This document shows positions 1 to 64,000 of a stretch of 64,000 nucleotides of DNA, piece after piece. The stretch is from the NCBI GenBank assembly GCA_024277815.1, contig JAJRUM010000058.1, forward strand, positions 1 to 64,000, read 5' to 3'. How positions within the stretch are numbered: position 1 is the stretch's first letter; each line of letters begins with the position of its first letter. The notes beneath the pieces are model-generated. The model searched no databases. It saw only the letters and a program-made list of their open reading frames with translations, and was not told the DNA's origin. The DNA is from Gammaproteobacteria bacterium. GTDB lineage: Bacteria > Pseudomonadota > Gammaproteobacteria > Xanthomonadales > SZUA-36. A program made the position numbers and the translations under genes.

Positions 1-1
1 C

Positions 2-898
2 AGCCTTGGCGTGTTGCTGCAGCATAAAGTCGGCACCATGATGACCGTGCTGGTACTTGCGATCGCAATGTTTCTGCCGCTGGGCCTGTACGTTACGCTC
101 ACCAACCTCGGCAGCCTGAACCTGCACCAGGACGAATGGAGTGCGGTGACAGTTTTCTTTGCCAGTGGCACCGGTGAGGCTGAAGTCCGGCAGGTCGCTA
201 TGGAGGTGGAAAAACGTTTGCAGCCGGAAAAAGTGGTGGTCGTCAGCCCGGCGGAAGGGTTGGTGGACTTTCGTGATGCATCCGGTTTTGGTGAGTCGCT
301 GGATATGCTTGAACAGAACCCGCTGCCGTGGGTGATGCAGGTCAGCCCGCAGCCCGGGCCGACCGCACAGGTAGAAAAAAAGGTCGCACAACTGACCGCT
401 TACCTGGAAGCCGTCGACAGCATCGAAGTGGTTCAATTTGACTACAAGTGGCTGCAAAGGCTGGGTAGCATGCTGGCGCTTGGCAAAGCCATGGTGACCG
501 TGCTGGTGCTGCTGTTCGGTCTGGCGGTTGTGGTCGTGGTGGCTAACACCATCCGGTTGGATGTGGCCTCGCGCGCCGAAGAAATCGAAATCCTGGCGCT
601 GGTCGGTGCCGGCAATGCCTTTATTCGCCAGCCATTTTTGTATACGGGCCTCTGGTATGGCTTGCTGGGAAGTCTGCTCGCGATAGGCATGCTGTACCTG
701 TCCGTGCTGTACCTGTCGGGCCCGCTGGGCTTGTTGCTGGAGACTTATGGAACCGCTTTTGCCATGCGCGGCCTGGGTGCCAGCAATACCCTGTGGCTAC
801 TGGCTGTGGGAGGCCTGCTTGGCTGGTCAGGGGCATGGGTATCGGTGCAGCGCTACCTGCGCATCCTGCAGGTGGGAGGCCTGCTCGGGCGGCGTTGA
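2..898 (+). CDS. ftsX: Cell division ABC transporter permease FtsX (5' end outside window)
   Basis: Membrane partner of the FtsE ATPase; the FtsEX complex sits at the septum and controls murein hydrolase activators such as EnvC. The reading frame is open to the first bases of the window, so the start lies upstream and the GTG at 11 is only the first in-window start. The visible part has one transmembrane helix (about residues 10-35), a periplasmic domain of about 120 residues, then three further hydrophobic segments, which is the FtsX topology. The neighbour rpoH downstream matches the common ftsE-ftsX-rpoH order. EnvC, the expected target, is also in this window at 38.8-40 kb. Confidence 0.93.
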   Translation, partial: SLGVLLQHKVGTMMTVLVLAIAMFLPLGLYVTLTNLGSLNLHQDEWSAVTVFFASGTGEAEVRQVAMEVEKRLQPEKVVVVSPAEGLVDFRDASGFGESLDMLEQNPLPWVMQVSPQPGPTAQVEKKVAQLTAYLEAVDSIEVVQFDYKWLQRLGSMLALGKAMVTVLVLLFGLAVVVVVANTIRLDVASRAEEIEILALVGAGNAFIRQPFLYTGLWYGLLGSLLAIGMLYLSVLYLSGPLGLLLETYGTAFAMRGLGASNTLWLLAVGGLLGWSGAWVSVQRYLRILQVGGLLGRR

Positions 899-1069
899 GC
901 CTGTCTTCAGCGATACCTGTGGCGGGGAACAAAACGGCCATATCGTGGTCATATCCTGTAGTTGAAAAATAAACACACGCCTGGTTCAGCGATGGCGCAT
1001 CCACAGGGATTTGCCGGGCATTATTTTTGCCGTTAATAACAGTAATTTACTGGAAACCGGCTAAAAAAA

Positions 1070-1078
1070 TGCTACAAT
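1070..1078 (+). promoter_or_regulatory. Putative extended -10 promoter element for rpoH
   Basis: TGcTACAAT is a TGn-extended -10 hexamer 26 bp before the rpoH ATG, inside the 205-bp ftsX-rpoH gap. No good -35 hexamer stands at the right distance, which fits an extended -10 promoter. I saw no convincing sigma-E element (GGAAC...TCTGA type). Prediction by eye only. Confidence 0.45.
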
Positions 1079-1103
1079 TGACCGCTTGCGTAAAGGAGGT
1101 TTC

Positions 1104-1967
1104 ATGAATACAGCACTTGTTCCCAGCCATTTGATGGTTCCTGCCGGTACAGGCAGTCTGGATGCATACATCCAGGAAGTGAACAAAGTTCCAATGTTGA
1201 CATTGGAAGAAGAGAAAGACCTGGCGCACCGGTACCTCAATGAAGGTGACCTGGATGCAGCCCGTCGTCTGGTTCTCGCACATCTGCGTTTTGTCGTGCA
1301 CGTTGCCAAAGGTTACGGCGGCTACGGCCTGCAGTTGGGTGATCTTATCCAGGAAGGCAATATCGGCCTGATGAAAGCCGTCAAACGCTTTGACCCTTCA
1401 CGCGAGGTACGCCTGGTATCGTTTGCTGTGCATTGGATCAGGGCAGAAATGCATGAGTTCATACTGCGCAACTGGCGTATCGTGAAAGTGGCTACCACCA
1501 AGGCCCAGCGGAAGCTGTTCTTTAACCTGCGCAAGTCCAAGAAACGTCTGGGCTGGCTCAATATGGAAGAAGTCAACACCGTCGCCAAGAACCTGGGGGT
1601 CAAGCCCGAGGTGGTTCTGGAAATGGAATCACGGCTTTCCGGCCAGGATATTGGTTTCGACCTGTCATCCAGTTCGGATGATGACGACAAGCCTTATGTA
1701 TCACCTTCGGCTTACCTGGTGAGTGGTTCTGAAAGCCCTGAAGTCGAGGTTGAAGCCTCCGATATGGAGACTTACCAGAATGGCTTGTTATACCAGGGCC
1801 TGAGTGAGCTGGATGAACGTAGCCAGGATATTATCCGCAGCCGCTGGTTGTCAGATAACAAGGCTACATTACAAACACTGGCAGATCGCTATGGCGTATC
1901 AGCAGAGCGAATCCGGCAGTTGGAAGTAAACGCAATGAATAAAATGAAGGCAAGCCTCAGCGCCTGA
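1104..1967 (+). CDS. rpoH: RNA polymerase heat-shock sigma factor RpoH (sigma-32)
   Basis: Sigma-70-family factor that directs transcription of heat-shock genes. The protein (287 aa) has region 2 with the RpoH-type [20 protein letters not shown] block and the [20 protein letters not shown] promoter-melting segment. The RpoH box follows ([13 protein letters not shown]), then region 4 with a helix-turn-helix ([16 protein letters not shown]). The ORF track starts at a TTG at 1086, but a strong Shine-Dalgarno (AAAGGAGG, 1092-1099) places the start at ATG 1104, giving the usual family length of about 284-290 aa. A hairpin terminator follows the gene. Confidence 0.97.
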
Positions 1968-1991
1968 TTCCGCACAGAGGACTTTCTTCAG

Positions 1992-2022
1992 ACGGCCTCC
2001 CACGCGGAGGCCGTTTTCGTTT
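1992..2022 (+). terminator. Rho-independent terminator after rpoH
   Basis: A perfect 9-bp stem ACGGCCTCC/GGAGGCCGT with a 5-nt loop is followed by TTTTCGTTT. It lies 25 bp after the rpoH stop and ends 14 bp before the lysC-lysA start, so the fusion gene must be transcribed from a very short gap or by readthrough. Confidence 0.88.
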
Positions 2023-2035
2023 AAGGAACAAAAAA

Positions 2036-4627
2036 ATGCAACAAGATATCTCCCGCCGCTGGATTGTCATGAAGTTCGGCGGCACCAGTGTCAGCAAGGC
2101 GGAGTTCTGGGAAACCATCGCCAGCCAGGCGCAACAGCGCAGCACCGATGGCTGGCACACGCTGATCGTGGTTTCTGCACTGAGCGGGGTGACAGATTTG
2201 TTGACCCGGCTGGCTAAAGGTTGCGGGAAGACCGAGCGCGAGGAAGTACTGAAAGATATTGAAGGCCGGCATGTCACCTTGTTTGCCAGCCTTGGTCTGC
2301 AGCCAGGAGACCGGTTCCTGAGTGCCTGGCAGCACTTGCTTGAACTGGCAGGGCAGCACTCTGCTGACCCGGATGCATCACAGCAGGCACGGATACTGGC
2401 CTGCGGCGAGCGGCTGTCGAGTGCACTGGGCCAGCAGGCTCTGCAGCACCGCGACATTGATACCCACCTGCATGACGCGACCGAACTACTGACGGCGGAT
2501 GGTGGTTATGATGATTCACCTCTGTCTGCAAGTTGTGGTGCCTGGTGTGAACCCCAATTGGAAGCAGCGCTGGCGGCTAAGGGAGCCGTACATATCACCC
2601 AGGGCTTCCTGGCCGCAGGCCCGCAAGGAGGGACCTGGTTGCTGGGCCGAGGCGGATCCGATACTTCAGCGGCCTGCCTGGCCTCTCGGCTGAGTGCGGA
2701 AAAGCTGGAGATCTGGACTGATGTACCCGGAATATTTACCGCCGATCCGAGGGTGGTACCGCACGCCTACCTGTTACAACGGCTCAGTTTCAGCGAAGCC
2801 CAGGAACTGGCCTCGATGGGGGCCAGAATCCTGCATCCGCCGAGTGTGCGTATCTGTAAACAGGCGGCAATCCCGTTGCAAATCAGGGATACCGGCCGGC
2901 CGGAAATCGTCGGCACTTATATCGAGCCACGTTCGGCCGCAACTGATGCGCAGGTCAAAGGCATCGTCAGCCGCCGCAAGATCACGCTGGTGATGATGGA
3001 CAACCCGTCGATGTGGCGGCAGGTCGGTTTCCTGGCCGAAGCTTTTGAGTTGTTCCGCAAGCACGGCCTTTCTATTGATCTGGTCTCCACATCAGAGTCC
3101 AGTGTTACCGTCAGTCTTGACCCGGCCCGGCCCGGGGTGGATAACGATGAGGTACTGGCTGCGCTGCTCAAAGACCTGTCAGTGCTGTGTGATGTACAGC
3201 TACGCACCAACTGCGTATCCATCAGCCTGGTGGGCAACGCCATTCGTACCATCCTGGGTCGCTTATCCGAGGCGCTGGATGTGTTCCAGGACCGTAAAGT
3301 ACACATGGTCACCCAGTCGGCCAACGACCTGAACCTGACGCTGGTGGTGGATGCAGAGCATGCGGATCGCCTGGTGCAAAAACTCCATGAACTGCTAATC
3401 TCCCCACAGGTCGGGCAGCGGCCTGAGTTTGGCGACAGCTGGATGGTGTTGACCGGCCCGGCCAGAAAACCCGCTGCAGACCCCTGGTGGCGCACTGAAG
3501 CCAGCCGCCTGGGGCAGTTGATGGGTAGCCGGCCGAGTGCTTTTGTTTATCACCTCGAGTCCATTCGTAACGCAGCGCAGGCGCTGCAATCAATGAATGC
3601 TGTCAGCCGCATCCTGTATGCGATGAAGGCCAATGATCACCCCTCGGTGCTGCGTACCCTGCATGCTGAAGGCACTGGCTTTGATTGCGTTTCGGTCGCC
3701 GAAATCCACCACCTGCGCAGTGTTATCCCGGCACTGGAGCCTGGAGAGATTCTGTTCACGCCCAATTTTGCGGGCCGGGATGAGTACCGCGAAGCGCTTG
3801 AGATGGGCGTACAGGTGACGATTGACAACATCCACCCGCTGCTTGAATGGACAGAATTGTTTGTCGGCCACGAGGTATTCCTGCGGGTCGACCTGGATGT
3901 CGGCCACGGCCACCACAAGAAGGTCATCACTTCCGGATCACACTCCAAGTTTGGTATTGCCATTGACCAGCTTGCTGAACTGCAGGCTGTTTTGGAAGCT
4001 AACAATATCCGTGTCACCGGCCTGCATGCGCATACCGGCAGTGGCGTCAACGATGCGACCGTGTGGGGCGAGCAGCTGCAGCGCATGTTCGAAGTGGCGC
4101 CGCTGTTTCCCAGTGTGCGGGTGCTCGACCTCGGTGGCGGCCTCGGCGTGCCCGACCGGATAGGGCAGCCAATGATGGACATACAGCGGGTAGACCAATT
4201 GCTGGGCGAGACCATTGCGTCATTCAGCAGCCAACAGCAGGTCGAGGTCTGGCTGGAGCCCGGCCGCTACCTGGTTGCTGCCGCCGGCGTGTTGCTGGCG
4301 CGTGTGACACAACTGAAATCCAAGGGCCAGTACCACTACCTGGGCCTGGAAGTTGGCATGAATACGCTGATCCGCCCAGCCCTGTATGGCGCCTACCATG
4401 AGATCGTCAACCTGTCGCGCCTCGACGAACCCGCCGTGCAAAGGGTCAACGTTGTCGGGCCCATCTGTGAATCCGGCGATATCCTGGGCGAGAGCCGCTT
4501 CCTGCCGAATAGTGAGGAAGGCGACATCATGCTGATCGCCAATGCCGGTGCCTATGGGCGTGTTATGTCGAGCCATTACAACCGCCGGGAACCGGCTGTG
4601 GAGTTGATATTTGAGGATGAGGTATGA
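2036..4627 (+). CDS. Bifunctional aspartate kinase / diaminopimelate decarboxylase (LysC-LysA fusion)
   Basis: This one 863-aa polypeptide carries the first and last enzymes of the lysine/DAP pathway. The N-terminal part (about 1-450) is aspartate kinase: it opens with the KFGGTSVS phosphate-binding motif and has GRGGSDTSA and DVPGIFTADPR, then two ACT-like regulatory repeats. The C-terminal part (about 490-863) is the PLP-dependent, alanine-racemase-fold decarboxylase: YAMKANDHP holds the PLP lysine, followed by HTGSGVND, the glycine loop DLGGGLGVP, EPGRYLVA and GPICESGDIL. ATG 2036 follows an AAGGA Shine-Dalgarno. Similar fusions are known in Xanthomonas/Xylella relatives. The fusion would let lysine feedback on the kinase act on the same polypeptide that makes lysine; that last point is inference. 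Confidence 0.94.
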   Translation: MQQDISRRWIVMKFGGTSVSKAEFWETIASQAQQRSTDGWHTLIVVSALSGVTDLLTRLAKGCGKTEREEVLKDIEGRHVTLFASLGLQPGDRFLSAWQHLLELAGQHSADPDASQQARILACGERLSSALGQQALQHRDIDTHLHDATELLTADGGYDDSPLSASCGAWCEPQLEAALAAKGAVHITQGFLAAGPQGGTWLLGRGGSDTSAACLASRLSAEKLEIWTDVPGIFTADPRVVPHAYLLQRLSFSEAQELASMGARILHPPSVRICKQAAIPLQIRDTGRPEIVGTYIEPRSAATDAQVKGIVSRRKITLVMMDNPSMWRQVGFLAEAFELFRKHGLSIDLVSTSESSVTVSLDPARPGVDNDEVLAALLKDLSVLCDVQLRTNCVSISLVGNAIRTILGRLSEALDVFQDRKVHMVTQSANDLNLTLVVDAEHADRLVQKLHELLISPQVGQRPEFGDSWMVLTGPARKPAADPWWRTEASRLGQLMGSRPSAFVYHLESIRNAAQALQSMNAVSRILYAMKANDHPSVLRTLHAEGTGFDCVSVAEIHHLRSVIPALEPGEILFTPNFAGRDEYREALEMGVQVTIDNIHPLLEWTELFVGHEVFLRVDLDVGHGHHKKVITSGSHSKFGIAIDQLAELQAVLEANNIRVTGLHAHTGSGVNDATVWGEQLQRMFEVAPLFPSVRVLDLGGGLGVPDRIGQPMMDIQRVDQLLGETIASFSSQQQVEVWLEPGRYLVAAAGVLLARVTQLKSKGQYHYLGLEVGMNTLIRPALYGAYHEIVNLSRLDEPAVQRVNVVGPICESGDILGESRFLPNSEEGDIMLIANAGAYGRVMSSHYNRREPAVELIFEDEV

Positions 4628-4631
4628 TGGA

Positions 4632-4652
4632 TTCCTGTGGTCTCCGCAGGAA
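4632..4652 (+). other. Strong stem-loop just after the lysC-lysA stop
   Basis: TTCCTGTGG/CCGCAGGAA forms a 9-bp stem (one G-T pair) with a 3-nt loop, 5 bp past the stop codon. No T-tract follows, so it is more likely a 3'-end stabilising hairpin or a factor-assisted terminator than a classic intrinsic one. Confidence 0.5.
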
Positions 4653-4745
4653 CTCAAAGAAAAAGTGGGTTATTGTCCAGTGCCAGTAAGTAGCAACGGT
4701 TTGAAAATCCGGGGCTGTGTATTGTGAGACAGGCAGGACGCAACC

Positions 4746-5354
4746 ATGCGTAAGATACTCGTAATCAATGGCGCTTATCGCGCTGGCGGTATTACTGACC
4801 AGGCTGTCGAAACCACCATCGGGGTGTTGCAGTCGGCCGGTGCCGAAGTTGAGCAGGTTTTGCTACGTGAATACCCCATCGGCTTTTGCCTGAATTGCCG
4901 GGAGTGTACGCAACAGCCTGGGGAGTCACCCGGCCGCTGTGTCCAGCACGATGGAATGCAGGCATTGGTCGATAAGATTGATCATGCTGACGGCTATGTT
5001 CTTGCTGTCCCCACCAACTTTGGTTCAGCCACCGCCATCTTCAAGCGCCTGATGGAACGCTTAATTGTTTACGCCTACTGGCCGTGGGGCATGAAAGCTC
5101 CCAGCTAAAGAAAAGAGAACGCAGCCAGGAAAAAGTCCGTGCTGATTTCTTCCTGTGCCGCTCCGGGAATCATGGGACGCCTGATGTATGGCACTCTGAA
5201 GCAACTTAAAGCGGTATCGAACCTGATAGGCGCTGATCCGGTTGGCGTGGTGTTCACTGGCCTGGTTGCCGGAGAGCCTCGCCAGGTATTGTCGACAAAC
5301 ACACAGAAAAAGCTCGGCAGACTGGCCAAAAAACTATTGCGCGCTGGTCACTGA
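4746..5354 (+). pseudogene. NADPH-dependent FMN reductase / flavodoxin-fold gene with one in-frame TAA
   Basis: The product would be a flavodoxin-fold flavin reductase. The first part (4746-5108) begins MRKILVINGAYRAGG, the FMN phosphate-binding loop region, and contains a cysteine-rich segment (CLNCRECTQQ). It runs to WPWGMKAPS and stops at TAA (5106-5108). The next ORF (from 5139, SVLISSCAAPGIMGRLMYG) is in the same frame and gives the normal C-terminal half. The gene is therefore intact except for one nonsense codon and needs no frameshift. Possible readings are a recent loss of function, a sequencing error, or two separately made halves; I favour the first two. A related eroded copy lies at 17.73-17.88 kb. 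Confidence 0.7.
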
Positions 5355-5364
5355 ATCCATGCAC

Positions 5365-5397
5365 GCTTTCATTAATAGAATTTGATAGCAGCCATGG
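5365..5397 (+). repeat. Short repeat, copy 1 (3' flank of the FMN-reductase-like gene)
   Basis: GCTTTCATTAATAGAATTTG followed by ATAGCAGCCATGG recurs at 17849-17879 in the same orientation with two small gaps and a few mismatches. It lies just past the stop of the broken FMN-reductase gene. The second copy ends an eroded relative of that gene, so this looks like shared 3' flank of a duplicated locus. Confidence 0.6.
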
Positions 5398-5415
5398 CAA
5401 CGGATTAGCTGCGGA

Positions 5416-5436
5416 GCGTCATCTTAACGATGACGC
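5416..5436. other. Perfect 8-bp stem-loop in convergent gap
   Basis: GCGTCATC-TTAAC-GATGACGC lies between the plus-strand FMN-reductase pseudogene and the minus-strand DUF3604 gene. It has no T-run on either strand, so a terminator role is possible but not shown. Confidence 0.4.
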
Positions 5437-5502
5437 CGGGTGCTAAATGAGCTTGAAGCCTACCGGATCAAGCGGCGCGGGACTCTATTAAGGGGTGTCC
5501 GG

Positions 5503-7389
5503 TTAACGTGCTCCTGCCGTTTGTGGCGTAAACCACACGGGTGAAGAATAGGCACGTTCCTGAATAGTCGCAACGGCCTCTGCCGGTATTTCTGTGCCAA
5601 ACTTGCGGGAGTCGTACAGTGTCCAGCGAGGGGTTGGGATTTCCAACACACGGACATAGTAGAAAGCACGTTGCGACGGGTTGAAATCCGGATCAATCCA
5701 GAAGGTCTGGAACTGGGGTGCACCGATTGAGTTTCTGTAGCTCGGTGTGCTGGTATCTACACTATTTCCGACTGGTGTTCTGCAGCGACCGTCATCACCA
5801 ATTTTGCGTCCATCGGAAACGGCGACGTCGTAAATTTTTTCCTGCGTGTTGCCATCAGAATCCAGCCAGCCCTTGATTACCTGTACGCGGTCGAGGTTTG
5901 CACCGTCTGGGTCGCGCAATGCCTGGATAAGGAATGTCGGGGCTGCGCCGTCATCGAGGTTCAGGTCACCACCCATGGGTACGCCATTCTGATAGCCATA
6001 CTTCGCCAGTCCAGGCCGGCTGAGGTCATCTGCACTAAAATGACCACCAGCAAACAGACGCAGGCGGATACGTGTTCCCGTGGTTGCGTAAACTTCCCTG
6101 CGAGCGAGCGCATCCCACAGGGCTTCACGTGTATTTTCCCTGGCCCAGACAGCTGCCAGACCAGAAGCACTGGTTTGCCAGGCCAGGTTCTTTACTTCTG
6201 GCGCCCCCATTCTGCCGGTGATAGCCAGTTGCATACGTTTAGTCCTGACTTTTGGTTCCAACAGGGATACTTTCCCAAAAAAATTATTTTCTGTTGTGGC
6301 TGCCAACGAGGTGTGGGAATCAGTCGAGCCAATCATGCCAAATTTGAAAGGGTTAACACCCAGTTTCTGTTCCCAGGCAAGCCCGCTCTTGAGCGCTTCA
6401 CGGGCATACTCACGCGGCAGCATATCGTTGGTCTTGGGCTGGGTGCCAAAGCTGCCTTTGTCCCAGGTCTCGAAATCTGCAAATTCGTCTGTAGGTGACA
6501 GCAGTGGGTGGGCTTCTCCATCCCCCTTTATCTGGGTTACCTCATACAGGGGTTCCCAACGTGCACGGGTCTCTGCATAGTGTCGGCTCAGTGGCTTGCT
6601 GGCCATGGTAACCGCATTAAACATCAGCCCATTGGAGAGGTTTCCATTGTGTGGGATGGCGAGTATCTGGCCACCGGTACGCCTCTCGTAGTCAGCCATC
6701 CAGGCCCACAGATCCTCCGGGTCTGAAGTGTCGTACAGGGTGATGGGCAGCTGTTGGTCAGCTCTTTGCTTGTCGTCACGAAAAATGACCACGCGATGCA
6801 GATTGTTGCCGTTTGGCATGGAGGTCCACTCAAACCCGATAAGGGCAGTGAATTGACCAGGGTCGTTAAATTGTTCAGCGATGGTAGTCTGTCGTTCCCA
6901 GAAGCTCTTGACCACATCCTGTAAATCAACCAGCGGGTCGCCTTTTTCCATCCGGGTTCTTGACCACAGTTCGTATGCTTCGGTGTTTTTGCCCGCTTTG
7001 ACCAGTTCAGAGAGTTGAGTGCCGATTTCGGTTTGTAGTAGCCGCACATTCGATTCTGCAATCATGGGCGCCAGCCCAAGGCTTTCTGCGTGATCGGCAA
7101 TGACCAGTAAATCCAGTGGTCGCTGCAGGCGGGCTTTAAGTCCTGTGCTCGAGGTTACTACTTCACCCTGCGCAAAGCGGTAGGCTTCCGCAGGGCCCAG
7201 TGTGTTGGCAATCATGCCGGCATCACTCGAGTAGGACGTGTGTAAGTGGGTGTCGCCGAAATAGACCTGGTTAGGGTAACTGTCTTCAACGTAGGGTGAG
7301 TAGTTCGAGATTTCGTCCGCCGAAGCATACTCCGCGACAAGGGTGAGCACACAGAGCGCAGTAGTGGTGAGTAGGTTTGATATATTCAT
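5503..7389 (-). CDS. Exported DUF3604-family protein, copy B
   Basis: Member of the DUF3604 family, whose conserved His/Asp motifs resemble PHP-type metal-dependent phosphoesterases; the substrate is not established. The ORF track starts at 7455, but that overlaps the upstream gene; ATG 7389 has an AAGGAA Shine-Dalgarno and begins a clean signal peptide (MNISNLLTTTALCVLTLVAE, likely cleaved after ASA). The mature protein (about 628 aa in all) shows the metal-type motifs FGDTHLHTSYSSD, LLVIADHAES, IPHNGNLSNG and GSTDSHTSLAA, and a conserved tail AYSSPVWFTP. It lies 25 bp downstream of a paralogue of the same size and probably shares its transcript. Export to the periplasm is inferred from the signal peptide. 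Confidence 0.85.
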   Translation of the reverse strand: MNISNLLTTTALCVLTLVAEYASADEISNYSPYVEDSYPNQVYFGDTHLHTSYSSDAGMIANTLGPAEAYRFAQGEVVTSSTGLKARLQRPLDLLVIADHAESLGLAPMIAESNVRLLQTEIGTQLSELVKAGKNTEAYELWSRTRMEKGDPLVDLQDVVKSFWERQTTIAEQFNDPGQFTALIGFEWTSMPNGNNLHRVVIFRDDKQRADQQLPITLYDTSDPEDLWAWMADYERRTGGQILAIPHNGNLSNGLMFNAVTMASKPLSRHYAETRARWEPLYEVTQIKGDGEAHPLLSPTDEFADFETWDKGSFGTQPKTNDMLPREYAREALKSGLAWEQKLGVNPFKFGMIGSTDSHTSLAATTENNFFGKVSLLEPKVRTKRMQLAITGRMGAPEVKNLAWQTSASGLAAVWARENTREALWDALARREVYATTGTRIRLRLFAGGHFSADDLSRPGLAKYGYQNGVPMGGDLNLDDGAAPTFLIQALRDPDGANLDRVQVIKGWLDSDGNTQEKIYDVAVSDGRKIGDDGRCRTPVGNSVDTSTPSYRNSIGAPQFQTFWIDPDFNPSQRAFYYVRVLEIPTPRWTLYDSRKFGTEIPAEAVATIQERAYSSPVWFTPQTAGAR

Positions 7390-7414
7390 GAGAGTTTCCT
7401 TCACATTTAAACCA

Positions 7415-9352
7415 CTATGGTGTGTACCAGATTGGTGATGTATAAGCTCTTTCAATGGTAACCATCGGAACCTCGGTTGACATCTTTATGTTAAAACGAA
7501 GTTGGTCATAGGCAGTCCAGCGTGGGGTGGGTATTTCAAGCACACGCAGGTAGTAAAAAGCAGCCTGGGCAGGATTAAACTCGGGGTCTCTCCATACGGT
7601 TGAAAGCTCGGGATCACCAATGGAATTGCGCCAACTGGCAGTTGCAACATCTACAGTATTGCCAACGCTTGGTAGCTTACCATCCGTACCGCGTTGCCGA
7701 TGGTCGGCATCGCCCCATACCACGTCAAAGACTTTCTCGTGAGTTTTGGCGTCTTCATCCAGCCAGCCTTTGACAACCTGGATACGATCCAGGTTTCCGC
7801 TTTCCGGGTCTTTCATAGCAGCCACCAGAAAGGTGGGAGACCGACCTTGTGGCCGTTCAGGTAATTCTCCTCCCATCGGAACCCCCCGTGAATAGCCGGC
7901 GTCAACCAGTTGGTGTGTCAGTGTGTCTTCTTCCGAAAAATCCCACCCACCAAAGAAACGAACACTAATACGGGCACCGGTGGTGCCATAGACCTCTTTG
8001 CGCTGCATCGCGTCCCATATGGCTTCGCGGGTGTTTTCAGTGGCCCAGACTGCGGCATAGCCACCTGACAGGTAATGCCAGCCAAAGTGCGTTGCATTAT
8101 TGTCACGCCTGGCGACGTGACTCCAGCGGTTTGGCGATGGTAACTCGCTGGCATGCTTGCCAAAATAGTTATTCTCTTCAACTGCGGCCAGCGCCGTGTG
8201 TGCATCTGTTGAGCCCAGCATACCGAACTTGAATGGGTTGGTGCCCAGTTTGTGTTCCAGCAACAAACCGTTCTTGAGTGCCTCACGAGCATACTCATAC
8301 TGAAACATATCCGGTGTTTTAAGTTCTTGTAGTGTCAGGTTACCCAGTTCCCAGCCTTCAATGCCATATCCGGCAAACTCATCATCCGGCGAAAGTTGGG
8401 GGTGCGATTCGCTGGCACCCTTTATCTGGGTGACTTCAATCAGGGGTTCCCAGCGGCTGCGTTGCTGCACGTAAGCGCTATCCAGTAAGCCGCCCTCAAA
8501 ATTGACCATCGCAAACATACGTCCATTGGACAAGTTACTGTTGTGTGGAATGGCCAGTACCTGACCACCTGTGTTCTTCTCATAGTTGGCAAGAAACTCC
8601 CAGAGCTTTTCCGGGTCTTCACTCAACCAGGCAGAGAAAGGCAGTATCTGATCAGTTTTTTTCTTACCGTCGCGAAATACCACAACCCTATGCAAGTTGT
8701 TACCACCGGGAACAGAGGTCCACTCGTACCCAATCAGTGCAGTAAATTGTCCGGGCGTGTTAAACCGGTCGGCCAGTTCCGTATAGTTATTCCAGACACT
8801 TCGCATTAACGGTATGGCAGTTTCCGGATCGGTGATCAGTGTCGGCATGGTGCCTGAAGTGTGTGCCTTTATAAGCTCGCTGGCAGCGCGGGCTGCAGCT
8901 TCGCCACCCTCATTCATCATTTCATGCCAACGTTTTATGGTCGGATCGGTCAGCAGATTTGAGTTACCGGCGTAGATTTCAGCACCAATCCCCAGGCCAA
9001 CGGCGTGATCTGCAATCACCAGGAAGTCCAGCGGCTGCGACAGTTTCGCTGTCTTGCCTGCCAGGTACTCAACTTCTTCACCTTTTGCAAACCGGTATGC
9101 TGCTTCGGGACCGAGACGGGTACCATAGGCAAATGCATCACCGGAGTTTGAGGTGTGCAGGTGGGTGTCGCCCCAGAAAACACGAGTGGGGTAATTCCGG
9201 CCAGCATAGGGCGAATAAGCTACTTGCCCTTGTTGGTTATCGTTTTGGCCTGTGTGGGTGCCTTCTTCACAATTTCCGGAGACCAGGAAACAGGTACCGA
9301 GCAGGACGATGACAGGCCTGCTTATATATTTGGTGATACGGTGATTTCTCAT
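7415..9352 (-). CDS. Exported DUF3604-family protein, copy A
   Basis: This 645-aa paralogue of the next gene is first in a two-gene minus-strand operon. It has a hydrophobic N-terminal export signal (VIVLLGTCFLV). A cysteine follows at about residue 28, but the preceding SGN does not make a good lipobox, so an ordinary signal peptide is likelier. The same motifs recur: WGDTHLHTSNSGD, FLVIADHAVG, IPHNSNLSNG, GSTDAHTALAA and the tail AYTSPIWYTP. The two copies are clearly diverged, so the duplication is not recent. It diverges from the acyl-CoA ligase-phaC-phaZ operon across a 134-bp gap that holds a TGTC-N8-GACA dyad. Confidence 0.85.
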   Translation of the reverse strand: MRNHRITKYISRPVIVLLGTCFLVSGNCEEGTHTGQNDNQQGQVAYSPYAGRNYPTRVFWGDTHLHTSNSGDAFAYGTRLGPEAAYRFAKGEEVEYLAGKTAKLSQPLDFLVIADHAVGLGIGAEIYAGNSNLLTDPTIKRWHEMMNEGGEAAARAASELIKAHTSGTMPTLITDPETAIPLMRSVWNNYTELADRFNTPGQFTALIGYEWTSVPGGNNLHRVVVFRDGKKKTDQILPFSAWLSEDPEKLWEFLANYEKNTGGQVLAIPHNSNLSNGRMFAMVNFEGGLLDSAYVQQRSRWEPLIEVTQIKGASESHPQLSPDDEFAGYGIEGWELGNLTLQELKTPDMFQYEYAREALKNGLLLEHKLGTNPFKFGMLGSTDAHTALAAVEENNYFGKHASELPSPNRWSHVARRDNNATHFGWHYLSGGYAAVWATENTREAIWDAMQRKEVYGTTGARISVRFFGGWDFSEEDTLTHQLVDAGYSRGVPMGGELPERPQGRSPTFLVAAMKDPESGNLDRIQVVKGWLDEDAKTHEKVFDVVWGDADHRQRGTDGKLPSVGNTVDVATASWRNSIGDPELSTVWRDPEFNPAQAAFYYLRVLEIPTPRWTAYDQLRFNIKMSTEVPMVTIERAYTSPIWYTP

Positions 9353-9408
9353 TTAAAGCTCAGGTCGATAATACATAACTCAGAATACTATTACAGGCTG
9401 TTGAGACC

Positions 9409-9424
9409 TGTCACCTTCAGGACA
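9409..9424. promoter_or_regulatory. Candidate operator site A, TGTC-N8-GACA
   Basis: TGTCACCTTCAGGACA lies in the divergent gap between the DUF3604 operon and the acyl-CoA ligase operon, 63 bp before the ligase ATG. It has the same TGTC-N8-GACA form as 14442-14457 and 16703-16718. Crp-family sites have this 5-6-5 dyad layout, and a Crp/Fnr gene is encoded 4 kb away. Confidence 0.5.
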
Positions 9425-9486
9425 AATACACATATATTCTGTTGGTAAACTTGTGGATATCGTGGATATTCAGGGATTATCAGAAA

Positions 9487-11064
9487 ATGAACCAGACCCC
9501 CGCTTTGGATGAACTGCCTTTCCTTGATGGGTTAAAGAAACAGTTTAGCAGCGTGGCAGAAATGATTGTGACACGTGCACATGAACTTCCGAACCGATGT
9601 TGTGTGGCTTTTTATGACCGCCAGATTACCTATGCTGAAATGAATGCCAACGCCAACCGGGTGGCCCACTATCTTTTGCACAAGGGTATCAAGAAAGGTG
9701 ATGTGATATCACTGATGATTCTGAATTCTCCTGAAGTCTACGATTGCATGTTCGGTATCCAGAAAATTGGTGCGGTGGCTGGTTTGATCAATTTTTCCCT
9801 GAAGGGCCCTGAAATTGCTTTTTTGCTGGATGACTCACAGCCTGAAATCGTCTTTGTCAGCAGCGAGTTCATGGTTGATTTTTCCACTGGTGTCGAATTG
9901 GCAACGCATAAGCCACTGGTTGTTGAGGTACAGACAAATTCTGATTCCCCGGCAGGTATAACCGCGACGACGCTTGCAGAGATTCTCGCGGCTTATCCTG
10001 CGGATGAAGCCCTGATTCCCCAACAGGCCGACGACCCTTTCCTGCTACTGTACTCGTCAGGGACAACGGGGCGTCCCAAGGGTATCCTCCTTGCAAATAA
10101 GGGACAGCTTTCTGTGTGTCGTGACATGACACGCTCGGGACTCATCGAGGGTGGTGATGTCATGCTGATTCTGTTACCAATGTTCCATGTCAATCCAATT
10201 TGTGTGTGGACACTTCCGTTGATATTTGCAGGGCAGACGCTTTGTATCCGTACCGCGTTTTCTCCCGCTGATATCTGGCCGGCAATTCTCGAAAACCAGG
10301 TGACCATCCTGATGGGTGTTCCTGCCATGTACAACTATGTTTATTACTCCACTGATACATCAGGTATGGACATGTCATCATTGAAACTGAAATGGGCATT
10401 CTGTGGTGCGGCGCCCTTATCGGTAGAACTGATCAGGGGTTTCAAGGAAAAATTTAATGTCAGTATTGTTGAGGGTTACGGTCTGAGCGAATGCACCGGT
10501 GTCAGTTCCGTGAATCCCCCACTTGGAGAATGTAGAATCGGGTCCATAGGTCAGCCACTTTCAGAGCAGGAGATCGAGATTCTGGATGACGCTGCAAACC
10601 AGCTTCAGGCCGGAGAACATGGGGAAATTTGCGTGCGAGGCGATGCTACGATGCTGGCCTACCTAAACCAGCCGACGGCAACCGCGGATGCTTTTCAGGG
10701 CGGATGGCTGCGAACCGGGGACGTAGGATTCAAGGATGATGATGGCTATATTTATATCGTCGGCCGAAAAAAAGAGATGATTAATCGTGGTGGTGAGAAC
10801 ATTTACCCGCGGGAGATCGAGTCAGTGCTGGAGGCCCATCCTGAAATTTCGGCTGTTGCGGTAATCGGAACCCCGGATGAAGCTCTGGGTGAGAGGGTGA
10901 AAGCTGTGATCGAAACCACCCAAGCCGGAGTCTTGTCTGCAGCAGATATCAAGACATTCCTTGAGGACAAACTGGCCAGGTATAAAATTCCTGATAAGAT
11001 AGAATTTATGGACCGGATCCCCAGAAACCAAACGGGGAAAACTCTTAAAACAGAATTGAGTTAG
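9487..11064 (+). CDS. Acyl-CoA synthetase (class I adenylate-forming, AMP-dependent ligase)
   Basis: Activates a carboxylic acid to its CoA thioester through an acyl-AMP. All core motifs are present in order: LLYSSGTTGRPKGI (P-loop), YGLSECTG, GWLRTGDVGFKDDDGYIYIV with GRKKEMINRGGENIYP (hinge and gate), and the C-terminal catalytic lysine in PRNQTGKTLK. The ORF track starts at TTG 9442; ATG 9487 (MNQTPALDELPFLDG) fits the family better and gives 525 aa. The subfamily looks like crotonobetaine/medium-chain acyl-CoA ligases, but the substrate cannot be read from sequence. It stands 25 bp before phaC, so a role in feeding acyl-CoA to the PHA synthase is a reasonable inference. Confidence 0.9.
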   Translation: MNQTPALDELPFLDGLKKQFSSVAEMIVTRAHELPNRCCVAFYDRQITYAEMNANANRVAHYLLHKGIKKGDVISLMILNSPEVYDCMFGIQKIGAVAGLINFSLKGPEIAFLLDDSQPEIVFVSSEFMVDFSTGVELATHKPLVVEVQTNSDSPAGITATTLAEILAAYPADEALIPQQADDPFLLLYSSGTTGRPKGILLANKGQLSVCRDMTRSGLIEGGDVMLILLPMFHVNPICVWTLPLIFAGQTLCIRTAFSPADIWPAILENQVTILMGVPAMYNYVYYSTDTSGMDMSSLKLKWAFCGAAPLSVELIRGFKEKFNVSIVEGYGLSECTGVSSVNPPLGECRIGSIGQPLSEQEIEILDDAANQLQAGEHGEICVRGDATMLAYLNQPTATADAFQGGWLRTGDVGFKDDDGYIYIVGRKKEMINRGGENIYPREIESVLEAHPEISAVAVIGTPDEALGERVKAVIETTQAGVLSAADIKTFLEDKLARYKIPDKIEFMDRIPRNQTGKTLKTELS

Positions 11065-11089
11065 AGGGCGTTGATCGATTGGGCAAAGC

Positions 11090-12769
11090 ATGAACAACAA
11101 AACCAATGAAATTGGCCAGCAGGCCGCACAAAGCACCACGGTGTTCAATCCGATCGTGGGCGCTCAGTTCTCCGAGTTGCTGCACTCTGCTGCCTATGTG
11201 GCTGGCCAGGCTGTGCGTCACCCCCGTATTCTGGGCAGTCACTTACGGAGCTTTCTCAACGAGGCCGCTGGCATCATTCGGGGTAACTCTGAGCTGGTTC
11301 CGGATAGGGGGGATCGGCGGTTTGTCGATGCAGCCTGGTCCCAGAACCCTTTGTACCGGCGCTCACTTCAATTTTGGTTGGCTGCCAAAGCCGGTATCAC
11401 TGAATGTCTCGATGATATCGAGATGGATAAAACAGCGCGTGCACGCGCCTTGCTATTGAGTGACATCGTGCTTGATAGTCTTGCGCCAACTAACACCCTG
11501 ATAGGTAACCCTGCAGCTTTGAAACAAATGTTCGATACGGGTGGCCTGTCCCTGCTTCAGGGTGCCAGAAATGCTTACGAAGACTTTATTTCAGGTAATT
11601 GGTTACCCGCGCAGGTCGACAGCCGAAACTTCGAAGTAGGTAACAACCTGGCCAGCACCGAGGGTGCCGTGGTTTTTCGAAACGACATGCTGGAGGTTAT
11701 CCAGTATGCCCCGCTGTCGAAACAAGTGCATGAAATACCATTGCTGATTATCCCACCGCAGATCAACAAGAACTATGTCCTGGATCTAACCCCGGATAAG
11801 AGCCTGGTTCGTTACTTGCTCAAACAGGGCTTCAGGGTGTTTTGTATCAGCTGGTTCAATCCCGGTCCTGCGCAGGAGCATTGGGGCTTGGATGACTACG
11901 TCAACGCAGTGATTGGAGCCAGTGACGTTGTCATGACGATTACCCGCCAAAAGAAACTGAATGTAATGGGTGCATGCTCCGGCGGTATCACGCTTTCAAC
12001 CACCCTGAGTCACCTGGCAGTTTTGGGAGATAATCGCATTAATAGCTGTACGTTGCTGGTGTGTGTGCTTGACCCACGCCCGGAAGATACTGAGGTCGGT
12101 GCGCTGGTGACTGATACTTCAATTGAATTCGCCAGATCCAGATCGGCCAAAAAAGGTATTCTTTCAGGTAAAGACCTGTCGACGACGTTTGCCTGGATGC
12201 GTCCCAATGACCTGATCTGGAATTACTTTGTCAACAACTACCTGATGGGAAACAATCCGCCCGCTTTTGACATATTGCATTGGAATAACGATGTAACCAA
12301 TCTGCCTGCAAACTTACACTCTGATTTTCTCGATTTCTTCAAGAATTCACCATTCGCGCACGCGGGCGAATATAGTTTTATGGGCAAATCGCTGGATCTT
12401 TCCCGGGTAAAACAAGATATTTTTATGGTCGCAGGACTCACTGACCACATCACGCCGTGGAAGGCTTGCTATCGCTCCATTGACATGTTCGGTGGGGATG
12501 TGACCTTTACACTTTCCAACAGTGGTCATATCCAGGCATTGATCAACCCACCGGGAAATCCCAGGTCTCGCTATATGTCCTGTAATGTCCGTACGCGCAG
12601 TGCTGAGGAATGGCTGGAGAATGCTGAACAGTACCAGGGAACGTGGTGGGAAATGTGGTCTGGATGGCTCACTGAAAGGTCTGGTCTGCCGCGCGGCGCG
12701 CCCAGAAAACTGGGCAATGCCAAGTATCCGGTGCTGGATAAAGCCCCCGGACTCTATGTTTTCGGTTGA
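11090..12769 (+). CDS. phaC: Class II (medium-chain-length) polyhydroxyalkanoate synthase PhaC
   Basis: Polymerises (R)-3-hydroxyacyl-CoA into PHA at the granule surface. At 559 aa it has the length of Pseudomonas PhaC1/PhaC2, and long stretches match that class (SQNPLYRR, EGAVVFRNDMLE, PPQINKNYVLDL, FAWMRPNDLIWNY). The catalytic triad is at the same numbers as I recall for P. aeruginosa PhaC1: Cys296 in GACSGG, Asp452 in GLTDHITPW, His480 in SNSGHIQ. The Shine-Dalgarno is weak, so coupling to the ligase is likely. Unlike Pseudomonas, there is a single synthase here, and no phaD, phaF or phaI is nearby. Confidence 0.95.
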   Translation: MNNKTNEIGQQAAQSTTVFNPIVGAQFSELLHSAAYVAGQAVRHPRILGSHLRSFLNEAAGIIRGNSELVPDRGDRRFVDAAWSQNPLYRRSLQFWLAAKAGITECLDDIEMDKTARARALLLSDIVLDSLAPTNTLIGNPAALKQMFDTGGLSLLQGARNAYEDFISGNWLPAQVDSRNFEVGNNLASTEGAVVFRNDMLEVIQYAPLSKQVHEIPLLIIPPQINKNYVLDLTPDKSLVRYLLKQGFRVFCISWFNPGPAQEHWGLDDYVNAVIGASDVVMTITRQKKLNVMGACSGGITLSTTLSHLAVLGDNRINSCTLLVCVLDPRPEDTEVGALVTDTSIEFARSRSAKKGILSGKDLSTTFAWMRPNDLIWNYFVNNYLMGNNPPAFDILHWNNDVTNLPANLHSDFLDFFKNSPFAHAGEYSFMGKSLDLSRVKQDIFMVAGLTDHITPWKACYRSIDMFGGDVTFTLSNSGHIQALINPPGNPRSRYMSCNVRTRSAEEWLENAEQYQGTWWEMWSGWLTERSGLPRGAPRKLGNAKYPVLDKAPGLYVFG

Positions 12770-12788
12770 TTGATCTTGAAGGAACACC

Positions 12789-13640
12789 GTGGACCACTAC
12801 ACACCTGAAATATGTAACATCAAGATAGGTAGGCAGGAATTTCGCACTGCCCGTTGGGCTGGTGATTCCAGAGTTCGGCCGTTGCTGTTCTTCAATGGTA
12901 TAGGGGCCAATCTGGAACTGGTTCAGCCGTTGGCACGACGCTTGAACCGCAGTCGGGACTTGATCACCTTTGAGCCACCGGGAATAGGCGGTTCACCCGA
13001 TGCAACCTTTCCATACCGGATTTGGTCATTGGCAAAGTCAGCGTCGCGTATTCTTGACGCGATGGGCTACACCACGGTCGATGTCTATGGTGTTTCCTGG
13101 GGTGGGGGCCTGGCCCAGCAGTTTGCTTTTCAATATGCCAACCGGGTCAGATGCCTGGTGCTGGCGGCAACTTCTCCCGGTGTCATAATGGTTCCGGGCC
13201 ATATCTCTGCTCTCAGTAAAATGGTGCACCCGGCACGCTACACTGACTCTCAATACATGCAAAGAAATTTCAAAGCACTGTACGGCGGGATATCTGAGGA
13301 TGTCCTGCTCAAGCACACCAACCGTATCCAGCCACCGACCAGGAAAGGCTACCTTTATCAGTTGTTGGCAATGGTGGGTTGGTCGAGCCTGCCTTTTCTC
13401 CCATTCCTGTCACAACCAACGCTGATACTGGCCGGTGACCGGGACAAGATAGTACCACTGGCCAACGCTCAGATTCTAAAAACGCTGATCCGCAATTCCA
13501 GGTTGCAGGTCATCAAAGGTGCAGGGCATCTGTTTTTCGTTTCCAGGGCGGATGAGAAGGTCCCGATGATCAGAAACTTTCTGCGTCAGCACAAGGAGAG
13601 AAGACATCAGGCACAAGACACGCTGGTTGCTGAGGCCTGA
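12789..13640 (+). CDS. phaZ: Intracellular medium-chain PHA depolymerase PhaZ
   Basis: Alpha/beta hydrolase that releases 3-hydroxyalkanoic acids from stored PHA. The 283-aa protein resembles Pseudomonas PhaZ closely (LLFFNGIGANLELVQPL, GVSWGGGLAQQFA, VLAATSPGVIMVPG). The nucleophile is Ser103 in GVSWGG, with Asp217 or Asp219 near LAGDRDK and His247 in GAGHLFF completing the triad. The start is GTG 12789, preceded by GAAGGA. It is 19 bp after phaC in the same operon. It ends one base before the convergent Crp/Fnr gene, leaving no room for a terminator outside the genes. Confidence 0.92.
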   Translation: MDHYTPEICNIKIGRQEFRTARWAGDSRVRPLLFFNGIGANLELVQPLARRLNRSRDLITFEPPGIGGSPDATFPYRIWSLAKSASRILDAMGYTTVDVYGVSWGGGLAQQFAFQYANRVRCLVLAATSPGVIMVPGHISALSKMVHPARYTDSQYMQRNFKALYGGISEDVLLKHTNRIQPPTRKGYLYQLLAMVGWSSLPFLPFLSQPTLILAGDRDKIVPLANAQILKTLIRNSRLQVIKGAGHLFFVSRADEKVPMIRNFLRQHKERRHQAQDTLVAEA

Positions 13641-13641
13641 G

Positions 13642-14352
13642 TTAAAGACCTGTTTTTCGGCGCTCACCACGCAGTGCGCCGGGGTTTAAAATTCTGATTT
13701 TTCGAAACCCAACCTCAACCAGGCCTTCAGACTCCAGGTTCTTCAACAAGGCATTAACAGTTTGTCGTGAACAACCGATCATTGAGGCGATATCCGCCTG
13801 CGACAGAGCCAATTCTACGGCCTCTCCTGCAAACCCCTCCGAATGAACCATATCGGAAATATCTGCCAGTCGAATCCGCAGGAAATCCCCTGGTGGCAGA
13901 GTGTTGCCCTGACCCAAAAGTCTGTACAGAATGGCGTGGCGGGTGAGTAAAAGTTTTACAAACTCCCTATAATAGTGTGGTTCGATATCAATAATTTGTC
14001 CAAATTTGGAAGTAGGCAAGAACAGGGTTCTAACGCTTGTACGCGCAGTTGCCGTAATAATTGCATACTCTTTGTTTAACAGGCCGGACTCTCCGAACCA
14101 GAAACCCGGTCCGCCCAAGTGAAAGAAGAACTCACCTGAATCAGTGGCTTGTCGGGTAATTGCCACTTGGCCTTCCAGCACCGCAAACATACCGGCAGGG
14201 TGTGTTTCTTCGGTAATCAGGACCTGGTTCTCTTTCGCCGACCTGAGTATGGAGTTGTCCAGCAACAGTGCTTGCAATTTAGCCGGAAGGCCACCAAACC
14301 AGTTGCCTTTCTTAAGCAGGCTGAGAGAAGCTTGTCGATACGCTGCACGCAT
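13642..14352 (-). CDS. Crp/Fnr-family transcriptional regulator
   Basis: The 236-aa protein has an N-terminal cyclic-nucleotide-binding-type beta barrel (about residues 20-140), a long dimer helix and a C-terminal winged helix with LSQADIASMIGCSRQTVNALL. There is no N-terminal cysteine cluster, so it is not an oxygen-sensing Fnr. The recognition helix reads SRQTVNALL where Crp has SRETVGRIL, which implies a site different from TGTGA. It diverges from the PQQ alcohol dehydrogenase and converges on phaZ, so it is the obvious candidate regulator of this island. Its effector is unknown. Confidence 0.88.
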   Translation of the reverse strand: MRAAYRQASLSLLKKGNWFGGLPAKLQALLLDNSILRSAKENQVLITEETHPAGMFAVLEGQVAITRQATDSGEFFFHLGGPGFWFGESGLLNKEYAIITATARTSVRTLFLPTSKFGQIIDIEPHYYREFVKLLLTRHAILYRLLGQGNTLPPGDFLRIRLADISDMVHSEGFAGEAVELALSQADIASMIGCSRQTVNALLKNLESEGLVEVGFRKIRILNPGALRGERRKTGL

Positions 14353-14441
14353 AAAACTTTTAGATAACTCCGTTTCCCGTGTTTAAACAGACGTGAATTA
14401 TTCAAGTTACCCCTGAATATTACTCGATTTGAAACAGGTGT

Positions 14442-14457
14442 TGTCGCATTATTGACA
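14442..14457. promoter_or_regulatory. Candidate operator site B, TGTC-N8-GACA
   Basis: TGTCGCATTATTGACA lies between the Crp/Fnr gene and the PQQ alcohol dehydrogenase and overlaps the TTGACA -35 element of the latter, a position suited to repression or to autoregulation of the divergent regulator gene. It is one of three such dyads in the island. Confidence 0.5.
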
Positions 14458-14481
14458 GAACAATGCTTCAAGATCTTTAAT
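14452..14481 (+). promoter_or_regulatory. Putative sigma-70 promoter of the PQQ alcohol dehydrogenase
   Basis: TTGACA (14452-14457) and TTTAAT (14476-14481) are separated by 18 bp and stand about 45 bp before the start codon. The -35 is consensus and the -10 has one mismatch. The left hexamer is inside operator candidate B. Confidence 0.55.
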
Positions 14482-14524
14482 GATATAAGTAAATCTGCTA
14501 CTTATTTGGTGAGGAGCCTCCTGG

Positions 14525-16687
14525 ATGAACCCGAAAAGCAAGCGCGTAGACCGGCTGTTATTCAGCATTTTTTCGGCAAGCCTTTTATTGCTTGTCGCCT
14601 GTGACGAGCAAGCTGAACTGTCAGTTACTTCAACCACCCAGGCTAAAACAACGGCAGCGGTGGATGCTGCGCGCATTGTGGATGCCAACAACGAGCCAGG
14701 TAACTGGCTGGCACACGGCCGCACCTATGATGAACAACGCTTCAGTCCGCTGGCTGATATCAATGACAACAATATTGAACGCCTCGGGTTAAGCTGGTTT
14801 TATGATTTCCCGACCAACCGGGGAATGGAGGCCACGCCTCTGGCTATTGATGGAGTGTTGTACGTCAGTGGTTCATGGAGCATGGTTTATGCCTTCGATG
14901 CGGTCAGCGGCGAGTTACTTTGGCAATACAACCCTGAAGTTACCAAGGCGAAGGCACTGCATGCCTGCTGTGATGTCGTGAACCGGGGCGTGGCTGCATG
15001 GGATGGCAAAATATATGTGGGTACCATTGATGGTCGGCTGATCGCGCTTGATGCCGCAGACGGCCATGTCATCTGGGATGTGCAAACCACGCCGGAAGAT
15101 GCGGCCTATACGATCACAGGTGCGCCCCGGGTTGTCAAAGGTAACGTCATCATCGGGAACGGTGGTGCCGAATTTGATGTTCGTGGGTTTGTCTCCGCCT
15201 ATGATGCCCAGACCGGTGCACTGAACTGGCGTTTTTATACGGTTCCGGGAGACCCTTCAAAACCTTTTGAAAACCCGATTCTGGAAAAAGCGGCAGAAAC
15301 CTGGAGCGGTGAGTGGTGGAAAATGGGTGGTGGTGGCACGGTATGGGATTCAATGGCCTATGATCCCGAACTTGACTTGCTCTACATCGGCGTTGGCAAT
15401 GGTGCCCCCTGGGACCGTTCAATCCGCAGCCCGGAAGGTGGAGACAACCTGTTTCTTTCATCGATTGTTGCATTGCGACCGGACACCGGTGAATACGTCT
15501 GGCACTACCAGACTACCCCGGGTGACAGTTGGGACTATACCGCCACGCAACATATGATCCTGGCTGATCTTCAGGTTGGCGGCACAACCCGCAAAGTGAT
15601 CATGCAGGCACCCAAAAATGGTTTCTTTTACGTACTCAACCGTGAAAACGGCGAGTTCTATTCGGCAGAAAAGTACACTTTGGTGACCTGGGCCAGCCAT
15701 GTTGATCAGGAGACGGGCCGGCCGGTTGAAGCAGCAGGTGTGCGCTACGATGCCGGCGTGCCTGCAGTAAATTTCCCCGGCTCACAAGGTGGTCACAACT
15801 GGCACCCGATGAGCTACAGTCCGAATACCGGTTTGGTATATATTCCTGCCCAGCAAAACCTTGGCGTCTATGCGCATGATGACGGCTTTAGCTATGAAAA
15901 AGGTTTCTACAACACCGGACTGGACTGGACCAAGGCTACATTGCCTGATGATCCTGAACAGCGCGCGGGGGTTATAGGCCAGTTCACCGGCTTTATCACC
16001 GCCTGGGATCCCATTGCACAGAAGGAGGTGTGGCGCGTGCCGCACAGCAACCTCTGGAATGGCGGTATTCTTTCCACTGCCGGTAACCTGGTGTTTCAAG
16101 GCAATGCGGATGGCCAGTTTGCCGCCTATAAGGCGGATAATGGCGATCTTCTATGGAACTTTGAAGCACAGACCGGGATTGTGGCCGCACCCATCAGTTA
16201 TCGCGTTGGAGGCAAGCAGTATGTGGCTGTTGTCGCAGGATGGGGTGGCTCCTTAATTACCTTTGGTGAAATCGCCAACAGGTCCAAAGGCAGCGTAAAT
16301 CGCAGCCGCATGCTGGTATTTGAGCTCGATGCCAATGGCAAGTTGCCGGACCCCGTGCCATTCGACCGTGGCACACCAGAGCCACCTGCAATTACTGCCA
16401 GTGCAGAAACTATCCAGCAAGGTGATGACCTCTATCACTCCCGCTGTTTTGCTTGCCATGGCGAAGGTGCAATTTCAGCCGTCAGTTATATTGCTGACCT
16501 GCGCTACATGTCGGCGAATACACATAAGAATTTCAAGGCTATCGTGCTGGGCGGCCTATACCAGGATCGTGGCATGCCCTCTATGGCGAGTCACATCAGT
16601 GATGCGGAGGTTGATTTGATTCATACGTATTTAACCAGCATGGCCCACCGGGTTCTGGAGGAGACGAACGCTGCGCCTGACCAATGA
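14525..16687 (+). CDS. Lipoprotein quinohaemoprotein (PQQ- and haem c-dependent) alcohol dehydrogenase
   Basis: Periplasmic oxidation of alcohols with PQQ, passing electrons to a fused cytochrome c. The 720-aa protein starts at ATG 14525 with a lipobox LLLVAC (Cys about residue 26), so it should be anchored to a membrane. The eight-bladed propeller carries the vicinal disulfide HACCDVV typical of PQQ alcohol dehydrogenases, WDYTATQ, and tryptophan-docking repeats such as SPNTGLVYIPAQ. The C-terminal domain (about 625-720) has the haem motif CFACHGEG and a probable axial methionine in RGMPSM. Combined quinohaemoproteins of this type are usually soluble, so the lipid anchor is unusual. It has its own promoter and diverges from the Crp/Fnr gene. 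Confidence 0.92.
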   Translation: MNPKSKRVDRLLFSIFSASLLLLVACDEQAELSVTSTTQAKTTAAVDAARIVDANNEPGNWLAHGRTYDEQRFSPLADINDNNIERLGLSWFYDFPTNRGMEATPLAIDGVLYVSGSWSMVYAFDAVSGELLWQYNPEVTKAKALHACCDVVNRGVAAWDGKIYVGTIDGRLIALDAADGHVIWDVQTTPEDAAYTITGAPRVVKGNVIIGNGGAEFDVRGFVSAYDAQTGALNWRFYTVPGDPSKPFENPILEKAAETWSGEWWKMGGGGTVWDSMAYDPELDLLYIGVGNGAPWDRSIRSPEGGDNLFLSSIVALRPDTGEYVWHYQTTPGDSWDYTATQHMILADLQVGGTTRKVIMQAPKNGFFYVLNRENGEFYSAEKYTLVTWASHVDQETGRPVEAAGVRYDAGVPAVNFPGSQGGHNWHPMSYSPNTGLVYIPAQQNLGVYAHDDGFSYEKGFYNTGLDWTKATLPDDPEQRAGVIGQFTGFITAWDPIAQKEVWRVPHSNLWNGGILSTAGNLVFQGNADGQFAAYKADNGDLLWNFEAQTGIVAAPISYRVGGKQYVAVVAGWGGSLITFGEIANRSKGSVNRSRMLVFELDANGKLPDPVPFDRGTPEPPAITASAETIQQGDDLYHSRCFACHGEGAISAVSYIADLRYMSANTHKNFKAIVLGGLYQDRGMPSMASHISDAEVDLIHTYLTSMAHRVLEETNAAPDQ

Positions 16688-16702
16688 AGCGCTTGATACA
16701 AA

Positions 16703-16718
16703 TGTCGTTTTCACGACA
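16703..16718. promoter_or_regulatory. Candidate operator site C, perfect dyad TGTCGT-N4-ACGACA
   Basis: TGTCGTTTTCACGACA is a perfect 6-4-6 palindrome that fits the TGTC-N8-GACA pattern of sites A and B. It lies 16 bp after the alcohol dehydrogenase stop and before an AAGGA plus ATG (16733) that opens a 27-codon reading frame. That ATG may be the old start region of the broken GMC oxidase gene. Confidence 0.5.
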
Positions 16719-16791
16719 ACAAGGATGTACTGATGTCGATTATCCTTACGCGCTTAGGCGTGACAGGGAGCCTTTCTGCTACAGGTGATAA

Positions 16792-17685
16792 GTGGGATGT
16801 ACGGTGCCATTGTTAATGCGAATGCGTGATCGATATAAAACCCTGCCACATATTTCTTTATGGTTGGGACAGCAGGTTCGTACTAATTCTGAGACCTTGA
16901 CTACGGCTAACGATACGCAACACTCAGTACATGATGGTGTAACCATTAGCTCAATGATATCTGTCGATGATGACACCACGATGGAAATTAACCGCTTTAG
17001 AAAAGGCTCTGATGGTACTTGGGTATTACTGCCTTATGTACCCATGGTTTCCGGTGAAGGGTTTATGCGTTTTATCAAGTTCCTTGGAAATACGCTGATC
17101 CATCCAGTAAAGACATTCAAAGTTCTGCGTGCCAAAGGCAAAGCCGAAAGGTCAATTCTGTTTCTGGTGATGCAAAAGTCGGAAGCTTTTATTCATTTGG
17201 AGTGGCGTAGAAAATGGTACCGCTTATTCAGAAAAGATATTTCGGCAGTACAAAATGAAGGCGATACACCTCTCAAGGTAGTTTTTCCTAAAGCTGAAGA
17301 GGCGACCAGGCGTTACGCAGAGATTTTGGGGGGTGAACCAGGTTCAGCACTACCTGAAATCATATTGGGAGCACCTTTTACGGCCCACATCATGAGTGGT
17401 GTTGCTATTGGCAAAGACAGTAGCAGCGGTGTGGTTGATGAATCAGGGGCGGTATTCGGGTATCAGAATTTACGCGTGCTTGATGGCTCTATTGTGCCAG
17501 GAAACCTGGGCGTAAACCCGTCATTGACGATAACGGCATTATCTGAATTTGCCATGAGCCGAGTGCCGGTTTTTAATCAGGAACGTGCCAGTAGTATTAA
17601 GCCAGTTCTATTTTCCAAACCATTAGACGGGCAAGTCTCTGCACTGACAGGAATGGGCGATTTAATGAAAGTTATCAATAGGTAA
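16792..17685 (+). pseudogene. GMC oxidoreductase (cholesterol-oxidase-like), C-terminal remnant
   Basis: Flavoenzymes of this family oxidise alcohols such as sterols. Only about 297 codons remain, starting at a GTG directly after the in-frame stops TGATAA. They contain the family's C-terminal signature (VLDGSIVPGNLGVNPSLTITALSEF), the substrate-domain HIMSGVAIG stretch and VRTNSE. The N-terminal FAD-binding Rossmann motif, about half of a normal protein of roughly 550 aa, is absent upstream. Only a short unrelated reading frame from ATG 16733 fills the gap to the alcohol dehydrogenase. I read this as a 5'-deleted gene; translation of the remnant cannot be excluded. Confidence 0.75.
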
Positions 17686-17732
17686 AGGCTTTAGAGTATA
17701 TTTACCTTCTACGGTTTCCAGTTGTAGCAGGT

Positions 17733-17879
17733 CGCATCACTGACCATGCTGTTGAGGCTGTCAGCTGGGCGTTGGAATCGGCCAGCGCCATCTCGTGCGC
17801 AGAACAGCGATGGTATTTGAAGCTACCTGATCGCAGGCGGGCAGCCATGCTTTCATATAGAATTTGTTGCCAGCCATGG
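17733..17879 (+). pseudogene. Eroded fragment related to the FMN-reductase-like gene at 4746
   Basis: Reading 17736 onward gives ITDHAVEAVSWALESASA, which lines up with ITDQAVETTIGVLQSAGA of the 4746 gene (DNA ATCACTGACCATGCTGTTGA against ATTACTGACCAGGCTGTCGA). After about 70 bp the similarity is lost. It returns for the last 31 bp (17849-17879), which match the 3' flank of that gene (5365-5397). The pattern is that of a second copy in the same orientation with most of its body deleted. The remaining frame is not a plausible gene. Confidence 0.5.
17849..17879 (+). repeat. Short repeat, copy 2
   Basis: GCTTTCAT, ATAGAATTTG and CAGCCATGG match the block at 5365-5397 in order and orientation, about 12.5 kb apart. 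The pair brackets the DUF3604/PHA/alcohol-dehydrogenase island. Confidence 0.55.
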
Positions 17880-17890
17880 AGTATTCGTGA

Positions 17891-18820
17891 ATGAATCTGG
17901 ACACCGATTTCGAGTTCCAAACCGTCCAATTGGCCCCTGATTATGAAGGGCCGGTCACCAGTACGCTGATTTCATCAAAATTCAACTGTGGCAACAGGCC
18001 AGCTGTCCTCTATCTGCACGGTTACATCGATTACTTTTTCCACCCCCATGTCTGCGTGGAATTTATCAACAGGGGAATCGATTTCTATGCGCTTGACCTG
18101 CGCAAATATGGCCGCTCACTGATGCAACACCAACACCCGAACTACTGCCGGGATATGCAGGAGTACTTCGAAGAGGTTACGATCGCCATCCAGCAGATTA
18201 GGGCGACCGGTGAAGCACCGATTTACCTGTTGGGCCACTCTACGGGCGGGTTGCTGGCAAGTTATTACATGAATGATGGTCAGGAGAAGTCCAGTATAGA
18301 TCGGTTGATACTGAATTCACCATTTCTAAAATTCAATAAACCGGCGCTGGAAATTGCAGCGATGCTGGTTGCTGCGAGGGTTGTTTCAGCATTTATGCCC
18401 TTCGCGAAAGTCGAAGGCGCTCTGTCGCCGGCTTATGCGCAAAGCGTGCATAAAAACTATTTCGGTGAGTGGGATTTCAATCTGGCGTGGAAGCCAATAG
18501 AAGGCTTTCCAACCTATTTCAAATGGATTCTCGCCATAGCGAACGCACAGAAAAGGCTGCTCAGCCCGAATATCCAGGTGCCCATCCTGACGATGCACTC
18601 ATCACGTTCTTTAAAACTCACCGAATTCTCTGAAGACGCCATGTCGGCAGATATCGTCCTGAACGTGGAAGATATCAAACGTATCGGTGCCCAACTGGGC
18701 CGGCAGGTAACCTTACTGGAAATCGAGAACGCACAGCACGATATATTTCTTTCGCCCAGGCAGGTGAGGGGTGCAGCATTCAAACAAATGTTTGCCTGGC
18801 TGGGGGTGGCTGAACCATGA
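17891..18820 (+). CDS. Alpha/beta hydrolase (serine aminopeptidase S33 / monoacylglycerol-lipase type)
   Basis: A 309-aa cytosolic hydrolase with the oxyanion motif YLHGYIDYFF, the nucleophile elbow LLGHSTGG (Ser117) and a C-terminal histidine in ENAQHDIFLS. The layout is that of lysophospholipase/monoacylglycerol-lipase-like enzymes; the substrate is unknown. ATG 17891 has GGAG about 10 bp upstream. The stop overlaps the next start (ATGA), so the two genes are translationally coupled. It lies just past the right edge of the accessory island and probably belongs to the core chromosome. Confidence 0.82.
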   Translation: MNLDTDFEFQTVQLAPDYEGPVTSTLISSKFNCGNRPAVLYLHGYIDYFFHPHVCVEFINRGIDFYALDLRKYGRSLMQHQHPNYCRDMQEYFEEVTIAIQQIRATGEAPIYLLGHSTGGLLASYYMNDGQEKSSIDRLILNSPFLKFNKPALEIAAMLVAARVVSAFMPFAKVEGALSPAYAQSVHKNYFGEWDFNLAWKPIEGFPTYFKWILAIANAQKRLLSPNIQVPILTMHSSRSLKLTEFSEDAMSADIVLNVEDIKRIGAQLGRQVTLLEIENAQHDIFLSPRQVRGAAFKQMFAWLGVAEP

Positions 18821-19437
18821 CAACAGATAGAAAACTTGTCTACATTCACGACCCCATGTGCAGTTGGTGCTGGGGTTTTAACCCGGTGTTTACGCAGTTG
18901 GCAGGCATTTTGCCGGACGACATTAAAGTGTCCCGGTTGCTGGGTGGGTTGGCACCGGATAGCGACGATCCCATGCCGGAGAGTATGCGGCGCTACCTTC
19001 GCCAGACCTGGAAGAAGATCGCTGCCAGCATCCCGGGCACCCGTTTTAACCACGATTTCTGGACCCGCTGCCAGCCCCGGCGTTCGACCTGGCCAGCCTG
19101 TCGTGCGGTGATCTCTGCGCGCCAGCAGGGAGTGGAGTTTGATGCCGCCATGACTCTGGCCATTCAGAAGGGGTATTACCTGCAGGCCAGAAACCCATCA
19201 GATGATGCCGTGCTGATTGAGTTTTCGGCTGAGCTGGGTCTGGATGCACAGGCCTTTGCGGAACAGTTGAACGCGAGTTCCACACATCGCGAACTGGAGC
19301 AGGAGATGCGTCAGGTTCAGCAGCTTGGGGTTACAACATTTCCTTCGCTGGTACTGTTAAGCGGAAGCCCGGCAAGACCGATAGAGGTTAACTACACCGA
19401 TGCGGAAGCCATGCTGACTGACATCATCCGTCAGTAA
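18817..19437 (+). CDS. DsbA/FrnE-like thioredoxin-fold protein
   Basis: A 206-aa thioredoxin-fold protein whose N-terminal active-site motif is CSWCW, as in FrnE-like cytosolic DsbA-family members. There is no signal peptide. The cis-proline loop is seen at GVTTFPSL. Predicted to act as a thiol oxidoreductase or a glutathione-dependent isomerase-like enzyme; the substrate is unknown. Its start overlaps the hydrolase stop by 4 bp, and it ends 5 bp before the convergent gcvP. Confidence 0.85.
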   Translation: MTTDRKLVYIHDPMCSWCWGFNPVFTQLAGILPDDIKVSRLLGGLAPDSDDPMPESMRRYLRQTWKKIAASIPGTRFNHDFWTRCQPRRSTWPACRAVISARQQGVEFDAAMTLAIQKGYYLQARNPSDDAVLIEFSAELGLDAQAFAEQLNASSTHRELEQEMRQVQQLGVTTFPSLVLLSGSPARPIEVNYTDAEAMLTDIIRQ

Positions 19438-19442
19438 CCGCT

Positions 19443-22373
19443 TCAGGTTTCCCATTCCCCGGGCAGCGGGCAACTGCAAAACAGGTTTCTGTCACCGTAA
19501 ACATTGTCGATGCGGCTGACTGCCGGCCAGAATTTACCCTGCCACTGGGCCCCGGTTGGAAATGCAGCTGTTTCCCGGTTATATGGGTGGCTCCATTCCC
19601 CGACCAGATCGCGCTGGACGTGTGGCGCATTGACCAGCGGGTTGTCGTCCTTATCCATGCTGCCGTTTTCCACTGCTTTGATCTCGCGGTGAATGACCAG
19701 CATCGCGTCGCAGAAGCGGTCCATTTCGTACAGGGACTCACTCTCTGTCGGTTCGATCATCAGGGTGCCCGGCACCGGGAAGGACATGGTGGGCGCGTGG
19801 AAACCAAAATCGATCAGGCGCTTGGCGACGTCTTCTTCGGAAATACCGCTGGATTCTTTCAACGGACGCAAATCAATGATGCACTCGTGGGCGATGCGGC
19901 CATTGCGACCGGTGTATAAAACCGGAAATGCCGTGGCCAGCCGGTGGGCCATGTAGTTGGCGTTGAGTATCGCCACCTGGGTGGCCTTTTTCATGCCGGC
20001 GCCACCCATCATGGTGATATAGGCCCAGGTGATGGGCAGGATGCCGGCACTGCCCCAGGGGGCTGCCGCCACGGCACCGCTGCCGGGTTGGGTATTGGGT
20101 ATTTCGACCAATGAATGCCCGGGCAGGAAAGGTGCAAGGTGTGCACCGGTGCATATCGGGCCAACCCCCGGACCACCGCCGCCGTGCGGGATACAAAAAG
20201 TTTTGTGCAGGTTCAAATGCGATACATCTGCGCCGAATTTACCGGGCGCCGCACAGCCGACCAGCGCGTTCAGATTAGCGCCGTCGAGGTAAACCTGGCC
20301 ACCATACTGGTGTGTAATGTCGCAGATTTCGGTGATCTGCTGTTCAAAAACTCCGTGGGTAGAAGGGTAGGTGATCATCAGTGCCGCAAGTTCATCGGCA
20401 TGCTCTTCTGCCCTGGCACGCAGGTCATCCACATCGACATTGCCGTACTCATCACATTTGACGATGACGATTTTCATGCCGGCCATCGCTGCGCTCGCCG
20501 GGTTGGTGCCGTGTGCAGAGGATGGTATCAGGCAGACATGGCGGTGGCCTTCGCCTCTCGATTCATGCCAGCCCTTGATGGCCAGCAGGCCGGCGTACTC
20601 GCCTTGTGAGCCGGCATTGGGCTGCAGTGATACCGCATCATAGCCGGTGCAGACTTTCAGCATGTCCTCAAGATCACTGAATAACTGGTGGTAGCCCTGT
20701 GCCTGTTCGGGTGGCGCGAAAGGGTGCAGGTCTGAGAATTCCGGCCAGGTAATCGGCATCATCTCGGTGGTTGCGTTCAGCTTCATGGTACAGGAGCCGA
20801 GTGAAATCATGGCGTGGGTCAGTGACAGGTCGCGGTTCTCAAGGCGCTTGATATAGCGCAGCATCTCGGTTTCGGAGTGATAACGGGAAAATACCGGGTG
20901 CTCCAGCATTGTGCCTTGCCGTTGCAGGGCGCCGGGGATGGCAGAAAATTCGGCCGCCATGGCCTGGTCAATGGCTTCAATACTTTCCGCCTGTTGCTGG
21001 CCGCCATCTGGCCCGTAAAAGGCTTCCCACAGGCTGGCAAGATGCTGGCGGGTGGTCTTTTCGTTGATGCTGACACTCAGACCACCGTTGCCCCGGTACA
21101 AATTGAACCCGGCGGCTGCCGCGCGGGCATAAACCTGTTCAGCCTGCTCATCCGGCAAGTCGAAGGTCAGGGTGTCGAACCAGGCTTTATTGGCTGGCTG
21201 GATGCCCAGTGGTTCCAGCCCGGCTGCCAGCAGGCACGCCAGCCGGTGAATGCGTTGGGCGATGCGTTTGAGTCCGTCACTGCCGTGATAAACAGCATAC
21301 ATGCCAGCAATGACAGCCAGCAAAGCCTGCGAGGTGCAGATATTACTGGTCGCGTGATCGCGGCGGATATGTTGCTCGCGCGTTTGCAGCGCCATGCGCA
21401 GGGCAGGCTGGCCATGACGGTCCTGGGACACACCAATAATGCGGCCGGGTATGGAGCGCTTATAGCTGTCCCGGGTTGCGAAATAGGCAGCGTGGGGACC
21501 GCCGAAACCCATCGGCACGCCAAAGCGCTGTGAAGAACCGAGGCAGATATCCGCGCCGGCTTCACCCGGTGGTTGCAACAGAACCAGGCTCATCAGGTCG
21601 GCAGCTACCGCTACCAGCGTACCGCTGTCGTGGGCACTTTTAATCAACGGCGCAAGATCGGCTATGTCGCCTTGCGCGCCGGTGTATTCCAGCAGCGCAC
21701 CAAAATAGTCACCATCGCCAAGCAGTTCTGACGGCTCACCGACCACCAGCTGATAGCCAAAATGCCCGGCACGGGTTTGTAATACCTCCAACGTCTGGGG
21801 CAGCGTGCGTTGATCGACCAGAAAGCGTGTGCTCTTGTTCTTGCGGTTGATGCGCTTGAGCATGGCCATGGCTTCTGCTGCCGCAGTGGCCTCGTCCAGC
21901 AGTGATGCGTTGGCGAGCTCCATGGCAGTTAAATCGCAGATCATATGCTGGAAATTGAGCATAGCCTCAAGTCGTCCCTGAGATATCTCAGCCTGGTACG
22001 GCGTATAGGCCGTGTACCAGCCAGGGTTCTCGAGGATATTGCGCAGGATCACCGGTGGTGTGATGGTGTCGTGGTAGCCCATGCCGATCAGGCTGTGTTT
22101 GACCTCGTTGCGTTGCGCCATCTGGCGCAATGCGGCCAAAGTTTCATACTCGGTACGTGCCGCCGGCAGAGCCAGTGGTTCATCGCTGTAAATGGTTTCC
22201 GGAATGGTGCTTGCGACCAGTTCATCCAGGCTCTCAACGCCCAGCGTGGCCAGCATGTGGCAAAGCTGCTCTTCGTCCGGTCCAATGTGCCTGCGACTGA
22301 ACCCGGCACGATCTTCGAGTCGGGTTAACGGCGTGACAACGATGGTCTCAGGACGGCTATCTTTGGTCGGCAT
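19443..22373 (-). CDS. gcvP: Glycine dehydrogenase (decarboxylating), P-protein of the glycine cleavage system
   Basis: PLP enzyme that decarboxylates glycine and loads the aminomethyl group on the H-protein lipoyl arm. At 976 aa it is the long single-chain form with two homologous halves. The PLP lysine is Lys724 in HLNLHKTF, followed by the glycine-rich [12 protein letters not shown]. The N-terminus has the typical [12 protein letters not shown]. The partner genes gcvT and gcvH are not nearby. It sits 59 bp downstream of ctaB on the same strand, and the short gap holds no glycine riboswitch that I can see. Confidence 0.97.
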
Positions 22374-22432
22374 ATTGTGGCCCGCAAGCAGTGTGGTTTG
22401 TAAGCCTCTATTTTACGCTTTTTCAACCGTGG

Positions 22433-23323
22433 TCAGGTTACCAGCGCAATAAAATAGTGGTCAACCAGCAGGAATATGAACAGCACCATCAGGTAGGTGA
22501 TCGAAAATGCGAAGGTGTGCATGGGTAACAGAACGTCCTTGCTTATCATCATGCGCAGGGCGTACCACAGAAAACCGGCATTGAGGACGCTGACGCCGGC
22601 GAGGTAGACCAGGCCGCTCATGCCCGTCAGGTACGGCAGTGTTGTAATAATGACCAGCAGGATGGTGTACAGCAATATCTGTAAGCGTGTGAATGCCGAA
22701 CCGTGGGTTACCGGCAACATGGGAATATCGACCAGCGCATATTCTTCTTTCCGGTATATCGCCAGCGCCCAGAAATGTGGCGGTGTCCAGATGAAGATAA
22801 TCAGGAACAGCAACATGGCCTGGGGATCAAGGCTGCCGGTAACAGCGGTCCAGCCCAGGATTGGAGGCGCGGCACCGGCAGCGCCGCCGATGACGATGTT
22901 TTGTGGCGTCGCCCGCTTCAGCCAGGCGGTATACACGATCGCGTAACCGATCAATGACAGGAAAGTCAGCATGGCCGTCAGCAGATTTACCCAGATGATC
23001 AGCATGGCCATAGCCAGTACGCCGAGGCCGATGGCGAACACTAAAACATTGCGCTCAGTCAGTTGACCGGTCGCCAGCGGCCGGTTGCGGGTGCGGGCCA
23101 TCTTCGCATCAATACGGTGATCCAGCAGGTGGTTGATCGCCGCTGCCGATGAAGCTGCCAGGCCAATGCCCAGCGTGCCTGCGAGCAGTGCACTCAGGGG
23201 CGGCCAGCCTGGCACTGCCAAAAACATTCCCACTACGGCAGTAAATACGATCAGCACAACCACGCGTGGTTTACACAGTTGCAGGTACTGGTTGAAGTTG
23301 GCCGGGTTGAATTTGGCTGGCAC
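22433..23323 (-). CDS. ctaB: Protohaem IX farnesyltransferase (haem O synthase)
   Basis: Integral membrane prenyltransferase of the UbiA family that makes haem O for cytochrome oxidase (also named cyoE). The 296-aa protein has about nine hydrophobic segments and the family motif [20 protein letters not shown] with its metal-binding aspartates, plus [17 protein letters not shown]. It lies 6 bp after ctaA. In Pseudomonas a SCO/SenC gene usually follows; here gcvP follows instead. Confidence 0.96.
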
Positions 23324-23329
23324 GGCTTG

Positions 23330-24322
23330 TCAGTACTCCGGGCGGTTGGTTTTGTTCAAAAGCCACAGCAGGGTCGCCAGCAGCAATACTGCACCGGCAT
23401 TATGTGCGACTGCGTTGGCCAGCGGCAGGAACAGCGCAACATTAAGCACACCGAGCGTAAACTGGGCCAGCACCAGCGTCATCAGCAGTCTTCCTCCGGT
23501 TTGCAGGCGTGGAATTTTAAACAGCCGGAACGCCAGGGTCAGCAGGATGATCAGTGTTACCACGGCGCCGATTCTGTGGGCCATGTGAACGGCAATTCTG
23601 GATCGCTGGTCGAGGATGCCACCCTCGTAGTTGACCCCGACCTCGCGCCACAGGATAAAGCCTTCACGGAAGTTTGCTTCAGGCCACCACTGGCCGGTGC
23701 ATTTCGGCACATCCGGGCAGGCCAGTGCGGCATAGTTGGCGCTGGTCCAGCCGCCGAGGGCGATTTGCATGACCAGCACTGTGATGGCGGCGATGATGGT
23801 GGGTCGAATTTTGCGGGATTTCCTGTCCGGTTCCGAGGTCGCTCGACGGCGGCTTGAGAACATCAGCCACAGGATCATCGAGAAGCTTGTCAGGCCGCCC
23901 AGCAGGTGGGCCATTACAATGATGGGCTTGAGCTTCAGCGTGACGGTCCACATCCCCAGCAAGGCCTGAAAAATAATCAATATCACCAGTACTGCTGTAA
24001 GCGCTTTCACATTTCTGTTGGCATTCGGATCGCGCCACACCAGCCAGGTGAGTGCAAAAACCAGCAGCATCAGCGTTCCGGCCAGGTAACGATGTACCAT
24101 TTCACGCCAGGCCTTGGTGGATTCGAAAGGCCGCTCCGGAAAGGCCTCGTTGGCGCTGGCAATTTCATGCGTAGCATCCGGCCAGGTGAGCTGGCCATAG
24201 CAGCCCGGCCAATCCGGACAGCCCAGACCCGCGTGGGAGAGCCGTACCCAGGCTCCGAGCACGATGACACAAAAAGCAATGATTGCGGCGAGCCTGGCAA
24301 GTTTGTAAATAGTCGGGTTCAT
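23330..24322 (-). CDS. ctaA: Haem A synthase CtaA (COX15 family)
   Basis: Converts haem O to haem A in the membrane. The 330-aa protein has eight hydrophobic segments, the first-half motif RLSHAGLGCPDWPGC and the second-half cysteine pair LACPDVPKC that is typical of this family, with histidines in HRYLAGTLM and HMAHRIGAV as haem ligands. It overlaps the preceding gene by 4 bp (ATGA), which implies coupled translation in the oxidase assembly operon. Confidence 0.96.
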   Translation of the reverse strand: MNPTIYKLARLAAIIAFCVIVLGAWVRLSHAGLGCPDWPGCYGQLTWPDATHEIASANEAFPERPFESTKAWREMVHRYLAGTLMLLVFALTWLVWRDPNANRNVKALTAVLVILIIFQALLGMWTVTLKLKPIIVMAHLLGGLTSFSMILWLMFSSRRRATSEPDRKSRKIRPTIIAAITVLVMQIALGGWTSANYAALACPDVPKCTGQWWPEANFREGFILWREVGVNYEGGILDQRSRIAVHMAHRIGAVVTLIILLTLAFRLFKIPRLQTGGRLLMTLVLAQFTLGVLNVALFLPLANAVAHNAGAVLLLATLLWLLNKTNRPEY

Positions 24323-24921
24323 GGCACGTTATCCTGCTTGGACCAATTCAGCAAACGCTTGAGATCCTTGTTGATATTACCTGGGTTGGCGCCCACTCTG
24401 TAAGCAAGTATAACGTTGCCCAGAGGGTCAGCGACATACGTGCGAATACCACTTGGCGAGTCTTTCTCCGGACTGAGATCAGTACTGATTTGAGCCAGGG
24501 TTGCCAGTGTTTCGGCAGGTGCTTCTGCAATAAAATTCAATTCCTGATAGATCGATTCAAGCTTGGATTGTAGCGCGGAATCTGCTTTGTTTTCATGCAA
24601 AATTACAATTGAAAGGTACTTGCCCTGCCGCCCGAGTGCGCGGTGGATTTGGCGCATTGCGACGATATCATCGATACACCCCCGGTCGCAGTTACCCGCG
24701 ACCACGTACAGCAGCAACCAGTTACCATTGAAGCGATTGCCTTCCTGCTGGAGTGGCCCGGCCGGCAACGGCACGGGTGGTTGCACCAGCAGGCCATAAT
24801 TCCTGAGCTCAGTGGGTTGGTAGCCCCACCAGGAAGAGCGCATCATCAACACCAATAGCAGGGGCGCAAGGAAAAGGGCAAAAATAGCCACCAGGGTGAC
24901 TTGTTGACGGGTCATGCTCAT
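24319..24921 (-). CDS. Membrane-anchored SCO-like protein of the cytochrome oxidase cluster
   Basis: A 200-aa protein with one N-terminal membrane anchor (TLVAIFALFLAPLLLVLMM) and a probable thioredoxin-like domain outside. At the place of the SCO copper motif it has AGNCDRGCIDDI, a Cys-x3-Cys spacing like that of SCO1. A gene of this kind lies between SURF1 and ctaA in Pseudomonas clusters. A role in CuA assembly or redox control is inferred from context; no true SCO gene is seen in the window, so it may substitute for one. Confidence 0.7.
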   Translation of the reverse strand: MSMTRQQVTLVAIFALFLAPLLLVLMMRSSWWGYQPTELRNYGLLVQPPVPLPAGPLQQEGNRFNGNWLLLYVVAGNCDRGCIDDIVAMRQIHRALGRQGKYLSIVILHENKADSALQSKLESIYQELNFIAEAPAETLATLAQISTDLSPEKDSPSGIRTYVADPLGNVILAYRVGANPGNINKDLKRLLNWSKQDNVP

Positions 24922-24924
24922 GGC

Positions 24925-25656
24925 TTAGCTCTCATTTAACAGGGACTCACGCGCTCTTCTGATGCCGTTGAATATCCACAGGATGATGCTGATGGTAGCC
25001 AGTCCGAACCACTGGACTGCGTAGGCTTTGTGCTTGTTGGATGTCAAAAACACCGGTTGCCAGTCGCGCCCCTCGAAACCATCTTGTTCTGTTGCTGACA
25101 ATTGTATAACCCAATTGGGCAGCGGTTCATTGAGCGCGACGGATATGTCTTTGGGGCTCAGGTAGGTGACCAGTTGCGGCCACTGGTCGCTGACCAATGC
25201 ATCCGCCGGGCCAAGCATCCGGCCGGGCATCGGGTAAATATTGAGTATGCCCCGCAGCACTGTCGGCTGTTGTGGGGTCGGGATTTTCGGTAGTGTCGTG
25301 CGGTCAGCCATGGGTAGCCAACCCCGGTTGACCAGGATAACCGTGCCTTCGTGTGTATAGAAAGGTGTAAAAACATGTACGCCCGCGCGACCGTGCCAGA
25401 TCTGGTTATCCAGCAGTATATGGCGCTTATTGTCATACCGTCCGCCGGTGTCAATTCGCGCAAAGCGGCTTTCCTGTGCGATGGCCGTTTCCAGCAGCAG
25501 GGGCTTTGCGGTTACAAATTGTTGCTCAATGGCGGCTTTCCCGGCACTGCGTTTTGCCTGCCATAAGCCCAGGTTCGTAAACAGCACCGCGAGCAGGAAA
25601 AGTATCGTGGTGGCCAGCAGCGACGGTTTGAAAAAGCGGGATACTTTGCTGCTCAT
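24925..25656 (-). CDS. SURF1-family cytochrome oxidase assembly protein
   Basis: A 243-aa protein with transmembrane helices at both ends (ATTILFLLAVLFTNLGLWQ and FGLATISIILWIF) and a periplasmic domain carrying GWLP and NRGW-type SURF1 signatures (VILVNRGWLPMADR). It helps insert haem A into subunit I. It is the first gene of the minus-strand run SURF1, SCO-like, ctaA, ctaB, and diverges from the DUF2909 gene. Confidence 0.93.
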   Translation of the reverse strand: MSSKVSRFFKPSLLATTILFLLAVLFTNLGLWQAKRSAGKAAIEQQFVTAKPLLLETAIAQESRFARIDTGGRYDNKRHILLDNQIWHGRAGVHVFTPFYTHEGTVILVNRGWLPMADRTTLPKIPTPQQPTVLRGILNIYPMPGRMLGPADALVSDQWPQLVTYLSPKDISVALNEPLPNWVIQLSATEQDGFEGRDWQPVFLTSNKHKAYAVQWFGLATISIILWIFNGIRRARESLLNES

Positions 25657-25697
25657 GATTGCTTATACTGGTGTTCTTTCAACATCGGTAACCGGGT

Positions 25698-25919
25698 ATG
25701 TTCGTTAAAGCCATTATTGTCGCGTTCCTGCTGGTCATCCTGTACACACTGGGGTCGTCTTTCTTTTTCATGGTCAAAGACAAAGGTCAAGGCGACAGGA
25801 TGCTGAAACGGCTGATGTGGCGAATAGGCCTTTCCATATTCCTGCTGCTAGCCCTTTACGTCATGTTTTCCCTAGGGTGGATTCAGCCTTCACGGGGACC
25901 GGTCAATTATAGCGGCTGA
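25698..25919 (+). CDS. Twin-transmembrane protein, DUF2909 family
   Basis: A 73-aa protein with two membrane helices joined by a charged loop (KDKGQGDRMLKRL). DUF2909 genes are found in the same place between coxC and SURF1 in Pseudomonas relatives, so a part in oxidase assembly or stability is likely but untested. It is the only plus-strand gene of the cluster. A bidirectional hairpin lies between it and coxC. Confidence 0.85.
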   Translation: MFVKAIIVAFLLVILYTLGSSFFFMVKDKGQGDRMLKRLMWRIGLSIFLLLALYVMFSLGWIQPSRGPVNYSG

Positions 25920-25955
25920 AGTTGCAAAGCCCCATCTAAAAATCCATTTATCCAA

Positions 25956-25989
25956 ATTGATTAAGCCCGCAAACGCGGGCTTAATCAAT
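25956..25989. terminator. Bidirectional Rho-independent terminator
   Basis: A perfect 15-bp stem ATTGATTAAGCCCGC/GCGGGCTTAATCAAT with an AAAC loop lies between two convergent genes (DUF2909 and coxC). The AT-rich lower stem supplies short T/A tracts on both strands. Confidence 0.88.
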
Positions 25990-26035
25990 TGTGCACATCA
26001 GCCTGTTTCAGCAGGCTGGCTGTGGCCGGTCAGTG

Positions 26036-26905
26036 TTACAGCACGTAGACAAATATAAACAGTCCCAGCCACACCACGTCAACGAAATGCCAATACCAGG
26101 CAACGGCTTCAAAAGCGAAGTGGTTGCGGGGTTTGAAATGGCCTTTCATGCTGCGCAGCATGATCACCGTCAGCATGATGGCACCCAGCGTTACGTGCAT
26201 GCCGTGGAAACCGGTCAGCATGAAGAACGTTGCGCCGTAAATGCCTGAGCCCAGCGTCAGCCCCAGCTCGGTATAGGCTTCGATATATTCGTGCGCCTGC
26301 AGGTAAACAAAGAAGAAGCCCAATGACACGGTGGCGGCCAGCCACAACACCAGCCATTTGCGGTTTTCACTCCTCAGCGCATGGTGGGCGAGGGTCACCG
26401 TCAGGCCTGAAGACAGCAGTATCAGGGTATTAATAAACGGTACGCCGAACGCGGGAATGGTGCTGAATTCACCACCGACATTGCCTGGGCCATTGGTCGG
26501 CCAGACAGCATTGTATCCCTGATACAGTACTTCATTGGTGATCGCCCCGGCGCCTTCACCACCCAGCCAGGGCACTGACAGTGCACGGACGTAGAACAGG
26601 GTGCCAAAGAAGACTGCGAAGAACATCACTTCGGAGTAAATAAACCAGGACATGCCAAGCCGGTATGAACCATCGACCTGGGCATTGTACAAGCCCGCCT
26701 GGCTTTCACGGATGACTGTTCCAAACCAGCCAAACAGCATGAAAACAAGGATTGCCAGACCCAGCCAGAATGTCCACTCGGCAGATGCAGAGCCATTCAT
26801 CCAGTTGGCTGCGCTGACCAGCATGGTGATCATTCCCAATGACCCCACAATCGGCCATTTTGAGCCATGGGGTACGTAATATGCGCCTTCTGCGTGTTGT
26901 GCCAT
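26036..26905 (-). CDS. ctaE: Cytochrome c oxidase subunit III
   Basis: Integral membrane subunit of the aa3/caa3 oxidase (also coxC). The 289-aa protein has seven hydrophobic segments and subunit III motifs: WFIYSEVMFF near the front, LTGFHGMHVTLG, and the C-terminal WYWHFVDVVWLGLFI. It is the last structural gene of the coxB-coxA-cox11-coxC run and is followed by the strong hairpin terminator. Confidence 0.96.
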   Translation of the reverse strand: MAQHAEGAYYVPHGSKWPIVGSLGMITMLVSAANWMNGSASAEWTFWLGLAILVFMLFGWFGTVIRESQAGLYNAQVDGSYRLGMSWFIYSEVMFFAVFFGTLFYVRALSVPWLGGEGAGAITNEVLYQGYNAVWPTNGPGNVGGEFSTIPAFGVPFINTLILLSSGLTVTLAHHALRSENRKWLVLWLAATVSLGFFFVYLQAHEYIEAYTELGLTLGSGIYGATFFMLTGFHGMHVTLGAIMLTVIMLRSMKGHFKPRNHFAFEAVAWYWHFVDVVWLGLFIFVYVL

Positions 26906-26948
26906 ATCGATTTCTCGTATTCTCTCTGGTTTATAGGTATTAATTTAT

Positions 26949-27497
26949 CTAGTGGTGATTCATGCCACCCGACGGTGTGTAGCCTTGCCGGTAGAATGTG
27001 TAGGACAAAGTGATGTCCTTGATGTGTTCCGGCAGATCATCTTTTATATAAAAATATACCGGCATTTCCCTGCTCTCATGGGGCTGCAGGGTTTGCTCGG
27101 TAAAACAAAAACACTCGGTCTTGACAAAATACAGGCTGGCCTCTGGCGGCGCCACGTTATAAGTCGCCTGGCCGGTGAGTGCTTCGTCGCTCGGGTTCAT
27201 CGCCAGGTACAAAGCTTTGCTGGGTACACCGAGGTTGTACTCGTGGACCTTTTCTTTGGCCTGGAATACCCATGGCAAAGATGAATTGACGGTTGCATCA
27301 AAGCGGATACTCACGACCCGGTGTGATGCCACTGCCTGGTTATTGTTTTCCGAAATCTGTATCGCCCGTCCACCGAGGCCGGTGACATCACAAAATACGT
27401 TGTACAGCGGCCACAGGGCAAAACCGAAGCCAAACATGCCAATCGCCATCAGCACCAGGCGCCGGATGGTTTTGCGGTTTTTTTGCTGTTGGTTCAT
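26949..27497 (-). CDS. ctaG: Cytochrome c oxidase assembly protein Cox11 (CtaG)
   Basis: Copper chaperone that delivers CuB to subunit I. It has a single N-terminal helix (LVLMAIGMFGFGFALWPLY), the VFCDVTGLGG segment and the copper-binding ECFCFTEQ motif, then a cupredoxin-like beta domain. The ORF track starts at 27536, inside the upstream small gene; ATG 27497 (MNQQQKNRKTIRR) begins one base after that gene's TGA and gives a typical 182 aa. Confidence 0.95.
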   Translation of the reverse strand: MNQQQKNRKTIRRLVLMAIGMFGFGFALWPLYNVFCDVTGLGGRAIQISENNNQAVASHRVVSIRFDATVNSSLPWVFQAKEKVHEYNLGVPSKALYLAMNPSDEALTGQATYNVAPPEASLYFVKTECFCFTEQTLQPHESREMPVYFYIKDDLPEHIKDITLSYTFYRQGYTPSGGMNHH

Positions 27498-27498
27498 C

Positions 27499-27630
27499 TC
27501 AGCGCCCCATGACGGCGGCGCCGATAAATGTTGCAAAAATTACCACGGCAATTAGACCGAGTATCCACGCGGTTCTTACCGCGTTGGCCCGCTTGCGCTG
27601 TTGCTCGCGTGCTTGCAGATCGTTATTCAT
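27499..27630 (-). CDS. Small membrane protein between coxA and cox11 (43 aa, absent from ORF track)
   Basis: The frame from ATG 27630 to TGA 27499 encodes a charged head (MNNDLQAREQQRKRANAVRT) and one hydrophobic helix (AWILGLIAVVIFATFIGAAV). Small single-helix proteins of this kind occur at this place in many proteobacterial cox operons. It starts 21 bp after coxA, and its stop is one base from the cox11 start, so its frame sits tightly in the operon. A part in oxidase assembly is inferred from position only. Confidence 0.75.
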   Translation of the reverse strand: MNNDLQAREQQRKRANAVRTAWILGLIAVVIFATFIGAAVMGR

Positions 27631-27650
27631 CAATAGTGCCAGCTATCCGT

Positions 27651-29282
27651 CTAGTCTGCATGCCTGACCATGTTGTGGGACACTTCAGGCGGCGTGGTGA
27701 AACTGTGGTAAGGCGGTGGAGATGAGAGCGTCCACTCCAGACCGCGGGCACCTTCCCATACCTGTCCGGTCGCCTTGACCTTGCTTCTGAATATACAATG
27801 CAGGATGACGCCAACAAAGATCAGCTGGGTTGCACCGAACGCAAAGCCACCGATCGACGAAATCATGTTGAAATCTGCAAACTGCGGCGAATAATCCGGA
27901 ATCCTGCGCGGCATGCCGGCCAGTCCCAGGTAGTGTTGCGGGAAGAACAGCACGTTGACAAATATGGTCGACAGCCAGAAATGGATTTTGCCCCATTTTT
28001 CGGAGTACATATTGCCGGTAAACTTGGGCAGCCAGTAATAGGTTGCGGCCATCAGCGCGAACACCGCGCCGGGTACCAGTACATAGTGGAAATGCGCCAC
28101 CACGAAATAGGTGTCGTGATACTGGAAGTCGGCAGCGGTGATGGCCAGCATCAAGCCGGAGAAACCACCAATGGTGAACAGCACGACAAAACCAATCGCA
28201 AACAGCATCGGTGTCTCAAAGGTCATCGAACCCTTCCACATGGTGCTGACCCAGTTGAAAACCTTCACGCCGGTGGGCACGGAAATCAACATGGTTGCAT
28301 ACATGAAGAACAACTCGCCTTGCAGCGGCATACCCACCGTAAACATGTGGTGCGCCCAAACGATAAACGAAAGGAACGCGATGGTTGCTGTTGCATAAAC
28401 CATCGAGGAATAACCAAACAGCGGTTTACGCGAGAAGGTCGGCAGGATTTCGGAGATAACCCCGAAAGCCGGCAGGATCATGATGTAGACCTCGGGGTGG
28501 CCAAAGAACCAGAAAATATGCTGGAACATGACCGGGTCACCACCGCCTGCGGCGTTGAAGAAATTGGTACCGAAGAAATGATCGGTCAACAACATGGTCA
28601 CCGCACCCGCCAGTACCGGCATAACGGCAATTAACAGGAATGCGGTAATCAGCCAGGTCCAGACAAACATCGGCATACGCAGCAGCGTCATGCCGGGTGC
28701 CCGCATGTTCAGGATCGTGGCAATAATATTGATTGAACCCATGATGGAAGAGATGCCCAGCATGTGCACGGCAAACACCACGAATGCCAGGCTGTTGCCG
28801 GTTTGCAGTACCAGTGGCGGGTACAGGGTCCAGCCGGAAGCCGGTCCGCCGGAGTCCATGAACAAGGTGGAAAGCAGCATGGTGAATGCGAATGGCAGTA
28901 TCCAGAAGCTCCAGTTATTCATGCGTGGCAGTGCCATATCCGGCGCGCCGACCATCATTGGCACCAGCCAGTTGGCAAAACCGACCCAGGCGGGCATCAC
29001 CGCGCCAAAGACCATCACCAGCGCATGCATGGTTGTCATCTGGTTGAAAAAGTCTGGCTCGACCAGTTGCAGTCCGGGCATGAACAGTTCAGCACGGATG
29101 ACCATGGCCATTGAGCCACCCACCAGGAACGCGATCAGTGACAGGAAGAGGTACAGCGTGCCAATGTCTTTGTGGTTGGTGGTGAACAGCCAGCGATTCA
29201 GGAAACCTTTGGGCTTGTGATCGTGATCATCGTGTCCGTCATGGGCGTGATCAAGGTCATTGGAAGTAATATCGGTACTCAT
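27651..29282 (-). CDS. ctaD: Cytochrome c oxidase subunit I
   Basis: Catalytic subunit with haem a, haem a3 and CuB (also coxA). The 543-aa protein has twelve hydrophobic segments and the key motifs: the helix VI region WFFGHPEVYIMILPAFG with the His-Tyr pair, VWAHHMFTVG (CuB histidines), and DTYFVVAHFHYVL (haem a and a3 ligands). The N-terminus is rich in histidine and aspartate (HDHDHAHDG type). Its start overlaps the coxB stop by 4 bp. Confidence 0.98.
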   Translation of the reverse strand: MSTDITSNDLDHAHDGHDDHDHKPKGFLNRWLFTTNHKDIGTLYLFLSLIAFLVGGSMAMVIRAELFMPGLQLVEPDFFNQMTTMHALVMVFGAVMPAWVGFANWLVPMMVGAPDMALPRMNNWSFWILPFAFTMLLSTLFMDSGGPASGWTLYPPLVLQTGNSLAFVVFAVHMLGISSIMGSINIIATILNMRAPGMTLLRMPMFVWTWLITAFLLIAVMPVLAGAVTMLLTDHFFGTNFFNAAGGGDPVMFQHIFWFFGHPEVYIMILPAFGVISEILPTFSRKPLFGYSSMVYATATIAFLSFIVWAHHMFTVGMPLQGELFFMYATMLISVPTGVKVFNWVSTMWKGSMTFETPMLFAIGFVVLFTIGGFSGLMLAITAADFQYHDTYFVVAHFHYVLVPGAVFALMAATYYWLPKFTGNMYSEKWGKIHFWLSTIFVNVLFFPQHYLGLAGMPRRIPDYSPQFADFNMISSIGGFAFGATQLIFVGVILHCIFRSKVKATGQVWEGARGLEWTLSSPPPYHSFTTPPEVSHNMVRHAD

Positions 29283-30463
29283 GGTGCTGTTTCCTGCTCA
29301 GTGTTCTGGCGCTTGATTTCGGCAATGGTGATGGGTTGGATGACATCACCGGTATGGTTGCCGAATGCGTTGCGGGTATAGGTCAACGCGGCGGCTATAT
29401 CAGTTTCAGACAGTTTGTCCTGCCAGGCGCTCATGGCGGTGCCGGCACGGCCGTTCATCACCACATCAATATGTGCTGCCACTGGCCCGGTCGCAATTTT
29501 GCTGCCGGCCAGGGCTGGAAATGCAGGTGTCAGTCCCTGTCCGTCAGGCTGGTGACAGGTGGCGCAGGCGCTTGCATAGACGGCTTCGCCATGTTGCATT
29601 AGCTCCTGTTGAGTCCACAGGCGATCTGCTTCCTGCTGCTGATCACGGGAATCAGCCAGTTGTTTTGCCGCCCATGCATCGAACTCTGCTTGCGGCAGTG
29701 CGATCACGACGATGGGCATAAAGCCGTGGTCTTTACCGCACAGCTCTGCGCACTGTCCACGGTAGGTGCCTGGCTCTTTAATATTGGTCCAGGCCTCGTT
29801 GATAAAACCGGGGATGGCATCGCGTTTCCAGCCCAGCGCAGGAACCCACCAGGAGTGGATGACATCATCCGCCGTGATCAGGAATTTGATTTTCTTGCCG
29901 ATCGGCAGTACCAGCGGGTTATCAACATCCAGCAGGTAGTTGTCAACGCTTTCCGGTGCAATGCCTGAGTTCAGTTGGCGCGCTTCATTTGAAGCTGCGT
30001 CCAGGGTAGAAATGAAGCTGATGTCGTGGTCGAGGTATTCATATTTCCAGCGCCACTGGAAAGCGGTGATTTTTATTGTCATTTCAGCGCCGGAAGCATC
30101 TTCCATTTTGATCAATGCGGTGGTGGCAGGAACGGCCATGGCGACCAGGATCAGAACCGGAATGATGGTCCAGATAATTTCTGCCTGTGTTGAATGGCTT
30201 AATTTTGCGGCTTCATGGCCACGTGATTTACGGTGCAATATGATGGATGTGAACATCGCTGTAAATACGCCGATTCCGATGACCACACATATCCACAAAA
30301 CAATCATGTGAAGGTCAAAATGGCTGGCGCTCAGTGACGTCACGCCCCGCGGCATATTAATTTCGTTGCCGGTCAGTCCAGGCGCAACCAAAAGCAGCCA
30401 GGTGGCGGCTATAACGGCGGCCAAAACGGCAAGAACAACGATGACTGTATTTTCTTTTTTCAT
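29279..30463 (-). CDS. ctaC: Cytochrome c oxidase subunit II with fused cytochrome c domain (caa3 type)
   Basis: Electron-entry subunit (also coxB). The 394-aa protein starts with an export signal or helix, then a second helix (LHMIVLWICVVIGIGVFTAMF). The CuA domain has the GQCAELCGKDHGFMP ligand motif. A C-terminal extension (about 295-390) adds a class I cytochrome c with CATCHQPDGQG and a later methionine ligand region (AGTAMSAW). This fusion defines a caa3-type enzyme that can take electrons directly from the bc1 complex or soluble cytochromes. It is the first gene of the minus-strand cox operon. Confidence 0.96.
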   Translation of the reverse strand: MKKENTVIVVLAVLAAVIAATWLLLVAPGLTGNEINMPRGVTSLSASHFDLHMIVLWICVVIGIGVFTAMFTSIILHRKSRGHEAAKLSHSTQAEIIWTIIPVLILVAMAVPATTALIKMEDASGAEMTIKITAFQWRWKYEYLDHDISFISTLDAASNEARQLNSGIAPESVDNYLLDVDNPLVLPIGKKIKFLITADDVIHSWWVPALGWKRDAIPGFINEAWTNIKEPGTYRGQCAELCGKDHGFMPIVVIALPQAEFDAWAAKQLADSRDQQQEADRLWTQQELMQHGEAVYASACATCHQPDGQGLTPAFPALAGSKIATGPVAAHIDVVMNGRAGTAMSAWQDKLSETDIAAALTYTRNAFGNHTGDVIQPITIAEIKRQNTEQETAP

Positions 30464-30722
30464 GAAAACTCAGGCCTCAAAATAGATGGCAATTGTGATA
30501 AGTGCTATGTGTTAATTAGTACTTGTTATTCTTATAAGGTAGACACATAACCTTTAATTGTAACTCCCCTTTTATTATATGAGCAAGGATTAAACCTGTT
30601 TATTGCATCATTGCAAAATAATTGCGCTGGTGCTTGGCGTTGGGCTAAAGGGTGACTAAACTTAATGCTCGCACAGGGGTCTTGTGCAGCGTAGGTAAGG
30701 AAATCCCTCAGGAGTTTTTTGC
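30464..30722. other. Divergent intergenic region, coxB / putA
   Basis: This 259-bp AT-rich gap must hold promoters for both the cox operon and putA. I could not pick a convincing -35/-10 pair. Repeated ATTGC words occur near 30603-30630. The 77-aa minus-strand ORF over this gap starts inside putA and looks spurious. Confidence 0.5.
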
Positions 30723-33700
30723 ATGAGTAAGGCACAGGAATATGATTTTCTGATCGCAGCGCCATTGGAAAGTGATGCTTTGCGGGCCGGAATAAACCGC
30801 CTCTATCATGCGGATGAAGCGCTGCTGGTCAGGCAGCTGCTGGCTGCTGTGGGGCTGGATGCTGCGGCGACCACCCGCGTCAATGAAGCTGCACGCGATC
30901 TCGTTGCGCGGGTCAGGGTCCGCAAGCACGAGCAGGGCGTGCTCGAAGCCTTCATGCAGGAATATGACCTGTCTTCGGAAGAGGGTGTGGTGCTGATGTG
31001 CCTCGCCGAGGCCCTGCTCAGAGTGCCGGATGATGAAACGGCCGAGAAACTGATTGCCGACAAGCTCGCAGGTGCAGACTGGGAGTCCCATCTGGGGCTG
31101 AGTACTTCTATCCTGGTCAATGCCGGCACCTGGGGATTGATGCTGACCGGACGACTGGTTCAGCTGGGTAGCAAGACCAAAAAGAGCATCGGCAATACCA
31201 TTGGCCGCCTGGTGAACCGCAGTGGCGAGCCCATGGTACGTACAGCCATTCGCCAGTCGATGAAAATTATGGGCCACCAGTTCGTCATGGGCCGTACGAT
31301 TGAAGAGGCCATGGACAGGGCGGATAAAAAGAAGAATCGTGACTATCGCTACTCTTTCGACATGCTGGGTGAAGCCGCCCTGACTGCGCCGGATGCAGAG
31401 CGCTATTTTGAGGCCTACAAATCTGCGATCAAATTCATTGGCGAACAAAGCAGCCATAAAGATATTTTTTCGGCGCCGAGTATTTCGGTCAAGCTATCCG
31501 CTTTACATCCACGTTATGAGTTTTACCAGCGTGACCGGGTTATTGAAGAACTGACCGTCAAGCTGACCGGGCTGGCGCGGTTGGCGAAGGCGCGGCAAAT
31601 CGCGTTGACGATAGATGCCGAGGAAGCGGACCGCTTGTTGCTGTCGCTGGATATCTTTTGCGGAGTCTTGAAAAACCATGACCTTAGTGGTTGGGACGGG
31701 CTGGGCATCGTCGTGCAGGCCTACCAGAAAATGGCCGGCGCGGTAATTTCCATGCTGGCGTCTCTGGCCAGAGAAACTGGCCACCGGATTCCGGTCAGGC
31801 TGGTCAAAGGTGCTTATTGGGATTCTGAAATCAAGCATGCCCAGGTTGAAGGCTTGCCGGGCTACCCGGTATTTACCCGCAAGGCCAATACTGACGTGTC
31901 TTACATTGCCTGTGCAAAACAGCTGTTGGACGACCGGCAGGCTTTCTATCCACAGTTTGCAACCCACAATGCCCATACCATCGCGGTGGTTTCCGAACTG
32001 GCAGGCGAGCGCCTGGATTTTGAATATCAACGCCTGCATGGCATGGGTGAGGACCTGTACGCTGAAGCGCTGAAATTTAATCAAGGCCACGCCTGCCGGG
32101 TGTACGCGCCGGTGGGCAGCCACGAGGATCTGTTGCCCTATCTGGTGCGGCGGTTACTGGAGAACGGTGCCAACACTTCGTTTGTCAACCGCATAATGGA
32201 TGAGAAACTACCACCGGAGAAAGTTGCCGAGGATCCGATCAGAAAAGTGGCTGGCACCACTCCGGTGGCACATCCGGCCATTCCACTGCCCATCGATCTC
32301 TATGCACCCGAAAGGCTCAATTCTCAGGGTGTCAACCTGGTGGATGACGGCTTGTTGCGGGCCCTGGCAGAGGAAATGCAGGCCTTTGCCGGTGTTCGCT
32401 ATGCCGTTGGGCCGTTGCTGGTAACGGCCACGGGCGATCCAGGTGATGCAGAGGCAGACCTCAACCCGGCCGATCTGACCGATATCGTGGCCGATGTCCG
32501 TAACACCAGCCAGCAACAAACCAATGATGCGATCACGGTTGCAACAGATTTTGCCGCGCAATGGGACGCGGTGGCTGTTGATGAGCGTGCTGCTGCACTG
32601 GAGCGGGCAGCAGACCTGCTGGAGGAGCAGTTGGCAGAGTTCATGGCGCTGTGCGCCCGCGAGGCTGGCAAGACTGCCAATGATGCCATTGCAGAGGTTC
32701 GTGAGGCGGCAGATTTCTGTCGCTACTATGCTGCCAGGGCGCGAGAGCAGTTCGGTACGCCACAGGTGTTGCGCGGGCCTACCGGAGAGCATAACGAGTT
32801 GTCATTGCATGGCCGTGGTGTGTTCGTTTGTATCAGTCCGTGGAATTTTCCGTTAGCAATTTTTATGGGCCAGGTGAGCGCTGCGCTGGTGGCTGGAAAT
32901 ACCGTGCTGGCCAAGCCGGCCGAGCAGACGCCGCTGATTGCACAGCGTGCCGTACAGATTTTGCATGTAGCCGGGATTCCCCGGCAGGCTTTGCAATTGT
33001 TGACCGGGGCGGGCGCTGAAGTGGGCTCCTGGCTGACCGCCGATCCGCGTATTGATGGTGTGGCTTTTACCGGTTCGACTGAAACCGCCCGGCTGATCAA
33101 TCTGTCGCTGGCTGGCCGGGATGCGCCGCTGGCCGCCCTGATTGCAGAAACGGGTGGGCAGAATGTGATGCTGGTCGATAGTTCAGCTTTGCCCGAGCAG
33201 GTGGTAGCCGATGTTATCAGCAGTGCATTTCTGAGTGCGGGACAGCGCTGTTCAGCGCTGCGGGTTTTATATTTACAGGAAGATGTTGCGGACAAAATTG
33301 AAGCTATGCTGGCGGGTGCGATGCAGGAACTGGTCATTGGTGATCCCCGCAAGCTCAGTACCGATATCGGCCCTGTGATTGACCCGGCGGCGCTCAACAC
33401 ACTGCAGGCCCATGTGGTGCGGATGGAGCAGGAAGGGCGTCTGATAGCGCGCGTGCCGATGAATCCGGCGCTGGCCGGTTATTTCTTTGCCCCCTGTGCG
33501 TATGCGATTGATTCAATAGAACAATTAGAGCGTGAGGTTTTTGGTCCGGTGCTGCATGTGATCCGCTACCGGGCACGTGATCTGGACAAGGTCCTTGAGG
33601 CTGTTAACAGTACCGGTTACGGTTTAACGCTTGGGGTGCACAGCCGCATCGATAAAACCCAGCAGGATATTACCCGTCGTGCCAGAGTTGGCAATTGCTA

Positions 33701-33884
33701 TATTAACCGCAGCATGACCGGGGCGGTTGTGGGTGTGCAGCCATTTGGCGGTGAGCGCTTGTCCGGCACGGGACCGAAGGCCGGTGGGCCACATTACCTG
33801 CCGCGGTTTGCAACCGAGCGCACGCTGACGGTAAACACAGCAGCGGTGGGTGGCAATGCCAGCTTGCTGGGAATGGGCGAATGA
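30723..33884 (+). CDS. putA: Bifunctional proline dehydrogenase / L-glutamate-5-semialdehyde dehydrogenase PutA
   Basis: Oxidises proline to glutamate in two steps with FAD and NAD. The 1053-aa protein has an N-terminal helical domain, the proline dehydrogenase barrel (about 200-480; VKLSALHPRYEF, RLVKGAYWDSEIK, QFATHNAHT) and the aldehyde dehydrogenase domain (about 540-1040; ISPWNFPLAIF, ETGGQNVMLV, catalytic Cys in SAGQRCSALR). It lacks the ribbon-helix-helix DNA-binding domain and the C-terminal extension of long PutA proteins such as that of E. coli. It is therefore a minimal form that does not repress its own gene. A clear AGGAG precedes ATG 30723. Confidence 0.97.
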   Translation: MSKAQEYDFLIAAPLESDALRAGINRLYHADEALLVRQLLAAVGLDAAATTRVNEAARDLVARVRVRKHEQGVLEAFMQEYDLSSEEGVVLMCLAEALLRVPDDETAEKLIADKLAGADWESHLGLSTSILVNAGTWGLMLTGRLVQLGSKTKKSIGNTIGRLVNRSGEPMVRTAIRQSMKIMGHQFVMGRTIEEAMDRADKKKNRDYRYSFDMLGEAALTAPDAERYFEAYKSAIKFIGEQSSHKDIFSAPSISVKLSALHPRYEFYQRDRVIEELTVKLTGLARLAKARQIALTIDAEEADRLLLSLDIFCGVLKNHDLSGWDGLGIVVQAYQKMAGAVISMLASLARETGHRIPVRLVKGAYWDSEIKHAQVEGLPGYPVFTRKANTDVSYIACAKQLLDDRQAFYPQFATHNAHTIAVVSELAGERLDFEYQRLHGMGEDLYAEALKFNQGHACRVYAPVGSHEDLLPYLVRRLLENGANTSFVNRIMDEKLPPEKVAEDPIRKVAGTTPVAHPAIPLPIDLYAPERLNSQGVNLVDDGLLRALAEEMQAFAGVRYAVGPLLVTATGDPGDAEADLNPADLTDIVADVRNTSQQQTNDAITVATDFAAQWDAVAVDERAAALERAADLLEEQLAEFMALCAREAGKTANDAIAEVREAADFCRYYAARAREQFGTPQVLRGPTGEHNELSLHGRGVFVCISPWNFPLAIFMGQVSAALVAGNTVLAKPAEQTPLIAQRAVQILHVAGIPRQALQLLTGAGAEVGSWLTADPRIDGVAFTGSTETARLINLSLAGRDAPLAALIAETGGQNVMLVDSSALPEQVVADVISSAFLSAGQRCSALRVLYLQEDVADKIEAMLAGAMQELVIGDPRKLSTDIGPVIDPAALNTLQAHVVRMEQEGRLIARVPMNPALAGYFFAPCAYAIDSIEQLEREVFGPVLHVIRYRARDLDKVLEAVNSTGYGLTLGVHSRIDKTQQDITRRARVGNCYINRSMTGAVVGVQPFGGERLSGTGPKAGGPHYLPRFATERTLTVNTAAVGGNASLLGMGE

Positions 33885-33931
33885 GCACTGAATTGTTTTG
33901 TAGTAGCGCTGGCCAGCTGAGGATCTGAGGC

Positions 33932-35605
33932 ATGTATTTACGTTATTTTGGTCTCAACGAAGCACCCTTTTCGATTACGCCTGACCCGGCTTTTGTCTTT
34001 CTGAGCCCGCGTCACCGTGATGCCCTGGCGCACTTGTTGTACGGCATTGGCAAGGGTGGCAGCGGTGGCTTTGTTCAGCTCACCGGCGAGGTGGGTACCG
34101 GTAAGACGACCCTCTGCCGGTGCATGCTCGAGCAAATTCCGGAAGGCACCCGTATCGCGCTGCTGCTCAACCCCCTGGTGACGCCGCAAGAGCTGCTGGC
34201 GGCCATCAGTGAAGAGCTGGAAATAGACATCAGCGAATCTGCTGACAGCACCCGCTTGCTGGTAGACAATCTGAACCGGTTCCTGCTGGCTGCGCATTCC
34301 CGTGGTGAACGTGTGGTGGTGGTCATTGACGAGGCGCAGGTACTCAGTCCGGAAGCCCTGGAACAGGTCAGGTTGCTGACCAACCTTGAGACCAGCAAGG
34401 AGAAGTTGCTGCAAATCGTATTGCTGGGCCAGCCCGAGTTAAGAGAATTGCTGCAGCGCCGCAACCTGCGTCAGCTAGCCCAGCGCATCACTGCCCGCTA
34501 CCATTTGAGCCCGTTGGGGCCAAAGGATACGCACCTGTACATTCGTCACCGCATGCAGGTTGCCGGGGCGCAGCGCAACCCTTTCCGGCGCAGCGCCATG
34601 AACGCACTCTATCAGCGTTCACAGGGCATACCCCGCATAATTAATATTATCGCCGACCGGTCACTGGCGGCAGCCTATGCCAAAGAGCGTGCGGATGTGA
34701 CGGCTGCGATGGTGCACGCTGCTGCCAATGAGGTGCAATTGGGTGAGCGCCAGGTCAGACGTCTGCGCTGGCCGTGGTTGGCCGCCGCAGCTGCCGTGCT
34801 GGCAGTTGTTGCGCTTGGTGTTGCCCTGTTCAATGACGGACGCCCATCTGCCGGCAGTGTTCCGGGCGGACTGGATGAGGCCGGCAACCACCCGGTGGAG
34901 GTATCTGCCCCGGCAGTGGTTGAACAGGCCCCGGTACAGCAAGTGGCCAGTCCGCTGGCGGCAGTCACAGAACCGGAACCGCTGCCGGCAGAACAGGCGG
35001 TTGCTACCCGTCTTGATGCTGACTGGCTCGACAGCCAACAGCAGCAGGTCTGGCAGGCGCTCGCGGGTGTGTGGCGCGACGAAGACGCAGCCGAAGCGGT
35101 GCGGGCCGCATGTAACGGTGATAACGGTCGCGGCTATGCCTGTTTGCGTGACCAGGGAAGCTGGTCCAGGATCAAACGCCTGAACCTGCCGGTTGTACTG
35201 GTTTTGCAAGGGGATTTTCCGTCGAAGCTGTTATTGCGGGGAATCAATGACGACTACCTGCTGGTCGGCGCTCCGGGGCAGTCGCAGACGGTTACCCGGG
35301 ATGCCGTTGACAGCCGCTGGCTGGGTACTTACCTGGTGGCCTGGCCGCAGGCATCCGGGTGGCCTGCGGAAGTTGGCCGTGGTGACAATGGCCCGGCAGC
35401 TGAGACGATTGTGGCAATGGCAGCGCGTGTTGATGTACCGTATCAGGGTGGCCAGGTATTTGATGCTTCATTTGAACTTTGGCTCAGAGGCTTCCAGATG
35501 CGCAATGGTCTTGAACCGGATGGTATCGTTGGCAAGCGCACTTTGCTGCACCTTATGACCGCATCCATCGAAGAGCCACAATTGCTACAGACCTGGGAAA
35601 ACTAG
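33932..35605 (+). CDS. gspA: GspA/ExeA-like AAA ATPase with periplasmic peptidoglycan-binding domain
   Basis: In Aeromonas, ExeA with ExeB helps place the type II secretin in the cell wall. This 557-aa protein begins with the family signature MYLRYFGLNEAPFSITPDP. It has Walker A GEVGTGKTTL (about residue 50), Walker B VVVVIDEAQ, one membrane helix (about 282-300), and a C-terminal peptidoglycan-binding repeat (FQMRNGLEPDGIVGKRTL). It forms an operon with gspB 2 bp downstream. No other type II secretion genes are in the window. Confidence 0.92.
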   Translation: MYLRYFGLNEAPFSITPDPAFVFLSPRHRDALAHLLYGIGKGGSGGFVQLTGEVGTGKTTLCRCMLEQIPEGTRIALLLNPLVTPQELLAAISEELEIDISESADSTRLLVDNLNRFLLAAHSRGERVVVVIDEAQVLSPEALEQVRLLTNLETSKEKLLQIVLLGQPELRELLQRRNLRQLAQRITARYHLSPLGPKDTHLYIRHRMQVAGAQRNPFRRSAMNALYQRSQGIPRIINIIADRSLAAAYAKERADVTAAMVHAAANEVQLGERQVRRLRWPWLAAAAAVLAVVALGVALFNDGRPSAGSVPGGLDEAGNHPVEVSAPAVVEQAPVQQVASPLAAVTEPEPLPAEQAVATRLDADWLDSQQQQVWQALAGVWRDEDAAEAVRAACNGDNGRGYACLRDQGSWSRIKRLNLPVVLVLQGDFPSKLLLRGINDDYLLVGAPGQSQTVTRDAVDSRWLGTYLVAWPQASGWPAEVGRGDNGPAAETIVAMAARVDVPYQGGQVFDASFELWLRGFQMRNGLEPDGIVGKRTLLHLMTASIEEPQLLQTWEN

Positions 35606-35607
35606 CT

Positions 35608-36378
35608 GTGTCCATTTTACTTGAAGCACTTCGAAAGTCAGAACAAAGCCAGCGACCGGTTGAAGCTCCGACCATTCATGGCCAGCAGCAGGCCGAAGCA
35701 GAAAGTGACCCGCTCAGAAAAGGGCCTGCAGTCGCGCTGCTTTTGCTGGCATTGGCACTGATCGCCTGGCTGGGTTGGCGCCAGTATCAACCACCCGTGG
35801 GAAGCTATCGCCCCCCGGTTACGTTGCCGGCACAAAAAGGCGCAACTTTAACCACTCCGGTAACATCGCTGGCGACCACACAACCGTCAGCAAACCCGGG
35901 TGCTGCTGGTGTCCGCGCCAGTGGCAAGCAACGTACGCCGGTTGAAAATTATCAACAAGCAAGTGGAAACAGCGGCAGTTCCACTGCCCGCCGCCAGCAG
36001 GCAGGCGAATCCAGTTCGGTTTCTGCAGGTTCACCATCAACGACGCCAACCGCAGTGGACCGCAGGATCAGCAACACTGCGCGCGCCAGTCGCGATACTG
36101 CGACAGCCAGGAAAGCGGTTAGGAAGTCCCGTGAGAGAAACAAGAATCCGGCCCCGATCAGTTATTGGGAACTGCCTGACGCAATACGTGAGGATGTCAA
36201 GGAAATGAGGTTCAGCGTGTTGGTATACGCAGAAAAACCTGCCGACCGGTTCGTATTCATCGATGGCCAGAGGTTACATCAGGGTGACGCCTATCAGCCA
36301 GGGCTCGTAGTCGAGGAAATCCAGCGCAATGGCGTGGTCTTCAGCTACCGCATGTATAAGTTTCTGGTCGAAAGATAG
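35608..36378 (+). CDS. gspB: GspB/ExeB-like general secretion pathway protein
   Basis: Partner of GspA. The 256-aa protein starts at GTG 35608 (preceded by GGGAAA) with the family opening MSILLEALRKSEQSQR, has one membrane helix (AVALLLLALALIAWLGW), a long low-complexity Pro/Ser/Thr/Ala linker, and the conserved C-terminal domain (YWELPDAIREDVKEMRFSVL ending in FSYRMYKFLVER). The C-terminal part should lie in the periplasm and act with the secretin. Confidence 0.9.
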   Translation: MSILLEALRKSEQSQRPVEAPTIHGQQQAEAESDPLRKGPAVALLLLALALIAWLGWRQYQPPVGSYRPPVTLPAQKGATLTTPVTSLATTQPSANPGAAGVRASGKQRTPVENYQQASGNSGSSTARRQQAGESSSVSAGSPSTTPTAVDRRISNTARASRDTATARKAVRKSRERNKNPAPISYWELPDAIREDVKEMRFSVLVYAEKPADRFVFIDGQRLHQGDAYQPGLVVEEIQRNGVVFSYRMYKFLVER

Positions 36379-36399
36379 GTCCCGCTGCGGGAACATCTG

Positions 36400-37095
36400 G
36401 TGCACTCCGGCATTGTCACAAACTGGTCGAAGGCAAGGCCCCGGTTTCCATGGGTGACGCTGATCATTTTCCTCTTGTGTGTGGTTGCAAAGCTGTTTCA
36501 TTCGGCGCTTCCACCATTGGGCCGCAACGCCCTGTTGGAACTGGGCGGTGTGTTGCCCAATCAAATTGTGCCGATCCTGAGCCTGCCGCTGTCCGGCTGG
36601 GCAAACGAGCAGTTGTTGACCCTGTTCAGCGCCTTGTTTATCCATACCAGTTGGTTGCATCTGCTGGGCAACATGGCTTATCTGTGGGTTTTCGGTATTC
36701 CCCTTGAGCGCCGTATCGGCTGGCTGGGCATGGTCGTAGTCTTCCTGTTTGCCGGCGCACTGGCCAATCTGTCGGTCAGTTTGCGCCTGCCTGAACTGGC
36801 CTCCCCGATTATTGGCGCCAGTGGTGCCGTATCTGCCGTGGTCGGTGCTTACCTGGGGTTGTTCCCCTTTGGTCGTATTGGCATGTTATTGCCGTTGGGG
36901 CTTTACCTGCAGTTTGCGCGTGTGCCCTCGGTGTTGGTGATAGGCTCGTGGTTCACGCTGCAGTTGGTTTATACCGTGCTAGGCCCCATAACGGGGGTAG
37001 TGGCCTGGTGGACACATATGGCTGGCTTCACGCTGGGCTTGATTTTTGCCTTGCTGGTACGGGCCTTTGCCCAGGTAAGGTTGGCTAATTTATAG
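36400..37095 (+). CDS. Rhomboid-family intramembrane serine protease
   Basis: A 231-aa membrane protein with six or seven hydrophobic segments. The catalytic serine is in GASGAVSAV, the partner histidine in WWTHMAGFTLG, and the HxxxN motif appears as HLLGNMAYLWVFG. It cleaves other membrane proteins inside the bilayer; the substrate is unknown. The start is GTG 36400, 21 bp after gspB, so it may be co-transcribed with gspAB. Confidence 0.9.
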   Translation: MHSGIVTNWSKARPRFPWVTLIIFLLCVVAKLFHSALPPLGRNALLELGGVLPNQIVPILSLPLSGWANEQLLTLFSALFIHTSWLHLLGNMAYLWVFGIPLERRIGWLGMVVVFLFAGALANLSVSLRLPELASPIIGASGAVSAVVGAYLGLFPFGRIGMLLPLGLYLQFARVPSVLVIGSWFTLQLVYTVLGPITGVVAWWTHMAGFTLGLIFALLVRAFAQVRLANL

Positions 37096-37134
37096 CGCGT
37101 ATGCAGGTAGCATGGTTCAGGGGTTGAATGACGT

Positions 37135-37473
37135 ATGGCTAAATCAGACAAACAGAAACTGTTCCGGGTTGCTTTTTTGAATCACGGCAAGGTCTATGAG
37201 CTCTTTTGTAGTGGTGTCTGCAGTAGCGGTTTATTGGGTTTTGTGGAAGTAACCGGCCTTGTGTTCGGGGAAAAAGATTCCCTGGTTGTTGACCCGACTG
37301 AAGAAAAAATGCGTGACGAATTTGATGGTGTTGAGGTTTTACACTTGCCGATGCACAGCGTGCTGCGGGTGGAACAGGTTTGCAAGAAAGGCCAGGCCGT
37401 GATCCGTGACCGGGAAAGCGGCGAGAAAGTCACACCATTCCCAATCCCCCCGGGCAGTCGCACACGCCCCTAG
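37135..37473 (+). CDS. DUF1820 family protein
   Basis: A 112-aa soluble protein of a family common in Pseudomonas and relatives, with no known function. It begins FRVAFLNHGKVYELFC and contains the conserved GFVEVTGLVFGE and PFPIPPGS stretches. It is the last plus-strand gene before the convergent ctpA. The 13-bp gap between them has only a weak GGCAG/CTGCC hairpin. Confidence 0.85.
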   Translation: MAKSDKQKLFRVAFLNHGKVYELFCSGVCSSGLLGFVEVTGLVFGEKDSLVVDPTEEKMRDEFDGVEVLHLPMHSVLRVEQVCKKGQAVIRDRESGEKVTPFPIPPGSRTRP

Positions 37474-37486
37474 CAGTCGGGCAGGT

Positions 37487-38776
37487 TTAGCTGCCGGGTT
37501 TGAGCAGATCGACACCTTTTAACAGAATCAGCGCCTGGTACAGTGCATAGTCGTCAGCCGCACTCACTTCAGAATTGAATGCCCCGGCATGCGTTTCTGG
37601 CTCACCGTCAAGATGGTGGTCGAGATCAACCTCGCGTTTATGCACATCTTTGCTGTCAATAATTTTCAACGCCGGCAACTCGACATCCGGCTGAATGCCC
37701 TCAGCCTGTATCGAGCGGCCTGAAGGGGTGTAATAACGCGCGGTCGTCAGGCGTATGCCAGCACCATTGCGCAGATTCAGTACCGATTGTACCGAGCCCT
37801 TGCCCAAGGTTCTTTCGCCGACAATGACCGCGCGCTCGTGATCCTGCAAGGCGCCGGCCAGTACCTCAGAGGCCGACGCAGAGCCTCGATTTACCAGCAC
37901 CACAATGGGTGTATCCGGCAACCATTGCCCGGGGTGTGCAGAGTATTCAAGCTGGTTTTCCGACCGTCCGCGGGTGAATACGATCTTGCCCTGGTCAAGA
38001 AAGCCGTCGGCTATTGTGACGGCCGGTTTGAGTACGCCACCCGGGTTGCTGCGCAAATCCAGCACCACGCCTGTCATCGGGCCGCCGTGTAAATCCTGCA
38101 TATACGCGATCTGTTCCTTCAGTTCATCAGCACTCTTACGGGTGAAATGGGTGATCTGAAAATACCCGAAGTCCGTGTCCAGTGGGCGACTGAATACACT
38201 GGCAACGGGAACGTAATCACGCGTCAGCGTATGTTCTGATACCTCGCCATTTTCATGTTCAACGGTCACAGCGACTTCAGTGCCGGCCTCGCCACGCAGG
38301 GTGCTGATGGCCTCGCGCAGATTTCCACCGCGCACGCTTTTGTGGTCGATGGCCGTGATAATGTCCCCGGCAACCAGGCCGGCGCGGGACGCAGCGCCGT
38401 CATCCATGATGCTCATGACTTTAATGTGCTTGTCCTTGATGGCGACTTCGACCCCAATACCGCTGTAGCGGCCGCGGGAGTCGTCATCAAGCTGGCGGAA
38501 TTCATCGGCTTCCATATAGGCGGAATGCGGGTCCAGTTTGGACAGCATGCCCCTGATCGCAGCATTCATCAGGGTGTGGTCATCCACTTCTTCAACGAAG
38601 TTAGCGCGTATCTGGTTAAAAACATCCGTGAAGGTGCGCAGGTCAGCCAGTGACAGCTGCGCCCGGGTGGCTGTAGTCTCTTCGTTGGCGGTTTTCTCAG
38701 CAGGTGCCTCAGCCGCACTTAGCAGCGTGGCGACGGGCAGTAGCAGCAGTATTGTGTAGTGGCATAATCGCTTCAT
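37487..38776 (-). CDS. ctpA: Carboxy-terminal processing protease CtpA (S41 family)
   Basis: Periplasmic serine protease that trims cell-wall enzymes and other substrates. It has a signal peptide (HYTILLLLPVATLLSAAEA), a PDZ domain (about 100-180; GIGVEVAIKDKHIKV, AGLVAGDIITAID) and the S41 core with the catalytic serine in NRGSASASEVLAGAL and lysine in GERTLGKGSVQ. The track starts at TTG 38782; ATG 38776 has GGAAA eight bases upstream and gives 429 aa. It follows envC in the run gpmI-envC-ctpA, an order common in gammaproteobacteria. Confidence 0.94.
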   Translation of the reverse strand: MKRLCHYTILLLLPVATLLSAAEAPAEKTANEETTATRAQLSLADLRTFTDVFNQIRANFVEEVDDHTLMNAAIRGMLSKLDPHSAYMEADEFRQLDDDSRGRYSGIGVEVAIKDKHIKVMSIMDDGAASRAGLVAGDIITAIDHKSVRGGNLREAISTLRGEAGTEVAVTVEHENGEVSEHTLTRDYVPVASVFSRPLDTDFGYFQITHFTRKSADELKEQIAYMQDLHGGPMTGVVLDLRSNPGGVLKPAVTIADGFLDQGKIVFTRGRSENQLEYSAHPGQWLPDTPIVVLVNRGSASASEVLAGALQDHERAVIVGERTLGKGSVQSVLNLRNGAGIRLTTARYYTPSGRSIQAEGIQPDVELPALKIIDSKDVHKREVDLDHHLDGEPETHAGAFNSEVSAADDYALYQALILLKGVDLLKPGS

Positions 38777-38795
38777 AATCAATTTCCAGGCAATG

Positions 38796-39953
38796 TTATC
38801 GGTCTAACCAGGCGGCCGGGTCCAGTGCCTTGCCGTTTTTGCGGATTTCAAAATACAGCCCGGTACCGTTGCGGGGAGTGGTGCCCACCGTGCTGATAAC
38901 AGCACCGGGCTGTACCCAGTCTCCGACCTCGTGTAACAGGCTCTCATTGTTACTATACAGGCTCATAAAGCCGTCGCCATGGTCGATGATCATCAACAGA
39001 CCATAGCCGCGCAGCCAGTCGGAGAATGCCACCCGTCCATAGGCAATGTTATTCACCTCGCTGCCGGCAGCTGCACTGATCAGCCATCCCTGCCAGCGCA
39101 GCCCGGCGGACCGGGGCTGGCCATAAGCATGCTTGACGCGGCCCTTTAGCGGCAGTGGCAACTTACCCTTGAGGGCGCCCGGTCCGAGTTGTTTGCCCAG
39201 GTCTGCCGGAATGTCAGCCAGCACGTTTGAGAGTTTCTCCAACAAGGTTTCCAGGTCTCTTCTGTCCTGCTGTAATTCGGCGAGCAAGGCTTCCTGCGAG
39301 CCGATCAGGCTGGCCAGGCTGTCAACGATGGCCTGGCGTTCCCGGCGTTGCGACTTGATCTCGTCCAGCACCTGTTGCTGGTTCCTTTGAACCTCATCCA
39401 GGGCTGACAGTTCCGTGTTGATTTTCAGCTGCATCGCATCAAGGGTCTGCAGCACCTGCCGCAGCTCAAGAATTTGTCGCGCCTGCGAGCGGCTAAAATA
39501 GTCATAGTAGGCCAGTGTGCGGGAAAATGCCGCCGGACTGTCCTGGTTGAGAACCAGCTTCAGGCGGGATTCCCGGCCGAGGCGATAGGCCGCCATAATC
39601 TGGGCTGTGAGTGCTTCCTTGCGTTGGTCCAGGCTGTTCAGGTAGGACCGTTGCTCCGCATTTAACCGTGCCAGTTCACGTTTGTGGCCCTGGCGGGTTG
39701 CATCCAGCTCGCGCAGTGCCAGCGCGCTGGCCTGAATGTTAAGATCGGCCGCCTTGAGCAGTTGCTGCTCGCCGGTATACGACTGGCGTTTGTTTGCCAG
39801 GTTTTTTCGCAAGGCATCTATCTCGGTCTCCACGCGTTGCAGCCGGGAAGTGGCTTCAGCCCGGGTCAACCCCTCATCTGCCCGGGCTGCGAACCCACCG
39901 AACACAAGCCAACCGGCCAGGCCTGTCGTGATTAAAGTTTTGCAATGCACCAC
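38796..39953 (-). CDS. envC: Murein hydrolase activator EnvC (degenerate M23/LytM domain)
   Basis: Periplasmic activator of the amidases AmiA/AmiB at the septum, controlled by FtsEX. The 385-aa protein has a signal peptide (TTGLAGWLVFGGFAARA), a long coiled coil (about 30-250) and a C-terminal LytM fold (YGLLMIIDHGDGFMSLYSN). The first zinc-ligand motif of active M23 peptidases is lost (LRWQGWLI replaces HxGxD), as expected for a regulator without peptidase activity. FtsX, its membrane partner, is at the left end of this window. Confidence 0.93.
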   Translation of the reverse strand: MVHCKTLITTGLAGWLVFGGFAARADEGLTRAEATSRLQRVETEIDALRKNLANKRQSYTGEQQLLKAADLNIQASALALRELDATRQGHKRELARLNAEQRSYLNSLDQRKEALTAQIMAAYRLGRESRLKLVLNQDSPAAFSRTLAYYDYFSRSQARQILELRQVLQTLDAMQLKINTELSALDEVQRNQQQVLDEIKSQRRERQAIVDSLASLIGSQEALLAELQQDRRDLETLLEKLSNVLADIPADLGKQLGPGALKGKLPLPLKGRVKHAYGQPRSAGLRWQGWLISAAAGSEVNNIAYGRVAFSDWLRGYGLLMIIDHGDGFMSLYSNNESLLHEVGDWVQPGAVISTVGTTPRNGTGLYFEIRKNGKALDPAAWLDR

Positions 39954-39956
39954 CGG

Positions 39957-41525
39957 TTAATTCCGGGTCGTGGCGTTGCTGGCAACCTTCAGAAGTGAGT
40001 GGCCGGTCATTTGTGCCGGAGGCGTAATGCCGAGGAGGTAAAGCATGGTTGGCGCGATGTCTTTCAACGCACCACCACTCGCCACCTGCGCGCGGCGACC
40101 GTAGTACACCAGCGGCACCGGGTTGGTCGTATGTGCTGTGTGTTTCTGGCCGCTGCGGCTGTCTGTCATTTGTTCAACGTTGCCATGATCTGCTGTGACC
40201 AGCAACTCGCCGCCGGTCGACTGTATGGCATTGAAGACCACGCCCAGGCACTTATCGACGGCCGCCACGGCCGCGATAGCTGCTGTCAGGCTACCGGTAT
40301 GGCCAACCATGTCGGGATTGGCCACGTTACAGATAATGACATCAAATTTACCACCACGTATGGACTTGTCCAGCTCCTCCGAAAGCTTGCCAGCACTCAT
40401 CTGTGGCTGTAAATCATAGGTCGCCACATCCGGTGACGGCACCAGCAACCGTTGCTCAGCAGGGTAGGGCGACTCCTCCCCGCCGTTGAAGAAAAAGGTT
40501 ACGTGGGCATATTTTTCTGTTTCAGCAATACGCAGCTGTGCCAGGCCATTGTCGGCCAGGCATTCACCGAGCAGGCCTTCCAGCCGTTCCGGCGGGAAGG
40601 CAACGGCCGCCGGCAGACCCTGTAAATACCGGGTCATGCAGACGAACGCAGAAAGTTGTGGCTGGCTGCGCTGAAAGCCGGAAAAATCTGTTTGCACGAA
40701 CGCCTGGCTGATTTCGCGGGCGCGATCGGAACGGAAGTTAATAAAGATGATGGCGTCATTGGTGCTGACACCTGTGTAGTCATCAATGACCGTCGGGCTG
40801 ACGAATTCATCATCCTCACCCCGCTCATAGGCACTCTGCAGTGCGCTCTCTGCCGTTGTGCTGCTGTATGCTCCCCGGCCGTTGGCCAGTGCTTGCCAGG
40901 CCTTTTCTACCCGCTCCCAGCGCTGATCCCGATCCATGGCGTAGTAGCGGCCACAGACTACTCCATAAGCAGCATTGTCATAAGAATCGAGGCACGCCTG
41001 CATGTTGTCGATGGAAGGGCCTGCACTGCGGGGCGGTGTATCGCGTCCATCCAGAAAGGCGTGGACCCTGATGTTATGGGCGCCCTGTTCAACTGCCATG
41101 CGCACCACGGCCAGGAAGTGATCTTCGTGGGAGTGGACGCCACCGGGAGACAGCAGGCCCATGATGTGCAAGGTGGAAGCGTTATCGCGACTGGCATCGA
41201 TGGCTTTGCGCAGTGCGGCATTGTCTTCCAGGCTGCCATCTTCAACCGCCTTGCTGATACGGGTGTAGTCCTGGTACACCACGCGCCCGGCGCCAATATT
41301 CATGTGCCCGACTTCTGAATTACCCATCTGGCCGGCTGGCAGGCCGACCGATTCGCCGGAGGTTTCAATGGTGGTATGACAACCTATGTCGTTGAGCAGG
41401 TCCCAGCACGGTGTGTCAGCCAGGCTGATGGCGTTGTCAGGCGCGTCCTCTCTTGCGCCCCAGCCATCCAGTATCATGAGTACCAGCGGACCGGTCATTG
41501 GTATTTGTTTTTTACTGCTGATCAT
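39957..41525 (-). CDS. gpmI: 2,3-bisphosphoglycerate-independent phosphoglycerate mutase
   Basis: Interconverts 3- and 2-phosphoglycerate in glycolysis, using two metal ions and a serine nucleophile. The alkaline-phosphatase-fold motifs are clear: LMILDGWGARED, the catalytic serine in GNSEVGHMNIGAGR, HSHEDH, RDTPPRSA and TADHGNVEQM. The track starts at 41582, but the extra 19 residues are not family-like; ATG 41525 (MISSKKQIPMTGP) gives 522 aa, near the usual 510-515. MTGP at 41498 is an alternative start. Confidence 0.95.
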   Translation of the reverse strand: MISSKKQIPMTGPLVLMILDGWGAREDAPDNAISLADTPCWDLLNDIGCHTTIETSGESVGLPAGQMGNSEVGHMNIGAGRVVYQDYTRISKAVEDGSLEDNAALRKAIDASRDNASTLHIMGLLSPGGVHSHEDHFLAVVRMAVEQGAHNIRVHAFLDGRDTPPRSAGPSIDNMQACLDSYDNAAYGVVCGRYYAMDRDQRWERVEKAWQALANGRGAYSSTTAESALQSAYERGEDDEFVSPTVIDDYTGVSTNDAIIFINFRSDRAREISQAFVQTDFSGFQRSQPQLSAFVCMTRYLQGLPAAVAFPPERLEGLLGECLADNGLAQLRIAETEKYAHVTFFFNGGEESPYPAEQRLLVPSPDVATYDLQPQMSAGKLSEELDKSIRGGKFDVIICNVANPDMVGHTGSLTAAIAAVAAVDKCLGVVFNAIQSTGGELLVTADHGNVEQMTDSRSGQKHTAHTTNPVPLVYYGRRAQVASGGALKDIAPTMLYLLGITPPAQMTGHSLLKVASNATTRN

Positions 41526-41715
41526 GCAACACCCATATATTTTTGCCTGGTACCTTGCAAATTCAAACCTGTGCCACCACATGACAGGGGCGCGCCGGCG
41601 GCTTATTTGACGGTGGTGAGAAAATTAAATTCGCACCGGCATGATGGTAGATATATTATTTCACATCAACCGCTTTGTCGCTTTGATTGCTTGAAATTTG
41701 CCAGGAGTACCAACC

Positions 41716-42141
41716 TTGGAACAATTGATTGAATTTGCAGGTAACCACGGACCCCTGTTCGCCGGGTTTGCCGTTGTGTTGCTGTTGATAGTCTGGACGG
41801 AGATCGCCCGCTTTACACGTGGTTACCAGGAACTCACACCGGCGCAGGCGGTGCAAAAAATGAACCAGGCGGAAACGGTCGTGCTGGATATCTCTTCATC
41901 AGGAGACTTCTCCAAGGGCCATCTCAGCGGTGCTATCAATATTGGCCTGTCCCGGATCAGTGATTCCGACCCGGAAGTCAGCAAGATAAAAAGCAGCCCA
42001 TTGCTGGTGGTGTGCAAAAATGGCAATACGGCTCACCAGGCGGCAGCCCGGCTGGTCAAACTTGGCGCTACAGACGTGGCGGTCCTCAAAGGCGGGATCA
42101 CCCAGTGGCAGTCAGACCAGTTTCCGCTGGCTTCCAATTAA
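41716..42141 (+). CDS. Membrane-anchored rhodanese-like protein
   Basis: A protein of 141 aa with an N-terminal helix (LFAGFAVVLLLIVWTEI) and one rhodanese domain with the active-site cysteine in VVCKNGNTA. It would carry sulfur as a persulfide, or act as a redox relay, at the inner membrane. The track begins at TTG 41698; the TTG at 41716 is better, since AGGAG (41703-41707) stands eight bases before it. Genes of this type often precede secB in gammaproteobacteria; no glutaredoxin grxC gene lies between them here. Confidence 0.88.
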   Translation: MEQLIEFAGNHGPLFAGFAVVLLLIVWTEIARFTRGYQELTPAQAVQKMNQAETVVLDISSSGDFSKGHLSGAINIGLSRISDSDPEVSKIKSSPLLVVCKNGNTAHQAAARLVKLGATDVAVLKGGITQWQSDQFPLASN

Positions 42142-42243
42142 TCAGTAATCTGGTCTTTCAGATAGCGTAATGAGATAATTTTCCTTCGCTGCCCGTGAAA
42201 TAACGGGCGACGGCAACATTCAGACTTAAAGAGAACCACGATC

Positions 42244-42750
42244 ATGGCAGAAGAACAGACTCCGGAAGCCGCTACAGAAGAGCAGCAGGCAGCACAATTT
42301 CAGCTCCAGAAACTTTATATGAAAGATGTTTCTTTCGAGCTACCTAACGCACCGCAGATTTTTCAGGACGATGGGCAGGTTGAGATAAAAATGAACCTTG
42401 CCCAGCGCGTGGATCAGCTTGCAGATGGCGTTCATGAGGTGGTTTTGACCGTCACGGTTACCGCTAACCTTGGTGAGAAAACGGCCTACCTGGCTGAAGT
42501 TCAGCAGGCTGGAATTTTCGCAATTTCCGGCTTGAATGAACAGGCAACGCACGCCGCGGTCAATACGCTTTGCCCGCATACACTGTTCCCGTATGCACGC
42601 CGCGCCATCACTGACCTGGTGGCCGATGGTGGTTTCCCGCCGCTGGTGCTGCAACCGATCAACTTTGATCAGATCTATACCCAGCGTATGCAGGAAGCAC
42701 AGGCACAGACCAACGGTGCAGGAGAGATGGAAGTTCAGGGTAACGCCTGA
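42244..42750 (+). CDS. secB: Protein-export chaperone SecB
   Basis: Tetrameric cytosolic chaperone that keeps precursors unfolded and passes them to SecA. The 168-aa protein has the SecB core (FQLQKLYMKDVSFELPNAP, LFPYARRAITDLVADGGFPPL) and an acidic start. A small hairpin (GCCCGT-GAAATA-ACGGGC, 42191-42208) lies in the leader. gpsA follows 8 bp later, the usual order. Confidence 0.97.
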   Translation: MAEEQTPEAATEEQQAAQFQLQKLYMKDVSFELPNAPQIFQDDGQVEIKMNLAQRVDQLADGVHEVVLTVTVTANLGEKTAYLAEVQQAGIFAISGLNEQATHAAVNTLCPHTLFPYARRAITDLVADGGFPPLVLQPINFDQIYTQRMQEAQAQTNGAGEMEVQGNA

Positions 42751-42758
42751 TTCCCCCG

Positions 42759-43769
42759 GTGGCTGATGCGCCCGTCATCGCTGTGCTGGGGGCAGGTTCC
42801 TGGGGAACCGCCCTGGCGCTGCAACTGGATCGCAGCGGTTCCCACAGTATTCTGTGGGGCCGTGACGCGGAATATATCGCGCAGATCCGTTCCAGTCGAT
42901 GCAACCGTCGCTATTTACCGGACATTGACCTGCCGGCATCCATTCAACTGGAGGCCGATATTGGTACGGCGGTTCAGGCAGCAGACCATGTGCTGCTGGC
43001 CACGCCGAGTTACGCTTTTGCAGCAACGATTGAAACCATTCGCAGCACACTGGTGCCCGGCCAGGGTGTAGCCTGGGCCTGCAAAGGCTTCGAGCTGGGC
43101 AGTGGCCGTTTATTGCACCAGGTGGCGACTGAACTGCTGCCGGCGGGTACGCCGCAGGCTATCGTCACCGGACCCTCATTTGCTATCGAAGTTGCCCGGG
43201 ACCTGCCCACCGCAGTGACCGTCGCAGGCACCGATATGCAGTTTACCCGGACCCTGGCCGCAGCCTTGCACGGTGGGCGTTTTCGCGCCTATACCTGCGA
43301 TGACATGGTGGGTGCCGAGCTGGGTGGGGCAGCCAAGAACGTGATGGCTGTTGCGACGGGTATCTGTGACGGCATGAAGTTGGGCGACAATGCCCGTGCT
43401 GCGCTGATTACCCGGGGGCTGGCGGAAATGATGCGCCTCGGTGCAGCCTTGCAGGCAAAGCCTGAAACCCTGATGGGACTGGCGGGAGCGGGTGACCTTA
43501 TACTGACCTGCACCGGTGATCTGTCACGCAACCGGCAGTTGGGGCTGTTACTCGGCCAGGGTGCAAGCGTGCAGCAGGCACTGGAAGAAATTGGCCAGGT
43601 GGTTGAAGGCGTTAACAGCGCCGCCGAAGTACAGCGCCTGGCAGCGCAGCATGGTATCAATATGCCAATTTCCGAACAGGTAAACGGCATCATCCACAAA
43701 CATTGGAGCCCGGTCGAGGGCGTCGCCCGCTTAATGGCCAGAGAGCAGAAAGCGGAACATATCAGCTGA
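42759..43769 (+). CDS. gpsA: Glycerol-3-phosphate dehydrogenase [NAD(P)+]
   Basis: Makes sn-glycerol 3-phosphate for phospholipid synthesis. The 336-aa protein starts at GTG 42759 and has the dinucleotide motif VLGAGSWGTALA, ATPSYAF, the catalytic lysine in ELGGAAKNVMAVA and the GLAGAGDLILTCTG segment. It closely follows secB and ends 8 bp before the convergent trmL. Confidence 0.97.
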   Translation: MADAPVIAVLGAGSWGTALALQLDRSGSHSILWGRDAEYIAQIRSSRCNRRYLPDIDLPASIQLEADIGTAVQAADHVLLATPSYAFAATIETIRSTLVPGQGVAWACKGFELGSGRLLHQVATELLPAGTPQAIVTGPSFAIEVARDLPTAVTVAGTDMQFTRTLAAALHGGRFRAYTCDDMVGAELGGAAKNVMAVATGICDGMKLGDNARAALITRGLAEMMRLGAALQAKPETLMGLAGAGDLILTCTGDLSRNRQLGLLLGQGASVQQALEEIGQVVEGVNSAAEVQRLAAQHGINMPISEQVNGIIHKHWSPVEGVARLMAREQKAEHIS

Positions 43770-43777
43770 CGGGTATT

Positions 43778-44239
43778 TCAGCGGTTACGGGGGAACCCCA
43801 GTTGCCGCAAGGCTTCATATAATCCTATCGCCACGGTATTCGACAGATTCAGGCTGCGGGAGTCGTCTGCCATCGGCAGGCGCAGGCAATATTCGTCGCC
43901 AGCCTCGGTTAGTACCCCGGTGGGCAGTCCGCGGGTTTCCGGCCCGAACAGCAGGCCGTCGCCCGTCTGAAAGTCTGCCTGGTCGTAACGCCGTTGCCCG
44001 CGCGTGCTGAAAGCCCAGATTCGCATCTCCGGAAACTTCGACCTGAACGCATTCCAGCTGACATGCTGCTGTACACAGGCCATCGCCGCGTAGTCCAGTC
44101 CGGCACGCTTCACCCGGCTGTGATCCAGTTGGAACCCAAGTGGCCCAACCAGGTGAAGACTGGCACCGGTATTGGCGCACAGCCGGATAATATTGCCCGT
44201 GTTAGGTGGGATCTCCGGCTGGTAGAGGATGATGTGCAA
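43778..44239 (-). CDS. trmL: tRNA (cytidine/uridine-34-2'-O)-methyltransferase TrmL
   Basis: SPOUT-family enzyme that methylates the wobble ribose of some leucine tRNAs. The 153-aa protein has the signature YQPEIPPNTGNIIRLCANTG, the knot motif FGPETRGLP and the C-terminal RSLNLSNTVAIGLYEALRQ. The start appears to be TTG 44239, since an in-frame stop lies four codons upstream; a 17-aa reading frame with a good Shine-Dalgarno ends just before it. Confidence 0.95.
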   Translation of the reverse strand: MHIILYQPEIPPNTGNIIRLCANTGASLHLVGPLGFQLDHSRVKRAGLDYAAMACVQQHVSWNAFRSKFPEMRIWAFSTRGQRRYDQADFQTGDGLLFGPETRGLPTGVLTEAGDEYCLRLPMADDSRSLNLSNTVAIGLYEALRQLGFPRNR

Positions 44240-44241
44240 GT

Positions 44242-44295
44242 TCAGTCTTCAGCGCATGCTGCGAAGTAAAAAACGGGCTTTAAATAGCGTTTCAT
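44242..44295 (-). CDS. Possible 17-aa leader peptide before trmL
   Basis: ATG 44295 follows TATGGAGATTCACC, a good Shine-Dalgarno, and reads MKRYLKPVFYFAACAED before a TGA. The stop is 2 bases from the trmL TTG, which would allow coupling to that weak start. No homologue is known to me; it may be chance. Confidence 0.3.
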   Translation of the reverse strand: MKRYLKPVFYFAACAED

Positions 44296-44322
44296 TGGTG
44301 AATCTCCATATTTTTTAAATTT

Positions 44323-44411
44323 TGCGACAAAGCGAAAGCCTGAGTTACCAACGCTTGTGTGCCTCTCTTACAGGACGCCGAGCCGATGAAAAACGTCGCA
44401 GGTTTTGTAAG
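44323..44411. ncRNA. Possible structured RNA element between trmL and nrdJa
   Basis: Outer arms TGCGAC (44323-44328) and GTCGCA (44395-44400) are perfectly complementary and enclose AAGCG/CGCTT (44330-44334 / 44352-44356). CTTACA (44367-44372) in the enclosed loop pairs with TGTAAG (44406-44411) beyond the outer stem, as in a pseudoknot. The strand is uncertain. It matches no riboswitch consensus I know. Confidence 0.25.
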
Positions 44412-44513
44412 CGTATGAATTAGCGAAAATATTGGTGAAGTATAGCTGAATACCCTACTTGTTGATCCACATTTGACAGTCTTGGTTCCGGTCGGTATCG
44501 TTGAGCACCGAAA

Positions 44514-44529
44514 ACACAAGATATTGTGT
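44514..44529. promoter_or_regulatory. NrdR box 1
   Basis: ACACAAGATATTGTGT matches the 16-bp NrdR palindrome (ACACwATATATwGTGT) at all but one position. It lies 32 bp, three helical turns, upstream of a second box, the standard arrangement for NrdR repression of ribonucleotide reductase genes. Confidence 0.85.
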
Positions 44530-44545
44530 TTCGAGAGCGGGGGAG

Positions 44546-44561
44546 GCACAATAACTTGTGT
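44546..44561. promoter_or_regulatory. NrdR box 2
   Basis: GCACAATAACTTGTGT matches 13 of 16 NrdR positions and abuts the TATAAT element at 44563, so a bound repressor would block RNA polymerase. Confidence 0.78.
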
Positions 44562-44562
44562 C

Positions 44563-44568
44563 TATAAT
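44563..44568 (+). promoter_or_regulatory. Probable -10 element of nrdJa promoter
   Basis: A consensus TATAAT 34 bp before the nrdJa ATG, right after NrdR box 2. No consensus -35 is seen at 17 bp. Confidence 0.55.
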
Positions 44569-44601
44569 CAAATAAAACCAAAAGATTATGCAGGATAATT
44601 C

Positions 44602-46749
44602 ATGAGCAGTGTTCGGGTTGAGGCCATAAGCACTGATATTCAAGCAGTTCCTTTCCAGGAAGCATCGCTCGATATCTGGGACAAAAAATACCGACTCAAG
44701 TCAAAACTTGGTGAAAATATTGACGCCGATATTGATGACACCTACAAAAGAGTTGCGCGTGCAATTTCCAGGGTTGAAAAAACCCGCGAACTGCGCGAGC
44801 AATGGTATGAGTCATTTCTGTGGGCGCTGCGTCGTGGGGCCATACCTGCCGGCAGAATAACCTCCAATGCTGGCGCGCGTGAGCACAAGCCAGCTACCTC
44901 AACCATCAATTGTACGGTTTCAGGAACCATCAAGGACTCCATGAATGGTATTCTTGATAAAGTTCATGAGGCCGGACTGACACTGAAGGCTGGTTGCGGA
45001 ATAGGTTATGAGTTTTCCACGCTGCGTCCCAAAGGTGCCTATGTATCGGGTGCCGGGGCTTATACTTCCGGCCCGCTGAGCTTCATGGATATCTATGACA
45101 AGATGTGCTTCACCGTGTCTTCGGCCGGTGGGCGCAGGGGTGCCCAGATGGCAACCTTTGAGATCGGCCACCCGGATGCCATGGAATTCATCCGCGCCAA
45201 GCGTGAAGATGGCCGCTTGCGGCAGTTTAACTGCTCGCTGTTGATCACCGATGAGTTTATGCAGGCAGTGGCCGCTGATGAGGACTGGTCGTTGGCTTTT
45301 CCCATTACACCGCAGGAAGTGATAGAGCTGGATATCGATGATCCCGACCAGGTTCTGTGGCGTGAATGGCCGCTGGTAGATGATTATGTTACCCGGGAAG
45401 ACGGCCTGGTGGCCTGCAAGGTCTACAAAAAAGTACCGGCACGCCGTATGTGGGACATGATCATGTCATCCACTTACGATTTTGCCGAACCGGGCTTTAT
45501 CCTGATCGACCGCATCAATGAAATGAATAACAACTGGTTCTGCGAGAATATCCGCGCAACCAACCCCTGTGGTGAGCAACCTTTGCCACCTTATGGTGCC
45601 TGTTTGCTGGGTTCAATTAACCTGACCCGGTTTGTTGACCAGCCCTTTACAGATGGCGCGGCGTTTAATTGGGAAGCATACCGGAAAGTCGTGAAGGTAT
45701 TTACCCGCATGCTGGATAATGTCGTTGAAATCAATGGCCTGCCTCTTGGTAAGCAGCGTGACGAGATCGCGCGTAAGCGCCGTCACGGCATGGGTTTTTT
45801 GGGCCTGGGCTCAACGCTGACTTTGCTGGGCATGAGATACGGCGACGAAAAGTCACTGGAGTTCACAGAGAAGGTAGCCCGTGAAATGGCTGTTGCCGGC
45901 TGGCAGGAAGGGCTGGAACTGAGCCGCGAAAAGGGGCCGGCACCGATCATGGAAGAAGAGTTTGAAGTGACTGCTGCCATGTTGCGTAAGCGACCGGAAA
46001 TGGCGGCTGACGGTTTCAATGTCGGGGATCCCGTGTGTGGGTCTGTATTGCATACCAGGTACAGCCGATATATGCAGCAAATTGCCGAGATAGAGCCTGA
46101 ACTGGTTGCGGCGCTGACCGAAGAAGGTGCCCGCTTTACCCATCATACTTCCATCGCCCCCACCGGGACGATATCACTGTCGCTGGCAAACAATGCATCC
46201 AATGGGATTGAGCCAAGCTTCGCCCATCACTATAGCCGCAATGTGATCAGGGAAGGCAAGAAGAGTAAGGAAAAGGTTGAAGTATTCAGCTTTGAATTGC
46301 TGGCTTATCGGGAGTTGGTGAATCCGGGTGCGATGCCGGATTCCAGTGATGAAAGTACAAAATTGCCGGATCAGTTCATCGCAGCCGATGAAGTTTCTCC
46401 GACGCAGCATGTTGATATCCAGGCCGCCGCGCAGAAGTGGATTGATTCATCTATTTCCAAGACGGCCAATGTGCCGACTGACTATCCATACGAAGATTTT
46501 AAAGAGGTCTATACTTATGCTCACGGCAAAGGTTTAAAAGGCTGCACGACTTTCCGTTTCAACCCGGAGGTTTTCCAGGGCGTACTGGTCAAGGAGGAAG
46601 ACCTGGCAAACACCACTTACCGCTTTGTATTGGAAGACGGCGAAGTGGTTGAAGTGAAGGGTAATGAAGAAATCGAATACGATGGTGAGGTACACTCTGC
46701 TGCCAACCTGTTTGATGCCCTTAAAGAGGGCTATTACGGAAAATTCTAG
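44602..46749 (+). CDS. nrdJa: Class II (adenosylcobalamin-dependent) ribonucleotide reductase, large part NrdJa
   Basis: Reduces ribonucleotides to deoxyribonucleotides with adenosylcobalamin as radical source, with or without oxygen. The 715-aa protein has the barrel motifs NCTVSGTIKDS, KAGCGIGYEFSTLRP, and the finger-loop cysteine and glutamate in ATNPCGEQPLPPYG. It stops before the C-terminal cysteine pair; those residues are on the next gene. In Pseudomonas the enzyme is split in the same way. NrdR boxes precede it. Confidence 0.95.
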   Translation: MSSVRVEAISTDIQAVPFQEASLDIWDKKYRLKSKLGENIDADIDDTYKRVARAISRVEKTRELREQWYESFLWALRRGAIPAGRITSNAGAREHKPATSTINCTVSGTIKDSMNGILDKVHEAGLTLKAGCGIGYEFSTLRPKGAYVSGAGAYTSGPLSFMDIYDKMCFTVSSAGGRRGAQMATFEIGHPDAMEFIRAKREDGRLRQFNCSLLITDEFMQAVAADEDWSLAFPITPQEVIELDIDDPDQVLWREWPLVDDYVTREDGLVACKVYKKVPARRMWDMIMSSTYDFAEPGFILIDRINEMNNNWFCENIRATNPCGEQPLPPYGACLLGSINLTRFVDQPFTDGAAFNWEAYRKVVKVFTRMLDNVVEINGLPLGKQRDEIARKRRHGMGFLGLGSTLTLLGMRYGDEKSLEFTEKVAREMAVAGWQEGLELSREKGPAPIMEEEFEVTAAMLRKRPEMAADGFNVGDPVCGSVLHTRYSRYMQQIAEIEPELVAALTEEGARFTHHTSIAPTGTISLSLANNASNGIEPSFAHHYSRNVIREGKKSKEKVEVFSFELLAYRELVNPGAMPDSSDESTKLPDQFIAADEVSPTQHVDIQAAAQKWIDSSISKTANVPTDYPYEDFKEVYTYAHGKGLKGCTTFRFNPEVFQGVLVKEEDLANTTYRFVLEDGEVVEVKGNEEIEYDGEVHSAANLFDALKEGYYGKF

Positions 46750-46763
46750 GTAGATTACAGACC

Positions 46764-47483
46764 ATGACTATTAAAATAACCAAGAATATTGCCGGTTACG
46801 AAGTCGTTCGACCGGAAGAAGAACTGGCAGCCAAAGAGGCGGCCCTGGAAGCACGTAAGACACGTGGCAGAGCCAAGGTGATTCGCATGACCGAGAAGGT
46901 TTTGCGACCGGAAGGCATGGAGGCACTGGAGGGGTCCACCTACAAAATCAAGACACCTCTGGATGATCATGCGATGTATGTGACCATCAATGACATCATA
47001 CTCAATCTGGGTACCGAACATGAACAGCGCAGGCCGTTTGAAATATTCATAAATTCAAAAAACATGGATCATTTTCAATGGATTGTGGCGTTGACGCGGC
47101 TGATGTCAGCCGTCTTCCGCAAGGGTGGGGATGTGACCTTCCTGCCCGAAGAGTTGCAGGCCGTATTTGATCCAAAGGGTGGTTATTTCAAGCCCGGCGG
47201 TAAATTCATGCCATCCATTGTTGCCGAGATTGGTGCGGTTATAGAGCACCATTTACAAAAGATCGGCCTGATGGAAAAAGAGACCCTGTCGGAACAGCAG
47301 CAACTGATTCTGGACCAAAAACGCGCTGAAGTAGATGCGCAAAAGACAGCCACGGAGTCAGCCGAAGAGGACGCCGAATACCCGGCCTCAGCCACTTTAT
47401 GCAATAAGTGCAATACCAAGGCCGTGGTCGTGATGGACAATTGTGCGACCTGCCTGTCGTGTGGCTATTCCAAGTGCGGGTAA
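46764..47483 (+). CDS. nrdJb: Class II ribonucleotide reductase, C-terminal subunit NrdJb
   Basis: Carries the C-terminal part of the split class II reductase. The 239-aa protein has an NrdJ-type domain (PLDDHAMYVTINDI, FEIFINSKNMDHFQWI, SAVFRKGGD) and ends in a cysteine cluster (CNKCN ... CATCLSCGYSKCG). The cluster probably includes a zinc ribbon and the thiols that re-reduce the active site. It starts 14 bp after nrdJa, so one transcript is expected. Confidence 0.93.
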   Translation: MTIKITKNIAGYEVVRPEEELAAKEAALEARKTRGRAKVIRMTEKVLRPEGMEALEGSTYKIKTPLDDHAMYVTINDIILNLGTEHEQRRPFEIFINSKNMDHFQWIVALTRLMSAVFRKGGDVTFLPEELQAVFDPKGGYFKPGGKFMPSIVAEIGAVIEHHLQKIGLMEKETLSEQQQLILDQKRAEVDAQKTATESAEEDAEYPASATLCNKCNTKAVVVMDNCATCLSCGYSKCG

Positions 47484-47621
47484 AAGTTTCAGTGGTTACC
47501 GTCAGCTGATATATCCGCCAGGCCCGGACGGACTTTCCCGGTCGGCCTGCCAATTTACAAGATTATATTTTCATTGGCTGAATAGGCCACCCATCCCCGT
47601 TTTCACTGCTATAGTGGGTAT

Positions 47622-48929
47622 ATGTTGTTACCTCAGGAACTAATACGAGCGAAGCGCAACGGTCAGATATTGACGGCAAGCGCGCTCCAGGACTTTGTCA
47701 ATGGCGTTGCCAGCGGACAGGTCAGTGATGCCCAGGTGGGGGCCTTTGCCATGGCTGTGCACTGCCAGGGAATGAGTATGGCCGAACAGTCGGTTTTCAC
47801 GCTGGCGATGCGTGACTCCGGTCACTGCCTCAGTTGGCCGGGACTCGATGGGCCGGTGCTGGACAAACATTCAACCGGTGGTGTCGGCGACCTGATAAGC
47901 CTGGTGCTGGCTCCCATGCTGGCCGCCTGTGGAGCCTATATACCAATGATTTCAGGTCGGGGCCTGGGGCATACCGGTGGCACGCTGGATAAGCTGGAAA
48001 GCATCCCCGGTTTCAATGTCTACCCAAGCCCGGAGTTGTTTAGCCAGACGGTCCGTGAAACAGGCTTGGGCATGACCGGCCAGGGCAAAGACCTGGCACC
48101 GGCAGACGGCCGGATTTATGCAATTCGGGATGTCACCGCAACTGTGGATTCAATACCCCTGATCGTTGCGTCGATCCTTTCAAAGAAGCTTGCCGAGGGC
48201 CTGGATGGCCTGGTGCTGGATATCAAAACGGGTAATGGCGCCTTTATGGTTGAGCGCAATGCCGCCAGGGATCTGGCGGTCAACCTGGTGGAAGTTGCTG
48301 AGTTAGCCGGATTGCCTTGCCGGGCGATTATCACCGATATGAATCAACCCCTGGCCAACAGCGCCGGCAATGCCCTGGAAATATTTGAAGCCATCGGCTT
48401 TCTGAAGGCGGATTACCAGCACCCGAGACTGCATGAGGTGGCGCTGTCCCTGTGTGCTGAACTGATGTTGCTGGGCGGTCTCGCTGACAAGCCCAAACCG
48501 GCGCGGTTGCAACTACAGGCTGTGTTGGACGATGGCACGGCGGCCGAGCATTTTGCGCGCATGGTGGCACTGCAGGGTGGCCCGGCAGACTTACTGGACA
48601 GGCCGGACAAGTACCTTGATAAGGCCCCGGTTGTCCGGCCTTACGAGTCGCCGGCCAGTGGTTGCATCGAATACATTGATACCCGGATGGTTGGGCTCTG
48701 CGTTGTACAGTTGGGTGGTGGCCGGCATAGTGTCGAAGACCTGATAGACCACCGCGTGGGGTTGTCCGGGCTCTGCCACGTGGGTGACCAGGTGCAGCAG
48801 GGGATGCCGTTGGCGATCATCCATGCAGCAGATGAAACGGCCTGGCAGGCGGCAACCAAAGGCCTGGATGCCGCGATCAGGGTTGGCCGGGATACAGATA
48901 CGCTGCCGGCGGTATACGAATATTATTAG
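47622..48929 (+). CDS. deoA: Thymidine phosphorylase
   Basis: Splits thymidine (and deoxyuridine) to base and deoxyribose 1-phosphate. The 435-aa protein has the phosphate-binding signature KHSTGGVGDLIS, SGRGLGHTGGTLDKLESIPG and DIKTGNGAFM. It starts a salvage run deoA-deoD-cdd. There is no Shine-Dalgarno before ATG 47622, and a TATAGT at 47610-47615 would place transcription start at or near the ATG, so the message may be leaderless. Confidence 0.96.
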   Translation: MLLPQELIRAKRNGQILTASALQDFVNGVASGQVSDAQVGAFAMAVHCQGMSMAEQSVFTLAMRDSGHCLSWPGLDGPVLDKHSTGGVGDLISLVLAPMLAACGAYIPMISGRGLGHTGGTLDKLESIPGFNVYPSPELFSQTVRETGLGMTGQGKDLAPADGRIYAIRDVTATVDSIPLIVASILSKKLAEGLDGLVLDIKTGNGAFMVERNAARDLAVNLVEVAELAGLPCRAIITDMNQPLANSAGNALEIFEAIGFLKADYQHPRLHEVALSLCAELMLLGGLADKPKPARLQLQAVLDDGTAAEHFARMVALQGGPADLLDRPDKYLDKAPVVRPYESPASGCIEYIDTRMVGLCVVQLGGGRHSVEDLIDHRVGLSGLCHVGDQVQQGMPLAIIHAADETAWQAATKGLDAAIRVGRDTDTLPAVYEYY

Positions 48930-48963
48930 GCTCTGACAGGCACCAGAAATCCGAGGAAAAAGC

Positions 48964-49689
48964 ATGACCGGAACTCCGCATATTGAAGCCGCGCGCGGCG
49001 ACTTTGCTGAAACTGTATTAATGCCGGGAGATCCCCTGAGGGCGCAGGCACTGGCCAAAAACCACCTGAAAAATGTGCGCCAGGTTAACAGCGTCCGTAA
49101 CATGCTGGGATTTACCGGAACCTACAAAGGCAAGCCGGTTTCTATCATGGGTTCGGGAATGGGGATGCCATCGATAAGTATATATGCCCATGAATTATAT
49201 GACTATTATGGTGTTAAACAAATCATAAGGGTAGGTACATGTGGTGGGCTATTGGCTGATATGCAGGTGGGTGACCTGGTACTGGCTGCGGCTGCCAGCA
49301 CAGATTCAGGCATGAACCGGCAACGTCTCGGTGGCTGGGATTTTTCTGCTGTAGCGGATTACGATTTGCTCAGCCGTGTGCATGACATGGCCGTAGAAAA
49401 CGGTTTAAAAATCCGTACCGGGAACGTTTTTGCAACCGACTGGTTTTATCACCCCGACGAAGCCTTCATTCAGAAGTTACAGAAAATGGGCATGCTGGCC
49501 CTGGATATGGAGTCGGCTGCCCTGTACGCCCTGGCTCAGCAGCACGGCGCACGCGCATTAACCATACTGTCTGTTAGCGATGTAATCCCGACCGGTGAGC
49601 AGGCGTCACATGAGGCCCGCCAGAACGCGTTTGGTACCGTTATTGGCGTCGTTCTGGATGCTGTGCTGGACAGGGCACCAGCGGTATGA
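48964..49689 (+). CDS. deoD: Purine nucleoside phosphorylase, DeoD type
   Basis: Hexameric enzyme that phosphorolyses purine nucleosides. The 241-aa protein has the family opening TPHIEAARGDFAETVLMPGDPLRA, GSGMGMPSISIY, RVGTCGG and MESAALYALA, with the acid of the active site in SVSDVIPTGE. GAGGAAA precedes ATG 48964. Its stop overlaps the cdd start by 4 bp. Confidence 0.96.
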   Translation: MTGTPHIEAARGDFAETVLMPGDPLRAQALAKNHLKNVRQVNSVRNMLGFTGTYKGKPVSIMGSGMGMPSISIYAHELYDYYGVKQIIRVGTCGGLLADMQVGDLVLAAAASTDSGMNRQRLGGWDFSAVADYDLLSRVHDMAVENGLKIRTGNVFATDWFYHPDEAFIQKLQKMGMLALDMESAALYALAQQHGARALTILSVSDVIPTGEQASHEARQNAFGTVIGVVLDAVLDRAPAV

Positions 49690-50105
49690 CCGGACCTGTT
49701 GTTGATGTTGATAAAGCCGTTGCCAGCCTGCTGGACAGTGCCCGCGCGGCCAGTGACCATGCGTACTCACCCTACAGCGAGGCCAGGGTAGGGGCCTGCG
49801 TACTGGATGAAGACGGCAATATACACAGTGGCTGTAATGTAGAAAGTGCATCGTATGGATTGACGCAGTGTGCCGAGCGTAACGCGCTGGCCAGTGCGAT
49901 CAGTGCCGGAATGCGCCCGGGCGGCGCACATGTGCTGTTGATTTTCGCGTCAGGTTTTGAAGTATTGTCACCCTGCGGTGCCTGCCGCCAGGTGATGAGC
50001 GAGTTGCTGCCTGCGGATGCGGTGGTCATTTCATGCGTCAGCGACAGCGAATATCGCTACTGGTCGGTGAGTGAGTTGCTACCCGATCCTTTTATTCTGA
50101 AATAA
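49686..50105 (+). CDS. cdd: Cytidine deaminase
   Basis: Small tetrameric-type zinc enzyme that converts cytidine and deoxycytidine to uridine and deoxyuridine. The 139-aa protein has YSPYSEARVGA, the zinc/catalytic CAERNALASAI (Cys plus Glu) and PCGACRQVMSEL. It overlaps deoD (ATGA), which supports one salvage operon with deoA and deoD. Confidence 0.95.
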   Translation: MTGPVVDVDKAVASLLDSARAASDHAYSPYSEARVGACVLDEDGNIHSGCNVESASYGLTQCAERNALASAISAGMRPGGAHVLLIFASGFEVLSPCGACRQVMSELLPADAVVISCVSDSEYRYWSVSELLPDPFILK

Positions 50106-50126
50106 GTCACCCTGGGAGACAGAACA

Positions 50127-50573
50127 ATGCAGTGGGTTCTTAAATTGCTGGGTATTGCTATCCTGGCGCTGAGCACCGTCGTATTCGCCGGTGGGCCAAA
50201 GGTTACACACTATCCGATACCGGGTAACGAGGACCTGCCTTTTTCCGATGCCGTGCAGGTTGGGCACATGCTGTACCTTTCCGGCCAGATCGGTGTGAAT
50301 CCAGCGACTTCCAGGCTGGTTGAAGGTGGTATCACTGCGGAAACACGGCAGACCATGGAGAACATCAAGGCCAGCCTGGAAAGATACGGGTCTTCAATGG
50401 CAGAGGTTGTAAAGTGCACGGTGTTTTTGGCAGATATCCAGGAATGGTCGGCGATGAATGCAGTGTATATCAGCTACTTCCCGAATGACCCGCCTGCCCG
50501 CAGTGCATTCGGCAGCAGTGGGCTGGGCATGGGCGCCCGCACTGAGATCGAGTGCATTGCGACTGTGAAATAG
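50127..50573 (+). CDS. Exported RidA/YjgF-family protein
   Basis: RidA proteins hydrolyse reactive enamine/imine intermediates and are normally cytosolic. This 148-aa member has a clear signal peptide (WVLKLLGIAILALSTVVFAG) before a complete RidA domain (SDAVQVGHMLYLSGQIGVNP, NIKASLERYGSSMAEVVKCTVFLADI, and RTEIECIATV at the end). Export makes a different, periplasmic role likely. It is 21 bp after cdd and the next gene follows closely, so these may share the salvage transcript. Confidence 0.88.
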   Translation: MQWVLKLLGIAILALSTVVFAGGPKVTHYPIPGNEDLPFSDAVQVGHMLYLSGQIGVNPATSRLVEGGITAETRQTMENIKASLERYGSSMAEVVKCTVFLADIQEWSAMNAVYISYFPNDPPARSAFGSSGLGMGARTEIECIATVK

Positions 50574-50593
50574 ACCATTCGGGGGAGAGGCCA

Positions 50594-51685
50594 ATGCAAC
50601 GATCAAGCCGGTTCGGAGTAATCTCTTTAGTCGCCCTGTGTTTCAGCCTGCCGTTGCAAGCGCAATCCAGCACGGCAGTCGGCCGTTTTGCTGAGCTGGC
50701 ACTGGGTTGCGTACACCAGGAATACCCTAACAAGATTTCACATGTCATGTCCGGTGACCAGGACTTGGCACCGCCGCGTGAACTCACGCCGGTTTTCTAT
50801 GGCTGTTTCGACTGGCATTCCTCTGTACATGGGCACTGGCTGCTGGTGCGTTTGTTGCGCCTTTATCCGGGTGAGGCGTTTGCTGACCGGGCAGAGGCGG
50901 CACTGGAAGAAAGCTTCAGAAGTGCCAAAGTAGCAGCCGAAGTTCGCTATGTGAGCCACGCACAACGGGCATCCTTCGAGCGACCTTATGGTATTGCCTG
51001 GCTGCTACAGCTGACCGCCGAGCTACGGGAGTGGGATGATCCGCGCGCCCGGCGCTGGTTATTGGCACTTGAGCCGCTGGAGACAGCCCTGGTGAAAAGT
51101 ACCGGGGTCTGGCTGGGTAAGCTGGCTTACCCGATCCGGGTAGGAGAGCATGCGCAAACAGCTTTTGCCTTCGGGCTGTTCATCGACTGGGCACGGACCG
51201 CAGGCAGGGCTGATTTTCTCGCACTGGTGACACGCCGTTCGCATGAATTTTATGACGCTGACCGGAATTGCCCGCTGGCTTATGAGCCGGGCGGTCAGGA
51301 TTTTTTGTCACCCTGCCTGGCCGAAGCTGATCTGATGCGCCGCATCATGCCAGCGCAGGAATATGCCGGGTGGTTACACGATTTCATGCCGGCTATCCCG
51401 AACGACGGCCAACAGAACTGGTTGCCACTGGCAGTGGTAACAGATCCTTCTGACGGCAAGCTAGCGCATCTTGATGGCTTGAATATCAGTCGGGCATGGA
51501 TGCTGGAAGGCATGGCCGCCGGCCTGCCTGCTGACGATTCCCGCCGCCAGGCGTTACGCAAGGCGGCGGCGGTGCACAGGCAATCGGGGTTGACCGCAGT
51601 CACCGGTGAACACTATGAAGGTGGGCACTGGCTGGGCAGTTTCGCAACTTATCTGCAAACCGGACGGGGCCTGGGAACCAAATAA
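50594..51685 (+). CDS. Exported DUF2891 family protein
   Basis: A 363-aa protein with a signal peptide (FGVISLVALCFSLPLQAQ) and the DUF2891 core: CFDWHSSVHGHWLL, RPYGIAWLLQL, and a C-terminal EHYEGGHWLGSFATYL. The conserved His/Asp/Trp motifs and repeated helical pattern suggest an alpha-barrel fold with an unknown ligand. The track starts at 50552 inside the RidA gene; ATG 50594 has GGGGGAGAGG before it. It forms a pair of exported proteins with the RidA gene. Confidence 0.87.
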   Translation: MQRSSRFGVISLVALCFSLPLQAQSSTAVGRFAELALGCVHQEYPNKISHVMSGDQDLAPPRELTPVFYGCFDWHSSVHGHWLLVRLLRLYPGEAFADRAEAALEESFRSAKVAAEVRYVSHAQRASFERPYGIAWLLQLTAELREWDDPRARRWLLALEPLETALVKSTGVWLGKLAYPIRVGEHAQTAFAFGLFIDWARTAGRADFLALVTRRSHEFYDADRNCPLAYEPGGQDFLSPCLAEADLMRRIMPAQEYAGWLHDFMPAIPNDGQQNWLPLAVVTDPSDGKLAHLDGLNISRAWMLEGMAAGLPADDSRRQALRKAAAVHRQSGLTAVTGEHYEGGHWLGSFATYLQTGRGLGTK

Positions 51686-51719
51686 GCCAGTTTAAATCCA
51701 ATAAGTTGTCAGGCATTTA

Positions 51720-51733
51720 TTGATTTCGATCAA
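51720..51733. promoter_or_regulatory. Fnr/Anr box before the universal stress gene
   Basis: TTGATTTCGATCAA is a perfect match to the Fnr/Anr consensus TTGAT-N4-ATCAA. If TATCCT (51756-51761) is the -10, transcription starts near 51768 and the box is centred at -41.5, the standard class II activator position. Oxygen limitation should therefore induce the downstream gene. Confidence 0.82.
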
Positions 51734-51786
51734 CAGGCCCGGACAGCAATGGATTTATCCTATAGTTGAAGTTGCAGGAGAACGAA

Positions 51787-52239
51787 ATGGCAAATTATCA
51801 GAATATTTTGGTGGCTGTTGACCTTAGCAGTGAGTCAGACCTTGTGCTTAAAAAGGCACAGCTTGTTGCTGACGATAATGCTGTTCTGCATCTTGTCTAC
51901 GTACAGGAGCCAATGGATAGCGTTTACGTTGGCATAGTTCCACAAAGTGCCGCCTTCAGCGGCCTTGGAGACCTTGAGGCCCAACTTGGTGAAGAGTTGA
52001 AGCACAAGCTGGCTGCATTGGGTGAGAAGTTTGGCATTCCTGTCAGCCATTTGCATATACTCAGCGGCTCTCCCGCGCATGAGATTCACCGCTTTGCCAG
52101 GGAACATGATATCGAACTGGTGGTTATCGGTACGCATGGCCAGAAAGGCTTGAAATTACTGCTGGGTTCAACGGCAAATGCCGTTCTGCATGGCGCTGGC
52201 TGTGACGTACTGTCCGTCAGGATTGGCGCTTCAGATTAG
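51787..52239 (+). CDS. Universal stress protein, UspA family
   Basis: A 150-aa protein of the Rossmann-like Usp fold: ILVAVDLSSESDLVLKKA at the start and the ATP-binding signature VVIGTHGQKGLKLLLGSTANAVL near the end. It begins at ATG 51787 after CAGGAGA; the track start at 51766 is upstream of the Shine-Dalgarno. The Fnr/Anr box suggests induction under low oxygen, as for Anr-controlled Usp genes in Pseudomonas. It converges on dxs. Confidence 0.92.
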   Translation: MANYQNILVAVDLSSESDLVLKKAQLVADDNAVLHLVYVQEPMDSVYVGIVPQSAAFSGLGDLEAQLGEELKHKLAALGEKFGIPVSHLHILSGSPAHEIHRFAREHDIELVVIGTHGQKGLKLLLGSTANAVLHGAGCDVLSVRIGASD

Positions 52240-52283
52240 GCTGGCAGGACCTGCGCGTGGACAGGTTTCGAGTTTTCCAGAGT

Positions 52284-54212
52284 TTACCCGGAATGGGACA
52301 AGGGGCCTGGCAGGCCATCGCCGGCGGCTTTGTCACTGTCATTCATGGCCGTCAGCCGGGTATTGATCCGGGCCATAATTCCATCTGCGTTGAGACCGGC
52401 ATCTGCCAGGCAGTCCTGTATGGCGCCGTGCTCAATATAGCGATCAGGCAGGCCGATATTGAGTATCTGGAAGTGCCCTCCAGTCGCCAGTAACAATTCA
52501 TTGACGCCGCTGCCTGCGCCACCGGCAATTGCATTGTCTTCGACAGTGACCAGTAGTTTGTGGCTGAGCGCCATTTCATTGATCAGGTCGGCATCCAGAG
52601 GTTTAACAAAACGCATATTGACCAGAGTTGCGCCGATACGTGCCGCAACTTCGCCTGCGGCAGCCAGCGTGGCGCCAAAAGCGAGGATTGCAATGGTTGT
52701 GCCTCTGTCGACGATTTCGGCCTTGCCAATCGGCAATTCCGTCATGCTTTTCTCTACCGGCATGCCGGGTCCTGCACCGCGCGGATAGCGCACCGCAGCC
52801 GGGCCCTTGTATTTGAAACCGGTGTAGAGCATCTGCCGGCACTCGTTTTCATCGGAGGGGGCCATGATCAGCATATTTGGAATGCAGCGAAGAAAACTGA
52901 GGTCGAAGCTGCCGGCGTGGGTGGGGCCGTCGGAACCGACCAGTCCGGCGCGATCAATCGCAAACAGTACCGGCAAGCCCTGCATGGCAACATCGTGGAT
53001 CAACTGGTCATAGGCACGCTGCAGGAAGGTGCTGTATATCGCAACCACCGGATGTGCCTTTTCACAGGCCATGCCAGCGGCAAGGGTGACCGCATGTTGC
53101 TCGGCGATACTGACGTCAAAATAGCGTTCCGGGAAGCGTTGTTCAAACTCAACCAGCCCGGAGCCTTCGCGCATGGCCGGGGTAATGGCCAGCAGGGACT
53201 CATCCTGCGCTGCCATGTCGCAAAGCCACTCACTAAACACATCAGTGTAGGTTGGCAGAGGTTTTACCCTCGGCGCAGATGGCACGATACCGGTATCCGG
53301 ATCAAAAGGTGAAACGGCATGGTACTTGACCGGGTCTTCCTCTGCCGGTGTATAGCCTTTGCCCTTGGCGGTGATGATATGTAACAGATTCGGCCCGTCC
53401 ACGGTCTGAATGGTTCTCAGTGTGCGCACCAGCAGGGCAACATCGTGGCCATCTATGGGGCCCAGGTAATTGAAACCCAGTTCCTCGAACAGCGTGCTGG
53501 GCACGATCATGCCCTTGACGTGCTCTTCCCAGCGACTCATAAAGCGCCAGACGCGTGAATCGCGGTGCATCATTTGTTTGCCACGTTCGCGGATGTTGGT
53601 CACTGTCGGGCCGCTCATCAGGCGCGCCAGCACCTTGGTCATGGCTCCGACATTGGGCGAGATTGACATCTGGTTCTCGTTTAACACGACCAGCATGTTG
53701 GGGTGTAGCGAGCCGCCATGGTTCAGCGCTTCGAAGGCCATGCCAGCGGTCATGGCGCCATCGCCAATGATAGAGACCACTTGCCGGTCTACCTGTTGCA
53801 GGGCTGAGGCCAGGGCGATACCGAGCCCGGCGCTGATGGAGGTGGAGGAATGCCCGACACCAAAACTGTCAAATTCACTTTCGGCACGTTTGGGGAAAGG
53901 GGCCAGGCCGCCGGTCTTTTTTATGGTGCCGATGCGGTCACGCCGGCCGGTAAGAATTTTATGCGGATACGCCTGATGGCCAACATCCCAGATGAGCCTG
54001 TCGTGTGGAGTCTCAAAGCAGTAGTGCAATGCTACGGTCAGCTCGACACAGCCCAGCCCGGCACTAAAATGCCCGCCACTCTTTGACACAGTTTCGAGCA
54101 GGTACTGGCGCAGCTCATCAGCGACCTGTGGTAGTTGTTCCTCATCCAGCTTGCGCAAATCTGCGGGTACGGTAATTTGCTGCAATAGTGGGTATGTATT
54201 GGCGTTCATCAT
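52284..54212 (-). CDS. dxs: 1-deoxy-D-xylulose-5-phosphate synthase
   Basis: First enzyme of the MEP isoprenoid pathway, a thiamine-diphosphate transketolase-like protein. The 642-aa protein has [31 protein letters not shown], the ThDP motif [18 protein letters not shown], and the catalytic glutamate near [15 protein letters not shown]. It ends the operon accA-tilS-xseB-ispA-dxs, 9 bp after ispA. Confidence 0.97.
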
Positions 54213-54221
54213 GTTCGGTAT

Positions 54222-55112
54222 TTAGCTGTCGCGGTCTACAGCGTAAGCTGCCAGCCATGCCAGAGTGTCTGTTTCACCCGGTAAATGTACCAGTTCTGCC
54301 AGTGCCAGGTCTCGCAATTCGTAGGCTCTTTTATACGATGCTTCTACTCCGATGATGGAGGGAAAGGCGGGTTTTGAGCGCGCGGCATCAGCCTGGCTGG
54401 GCTTGCCGGTCGCTTCACTGTCGCCGGTAACATCCAGCAAATCATCAAAAACCTGGAAAGCGAGGCCGGTCAGCTTGCCGAAGCGGGACAGGGCCTCAAG
54501 TTGTTCAGTGCGTGCCTCTGCCACCAGGGCAGCCGCCATGGTGCTGATTTCTATCAGGGCGCCTGTCTTGAAAGCGTGAATACATTCCAACTCAGCCAGC
54601 GTCAACTGGTTACCAACGCTGGCAAGATCAAGTACCTGCCCGCCAGCCATGCCACCGGCTCCACAAGCCCGTGCCAGGCCCAGTATCACGGCTGCCTGGG
54701 CCTTTGGATTGGTAGACAGTAGGTGGTCAGCTGCGAGAATTTCGAATGCCAGTGCCTGCAGCGCGTCGCCGGCCAGTATGGCGGTTGCTTCATCAAACTG
54801 GCGGTGGCAACTGGCTTGCCCGCGCCGAAAGTCATCGTCATCCATGGCGGGTAAATCATCATGGATGAGGGAATAAGCATGTATGAGCTCAATCGCAACA
54901 GCAATGCCGTCAAGCGCCTGCTCATCCAGCCCCAGCGAGCGACCTGAAGCATATGCGAAAAGAGGCCGAATGCGCTTACCACCCGCGGTAGCAGAGTAGT
55001 GCATCGCCTGGTACAGGAGTTGCGGCGTTTTTTCCGGCCCCGGCAGGTAGCCGGGAAGAATCTCTTCAAACCGGGAATGCCAAGCCTGGATAATGGCAGT
55101 GCTTTCAGGCAT
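54222..55112 (-). CDS. ispA: Farnesyl diphosphate synthase (geranyltranstransferase)
   Basis: Condenses isoprenyl units to farnesyl diphosphate. It has both aspartate-rich motifs, HDDLPAMDDDD and FQVFDDLLDVTG, plus GGKRIRPLF. The track starts at 55142; ATG 55112 (MPESTAIIQAW) gives 296 aa, the E. coli length, and overlaps the xseB stop within ATGCCTGA. It precedes dxs, so the isoprenoid steps are co-expressed. Confidence 0.95.
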   Translation of the reverse strand: MPESTAIIQAWHSRFEEILPGYLPGPEKTPQLLYQAMHYSATAGGKRIRPLFAYASGRSLGLDEQALDGIAVAIELIHAYSLIHDDLPAMDDDDFRRGQASCHRQFDEATAILAGDALQALAFEILAADHLLSTNPKAQAAVILGLARACGAGGMAGGQVLDLASVGNQLTLAELECIHAFKTGALIEISTMAAALVAEARTEQLEALSRFGKLTGLAFQVFDDLLDVTGDSEATGKPSQADAARSKPAFPSIIGVEASYKRAYELRDLALAELVHLPGETDTLAWLAAYAVDRDS

Positions 55113-55344
55113 CAGAATCGAATGGAGTGATGGATTCCTCATCTTCCGGATCCATAAGCTGATCGACAGTTTGCTGGGCGTTATCCAGTATAGACTGGCA
55201 TTGTCGGGTCAGCTCGATACCGTGTTCAAAACCCGATAGTGATTCATCCAGTGACTGCTCACCTTTTTCGAGCTTTCCCACCAGTTTCTCAAGCTCTGTA
55301 AGCGTAACTTCAAAGTCGGGATTTGGCGTACTTTTTTTACCCAT
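55105..55344 (-). CDS. xseB: Exodeoxyribonuclease VII small subunit
   Basis: Small subunit of a single-strand-specific exonuclease. The 79-aa protein starts at ATG 55344 (MGKKSTPNPDF), preceded by AGGAA, and has the family core FEVTLTELEKLVGKLEKGEQSLDESL followed by an acidic tail. The track start at 55422 lies inside tilS and adds 26 unrelated residues. It overlaps ispA by 8 bp. The large subunit xseA is not in the window. Confidence 0.95.
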   Translation of the reverse strand: MGKKSTPNPDFEVTLTELEKLVGKLEKGEQSLDESLSGFEHGIELTRQCQSILDNAQQTVDQLMDPEDEESITPFDSDA

Positions 55345-55375
55345 GATTCTGTATTCCTGATTCAGCCGGGCGACA

Positions 55376-56761
55376 CTAACGCACCGCATCGGAATGGTCA
55401 ACCGGATGCTGTTGCGCAACAATATATTTTAACAGCGGAGCCGCTGGTTGCCAGCTTAGTGTGAGTTGATTTTCGGACAGCCAGGCCGCAAAGTTATCAT
55501 CAAAGCACCAGTCACCGATGGCGACCAACACGCCCTCAAGCTGGCAAATTGGAATGGAGTCCCTGAGCCAGCCCGGGATACCCGCCGCTTGAAAAATATT
55601 TTTCAGGCTTTTATTCACTGCACCCTGCCTGATGGCTTGCCCCTGACAGTTTTTGCGACTGCTGATCAGCAGTCCTGGTGGTGGTTTTTGGGTGTTTTTG
55701 CCTACCAGCAGCAACCGGCCGCGGCCGTCACCCAGCTCAACGGTGGCCGAATCGCCCGGCCAGGTGAAATCATCGCCAGGCGGCCGGGGGTTGATTCGCT
55801 GTAGCCAAAGTTGCTTCTGGTAGAAGCGCAACAGCCAGCCGGCCCATTCAATTCGGGTGTTTCGTCCCTTTCCGGACTGGAATACCTGCTGATACAGGCT
55901 TTGCAGGCTGCGCGCCGGAATAGGTGGTACAGCTGCTCTTTTCAGCCAGCGCCGCATGGCCAGCTTGAACAGCGCAGGGTCCCCGTCCAATTGACTGGAA
56001 ACCCGCATAATCAGAGGGTGGCACAAGTTATTTGCAAGGTATTCATCTGCCAGACGTTCAAGCAGTGAGCGGGATTCTGCCATCGCATTGCGGGTCAATA
56101 ACAGCCGCTGGCCCGTACCCTGCCAGCGGCTTTCCAGTAGTGGCATGAGCTGGTGGCGGACGAAATTGCGATCATGGGTCAGAAGCTGGTTGGAAGGATC
56201 TTCGATCCAGCTGACATCATGCCGGTGTAAATACTTTATCAATTCGGAATTTTCAAAATTCAGTAATGGCCTTTGCAGTACGCCGGCTGCCAAAGGCCGG
56301 CTTGCCGGCATTGCCGCAAGGCCATCCACGCCACTGCCACGCATCAGGTTCAGTAACAGCGTTTCGGCCTGGTCATCGGCATGGTGGGCTGTCAGCAGGC
56401 TGTCGCCCGTTTTGAGCAAAGCGGACATGGCCTGGTAACGCAGTTGGCGGGCTTCTGCCTCCAGGCCCTTACCGCTACGGTTCTCAAGCTCGATCCGGAG
56501 GCAGGTCAGGGTAATTTCGCGATCCTGACAAAACTTCTCGCAATGTTGCTGCCACAAATCAGCGTCGGTATGCAGTCCGTGATTGACATGTACCGCCGCG
56601 ATGGGGTGCGCGAGTTCATCCTGTAGCCGCCAAAGCGCATGCAGTAGCGCGCTTGAATCAGCACCACCGCTAAAACCAACCAGGTAGCTGTGTGCGCGCA
56701 GTTGTGACTTCAGAATGTGTAACAAACGTTCCGCAGTGAAGGGCGGCAAACGGGTATTCAT
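55376..56761 (-). CDS. tilS: tRNA(Ile)-lysidine synthase TilS
   Basis: Modifies the wobble cytidine of the AUA-reading isoleucine tRNA to lysidine, an essential step. The 461-aa protein has the PP-loop ATP motif VGFSGGADSSALLHAL (Ser31 onward), HVNHGLHTDAD, TAHHADDQAETLLLNLMRGSG and the C-terminal TilS domains. It follows accA by 15 bp, a frequent gene pair. Confidence 0.95.
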   Translation of the reverse strand: MNTRLPPFTAERLLHILKSQLRAHSYLVGFSGGADSSALLHALWRLQDELAHPIAAVHVNHGLHTDADLWQQHCEKFCQDREITLTCLRIELENRSGKGLEAEARQLRYQAMSALLKTGDSLLTAHHADDQAETLLLNLMRGSGVDGLAAMPASRPLAAGVLQRPLLNFENSELIKYLHRHDVSWIEDPSNQLLTHDRNFVRHQLMPLLESRWQGTGQRLLLTRNAMAESRSLLERLADEYLANNLCHPLIMRVSSQLDGDPALFKLAMRRWLKRAAVPPIPARSLQSLYQQVFQSGKGRNTRIEWAGWLLRFYQKQLWLQRINPRPPGDDFTWPGDSATVELGDGRGRLLLVGKNTQKPPPGLLISSRKNCQGQAIRQGAVNKSLKNIFQAAGIPGWLRDSIPICQLEGVLVAIGDWCFDDNFAAWLSENQLTLSWQPAAPLLKYIVAQQHPVDHSDAVR

Positions 56762-56776
56762 GGGGACAGCCCGGGC

Positions 56777-57733
56777 TCAGTCCTTGTATTCGCCATACGA
56801 GAGCAGGCGCTGATATCTTTCTTCCAGCAAGGACTCTGTGGTCAGTTTATCCAACTCTTCAAGCTGGGAAGCGAGGCAGTCGCCGACCTGGCTGGCCACT
56901 TTCTCCGGGTCCTTGTGGGCACCGCCCAGGGGTTCCGGAATCACTTCATCGACCAGGCCCAGTTGCAACAGGCGGTCAGAGGTGATGCCGAGCGCCGTTG
57001 CTGCGTCTTCCGCCATGGCCGCATCTTTCCACAAAATGGATGCGCAACCTTCCGGGGAAATCACCGAATAGGTACTGTACTGAAGTATGTTGACACGGTC
57101 ACCCACACCGATGGCCAGCGCGCCACCGGAACCACCTTCGCCGATGATGGTACAAATCACGGGTACCGGAAGCTGTGACATGTACTTAAGGTTGGCAGCA
57201 ATGGCCTCGGATTGCCCGCGTTCCTCAGCACCGACGCCCGGATAGGCGCCAGGCGTATCGATGAAGGTCAGCAACGGCAGGCGAAAACGTTCTGCCATTT
57301 TCATCAACCGCAAGGCTTTTCTGTAGCCTTCGGGGCGAGGCATACCAAAATTCCTGAAAATCTTGGCTTTGGTATCCCGGCCTTTTTGCTGGCCGATAAT
57401 CACCACCGCGCGATCCCGGAAGCGTGCCAATCCGCCGATGATGGCGTGGTCATCAGCGAAGGCACGATCACCATGCAGTTCATGAAATTCATCGAACAGG
57501 AAATCCACGTAATCCAGCGTATAGGGCCTGAGTGGATGGCGGCTGAGCTGTGAAATCTGCCAGGGTGACAGGTCTTTGAAGATACTGGCCAATTTCTGGC
57601 GCATCTTCGATTGCAGGCGCTGAATTTCTTCCTCAAGGTTCAAGGCATTGTCAGAACCGACGTTGCGAAGTTCGTCAATCTTGGCTTGCAGTTCAGCAAT
57701 TGGCTGTTCGAAATCCAGATAGTTCGGGTTCAT
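56777..57733 (-). CDS. accA: Acetyl-CoA carboxylase carboxyltransferase subunit alpha
   Basis: Alpha half of the carboxyltransferase that makes malonyl-CoA for fatty-acid synthesis. The start [18 protein letters not shown] at ATG 57733 has GGAAG upstream and gives 318 aa, as in E. coli; the track start at 57751 is six codons too long. Core motifs include [20 protein letters not shown] and [14 protein letters not shown]. It leads the operon accA-tilS-xseB-ispA-dxs. Confidence 0.97.
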
Positions 57734-57787
57734 ATCAATTCGCTTCCACAATAGAACGCAAAGTATAACGGCTACGGCACATTTAGG

Positions 57788-58663
57788 TTAGACCTTTGCA
57801 GCTGACGGCGGCTTGCTGCGCGGAATGAGCTTGCTGTTCCAGTTTTCAATAGCCCACTCCCACAATGGCGTCAGTGCAAGGCCTGCGGGTGGGTTCTGGC
57901 CAAGGAAAAGCAGTGCCGTTGCGACCGCAACCGCTGGAGCGTGATGCTTCACCGGGTCTGCCTGAAGGCGCTTGCTCAGCTTGTGACCATCGGCAGAAAG
58001 GGCCAGTGGCAGGTGCATATAAGCGGGGGAATCAAACCCCAGAGTCTTTTGTAAGTATAGCTGACGGCAGGTTGAGTCGAGCAGGTCAGCGCCACGAACA
58101 ACCTGTGTAATGCCCTGGAACTGGTCATCAACGACCACAGCAAGCTGGTAGGCATACAGGCCATCAGCCCTGTGGATCACAAAATCCCCCACATCACGGG
58201 TCAGTGAAACCGACACATTTCCCTGTAGCGCATCGCTAAAGTCACAGGTTTCCTGTGTGACCAGCAGGCGAATAGCCCGTGGTTTCCGGCCGTTTCTGAT
58301 ACCGTTTCTGCAAGTGCCCTGATAAACACCTGATGGTGGCAGATCCTTGCGTGTACACCAGCAGGCGAATGCCCGCCCGGCTTTCAGCAGCTGATCGATA
58401 CTGGCCTGGTAAGCTGCATATCTGGAACTCTGGTAGAGGATTGGCCCATCCGGCTCCATTCCGAGCCGGTATAAATCATCAATGATTCGGCTGGCGCTAC
58501 CCTTTACTTCTCTGGGTGGATCGATATCCTCGACCCGCAGCAGCCATTTTCCGCCCTGGGTTTTGGCTTCCAGAAAGCTGCCCACAGCAGAAATAAGCGA
58601 ACCAAAGTGCAGGTCGCCGGTGGGTGAGGGCGCGAAACGACCGACAACAGGAACCGGGTTCAT
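57788..58663 (-). CDS. gluQ: Glutamyl-Q tRNA(Asp) synthetase
   Basis: A shortened glutamyl-tRNA synthetase paralogue that attaches glutamate to the queuosine base of tRNA(Asp). The 291-aa protein keeps the catalytic fold with GRFAPSPTGDLHFGSL (HIGH-type), LLRVEDIDPPR, zinc-ligand cysteines in CWCTRKDL and GTCRNG, and HKLSKR (KMSKS-type), and lacks the anticodon-binding domain. It follows the FimX-like gene by 40 bp. Confidence 0.94.
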   Translation of the reverse strand: MNPVPVVGRFAPSPTGDLHFGSLISAVGSFLEAKTQGGKWLLRVEDIDPPREVKGSASRIIDDLYRLGMEPDGPILYQSSRYAAYQASIDQLLKAGRAFACWCTRKDLPPSGVYQGTCRNGIRNGRKPRAIRLLVTQETCDFSDALQGNVSVSLTRDVGDFVIHRADGLYAYQLAVVVDDQFQGITQVVRGADLLDSTCRQLYLQKTLGFDSPAYMHLPLALSADGHKLSKRLQADPVKHHAPAVAVATALLFLGQNPPAGLALTPLWEWAIENWNSKLIPRSKPPSAAKV

Positions 58664-58703
58664 AAAGTGCTGTTCAACTCAGGTGAAGGTTATTGCGGGG
58701 CGG

Positions 58704-60734
58704 CTATTGGCCAACGACTTGGGGAGCCTCATTCAGGAAGTCTCCGGTTACCAGCTTTACGCCGCACTGCCAGAGTATGGATAAATCAGATGCATCCTGC
58801 ACCTCATCGGCAACGATAAACAGATCATGGGGCTCTATGCTTTTGACGACTGCCCGGATAATGTCCTGGTTACTCTTTTGGGTGGACAGGCCCTGTGCAA
58901 GTCCAGGACGAAGTTTGACCATACTGACGGGCAAATGCTCGAGCAGTTGTATTGTCCGGCGGTCATTATCAAATTCTGAAAGGACCACACCACAGCCCAG
59001 GTTCCTGAGTTCATCAATCAGGTGATGTGTTTCCTTGAGGTTGGCTTCTGCCATCATTGCAGATACTTGCAGGATTAGCTGGGAACCTTCTGCTTCGGTT
59101 TCTTCCAACTGGTGTTTAAACCAGCTGGGGAAGCTGAAATCAAGCACCGAGTTTACGCTCAGGGAGATAATATGCCGGTCGCCCGTACCGGCGATGGCTG
59201 CCATTAGTTGCGGAATAACATGCCGGTCGATGACACCGCCAAGATCGTGACGTTCGGCAGCCAGCATGAACTCGCTGGCAGGCGAGTCGCCTTGTTCTTC
59301 GCGCATGAAAGTACGGTTTTCGAACAGGCCTTCACTTTCGCCCTCAAGGTCGACAATGGATTGTTGCACGGTATAGAAATCGTGATTGTTCAGCGCATGG
59401 CGGATTCGCTCCACCCAGTCCCGTTCGGTTTCACCGGAACTGACCGTGGTCAATGCCGGCTTGTAAGTGACTAATGTGCTGCCTTTTTGTGCCGCTTCCT
59501 TAAATGCGCTGGTTGCCTGGCCAATGATCTCTTCTGCATCCCGTGTGAATGAACCCAGCGTAGCCAAGCCTATGCTGCAGGCTGCAGGAATGGTTTGGTC
59601 ATCCACTTCAACGACATGCTCTGAATAGCTTTCAATGATGCTGTTGGCCGTATCGAGCATGTCCGACTTGTCGTCGCGCTTGATCAGGGCGACAAAACCA
59701 CAATCACAGAAGCGGGCAGTGAGGTCTTCATCGTTCACGTTGCCCCGGATAAAATTGGCCAGATCCAGAATATAGGCATCAAGACCCTTCATGCCCAGCT
59801 TCTGTTGCAACTCTGCAATGCCATCCGGTTCGATGTATAAAACCGCACTTCTGGTGTCGGTATCACGCTCTTCATCAATGAAAGCAGACAGGCGATCGGT
59901 AAATGTCTGGCGATTGTTCATCTGCGTCAATGGGTCGGTTTTGCGCAAGCGATCCAGTTCTTCCTGCAGAACGGAGTTGGCATCCTGCTCACGCACCATC
60001 ATCTGGATACACTGTTCACCATTGAACCGAGCCGGGGAAAAAGTCAGTTCTGCTTTCAGCTGTTTGCCGGATGGCGCGTTAATCGTGACCACTGGCGAGC
60101 TTTCCGGGAAAATATCCCGGTTCATGTCGCGCAGAAGTTTTTTCAGGTTATGGCCTTTCTTGGGCGCCATCAGTTCCAGCAGCGACAGCCCTTCAATATC
60201 ATCCATTGCCTGCACCTGCAAAAGCTCCAGGTAAGCGCGATTGGCATAGACGTGCAAGCCTTCATGAATGTAGGCAATTGAATCCCTGGCGCTGTCCAGG
60301 AGAAGGTCGTAACGGTGTTGTAGTTCGGTCAGTCTGAGGTGTAAATCATCGTGCTCGCGGGCAGATTTTCCACCGGAGATGTGTTGTTGAACCACCTGCA
60401 TTAACTGATCGTTCTCTTCGGCATTGATGAGCATGACGGAATGCGAGGCCAGTGCTTCGTCAATAACGTCAGTATCCGCCGCTGATATTTGCAAGGCCAC
60501 CGGTGTGGAATGCTGGTCTGCGGCCTGCAGTATCTGGCCTATTTTCAGTGTAGAGGGCAGTTCGGTAGTGACCAGGATCAGAAAGGGCGAAAACTCCTGT
60601 AAATAACTTTTCAGTTCACCCAGATTGGCTGCGTTGGCCACGCGCACAGCCATGCCGGCGTTACGCAGCAGGCTGGTAACAGCCTGTGCATGATCCGGGG
60701 AACTGTCGATAACCAGCAGGTGGGAACTATTCAT
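58704..60734 (-). CDS. FimX-like degenerate GGDEF/EAL protein (REC-PAS-GGDEF-EAL)
   Basis: A 676-aa multidomain protein. Residues 1-120 resemble a receiver domain (LLVIDSSPDHAQAVTSLLRNAG). A PAS domain follows (about 140-260; ARDSIAYIHEGLHVYANRAYLEL). The GGDEF-like domain (about 270-430) has CDCGF where active enzymes have GGDEF. The EAL-like domain (about 440-676) has ENRTF in place of the EAL signature. Both enzyme sites are thus lost, as in Pseudomonas FimX, which binds c-di-GMP and controls type IV pili. The same order and length suggest a FimX-type sensor, but whether c-di-GMP is bound cannot be decided here. It stands first in the run leading to gluQ. Confidence 0.85.
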   Translation of the reverse strand: MNSSHLLVIDSSPDHAQAVTSLLRNAGMAVRVANAANLGELKSYLQEFSPFLILVTTELPSTLKIGQILQAADQHSTPVALQISAADTDVIDEALASHSVMLINAEENDQLMQVVQQHISGGKSAREHDDLHLRLTELQHRYDLLLDSARDSIAYIHEGLHVYANRAYLELLQVQAMDDIEGLSLLELMAPKKGHNLKKLLRDMNRDIFPESSPVVTINAPSGKQLKAELTFSPARFNGEQCIQMMVREQDANSVLQEELDRLRKTDPLTQMNNRQTFTDRLSAFIDEERDTDTRSAVLYIEPDGIAELQQKLGMKGLDAYILDLANFIRGNVNDEDLTARFCDCGFVALIKRDDKSDMLDTANSIIESYSEHVVEVDDQTIPAACSIGLATLGSFTRDAEEIIGQATSAFKEAAQKGSTLVTYKPALTTVSSGETERDWVERIRHALNNHDFYTVQQSIVDLEGESEGLFENRTFMREEQGDSPASEFMLAAERHDLGGVIDRHVIPQLMAAIAGTGDRHIISLSVNSVLDFSFPSWFKHQLEETEAEGSQLILQVSAMMAEANLKETHHLIDELRNLGCGVVLSEFDNDRRTIQLLEHLPVSMVKLRPGLAQGLSTQKSNQDIIRAVVKSIEPHDLFIVADEVQDASDLSILWQCGVKLVTGDFLNEAPQVVGQ

Positions 60735-60959
60735 GCACTGATTATGACGTATATTTTGCTTTTTTTGTAGAAATTGTCCGTTGCTCTCAGTATTCGGCGG
60801 CTATGCCAAAGCCCTCTAACTGTGAAACTCAGGGCCAGCATGTGCGCAAAATCTGTCGTCTTATCCGAGTTCGAGTTATCATTGCAGCTCTTTTTATCCT
60901 GTGAGTCTGTTCAGACTGAATCTGCAACGACCTGCGCAAAAAACTGCCTGGAGACAGCA
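60735..60959. other. Divergent intergenic region, FimX-like / efp
   Basis: This 225-bp gap must hold the promoters of both genes. The ORF track extends efp through it, but the 62 extra residues are not EF-P sequence. I could not identify a convincing -35/-10 pair or operator, and there is no epmB gene, which often sits beside efp. Confidence 0.5.
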
Positions 60960-61529
60960 ATGGCGTCTTATAGCACCAATGAATTCAAAAGCGGCCTGAA
61001 AATCATGATTAATGGTGACCCGCATAATATTGTTGAGAATGAATTTGTTAAGCCCGGTAAAGGTCAGGCGTTCAGCCGTGTACGGGTTCGTAACCTTAAG
61101 ACCGGGCGGGTGGTGGAGAAAACCTTCAAGTCGGGAGAATCTGTTGAGGCCGCCGATGTGTTTGAAACTCCAGTCCAGTATTTATACAACGATGGTGAGT
61201 TCTGGCATTTCATGCACCCGGAATCCTATGAGCAGTACTCCATCAGCAAGGAGGACATTGGTGGTGCCGCTTACTGGATGCAGGAAGAGGGTGTATGCAC
61301 CATGACACTGTTCAATGGTGAGCCCCTTTATGTGCTGCCGCCCAACTTTGTTGAAATGAAAATTGTTGAAACCGACCCGGGGGTGCGTGGAGACACCTCA
61401 GGCGGTGGTGGCAAGCCAGCCAAACTCGAGTCCGGGGCGACCGTGCGGGTGCCGCTTTTTATCCAGAACGAGGAAGTTATCAAGGTTGATACCCGTACCG
61501 GCGAGTACGTATCGAGAGTGAAGGGGTAA
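60960..61529 (+). CDS. efp: Translation elongation factor P
   Basis: Relieves ribosome stalling at polyproline stretches. The true start is ATG 60960 ([19 protein letters not shown]) after GGAGA, giving 189 aa; the track start at 60774 is an artefact. The tip loop reads KPGKGQA, with Lys34 at the position that EpmA modifies with beta-lysine in E. coli. Pseudomonas has a rhamnosylated arginine there instead, so this organism should carry epmA/epmB elsewhere. Confidence 0.97.
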
Positions 61530-61534
61530 CTCTT

Positions 61535-62866
61535 TTGTCACAGACGGTTCTACTTTTGCCGCGCTGGTTGGTGCCAGTAAGGCCTCGCCTGCAGGTATTG
61601 GAAAACATGGCCGTGGCTATGGAGGGTGAGCGAATTGTAGCCGTGCTGCCACGCGCGGACGCGTTTGCCCGCTTCCAGGATGCCAGTCACGTGGAACTGC
61701 CCAGGCATGTTTTATTGCCGGGTTTCATCAACATGCATACTCACTCGGCCATGTCCCTGTTAAGGGGCTATGCGGACGACCTCAATTTGCAGGCCTGGCT
61801 CAATGACCATATCTGGCCGGTAGAAAAAGCCTTCGTGGGCCCAAAGTTTGTGCATGATGGAACGCGCCTGGCGATGGCGGAGATGTTGCGCGGTGGCACC
61901 ACCTGTTTTAATGACAACTATTTTTTCCCCGAAGTCACCGCTGCTGCCGCCGTTGCAGCGGGCATGCGCGCTTCTATCGGTTTGCCGGTTATCGATGTCC
62001 CCACGGCCTGGGCAGACCACGTGGATGATTACATTAACAAAGGCCTGAAAGTCAGTTCCGGTTGGCAGGGCGAGACGCTGCTCAGCACGGCATTTGCACC
62101 GCACGCACCGTATTCGGTGGATGATGAGGCCTTTGGCCGGATTATAGCGTTATCTGCCAGGCATGATATGCGGGTTCACATGCATGTGCTGGAATCAGAG
62201 TGGGAGGTTGGCGAGTCTCTGCGCCAGCATGGCAAGTCAACGCTGGACCGGCTGAATGATCTTGGCCTACTCAACGAACGCCTGCTGGCTGTCCATATGA
62301 CCCAGTTGGGCGCCAGTGATATCGCGCTGTTGTCGGACACCAATGTAAATATCATCCACTGCCCGGAATCCAACCTGAAACTTGGTGACGGTTTTTGCCC
62401 GGTTGCCCGCTTGCTTGAGCAAGATATCAACCTGGCGCTTGGCACCGATGGGGCGGCCAGCAATAACAATCTGGACTTACTGGCAGAAGCCCGCACGGCG
62501 GCGCTGCTGGCCAAGGGCGTTGCCGCTGACCCCTGCACGCTGAAAGCTTTTGAGGCGCTGGAAATGCTGACCATCAATGCAGCAACTGCTCTCGGTCAGG
62601 CGCAGGAAATTGGCAGCATTGAAGCCGGTAAACTGGCTGATATGTGTGCGCTTGATATGGATTTCCTGCAATCAACACCCATGTATGATGTGGTGTCACA
62701 CTTGATTTATGCAGCATCCAGCCAGCAGGTGACCCACGTCTGGGTAGGCGGCCGGATGTTGCTGGAAGATTCCAGCTTCACAGGCATGGATCTGGACGAA
62801 ATAATTGACCGCGCAAAGCGCTGGGCTGTGCGTATTGCAGCGGGCCGCGGTGCGACAGGAGCATAA
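61535..62866 (+). CDS. mtaD: Amidohydrolase of the TRZ/ATZ family, probable 5-methylthioadenosine/S-adenosylhomocysteine deaminase
   Basis: Metal-dependent deaminase of the amidohydrolase superfamily. The 443-aa protein starts at TTG 61535 (AAGGGG eight bases upstream, inside efp). It has the metal ligands HTHSAMSLLRG, HMHVLESEWEVGES, HMTQL and the aspartate in LGTDGAASNNNLDLL. It lies 5 bp before ubiG, as in Pseudomonas, where a TRZ/ATZ hydrolase also adjoins ubiG. Removing methylation by-products next to a methyltransferase is a sensible but inferred link. Confidence 0.88.
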   Translation: MSQTVLLLPRWLVPVRPRLQVLENMAVAMEGERIVAVLPRADAFARFQDASHVELPRHVLLPGFINMHTHSAMSLLRGYADDLNLQAWLNDHIWPVEKAFVGPKFVHDGTRLAMAEMLRGGTTCFNDNYFFPEVTAAAAVAAGMRASIGLPVIDVPTAWADHVDDYINKGLKVSSGWQGETLLSTAFAPHAPYSVDDEAFGRIIALSARHDMRVHMHVLESEWEVGESLRQHGKSTLDRLNDLGLLNERLLAVHMTQLGASDIALLSDTNVNIIHCPESNLKLGDGFCPVARLLEQDINLALGTDGAASNNNLDLLAEARTAALLAKGVAADPCTLKAFEALEMLTINAATALGQAQEIGSIEAGKLADMCALDMDFLQSTPMYDVVSHLIYAASSQQVTHVWVGGRMLLEDSSFTGMDLDEIIDRAKRWAVRIAAGRGATGA

Positions 62867-62871
62867 GTCTG

Positions 62872-63591
62872 ATGACGGAAGTTGAGACAAATATTGATCC
62901 GGCGGAACGCCAGAAATTTGATGATATTGCTGCGTCCTGGTGGGACCCTGATGGTGAGTCACGGCCGTTACATGATCTGAACCCCGCGCGCCTGGCCTAC
63001 ATTGCGGAACGGGCGGAAATCAAAGACGCCAGCGTCGTTGATGTGGGTTGTGGCGGCGGCATTTTGTCTGAATCAATGGCTGCGCTGGGGGCGAAGGTCA
63101 CCGGTATTGATGTTGCTGACAAGGCACTGTCGGTGGCGCGTTTGCACTTGCATGAGTCAGGTGTGCAAGTGGATTACCAACAATCTACAGCGGAATCCTG
63201 GGCGCAGGAACATCCTGCCAGTGCCGGTATCGTTACCTGCATGGAAATGCTTGAGCATGTGCCTGATCCGGCATCGGTGGTTACTGCCTGTGCCAGCATG
63301 CTGGTCGAAGGCGGTCATTTGTTTATGAGCACCCTCAACAGGAATCCGGCCTCCTTCGTGGTGGCCATACTCGGTGGTGAATACATTACCCGGATAATCC
63401 CCAGGGGCACACACCAGTATGAGCGCTTCATCAAGCCATCCGAGTTGTCCGCCTGGTTGCGGGCGGCCAGCATGAAAACTGCAGAAATAACGGGTATCCA
63501 CTATAACCCGTTGGACCGTACTGCCCGTACCGGCGGGAGTGTCAATGTTAACTATATAATTCATGCAGTTAAGTTAAGCAGCCAGGCCTGA
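62872..63591 (+). CDS. ubiG: Ubiquinone biosynthesis O-methyltransferase UbiG
   Basis: SAM-dependent enzyme that carries out both O-methylations in ubiquinone synthesis. The 239-aa protein has the opening FDDIAASWWDPDGESRPLHD, the SAM motif VVDVGCGGGILSESMA, EMLEHVPDP and the lipid-contact region NRNPASFVVAILGGEY. AGGAG precedes ATG 62872. Confidence 0.97.
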   Translation: MTEVETNIDPAERQKFDDIAASWWDPDGESRPLHDLNPARLAYIAERAEIKDASVVDVGCGGGILSESMAALGAKVTGIDVADKALSVARLHLHESGVQVDYQQSTAESWAQEHPASAGIVTCMEMLEHVPDPASVVTACASMLVEGGHLFMSTLNRNPASFVVAILGGEYITRIIPRGTHQYERFIKPSELSAWLRAASMKTAEITGIHYNPLDRTARTGGSVNVNYIIHAVKLSSQA

Positions 63592-63614
63592 CCCATTAGC
63601 TTGCTGGCGGCATA

Positions 63615-64000
63615 ATGTCACCCATTGCCACATCTGCACTTGAGCATTGCAGTGAGCTTGCGCTGACGCCGGGCAGTCTTTTTGAGTTCACCAGTCGCTT
63701 CATCCCCACAGCGCGGCAGCAGCAGTTGCTGGCGCTTTACGCGCTGACGCAATCCATTGGCTCGATTCCGTTCATGGCAAGTGATGATGCGGTCAAGTGG
63801 GCCAAGCTCAAGTGGTGGAGCAAGGAGTTGGTGGCTGAGCCTGGTGCACCCTCCCGGCACCCGGCGCTGCGCGCGCTGTGGGAATCAGGTGCGCGGCAAC
63901 AGCTGGACAATGGTTGCTTACTCAAGCTGGTCAACGATGCCGCAGTACAGATAGATGTTGTCCCTGCTGCTGATGAAAAGGCTTTGTTTGAGCACCTGGC
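63615..64000 (+). CDS. Squalene/phytoene-synthase-like protein (3' end outside window)
   Basis: The frame opened by ATG 63615 runs without a stop to the window end (128 codons seen) and is absent from the ORF track. The protein starts MSPIATSALEHCSELALTPG. It has LLALYALTQSIGSIPF and KLKWWSKELVAEPGAPSRHP, which resemble the opening of squalene/phytoene-synthase-like proteins of the NDUFAF6 kind (ALY/FAL...REI...RLQWW). The aspartate-rich catalytic motifs would lie beyond or are missing, so function is open. Confidence 0.6.
   Translation, partial: MSPIATSALEHCSELALTPGSLFEFTSRFIPTARQQQLLALYALTQSIGSIPFMASDDAVKWAKLKWWSKELVAEPGAPSRHPALRALWESGARQQLDNGCLLKLVNDAAVQIDVVPAADEKALFEHL

Follow-up and report, generated by a model that had tools for sequence, protein, structure and literature searches.

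Probable operators of a CooA-like reader beside PQQ and PHA genes

The TGTC-N8-GACA dyads in a 64-kb stretch of DNA (the window) are probably operators of the neighbouring Crp/Fnr-family protein, P0001, which would act on them as a class II activator. Judging from sequence, the most likely reader is a Crp-fold activator with CooA-like DNA recognition that lacks both the haem ligands of CooA and the arginine and serine with which Crp binds cAMP. The original prediction had placed three such dyads at 9409, 14442 and 16703 and proposed that they form a regulon of the local Crp/Fnr protein. These coordinates are right, the three are the sole exact copies in the window, and all are intergenic (Table 1). 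The regulon proposal is supported, for what we regard as putative operators, by comparative evidence: sites recur in the island of an ortholog, and the recognition helix matches that of CooA. To the earlier reading we add the CooA precedent and the class II spacing.

Table 1. Sites, candidate promoter elements and genes of the window
Feature	Position	Strand	Context
Two DUF3604 genes	5503..9352	-	proposed site A targets
Candidate -10 TATTCT	9382..9387	-	21 nt past site A, DUF3604 side; inferred promoter
Site A TGTCACCTTCAGGACA	9409..9424	.	between divergent DUF3604 pair and ligase-phaC-phaZ operon
Candidate -10 TAAACT, extended (TGG before it)	9446..9451	+	21 nt past site A, ligase side; inferred promoter
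Acyl-CoA ligase, class II-like phaC, phaZ-like depolymerase	9488..13640	+	proposed site A targets
Crp/Fnr-family regulator P0001, recognition helix SRQTVNALL	13642..14352	-	proposed reader of the sites
Candidate -10 TAATAT	14417..14422	-	19 nt past site B, crp side; G005 has TAAAAT in the same place
Site B TGTCGCATTATTGACA	14442..14457	.	between crp and PQQ dehydrogenase; conserved in G005 and G026
TTGACA (-35-like)	14452..14457	+	downstream half of site B; TTTAAT (14476-14481) 18 nt further
PQQ-dependent alcohol dehydrogenase with cytochrome c domain	14525..16687	+	proposed site B target
Site C TGTCGTTTTCACGACA	16703..16718	.	between PQQ dehydrogenase and truncated GMC oxidoreductase ORF
GMC (cholesterol-oxidase-like) ORF without N-terminal half	16792..17685	+	downstream of site C

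Intergenic dyads are concentrated in one island

Dinucleotide shuffling of the window gives a mean of 0.90 dyads, and three were reached in 4 of 100 shuffles. A whole-genome count, which the original prediction had suggested as a check, found 23 copies (2.98 Mb, 77 contigs), fewer than the 54 of a reversed control pattern. The surroundings of every copy were fetched: 17 lie inside long ORFs and six outside, and half of these six are the island's sites A, B and C. These counts come from pattern searches and fetched stretches, with ORF status assigned by a longest-ORF heuristic rather than a gene caller. Finding three within 7.3 kb has a p of about 0.03 among 23 random points and of about 0.0004 when the same cluster is judged among six intergenic points. 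Because the pattern had been seen before these statistics were computed, the window's own p values are optimistic; the test in a second genome, G026, is free of this bias.

Chance is a very improbable source of the cluster. Such a dyad is expected about once per 65-130 kb, three in the window are only mildly unusual by the shuffles and the genome-wide p, and site C may well be a chance copy. However, independent recurrence beside the ortholog, a three-genome footprint and the spacing to candidate -10 hexamers all argue against it.

One intergenic dyad, G000:C25:55628, is conserved in G005 (a genome of the same genus). It was left out of the regulon because it coincides in part with another, longer palindrome that precedes a putative small RNA. 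A 1.1-kb gap between ilvE and an NYN-domain gene is itself conserved (L148:5064-6219, about 55.1-56.2 kb of G000:C25; L139 in G005:C43) and, by its sequence, seems to hold two tandem small transcripts with terminators. Each putative transcript is preceded by a palindrome like ACTGACAA-N3-TTGTCAGT, and neither has an Rfam or tRNA match. The dyads at L039 and L042 lie directly 3' of hairpin sequences that follow sucD-like and threonine-synthase-like genes.

The motif recurs beside an ortholog and is conserved at the PQQ promoter

We searched 151 relatives, 399 genomes of the order, 369 of the class, a GTDB contig scan and plasmids, and found a single full-length near relative of P0001 (G026:C25:15509-16207, 56% identical). 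G026 holds 15 dyads in 2.9 Mb; two of them, both intergenic, are on the 20.5-kb contig of the ortholog (p about 0.005). The dyad at 3729 separates a divergent aldehyde dehydrogenase from a PQQ dehydrogenase 73% identical to that of the window, and the dyad at 18539 precedes a sulfatase. At 15443, the near-copy TGTCAGGTAATTTACA stands before a DUF3604 gene whose product is 74% identical to the window's second DUF3604 protein. Genes for PQQ dehydrogenase and DUF3604 thus carry the motif beside the regulator in both genomes, and the comparison of orthologous islands proposed with the original prediction bears it out, with the same sites before overlapping target genes. Elsewhere, no exact site was seen at 18 other PQQ-dehydrogenase loci (47-68% identity), and one of 30 DUF3604 loci (L100) has one.

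In G005, TGTCGCAGTATTGACA lies between the PQQ dehydrogenase (82% identical) and a divergently oriented aldehyde dehydrogenase. When this intergenic region is aligned across the window, G005 and G026, 13 of 16 site columns are invariant, compared with 27 of 135 elsewhere (p 2e-6) and 12 of 43 among the nearest columns (p 3e-4). No close relative of P0001 was found in the G005 assembly (230 contigs, 94% complete). Either the regulator gene falls in an assembly gap or another protein uses the site there, and this conserved site with no detectable regulator is the strongest evidence against the operator model. It favours the idea that the dyads are true operators of a regulator encoded elsewhere, with the crp gene a bystander. 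We consider this improbable, since, among the annotated proteins of the G000 and G026 islands, no transcription factor other than Crp occurs in both, and since the geometry, the helix and the predicted -41.5 spacing are all of the Crp type. The weak points of the proposed regulon are site C, which faces only a gene remnant, and the G005 PQQ site, which is without a detectable ortholog.

The divergent arrangement of PQQ and aldehyde dehydrogenases is common to L112 (G005:C61) and L059 (G026:C25), and a TPP-dependent enzyme adjoins or is near the pair in both genomes. In the window, crp occupies the position that aldehyde dehydrogenase holds in G005 and G026.

More distant relatives of P0001 comprise a Myxococcota protein and a copy in G011; all others are about 32% identical or less. 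The Myxococcota protein (L023:8952-9692) is 39% identical and has a similar helix, SRQTLNELL; its 9.9-kb contig has no TGT-N10-ACA site. In G011 (L034:9130-10119 of G011:C30), an in-frame fusion joins TPR repeats to a cNMP domain that shares 60% identity with the one in P0001. The C-terminal tail of P0001 is also kept there and the helix-turn-helix (P0001 residues 140-215) is missing. The copy may be decayed or repurposed, or the assembly may be at fault.

Candidate promoters lie at the class II distance

We looked for a -10 hexamer at offsets 12 to 31 past the 16-bp dyad in nine pairs of site and gene, five of them from the window and four from G026. TAxxxT occurs exactly 21 nt past the dyad in five of the nine, and at every other offset at most once. 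The five hexamers are TAAACT (ligase) and TATTCT (DUF3604) in the window, and TACAAT (PQQ), TATACT (aldehyde dehydrogenase) and TATATT (sulfatase) in G026. Five at any one offset arose in a fraction of 0.0003 of 20,000 shuffle sets (about six), and TAxxxT stands at 21 nt in 0 of 66 flanks of other genomic dyads. A -10 hexamer at -12 to -7, 21 nt past the site, would place the site centre at -41.5, which is the class II position of Crp (PMC7192510). This centring is predicted from the -10 spacing in five of nine pairs.

At both site A and the G026 dyad at 3729, a -10 hexamer lies at 21 nt on each side of one palindrome; at site A, a single palindrome could serve both divergent operons. For the ligase, ATG 9488 is the probable start, since an ORF that began at TTG 9442 would take in the promoter predicted for site A.

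Site B has no TAxxxT at 21 nt. It does overlap a -35 hexamer, as had been claimed, and because it covers the TTGACA of a near-consensus promoter (TTGACA-18-TTTAAT, 14452-14481), P0001 could bind the sites and mainly repress. We judge this unlikely, though a little less so than control by a regulator encoded elsewhere. The -10 hexamers at 21 nt in the PQQ, aldehyde dehydrogenase and sulfatase promoters of G026 and on both sides of site A are too far away for the site's TTGACA to serve as their -35, but at a distance that suits class II activation. We also considered, and set aside, autoregulation through site B: the crp-side -10 is at 19 nt, and crp of G026 has no site at its own promoter. This -10 is shared with the aldehyde dehydrogenase promoter of G005 and may thus be inherited from it.

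Site C has no convincing -10 or other promoter-like sequence behind it. The GMC ORF downstream matches only profile positions 278-533 of 535, has in-frame stops upstream and is a gene remnant. Site C may be a leftover or a chance copy.

P0001 appears CooA-like at the DNA and lacks the haem ligands of CooA

P0001 belongs to the Crp/Fnr superfamily by both of its domains, with an N-terminal cNMP-type beta-roll (PF00027) and a C-terminal Crp-type winged helix (PF13545), each above cut-off. Among known folds, its predicted model (pLDDT 78) resembles those of Clr, GlxR and mycobacterial Crp (E 1e-13 to 1e-14, probability 1.00); the TM-scores stay near 0.5, as the domains are arranged differently.

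Crp reads the G of TGT through Arg180, and the fourth G:C pair through Glu181 and Arg185 (PMC11253593). The corresponding residues of P0001 are Arg, Gln and Ala, and the G026 ortholog has the helix SRQTVNAIL. The original prediction had pointed to a helix that differs from Crp; its substitutions agree with those of CooA, a reader of TGTC. The recognition helix of Rhodospirillum rubrum CooA is SRQTTSTAL (checked against PDB 1ft9). Like it, the P0001 helix begins R-Q-T, and neither protein has an arginine at the R185 position. The CooA operator, TGTC(A/G)N6(C/T)GACA (PMC5371261; compare TGTCGGCNNGCCGACA, PMC545781), has the same half-sites and spacing as the sites here. Its consensus is fully matched by sites B and C and by both exact G026 sites, and site A departs from it at position 12 alone (G instead of C/T).

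The resemblance to CooA does not extend to the rest of the protein or to its neighbourhood. P0001 is 23% identical to CooA, and no cysteine or histidine aligns with the haem ligands Cys75 and His77 in either P0001 or its G026 ortholog. The neighbours of P0001 encode PQQ dehydrogenase, DUF3604 proteins, ligase, PhaC and PhaZ, not the CO dehydrogenase and hydrogenase of CO oxidation. Other residues also replace Arg82 and Ser83 of the phosphate-binding cassette, with which Crp binds cAMP, in a part of the alignment that is gapped. With the haem ligands missing and Arg82/Ser83 replaced, P0001 appears CooA-like at the DNA, yet we do not file it as a CooA; its residues also make a classical cAMP sensor unlikely. 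The N-terminal Fe-S cysteines of Fnr and its E..SR helix are absent as well, and the single cysteine of P0001 is in the helix-turn-helix. The genome's only other clear Crp/Fnr protein is Fnr-like, with N-terminal cysteines and the helix ETISRVL. Fnr recognizes the half-site TTGAT, and TGTC is not expected for an Fnr-like protein.

With Escherichia coli Crp (TGTGA-N6-TCACA), P0001 shares the fold, the dyad geometry, the R180 equivalent and, by prediction, the class II position; it differs in that the fourth base of the sites is C rather than G, and in the substitutions at the helix and at Arg82/Ser83 described above. Sinorhizobium meliloti Clr (core GTNNCNNNNGNNAC), the top fold match, is likewise related to Crp; its half-site is altered too, and the geometry is similar. 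However, the Clr core requires C at the sixth and G at the eleventh base of the 16-base dyad, a feature absent from the sites here, and Clr is activated by cAMP/cGMP. CprK, a chlorophenol-responsive Crp/Fnr protein, is also among the fold matches and illustrates how an activator with the Crp fold can sense an organic substrate; its operator differs from the sites here.

A model for regulation and its implications

We propose that a P0001 dimer reads TGTC(R) N6 (Y)GACA. Its conserved arginine, equivalent to R180 of Crp, would contact the G of TGT, and, as in CooA, glutamine for E181 together with alanine for R185 would make the fourth base C instead of G. From its position at about -41.5, P0001 could then recruit RNA polymerase as a class II activator. 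The signal for the protein may be an organic ligand from the pathway and not cAMP, CO or oxygen. Given that the targets include a ligase, PHA synthase, depolymerase and alcohol and aldehyde dehydrogenases, our guess is an organic acid, aldehyde or CoA ester.

A Crp-type switch beside its palindromes is an already known type of gene control, and the system described here is a fresh example. It would add a second example, one without haem, of the rule that glutamine in place of Glu181, without Arg185, turns the Crp half-site TGTG into TGTC. For DUF3604, on which the literature searched has one passing mention, it offers a candidate local regulon tied to PQQ-dependent alcohol oxidation and PHA storage. 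More tentatively, and with somewhat less than even confidence, we suggest that a new Crp/Fnr branch, with an R-Q-T-x-N helix and neither cAMP motif nor haem ligands, has adopted CooA-type operators. Such a regulator would sense an intermediate of alcohol or acid catabolism. It would then co-activate DUF3604 enzymes and PHA storage along with PQQ oxidation in the periplasm, and one palindrome at -41.5 would drive both sides of a divergent promoter.

Follow-up and report, generated by a model that had tools for sequence, protein, structure and literature searches.

The window, i.e. the whole stretch of 64,000 nucleotides that was analysed, contains a split gene pair for a class II ribonucleotide reductase (RNR), preceded by two NrdR boxes and a likely promoter. 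The features are, from upstream to downstream:

44473..44478, plus strand: TTGACA, -35 element of the likely nrdJ promoter (consensus scan, family conservation)
44496..44501, plus strand: TATCGT, -10 element of the same likely promoter, 17 bp past the -35 element (consensus scan, family conservation)
44507..44509, plus strand: predicted transcription start, 6-8 nt past the -10 element, placed by promoter geometry
44514..44529, unstranded: NrdR box 1, ACACAAGATATTGTGT, 15/16 against the consensus
44546..44561, unstranded: NrdR box 2, GCACAATAACTTGTGT, 13/16, 16 bp past box 1
44563..44568, plus strand: TATAAT after box 2, probably a part of the 5' leader and not the main -10 element
44592..44595, plus strand: AGGA, Shine-Dalgarno-like, before nrdJa (read in the sequence)
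44602..46749, plus strand: nrdJa, catalytic part of an adenosylcobalamin-dependent class II RNR, 715 aa (TIGR02504, 567.8 bits)
46764..47483, plus strand: nrdJb, C-terminal part of the split class II RNR, 239 aa, with a Cys-rich tail

The region 46764-50573 continues after nrdJab with deoA (thymidine phosphorylase), deoD, cdd and a Rid-family gene, all on the same strand; nrdJb and deoA are separated by 138 bp, and the order nrdJab-deoA-deoD-cdd is seen again in three loci of relatives (L031, L033 and L077). Elsewhere in the window, an 863-aa ORF (2036-4627) looks, from its translation, like an aspartate kinase-diaminopimelate decarboxylase fusion, and two neighbouring minus-strand ORFs (5503-9352), each about 650 aa long, resemble tandem paralogues with the motifs VFWGDTHLHTS and VYFGDTHLHTS.

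The sequence-only reading had placed a split class II RNR downstream of the boxes, and the protein matches bear this out. The catalytic domain resides in NrdJa, and the separate Cys-rich protein NrdJb aligns to positions 590-759 of NF006417, which correspond to the C-terminus of class II enzymes that are not split; in most relatives nrdJb likewise lies beside nrdJa. NrdJa has no ATP-cone, and no other protein of the draft genome (2.98 Mb, 93.8% complete) matches PF02867. A search for other RNR operons, suggested earlier as a check, detected none besides nrdJa-nrdJb in this draft: neither a class I small subunit (NrdB) nor a second class I/II large subunit was found, and class III NrdD stayed below the cut-off. 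The split class II enzyme thus appears to be the only RNR of the genome, a draft from which a second RNR could be missing. Among the family members examined, many likewise have a single PF02867 locus; in several the domain matches two or three times, in part as fragments.

The regulator itself was located as well. The draft genome holds one nrdR, in the arrangement glyA-nrdR-ribD (the flanking genes were identified by their translations), on a separate contig from nrdJ. Its product is a TIGR00244 equivalog (204.4 bits) with a PF03477 ATP-cone, and residues 1-153, the full core, align with solved NrdR structures. The zinc cysteines C3, C6, C31 and C34 can be read in the translation, as can D15 and R17, which are named as DNA-contact residues (PMC9110341). 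Since a genuine nrdR with zinc ribbon and ATP-cone is present, the objection that the genome might lack the repressor falls away. The ATP-cone of NrdR is the sole one found in the draft genome. An ATP-cone is present in all family members examined, and in some relatives within the order the large subunit has its own.

Direct sequence comparison confirmed the box matches (15/16 and 13/16) and the 32-bp distance that had been read initially. Box 1 deviates from the NrdR consensus ACACWATATATWGTGT only at position 7, and box 2 at positions 1, 9 and 10; with starts 32 bp apart, a gap of 16 bp separates these two 16-bp palindromes. This spacer falls within one of the two known ranges, 14-17 bp or 24-27 bp, of which 14-17 bp is favoured for NrdR binding (PMC12051234). 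The pair scores 28/32, the best in the window at start spacings of 30-33 bp, and exceeds all of 200 dinucleotide shuffles of the window, in which the best pair reached 19 to 23 and never more; the best single box scores 15 in the window versus at most 14 in the shuffles. Pattern searches of the draft genome at 32 and 31 bp spacing gave the genome-wide counts. At 32 bp spacing, the 2.98 Mb contain the exact core pair just once, at the nrdJ site, so that no second such pair marks a further NrdR target in the draft. At 31 bp spacing only one-mismatch sites turned up, at about the control rate, and they were rejected as additional targets. Single boxes with two mismatches were no commoner in the draft genome than the control pattern; therefore, it is the pair that carries the signal. 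The RNR gene follows directly, with the nrdJa start 40 bp after box 2.

The pair before nrdJ is kept in relatives. Box 1 is near-invariant among them, the core bases of box 2 are conserved across the family loci, and the spacer measures 16 bp in 31 of 32 family loci, a partly promoter-selected set of relatives whose common ancestry means that locus counts are not independent. Many Lysobacter/Pseudoxanthomonas-type relatives (L034-L102) have a different layout, with a weaker box 2 and the box pair 200-340 bp upstream of nrdJa versus 88 bp here, which implies a long leader.

The sequence-only reading further held that the boxes and the TATAAT fix the promoter. This assignment did not hold. The hexamer is there, albeit not strictly abutting box 2 as had been stated, because one base (C) intervenes, and at the -35 distance of 17 bp it faces GGGGAG, i.e. 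it has no -35 partner. Among the 32 family loci it is an exact TATAAT in only seven, elsewhere being mostly CATAAT. What is conserved instead is TTGACA-N17-TATYKT upstream of box 1, in fixed geometry. In the window, TTGACA-N17-TATCGT (44473-44501) is the sole sigma-70 match that a consensus scan found on the plus strand between 44240 and 50600, although its -10 element agrees with the consensus at only 4/6 positions. The family forms of this element, TATCTT, TATTGT and TATCGT, lie 11-12 bp upstream of box 1.

Two sets of loci speak to this placement. For 62 loci with a good box 1 that were fetched by NrdJ protein, a promoter of at least 8/12 ends 10-20 bp before the box in 51, and the shuffle control for the same loci yielded 1.5 promoters on average and 5 at most. 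In the second set, fetched by the boxes alone, TTGACA-N17-TATNNT stands 11-12 bp before box 1 in all 26 distinct nrdJ sites of the family; a 27th row was an off-register repeat of L177 and was excluded. In Methylobacter-like loci the best -10 element overlaps the box instead, and promoter placement therefore varies between lineages. Provided that the upstream promoter is real, the boxes here do not overlap the core promoter hexamers, as the likely -10 element ends 12 bp before box 1. Most likely, then, the nrdJ promoter lies upstream of both boxes, and the operator would cover the initially transcribed region from about +7 to +54.

Alternatively, a weaker promoter at the TATAAT might serve nrdJ in addition to the conserved upstream promoter, with the NrdR operator covering both. 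Both elements are present in the window and they are mutually compatible, but the downstream one has neither a -35 element nor conservation, and we regard this arrangement as unlikely. Even less probable is a main -10 element at 44563-44568, which would place the boxes over the -35 region and upstream of it and let NrdR block polymerase access. The hexamer is perfect and suitably distant from the ATG, and five of its six letters are kept in 12 of the 32 relatives; yet, besides the GGGGAG and the scarcity of exact matches mentioned above, the -35 scores of the relatives are mostly 2/6, and the hexamer sits within a broader conserved A-rich leader. It is highly implausible that the palindromes function at the mRNA level, by folding the leader into hairpins or one long box 1-box 2 hairpin, and not as a DNA operator: the leader in the window folds well (z -3.7), yet when everything except the boxes was shuffled, 27 relatives averaged a z of -0.44 and folded in different ways, Rfam gives no match, and the bases and spacing fit NrdR.

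Two candidates for regulation by the leader RNA were rejected, a leader hairpin because the fold excess disappeared once the boxes were held fixed, and a B12 riboswitch or other leader RNA because the window and 12 related loci gave no Rfam match. Between box 2 and the nrdJa ATG (44569-44600), an A-rich block AAATAAAACCAA, followed by AATTA, is conserved across the family and is perhaps a translation enhancer.

Returning to the upstream promoter, we consider it highly probable that both boxes together make up a single NrdR operator on nrdJa-nrdJb, with the promoter at 44473-44501, and that it mediates dATP-dependent repression at the stage of the open complex or of promoter escape. NrdR control of nrdJ, as first proposed from the sequence, is, as an inference, well supported by the optimal spacing, the genuine nrdR, the split class II RNR downstream and the conservation of the pair. 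The nucleotide rule given with it needs a slight amendment: dATP is indeed involved, but ATP alone promotes no binding, and dATP is required together with ATP or ADP (PMC9110341, PMC12176259). NrdR binds box pairs as a tetramer (PMC9110341, PMC12176259). What was observed directly here are the boxes, the presence of the genes, the conservation of the sequence and the geometry; NrdR binding, its response to nucleotides, the start site and the step that is repressed are inferred as follows. At high dATP, NrdR carrying dATP and ATP (or ADP) would assemble into the tetramer and occupy both boxes, which lie on one face of the DNA about three helical turns apart. Transcription from TTGACA-N17-TATCGT is predicted to start near 44508; box 1 would then span roughly +7 to +22, and box 2 roughly +39 to +54. 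Bound NrdR would then obstruct the polymerase site on its downstream side and keep hold of the DNA that is transcribed first, so that no open complex forms or the polymerase fails to escape from the promoter. Once dATP falls, ATP-loaded NrdR would leave the DNA and nrdJ would be expressed.

This corrects the promoter assigned to a clean NrdR target, and the locus offers a simple natural case in that the draft genome yielded a single RNR, a single ATP-cone and a single operator pair. Should the whole operator prove to be downstream of the start site, it provides a handle on which transcription step NrdR blocks; otherwise, this is ordinary regulation. A broader reading, which we put forward tentatively and hold to be rather doubtful, is that a family of Gammaproteobacteria regulates its often only, ATP-cone-free class II RNR through an NrdR pair wholly within the first ~55 transcribed bases, with repression at promoter escape or early elongation, and that in genomes like this one the repressor carries the cell's only dATP-sensing ATP-cone.

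Among known systems, nrdJab of Pseudomonas aeruginosa is the closest case, as two NrdR boxes likewise precede the split nrdJa-nrdJb (PMC4409342), and in an nrdR mutant nrdJa is up under aerobic conditions (PMC4409342). There, however, box 1 reportedly overlaps the -10 element (PMC4409342), whereas here the likely -10 element precedes both boxes; P. aeruginosa further possesses RNRs of classes Ia and III (PMC4409342), while here no RNR other than class II was detected. In Streptomyces coelicolor an NrdR pair also stands before a class II RNR gene, nrdRJ (PMC9110341), and the tetramer on both boxes of this operator has been solved by cryo-EM (PMC9110341). Its nrdR belongs to the RNR operon (PMC9110341), in contrast to the gene between glyA and ribD on another contig in our genome. 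Boxes 1 and 2 of Escherichia coli nrdAB, spaced by 15 bp, are the true pair of that operon and likewise reach downstream of the promoter region (PMC12176259), and an operator that extends past the start site is therefore not new; unlike nrdJ here, nrdAB encodes a class Ia enzyme and has a further box 0 in the -10 element (PMC12176259). The nrdJ operator is an ordinary NrdR operator, a known type of switch whose promoter assignment has been corrected.
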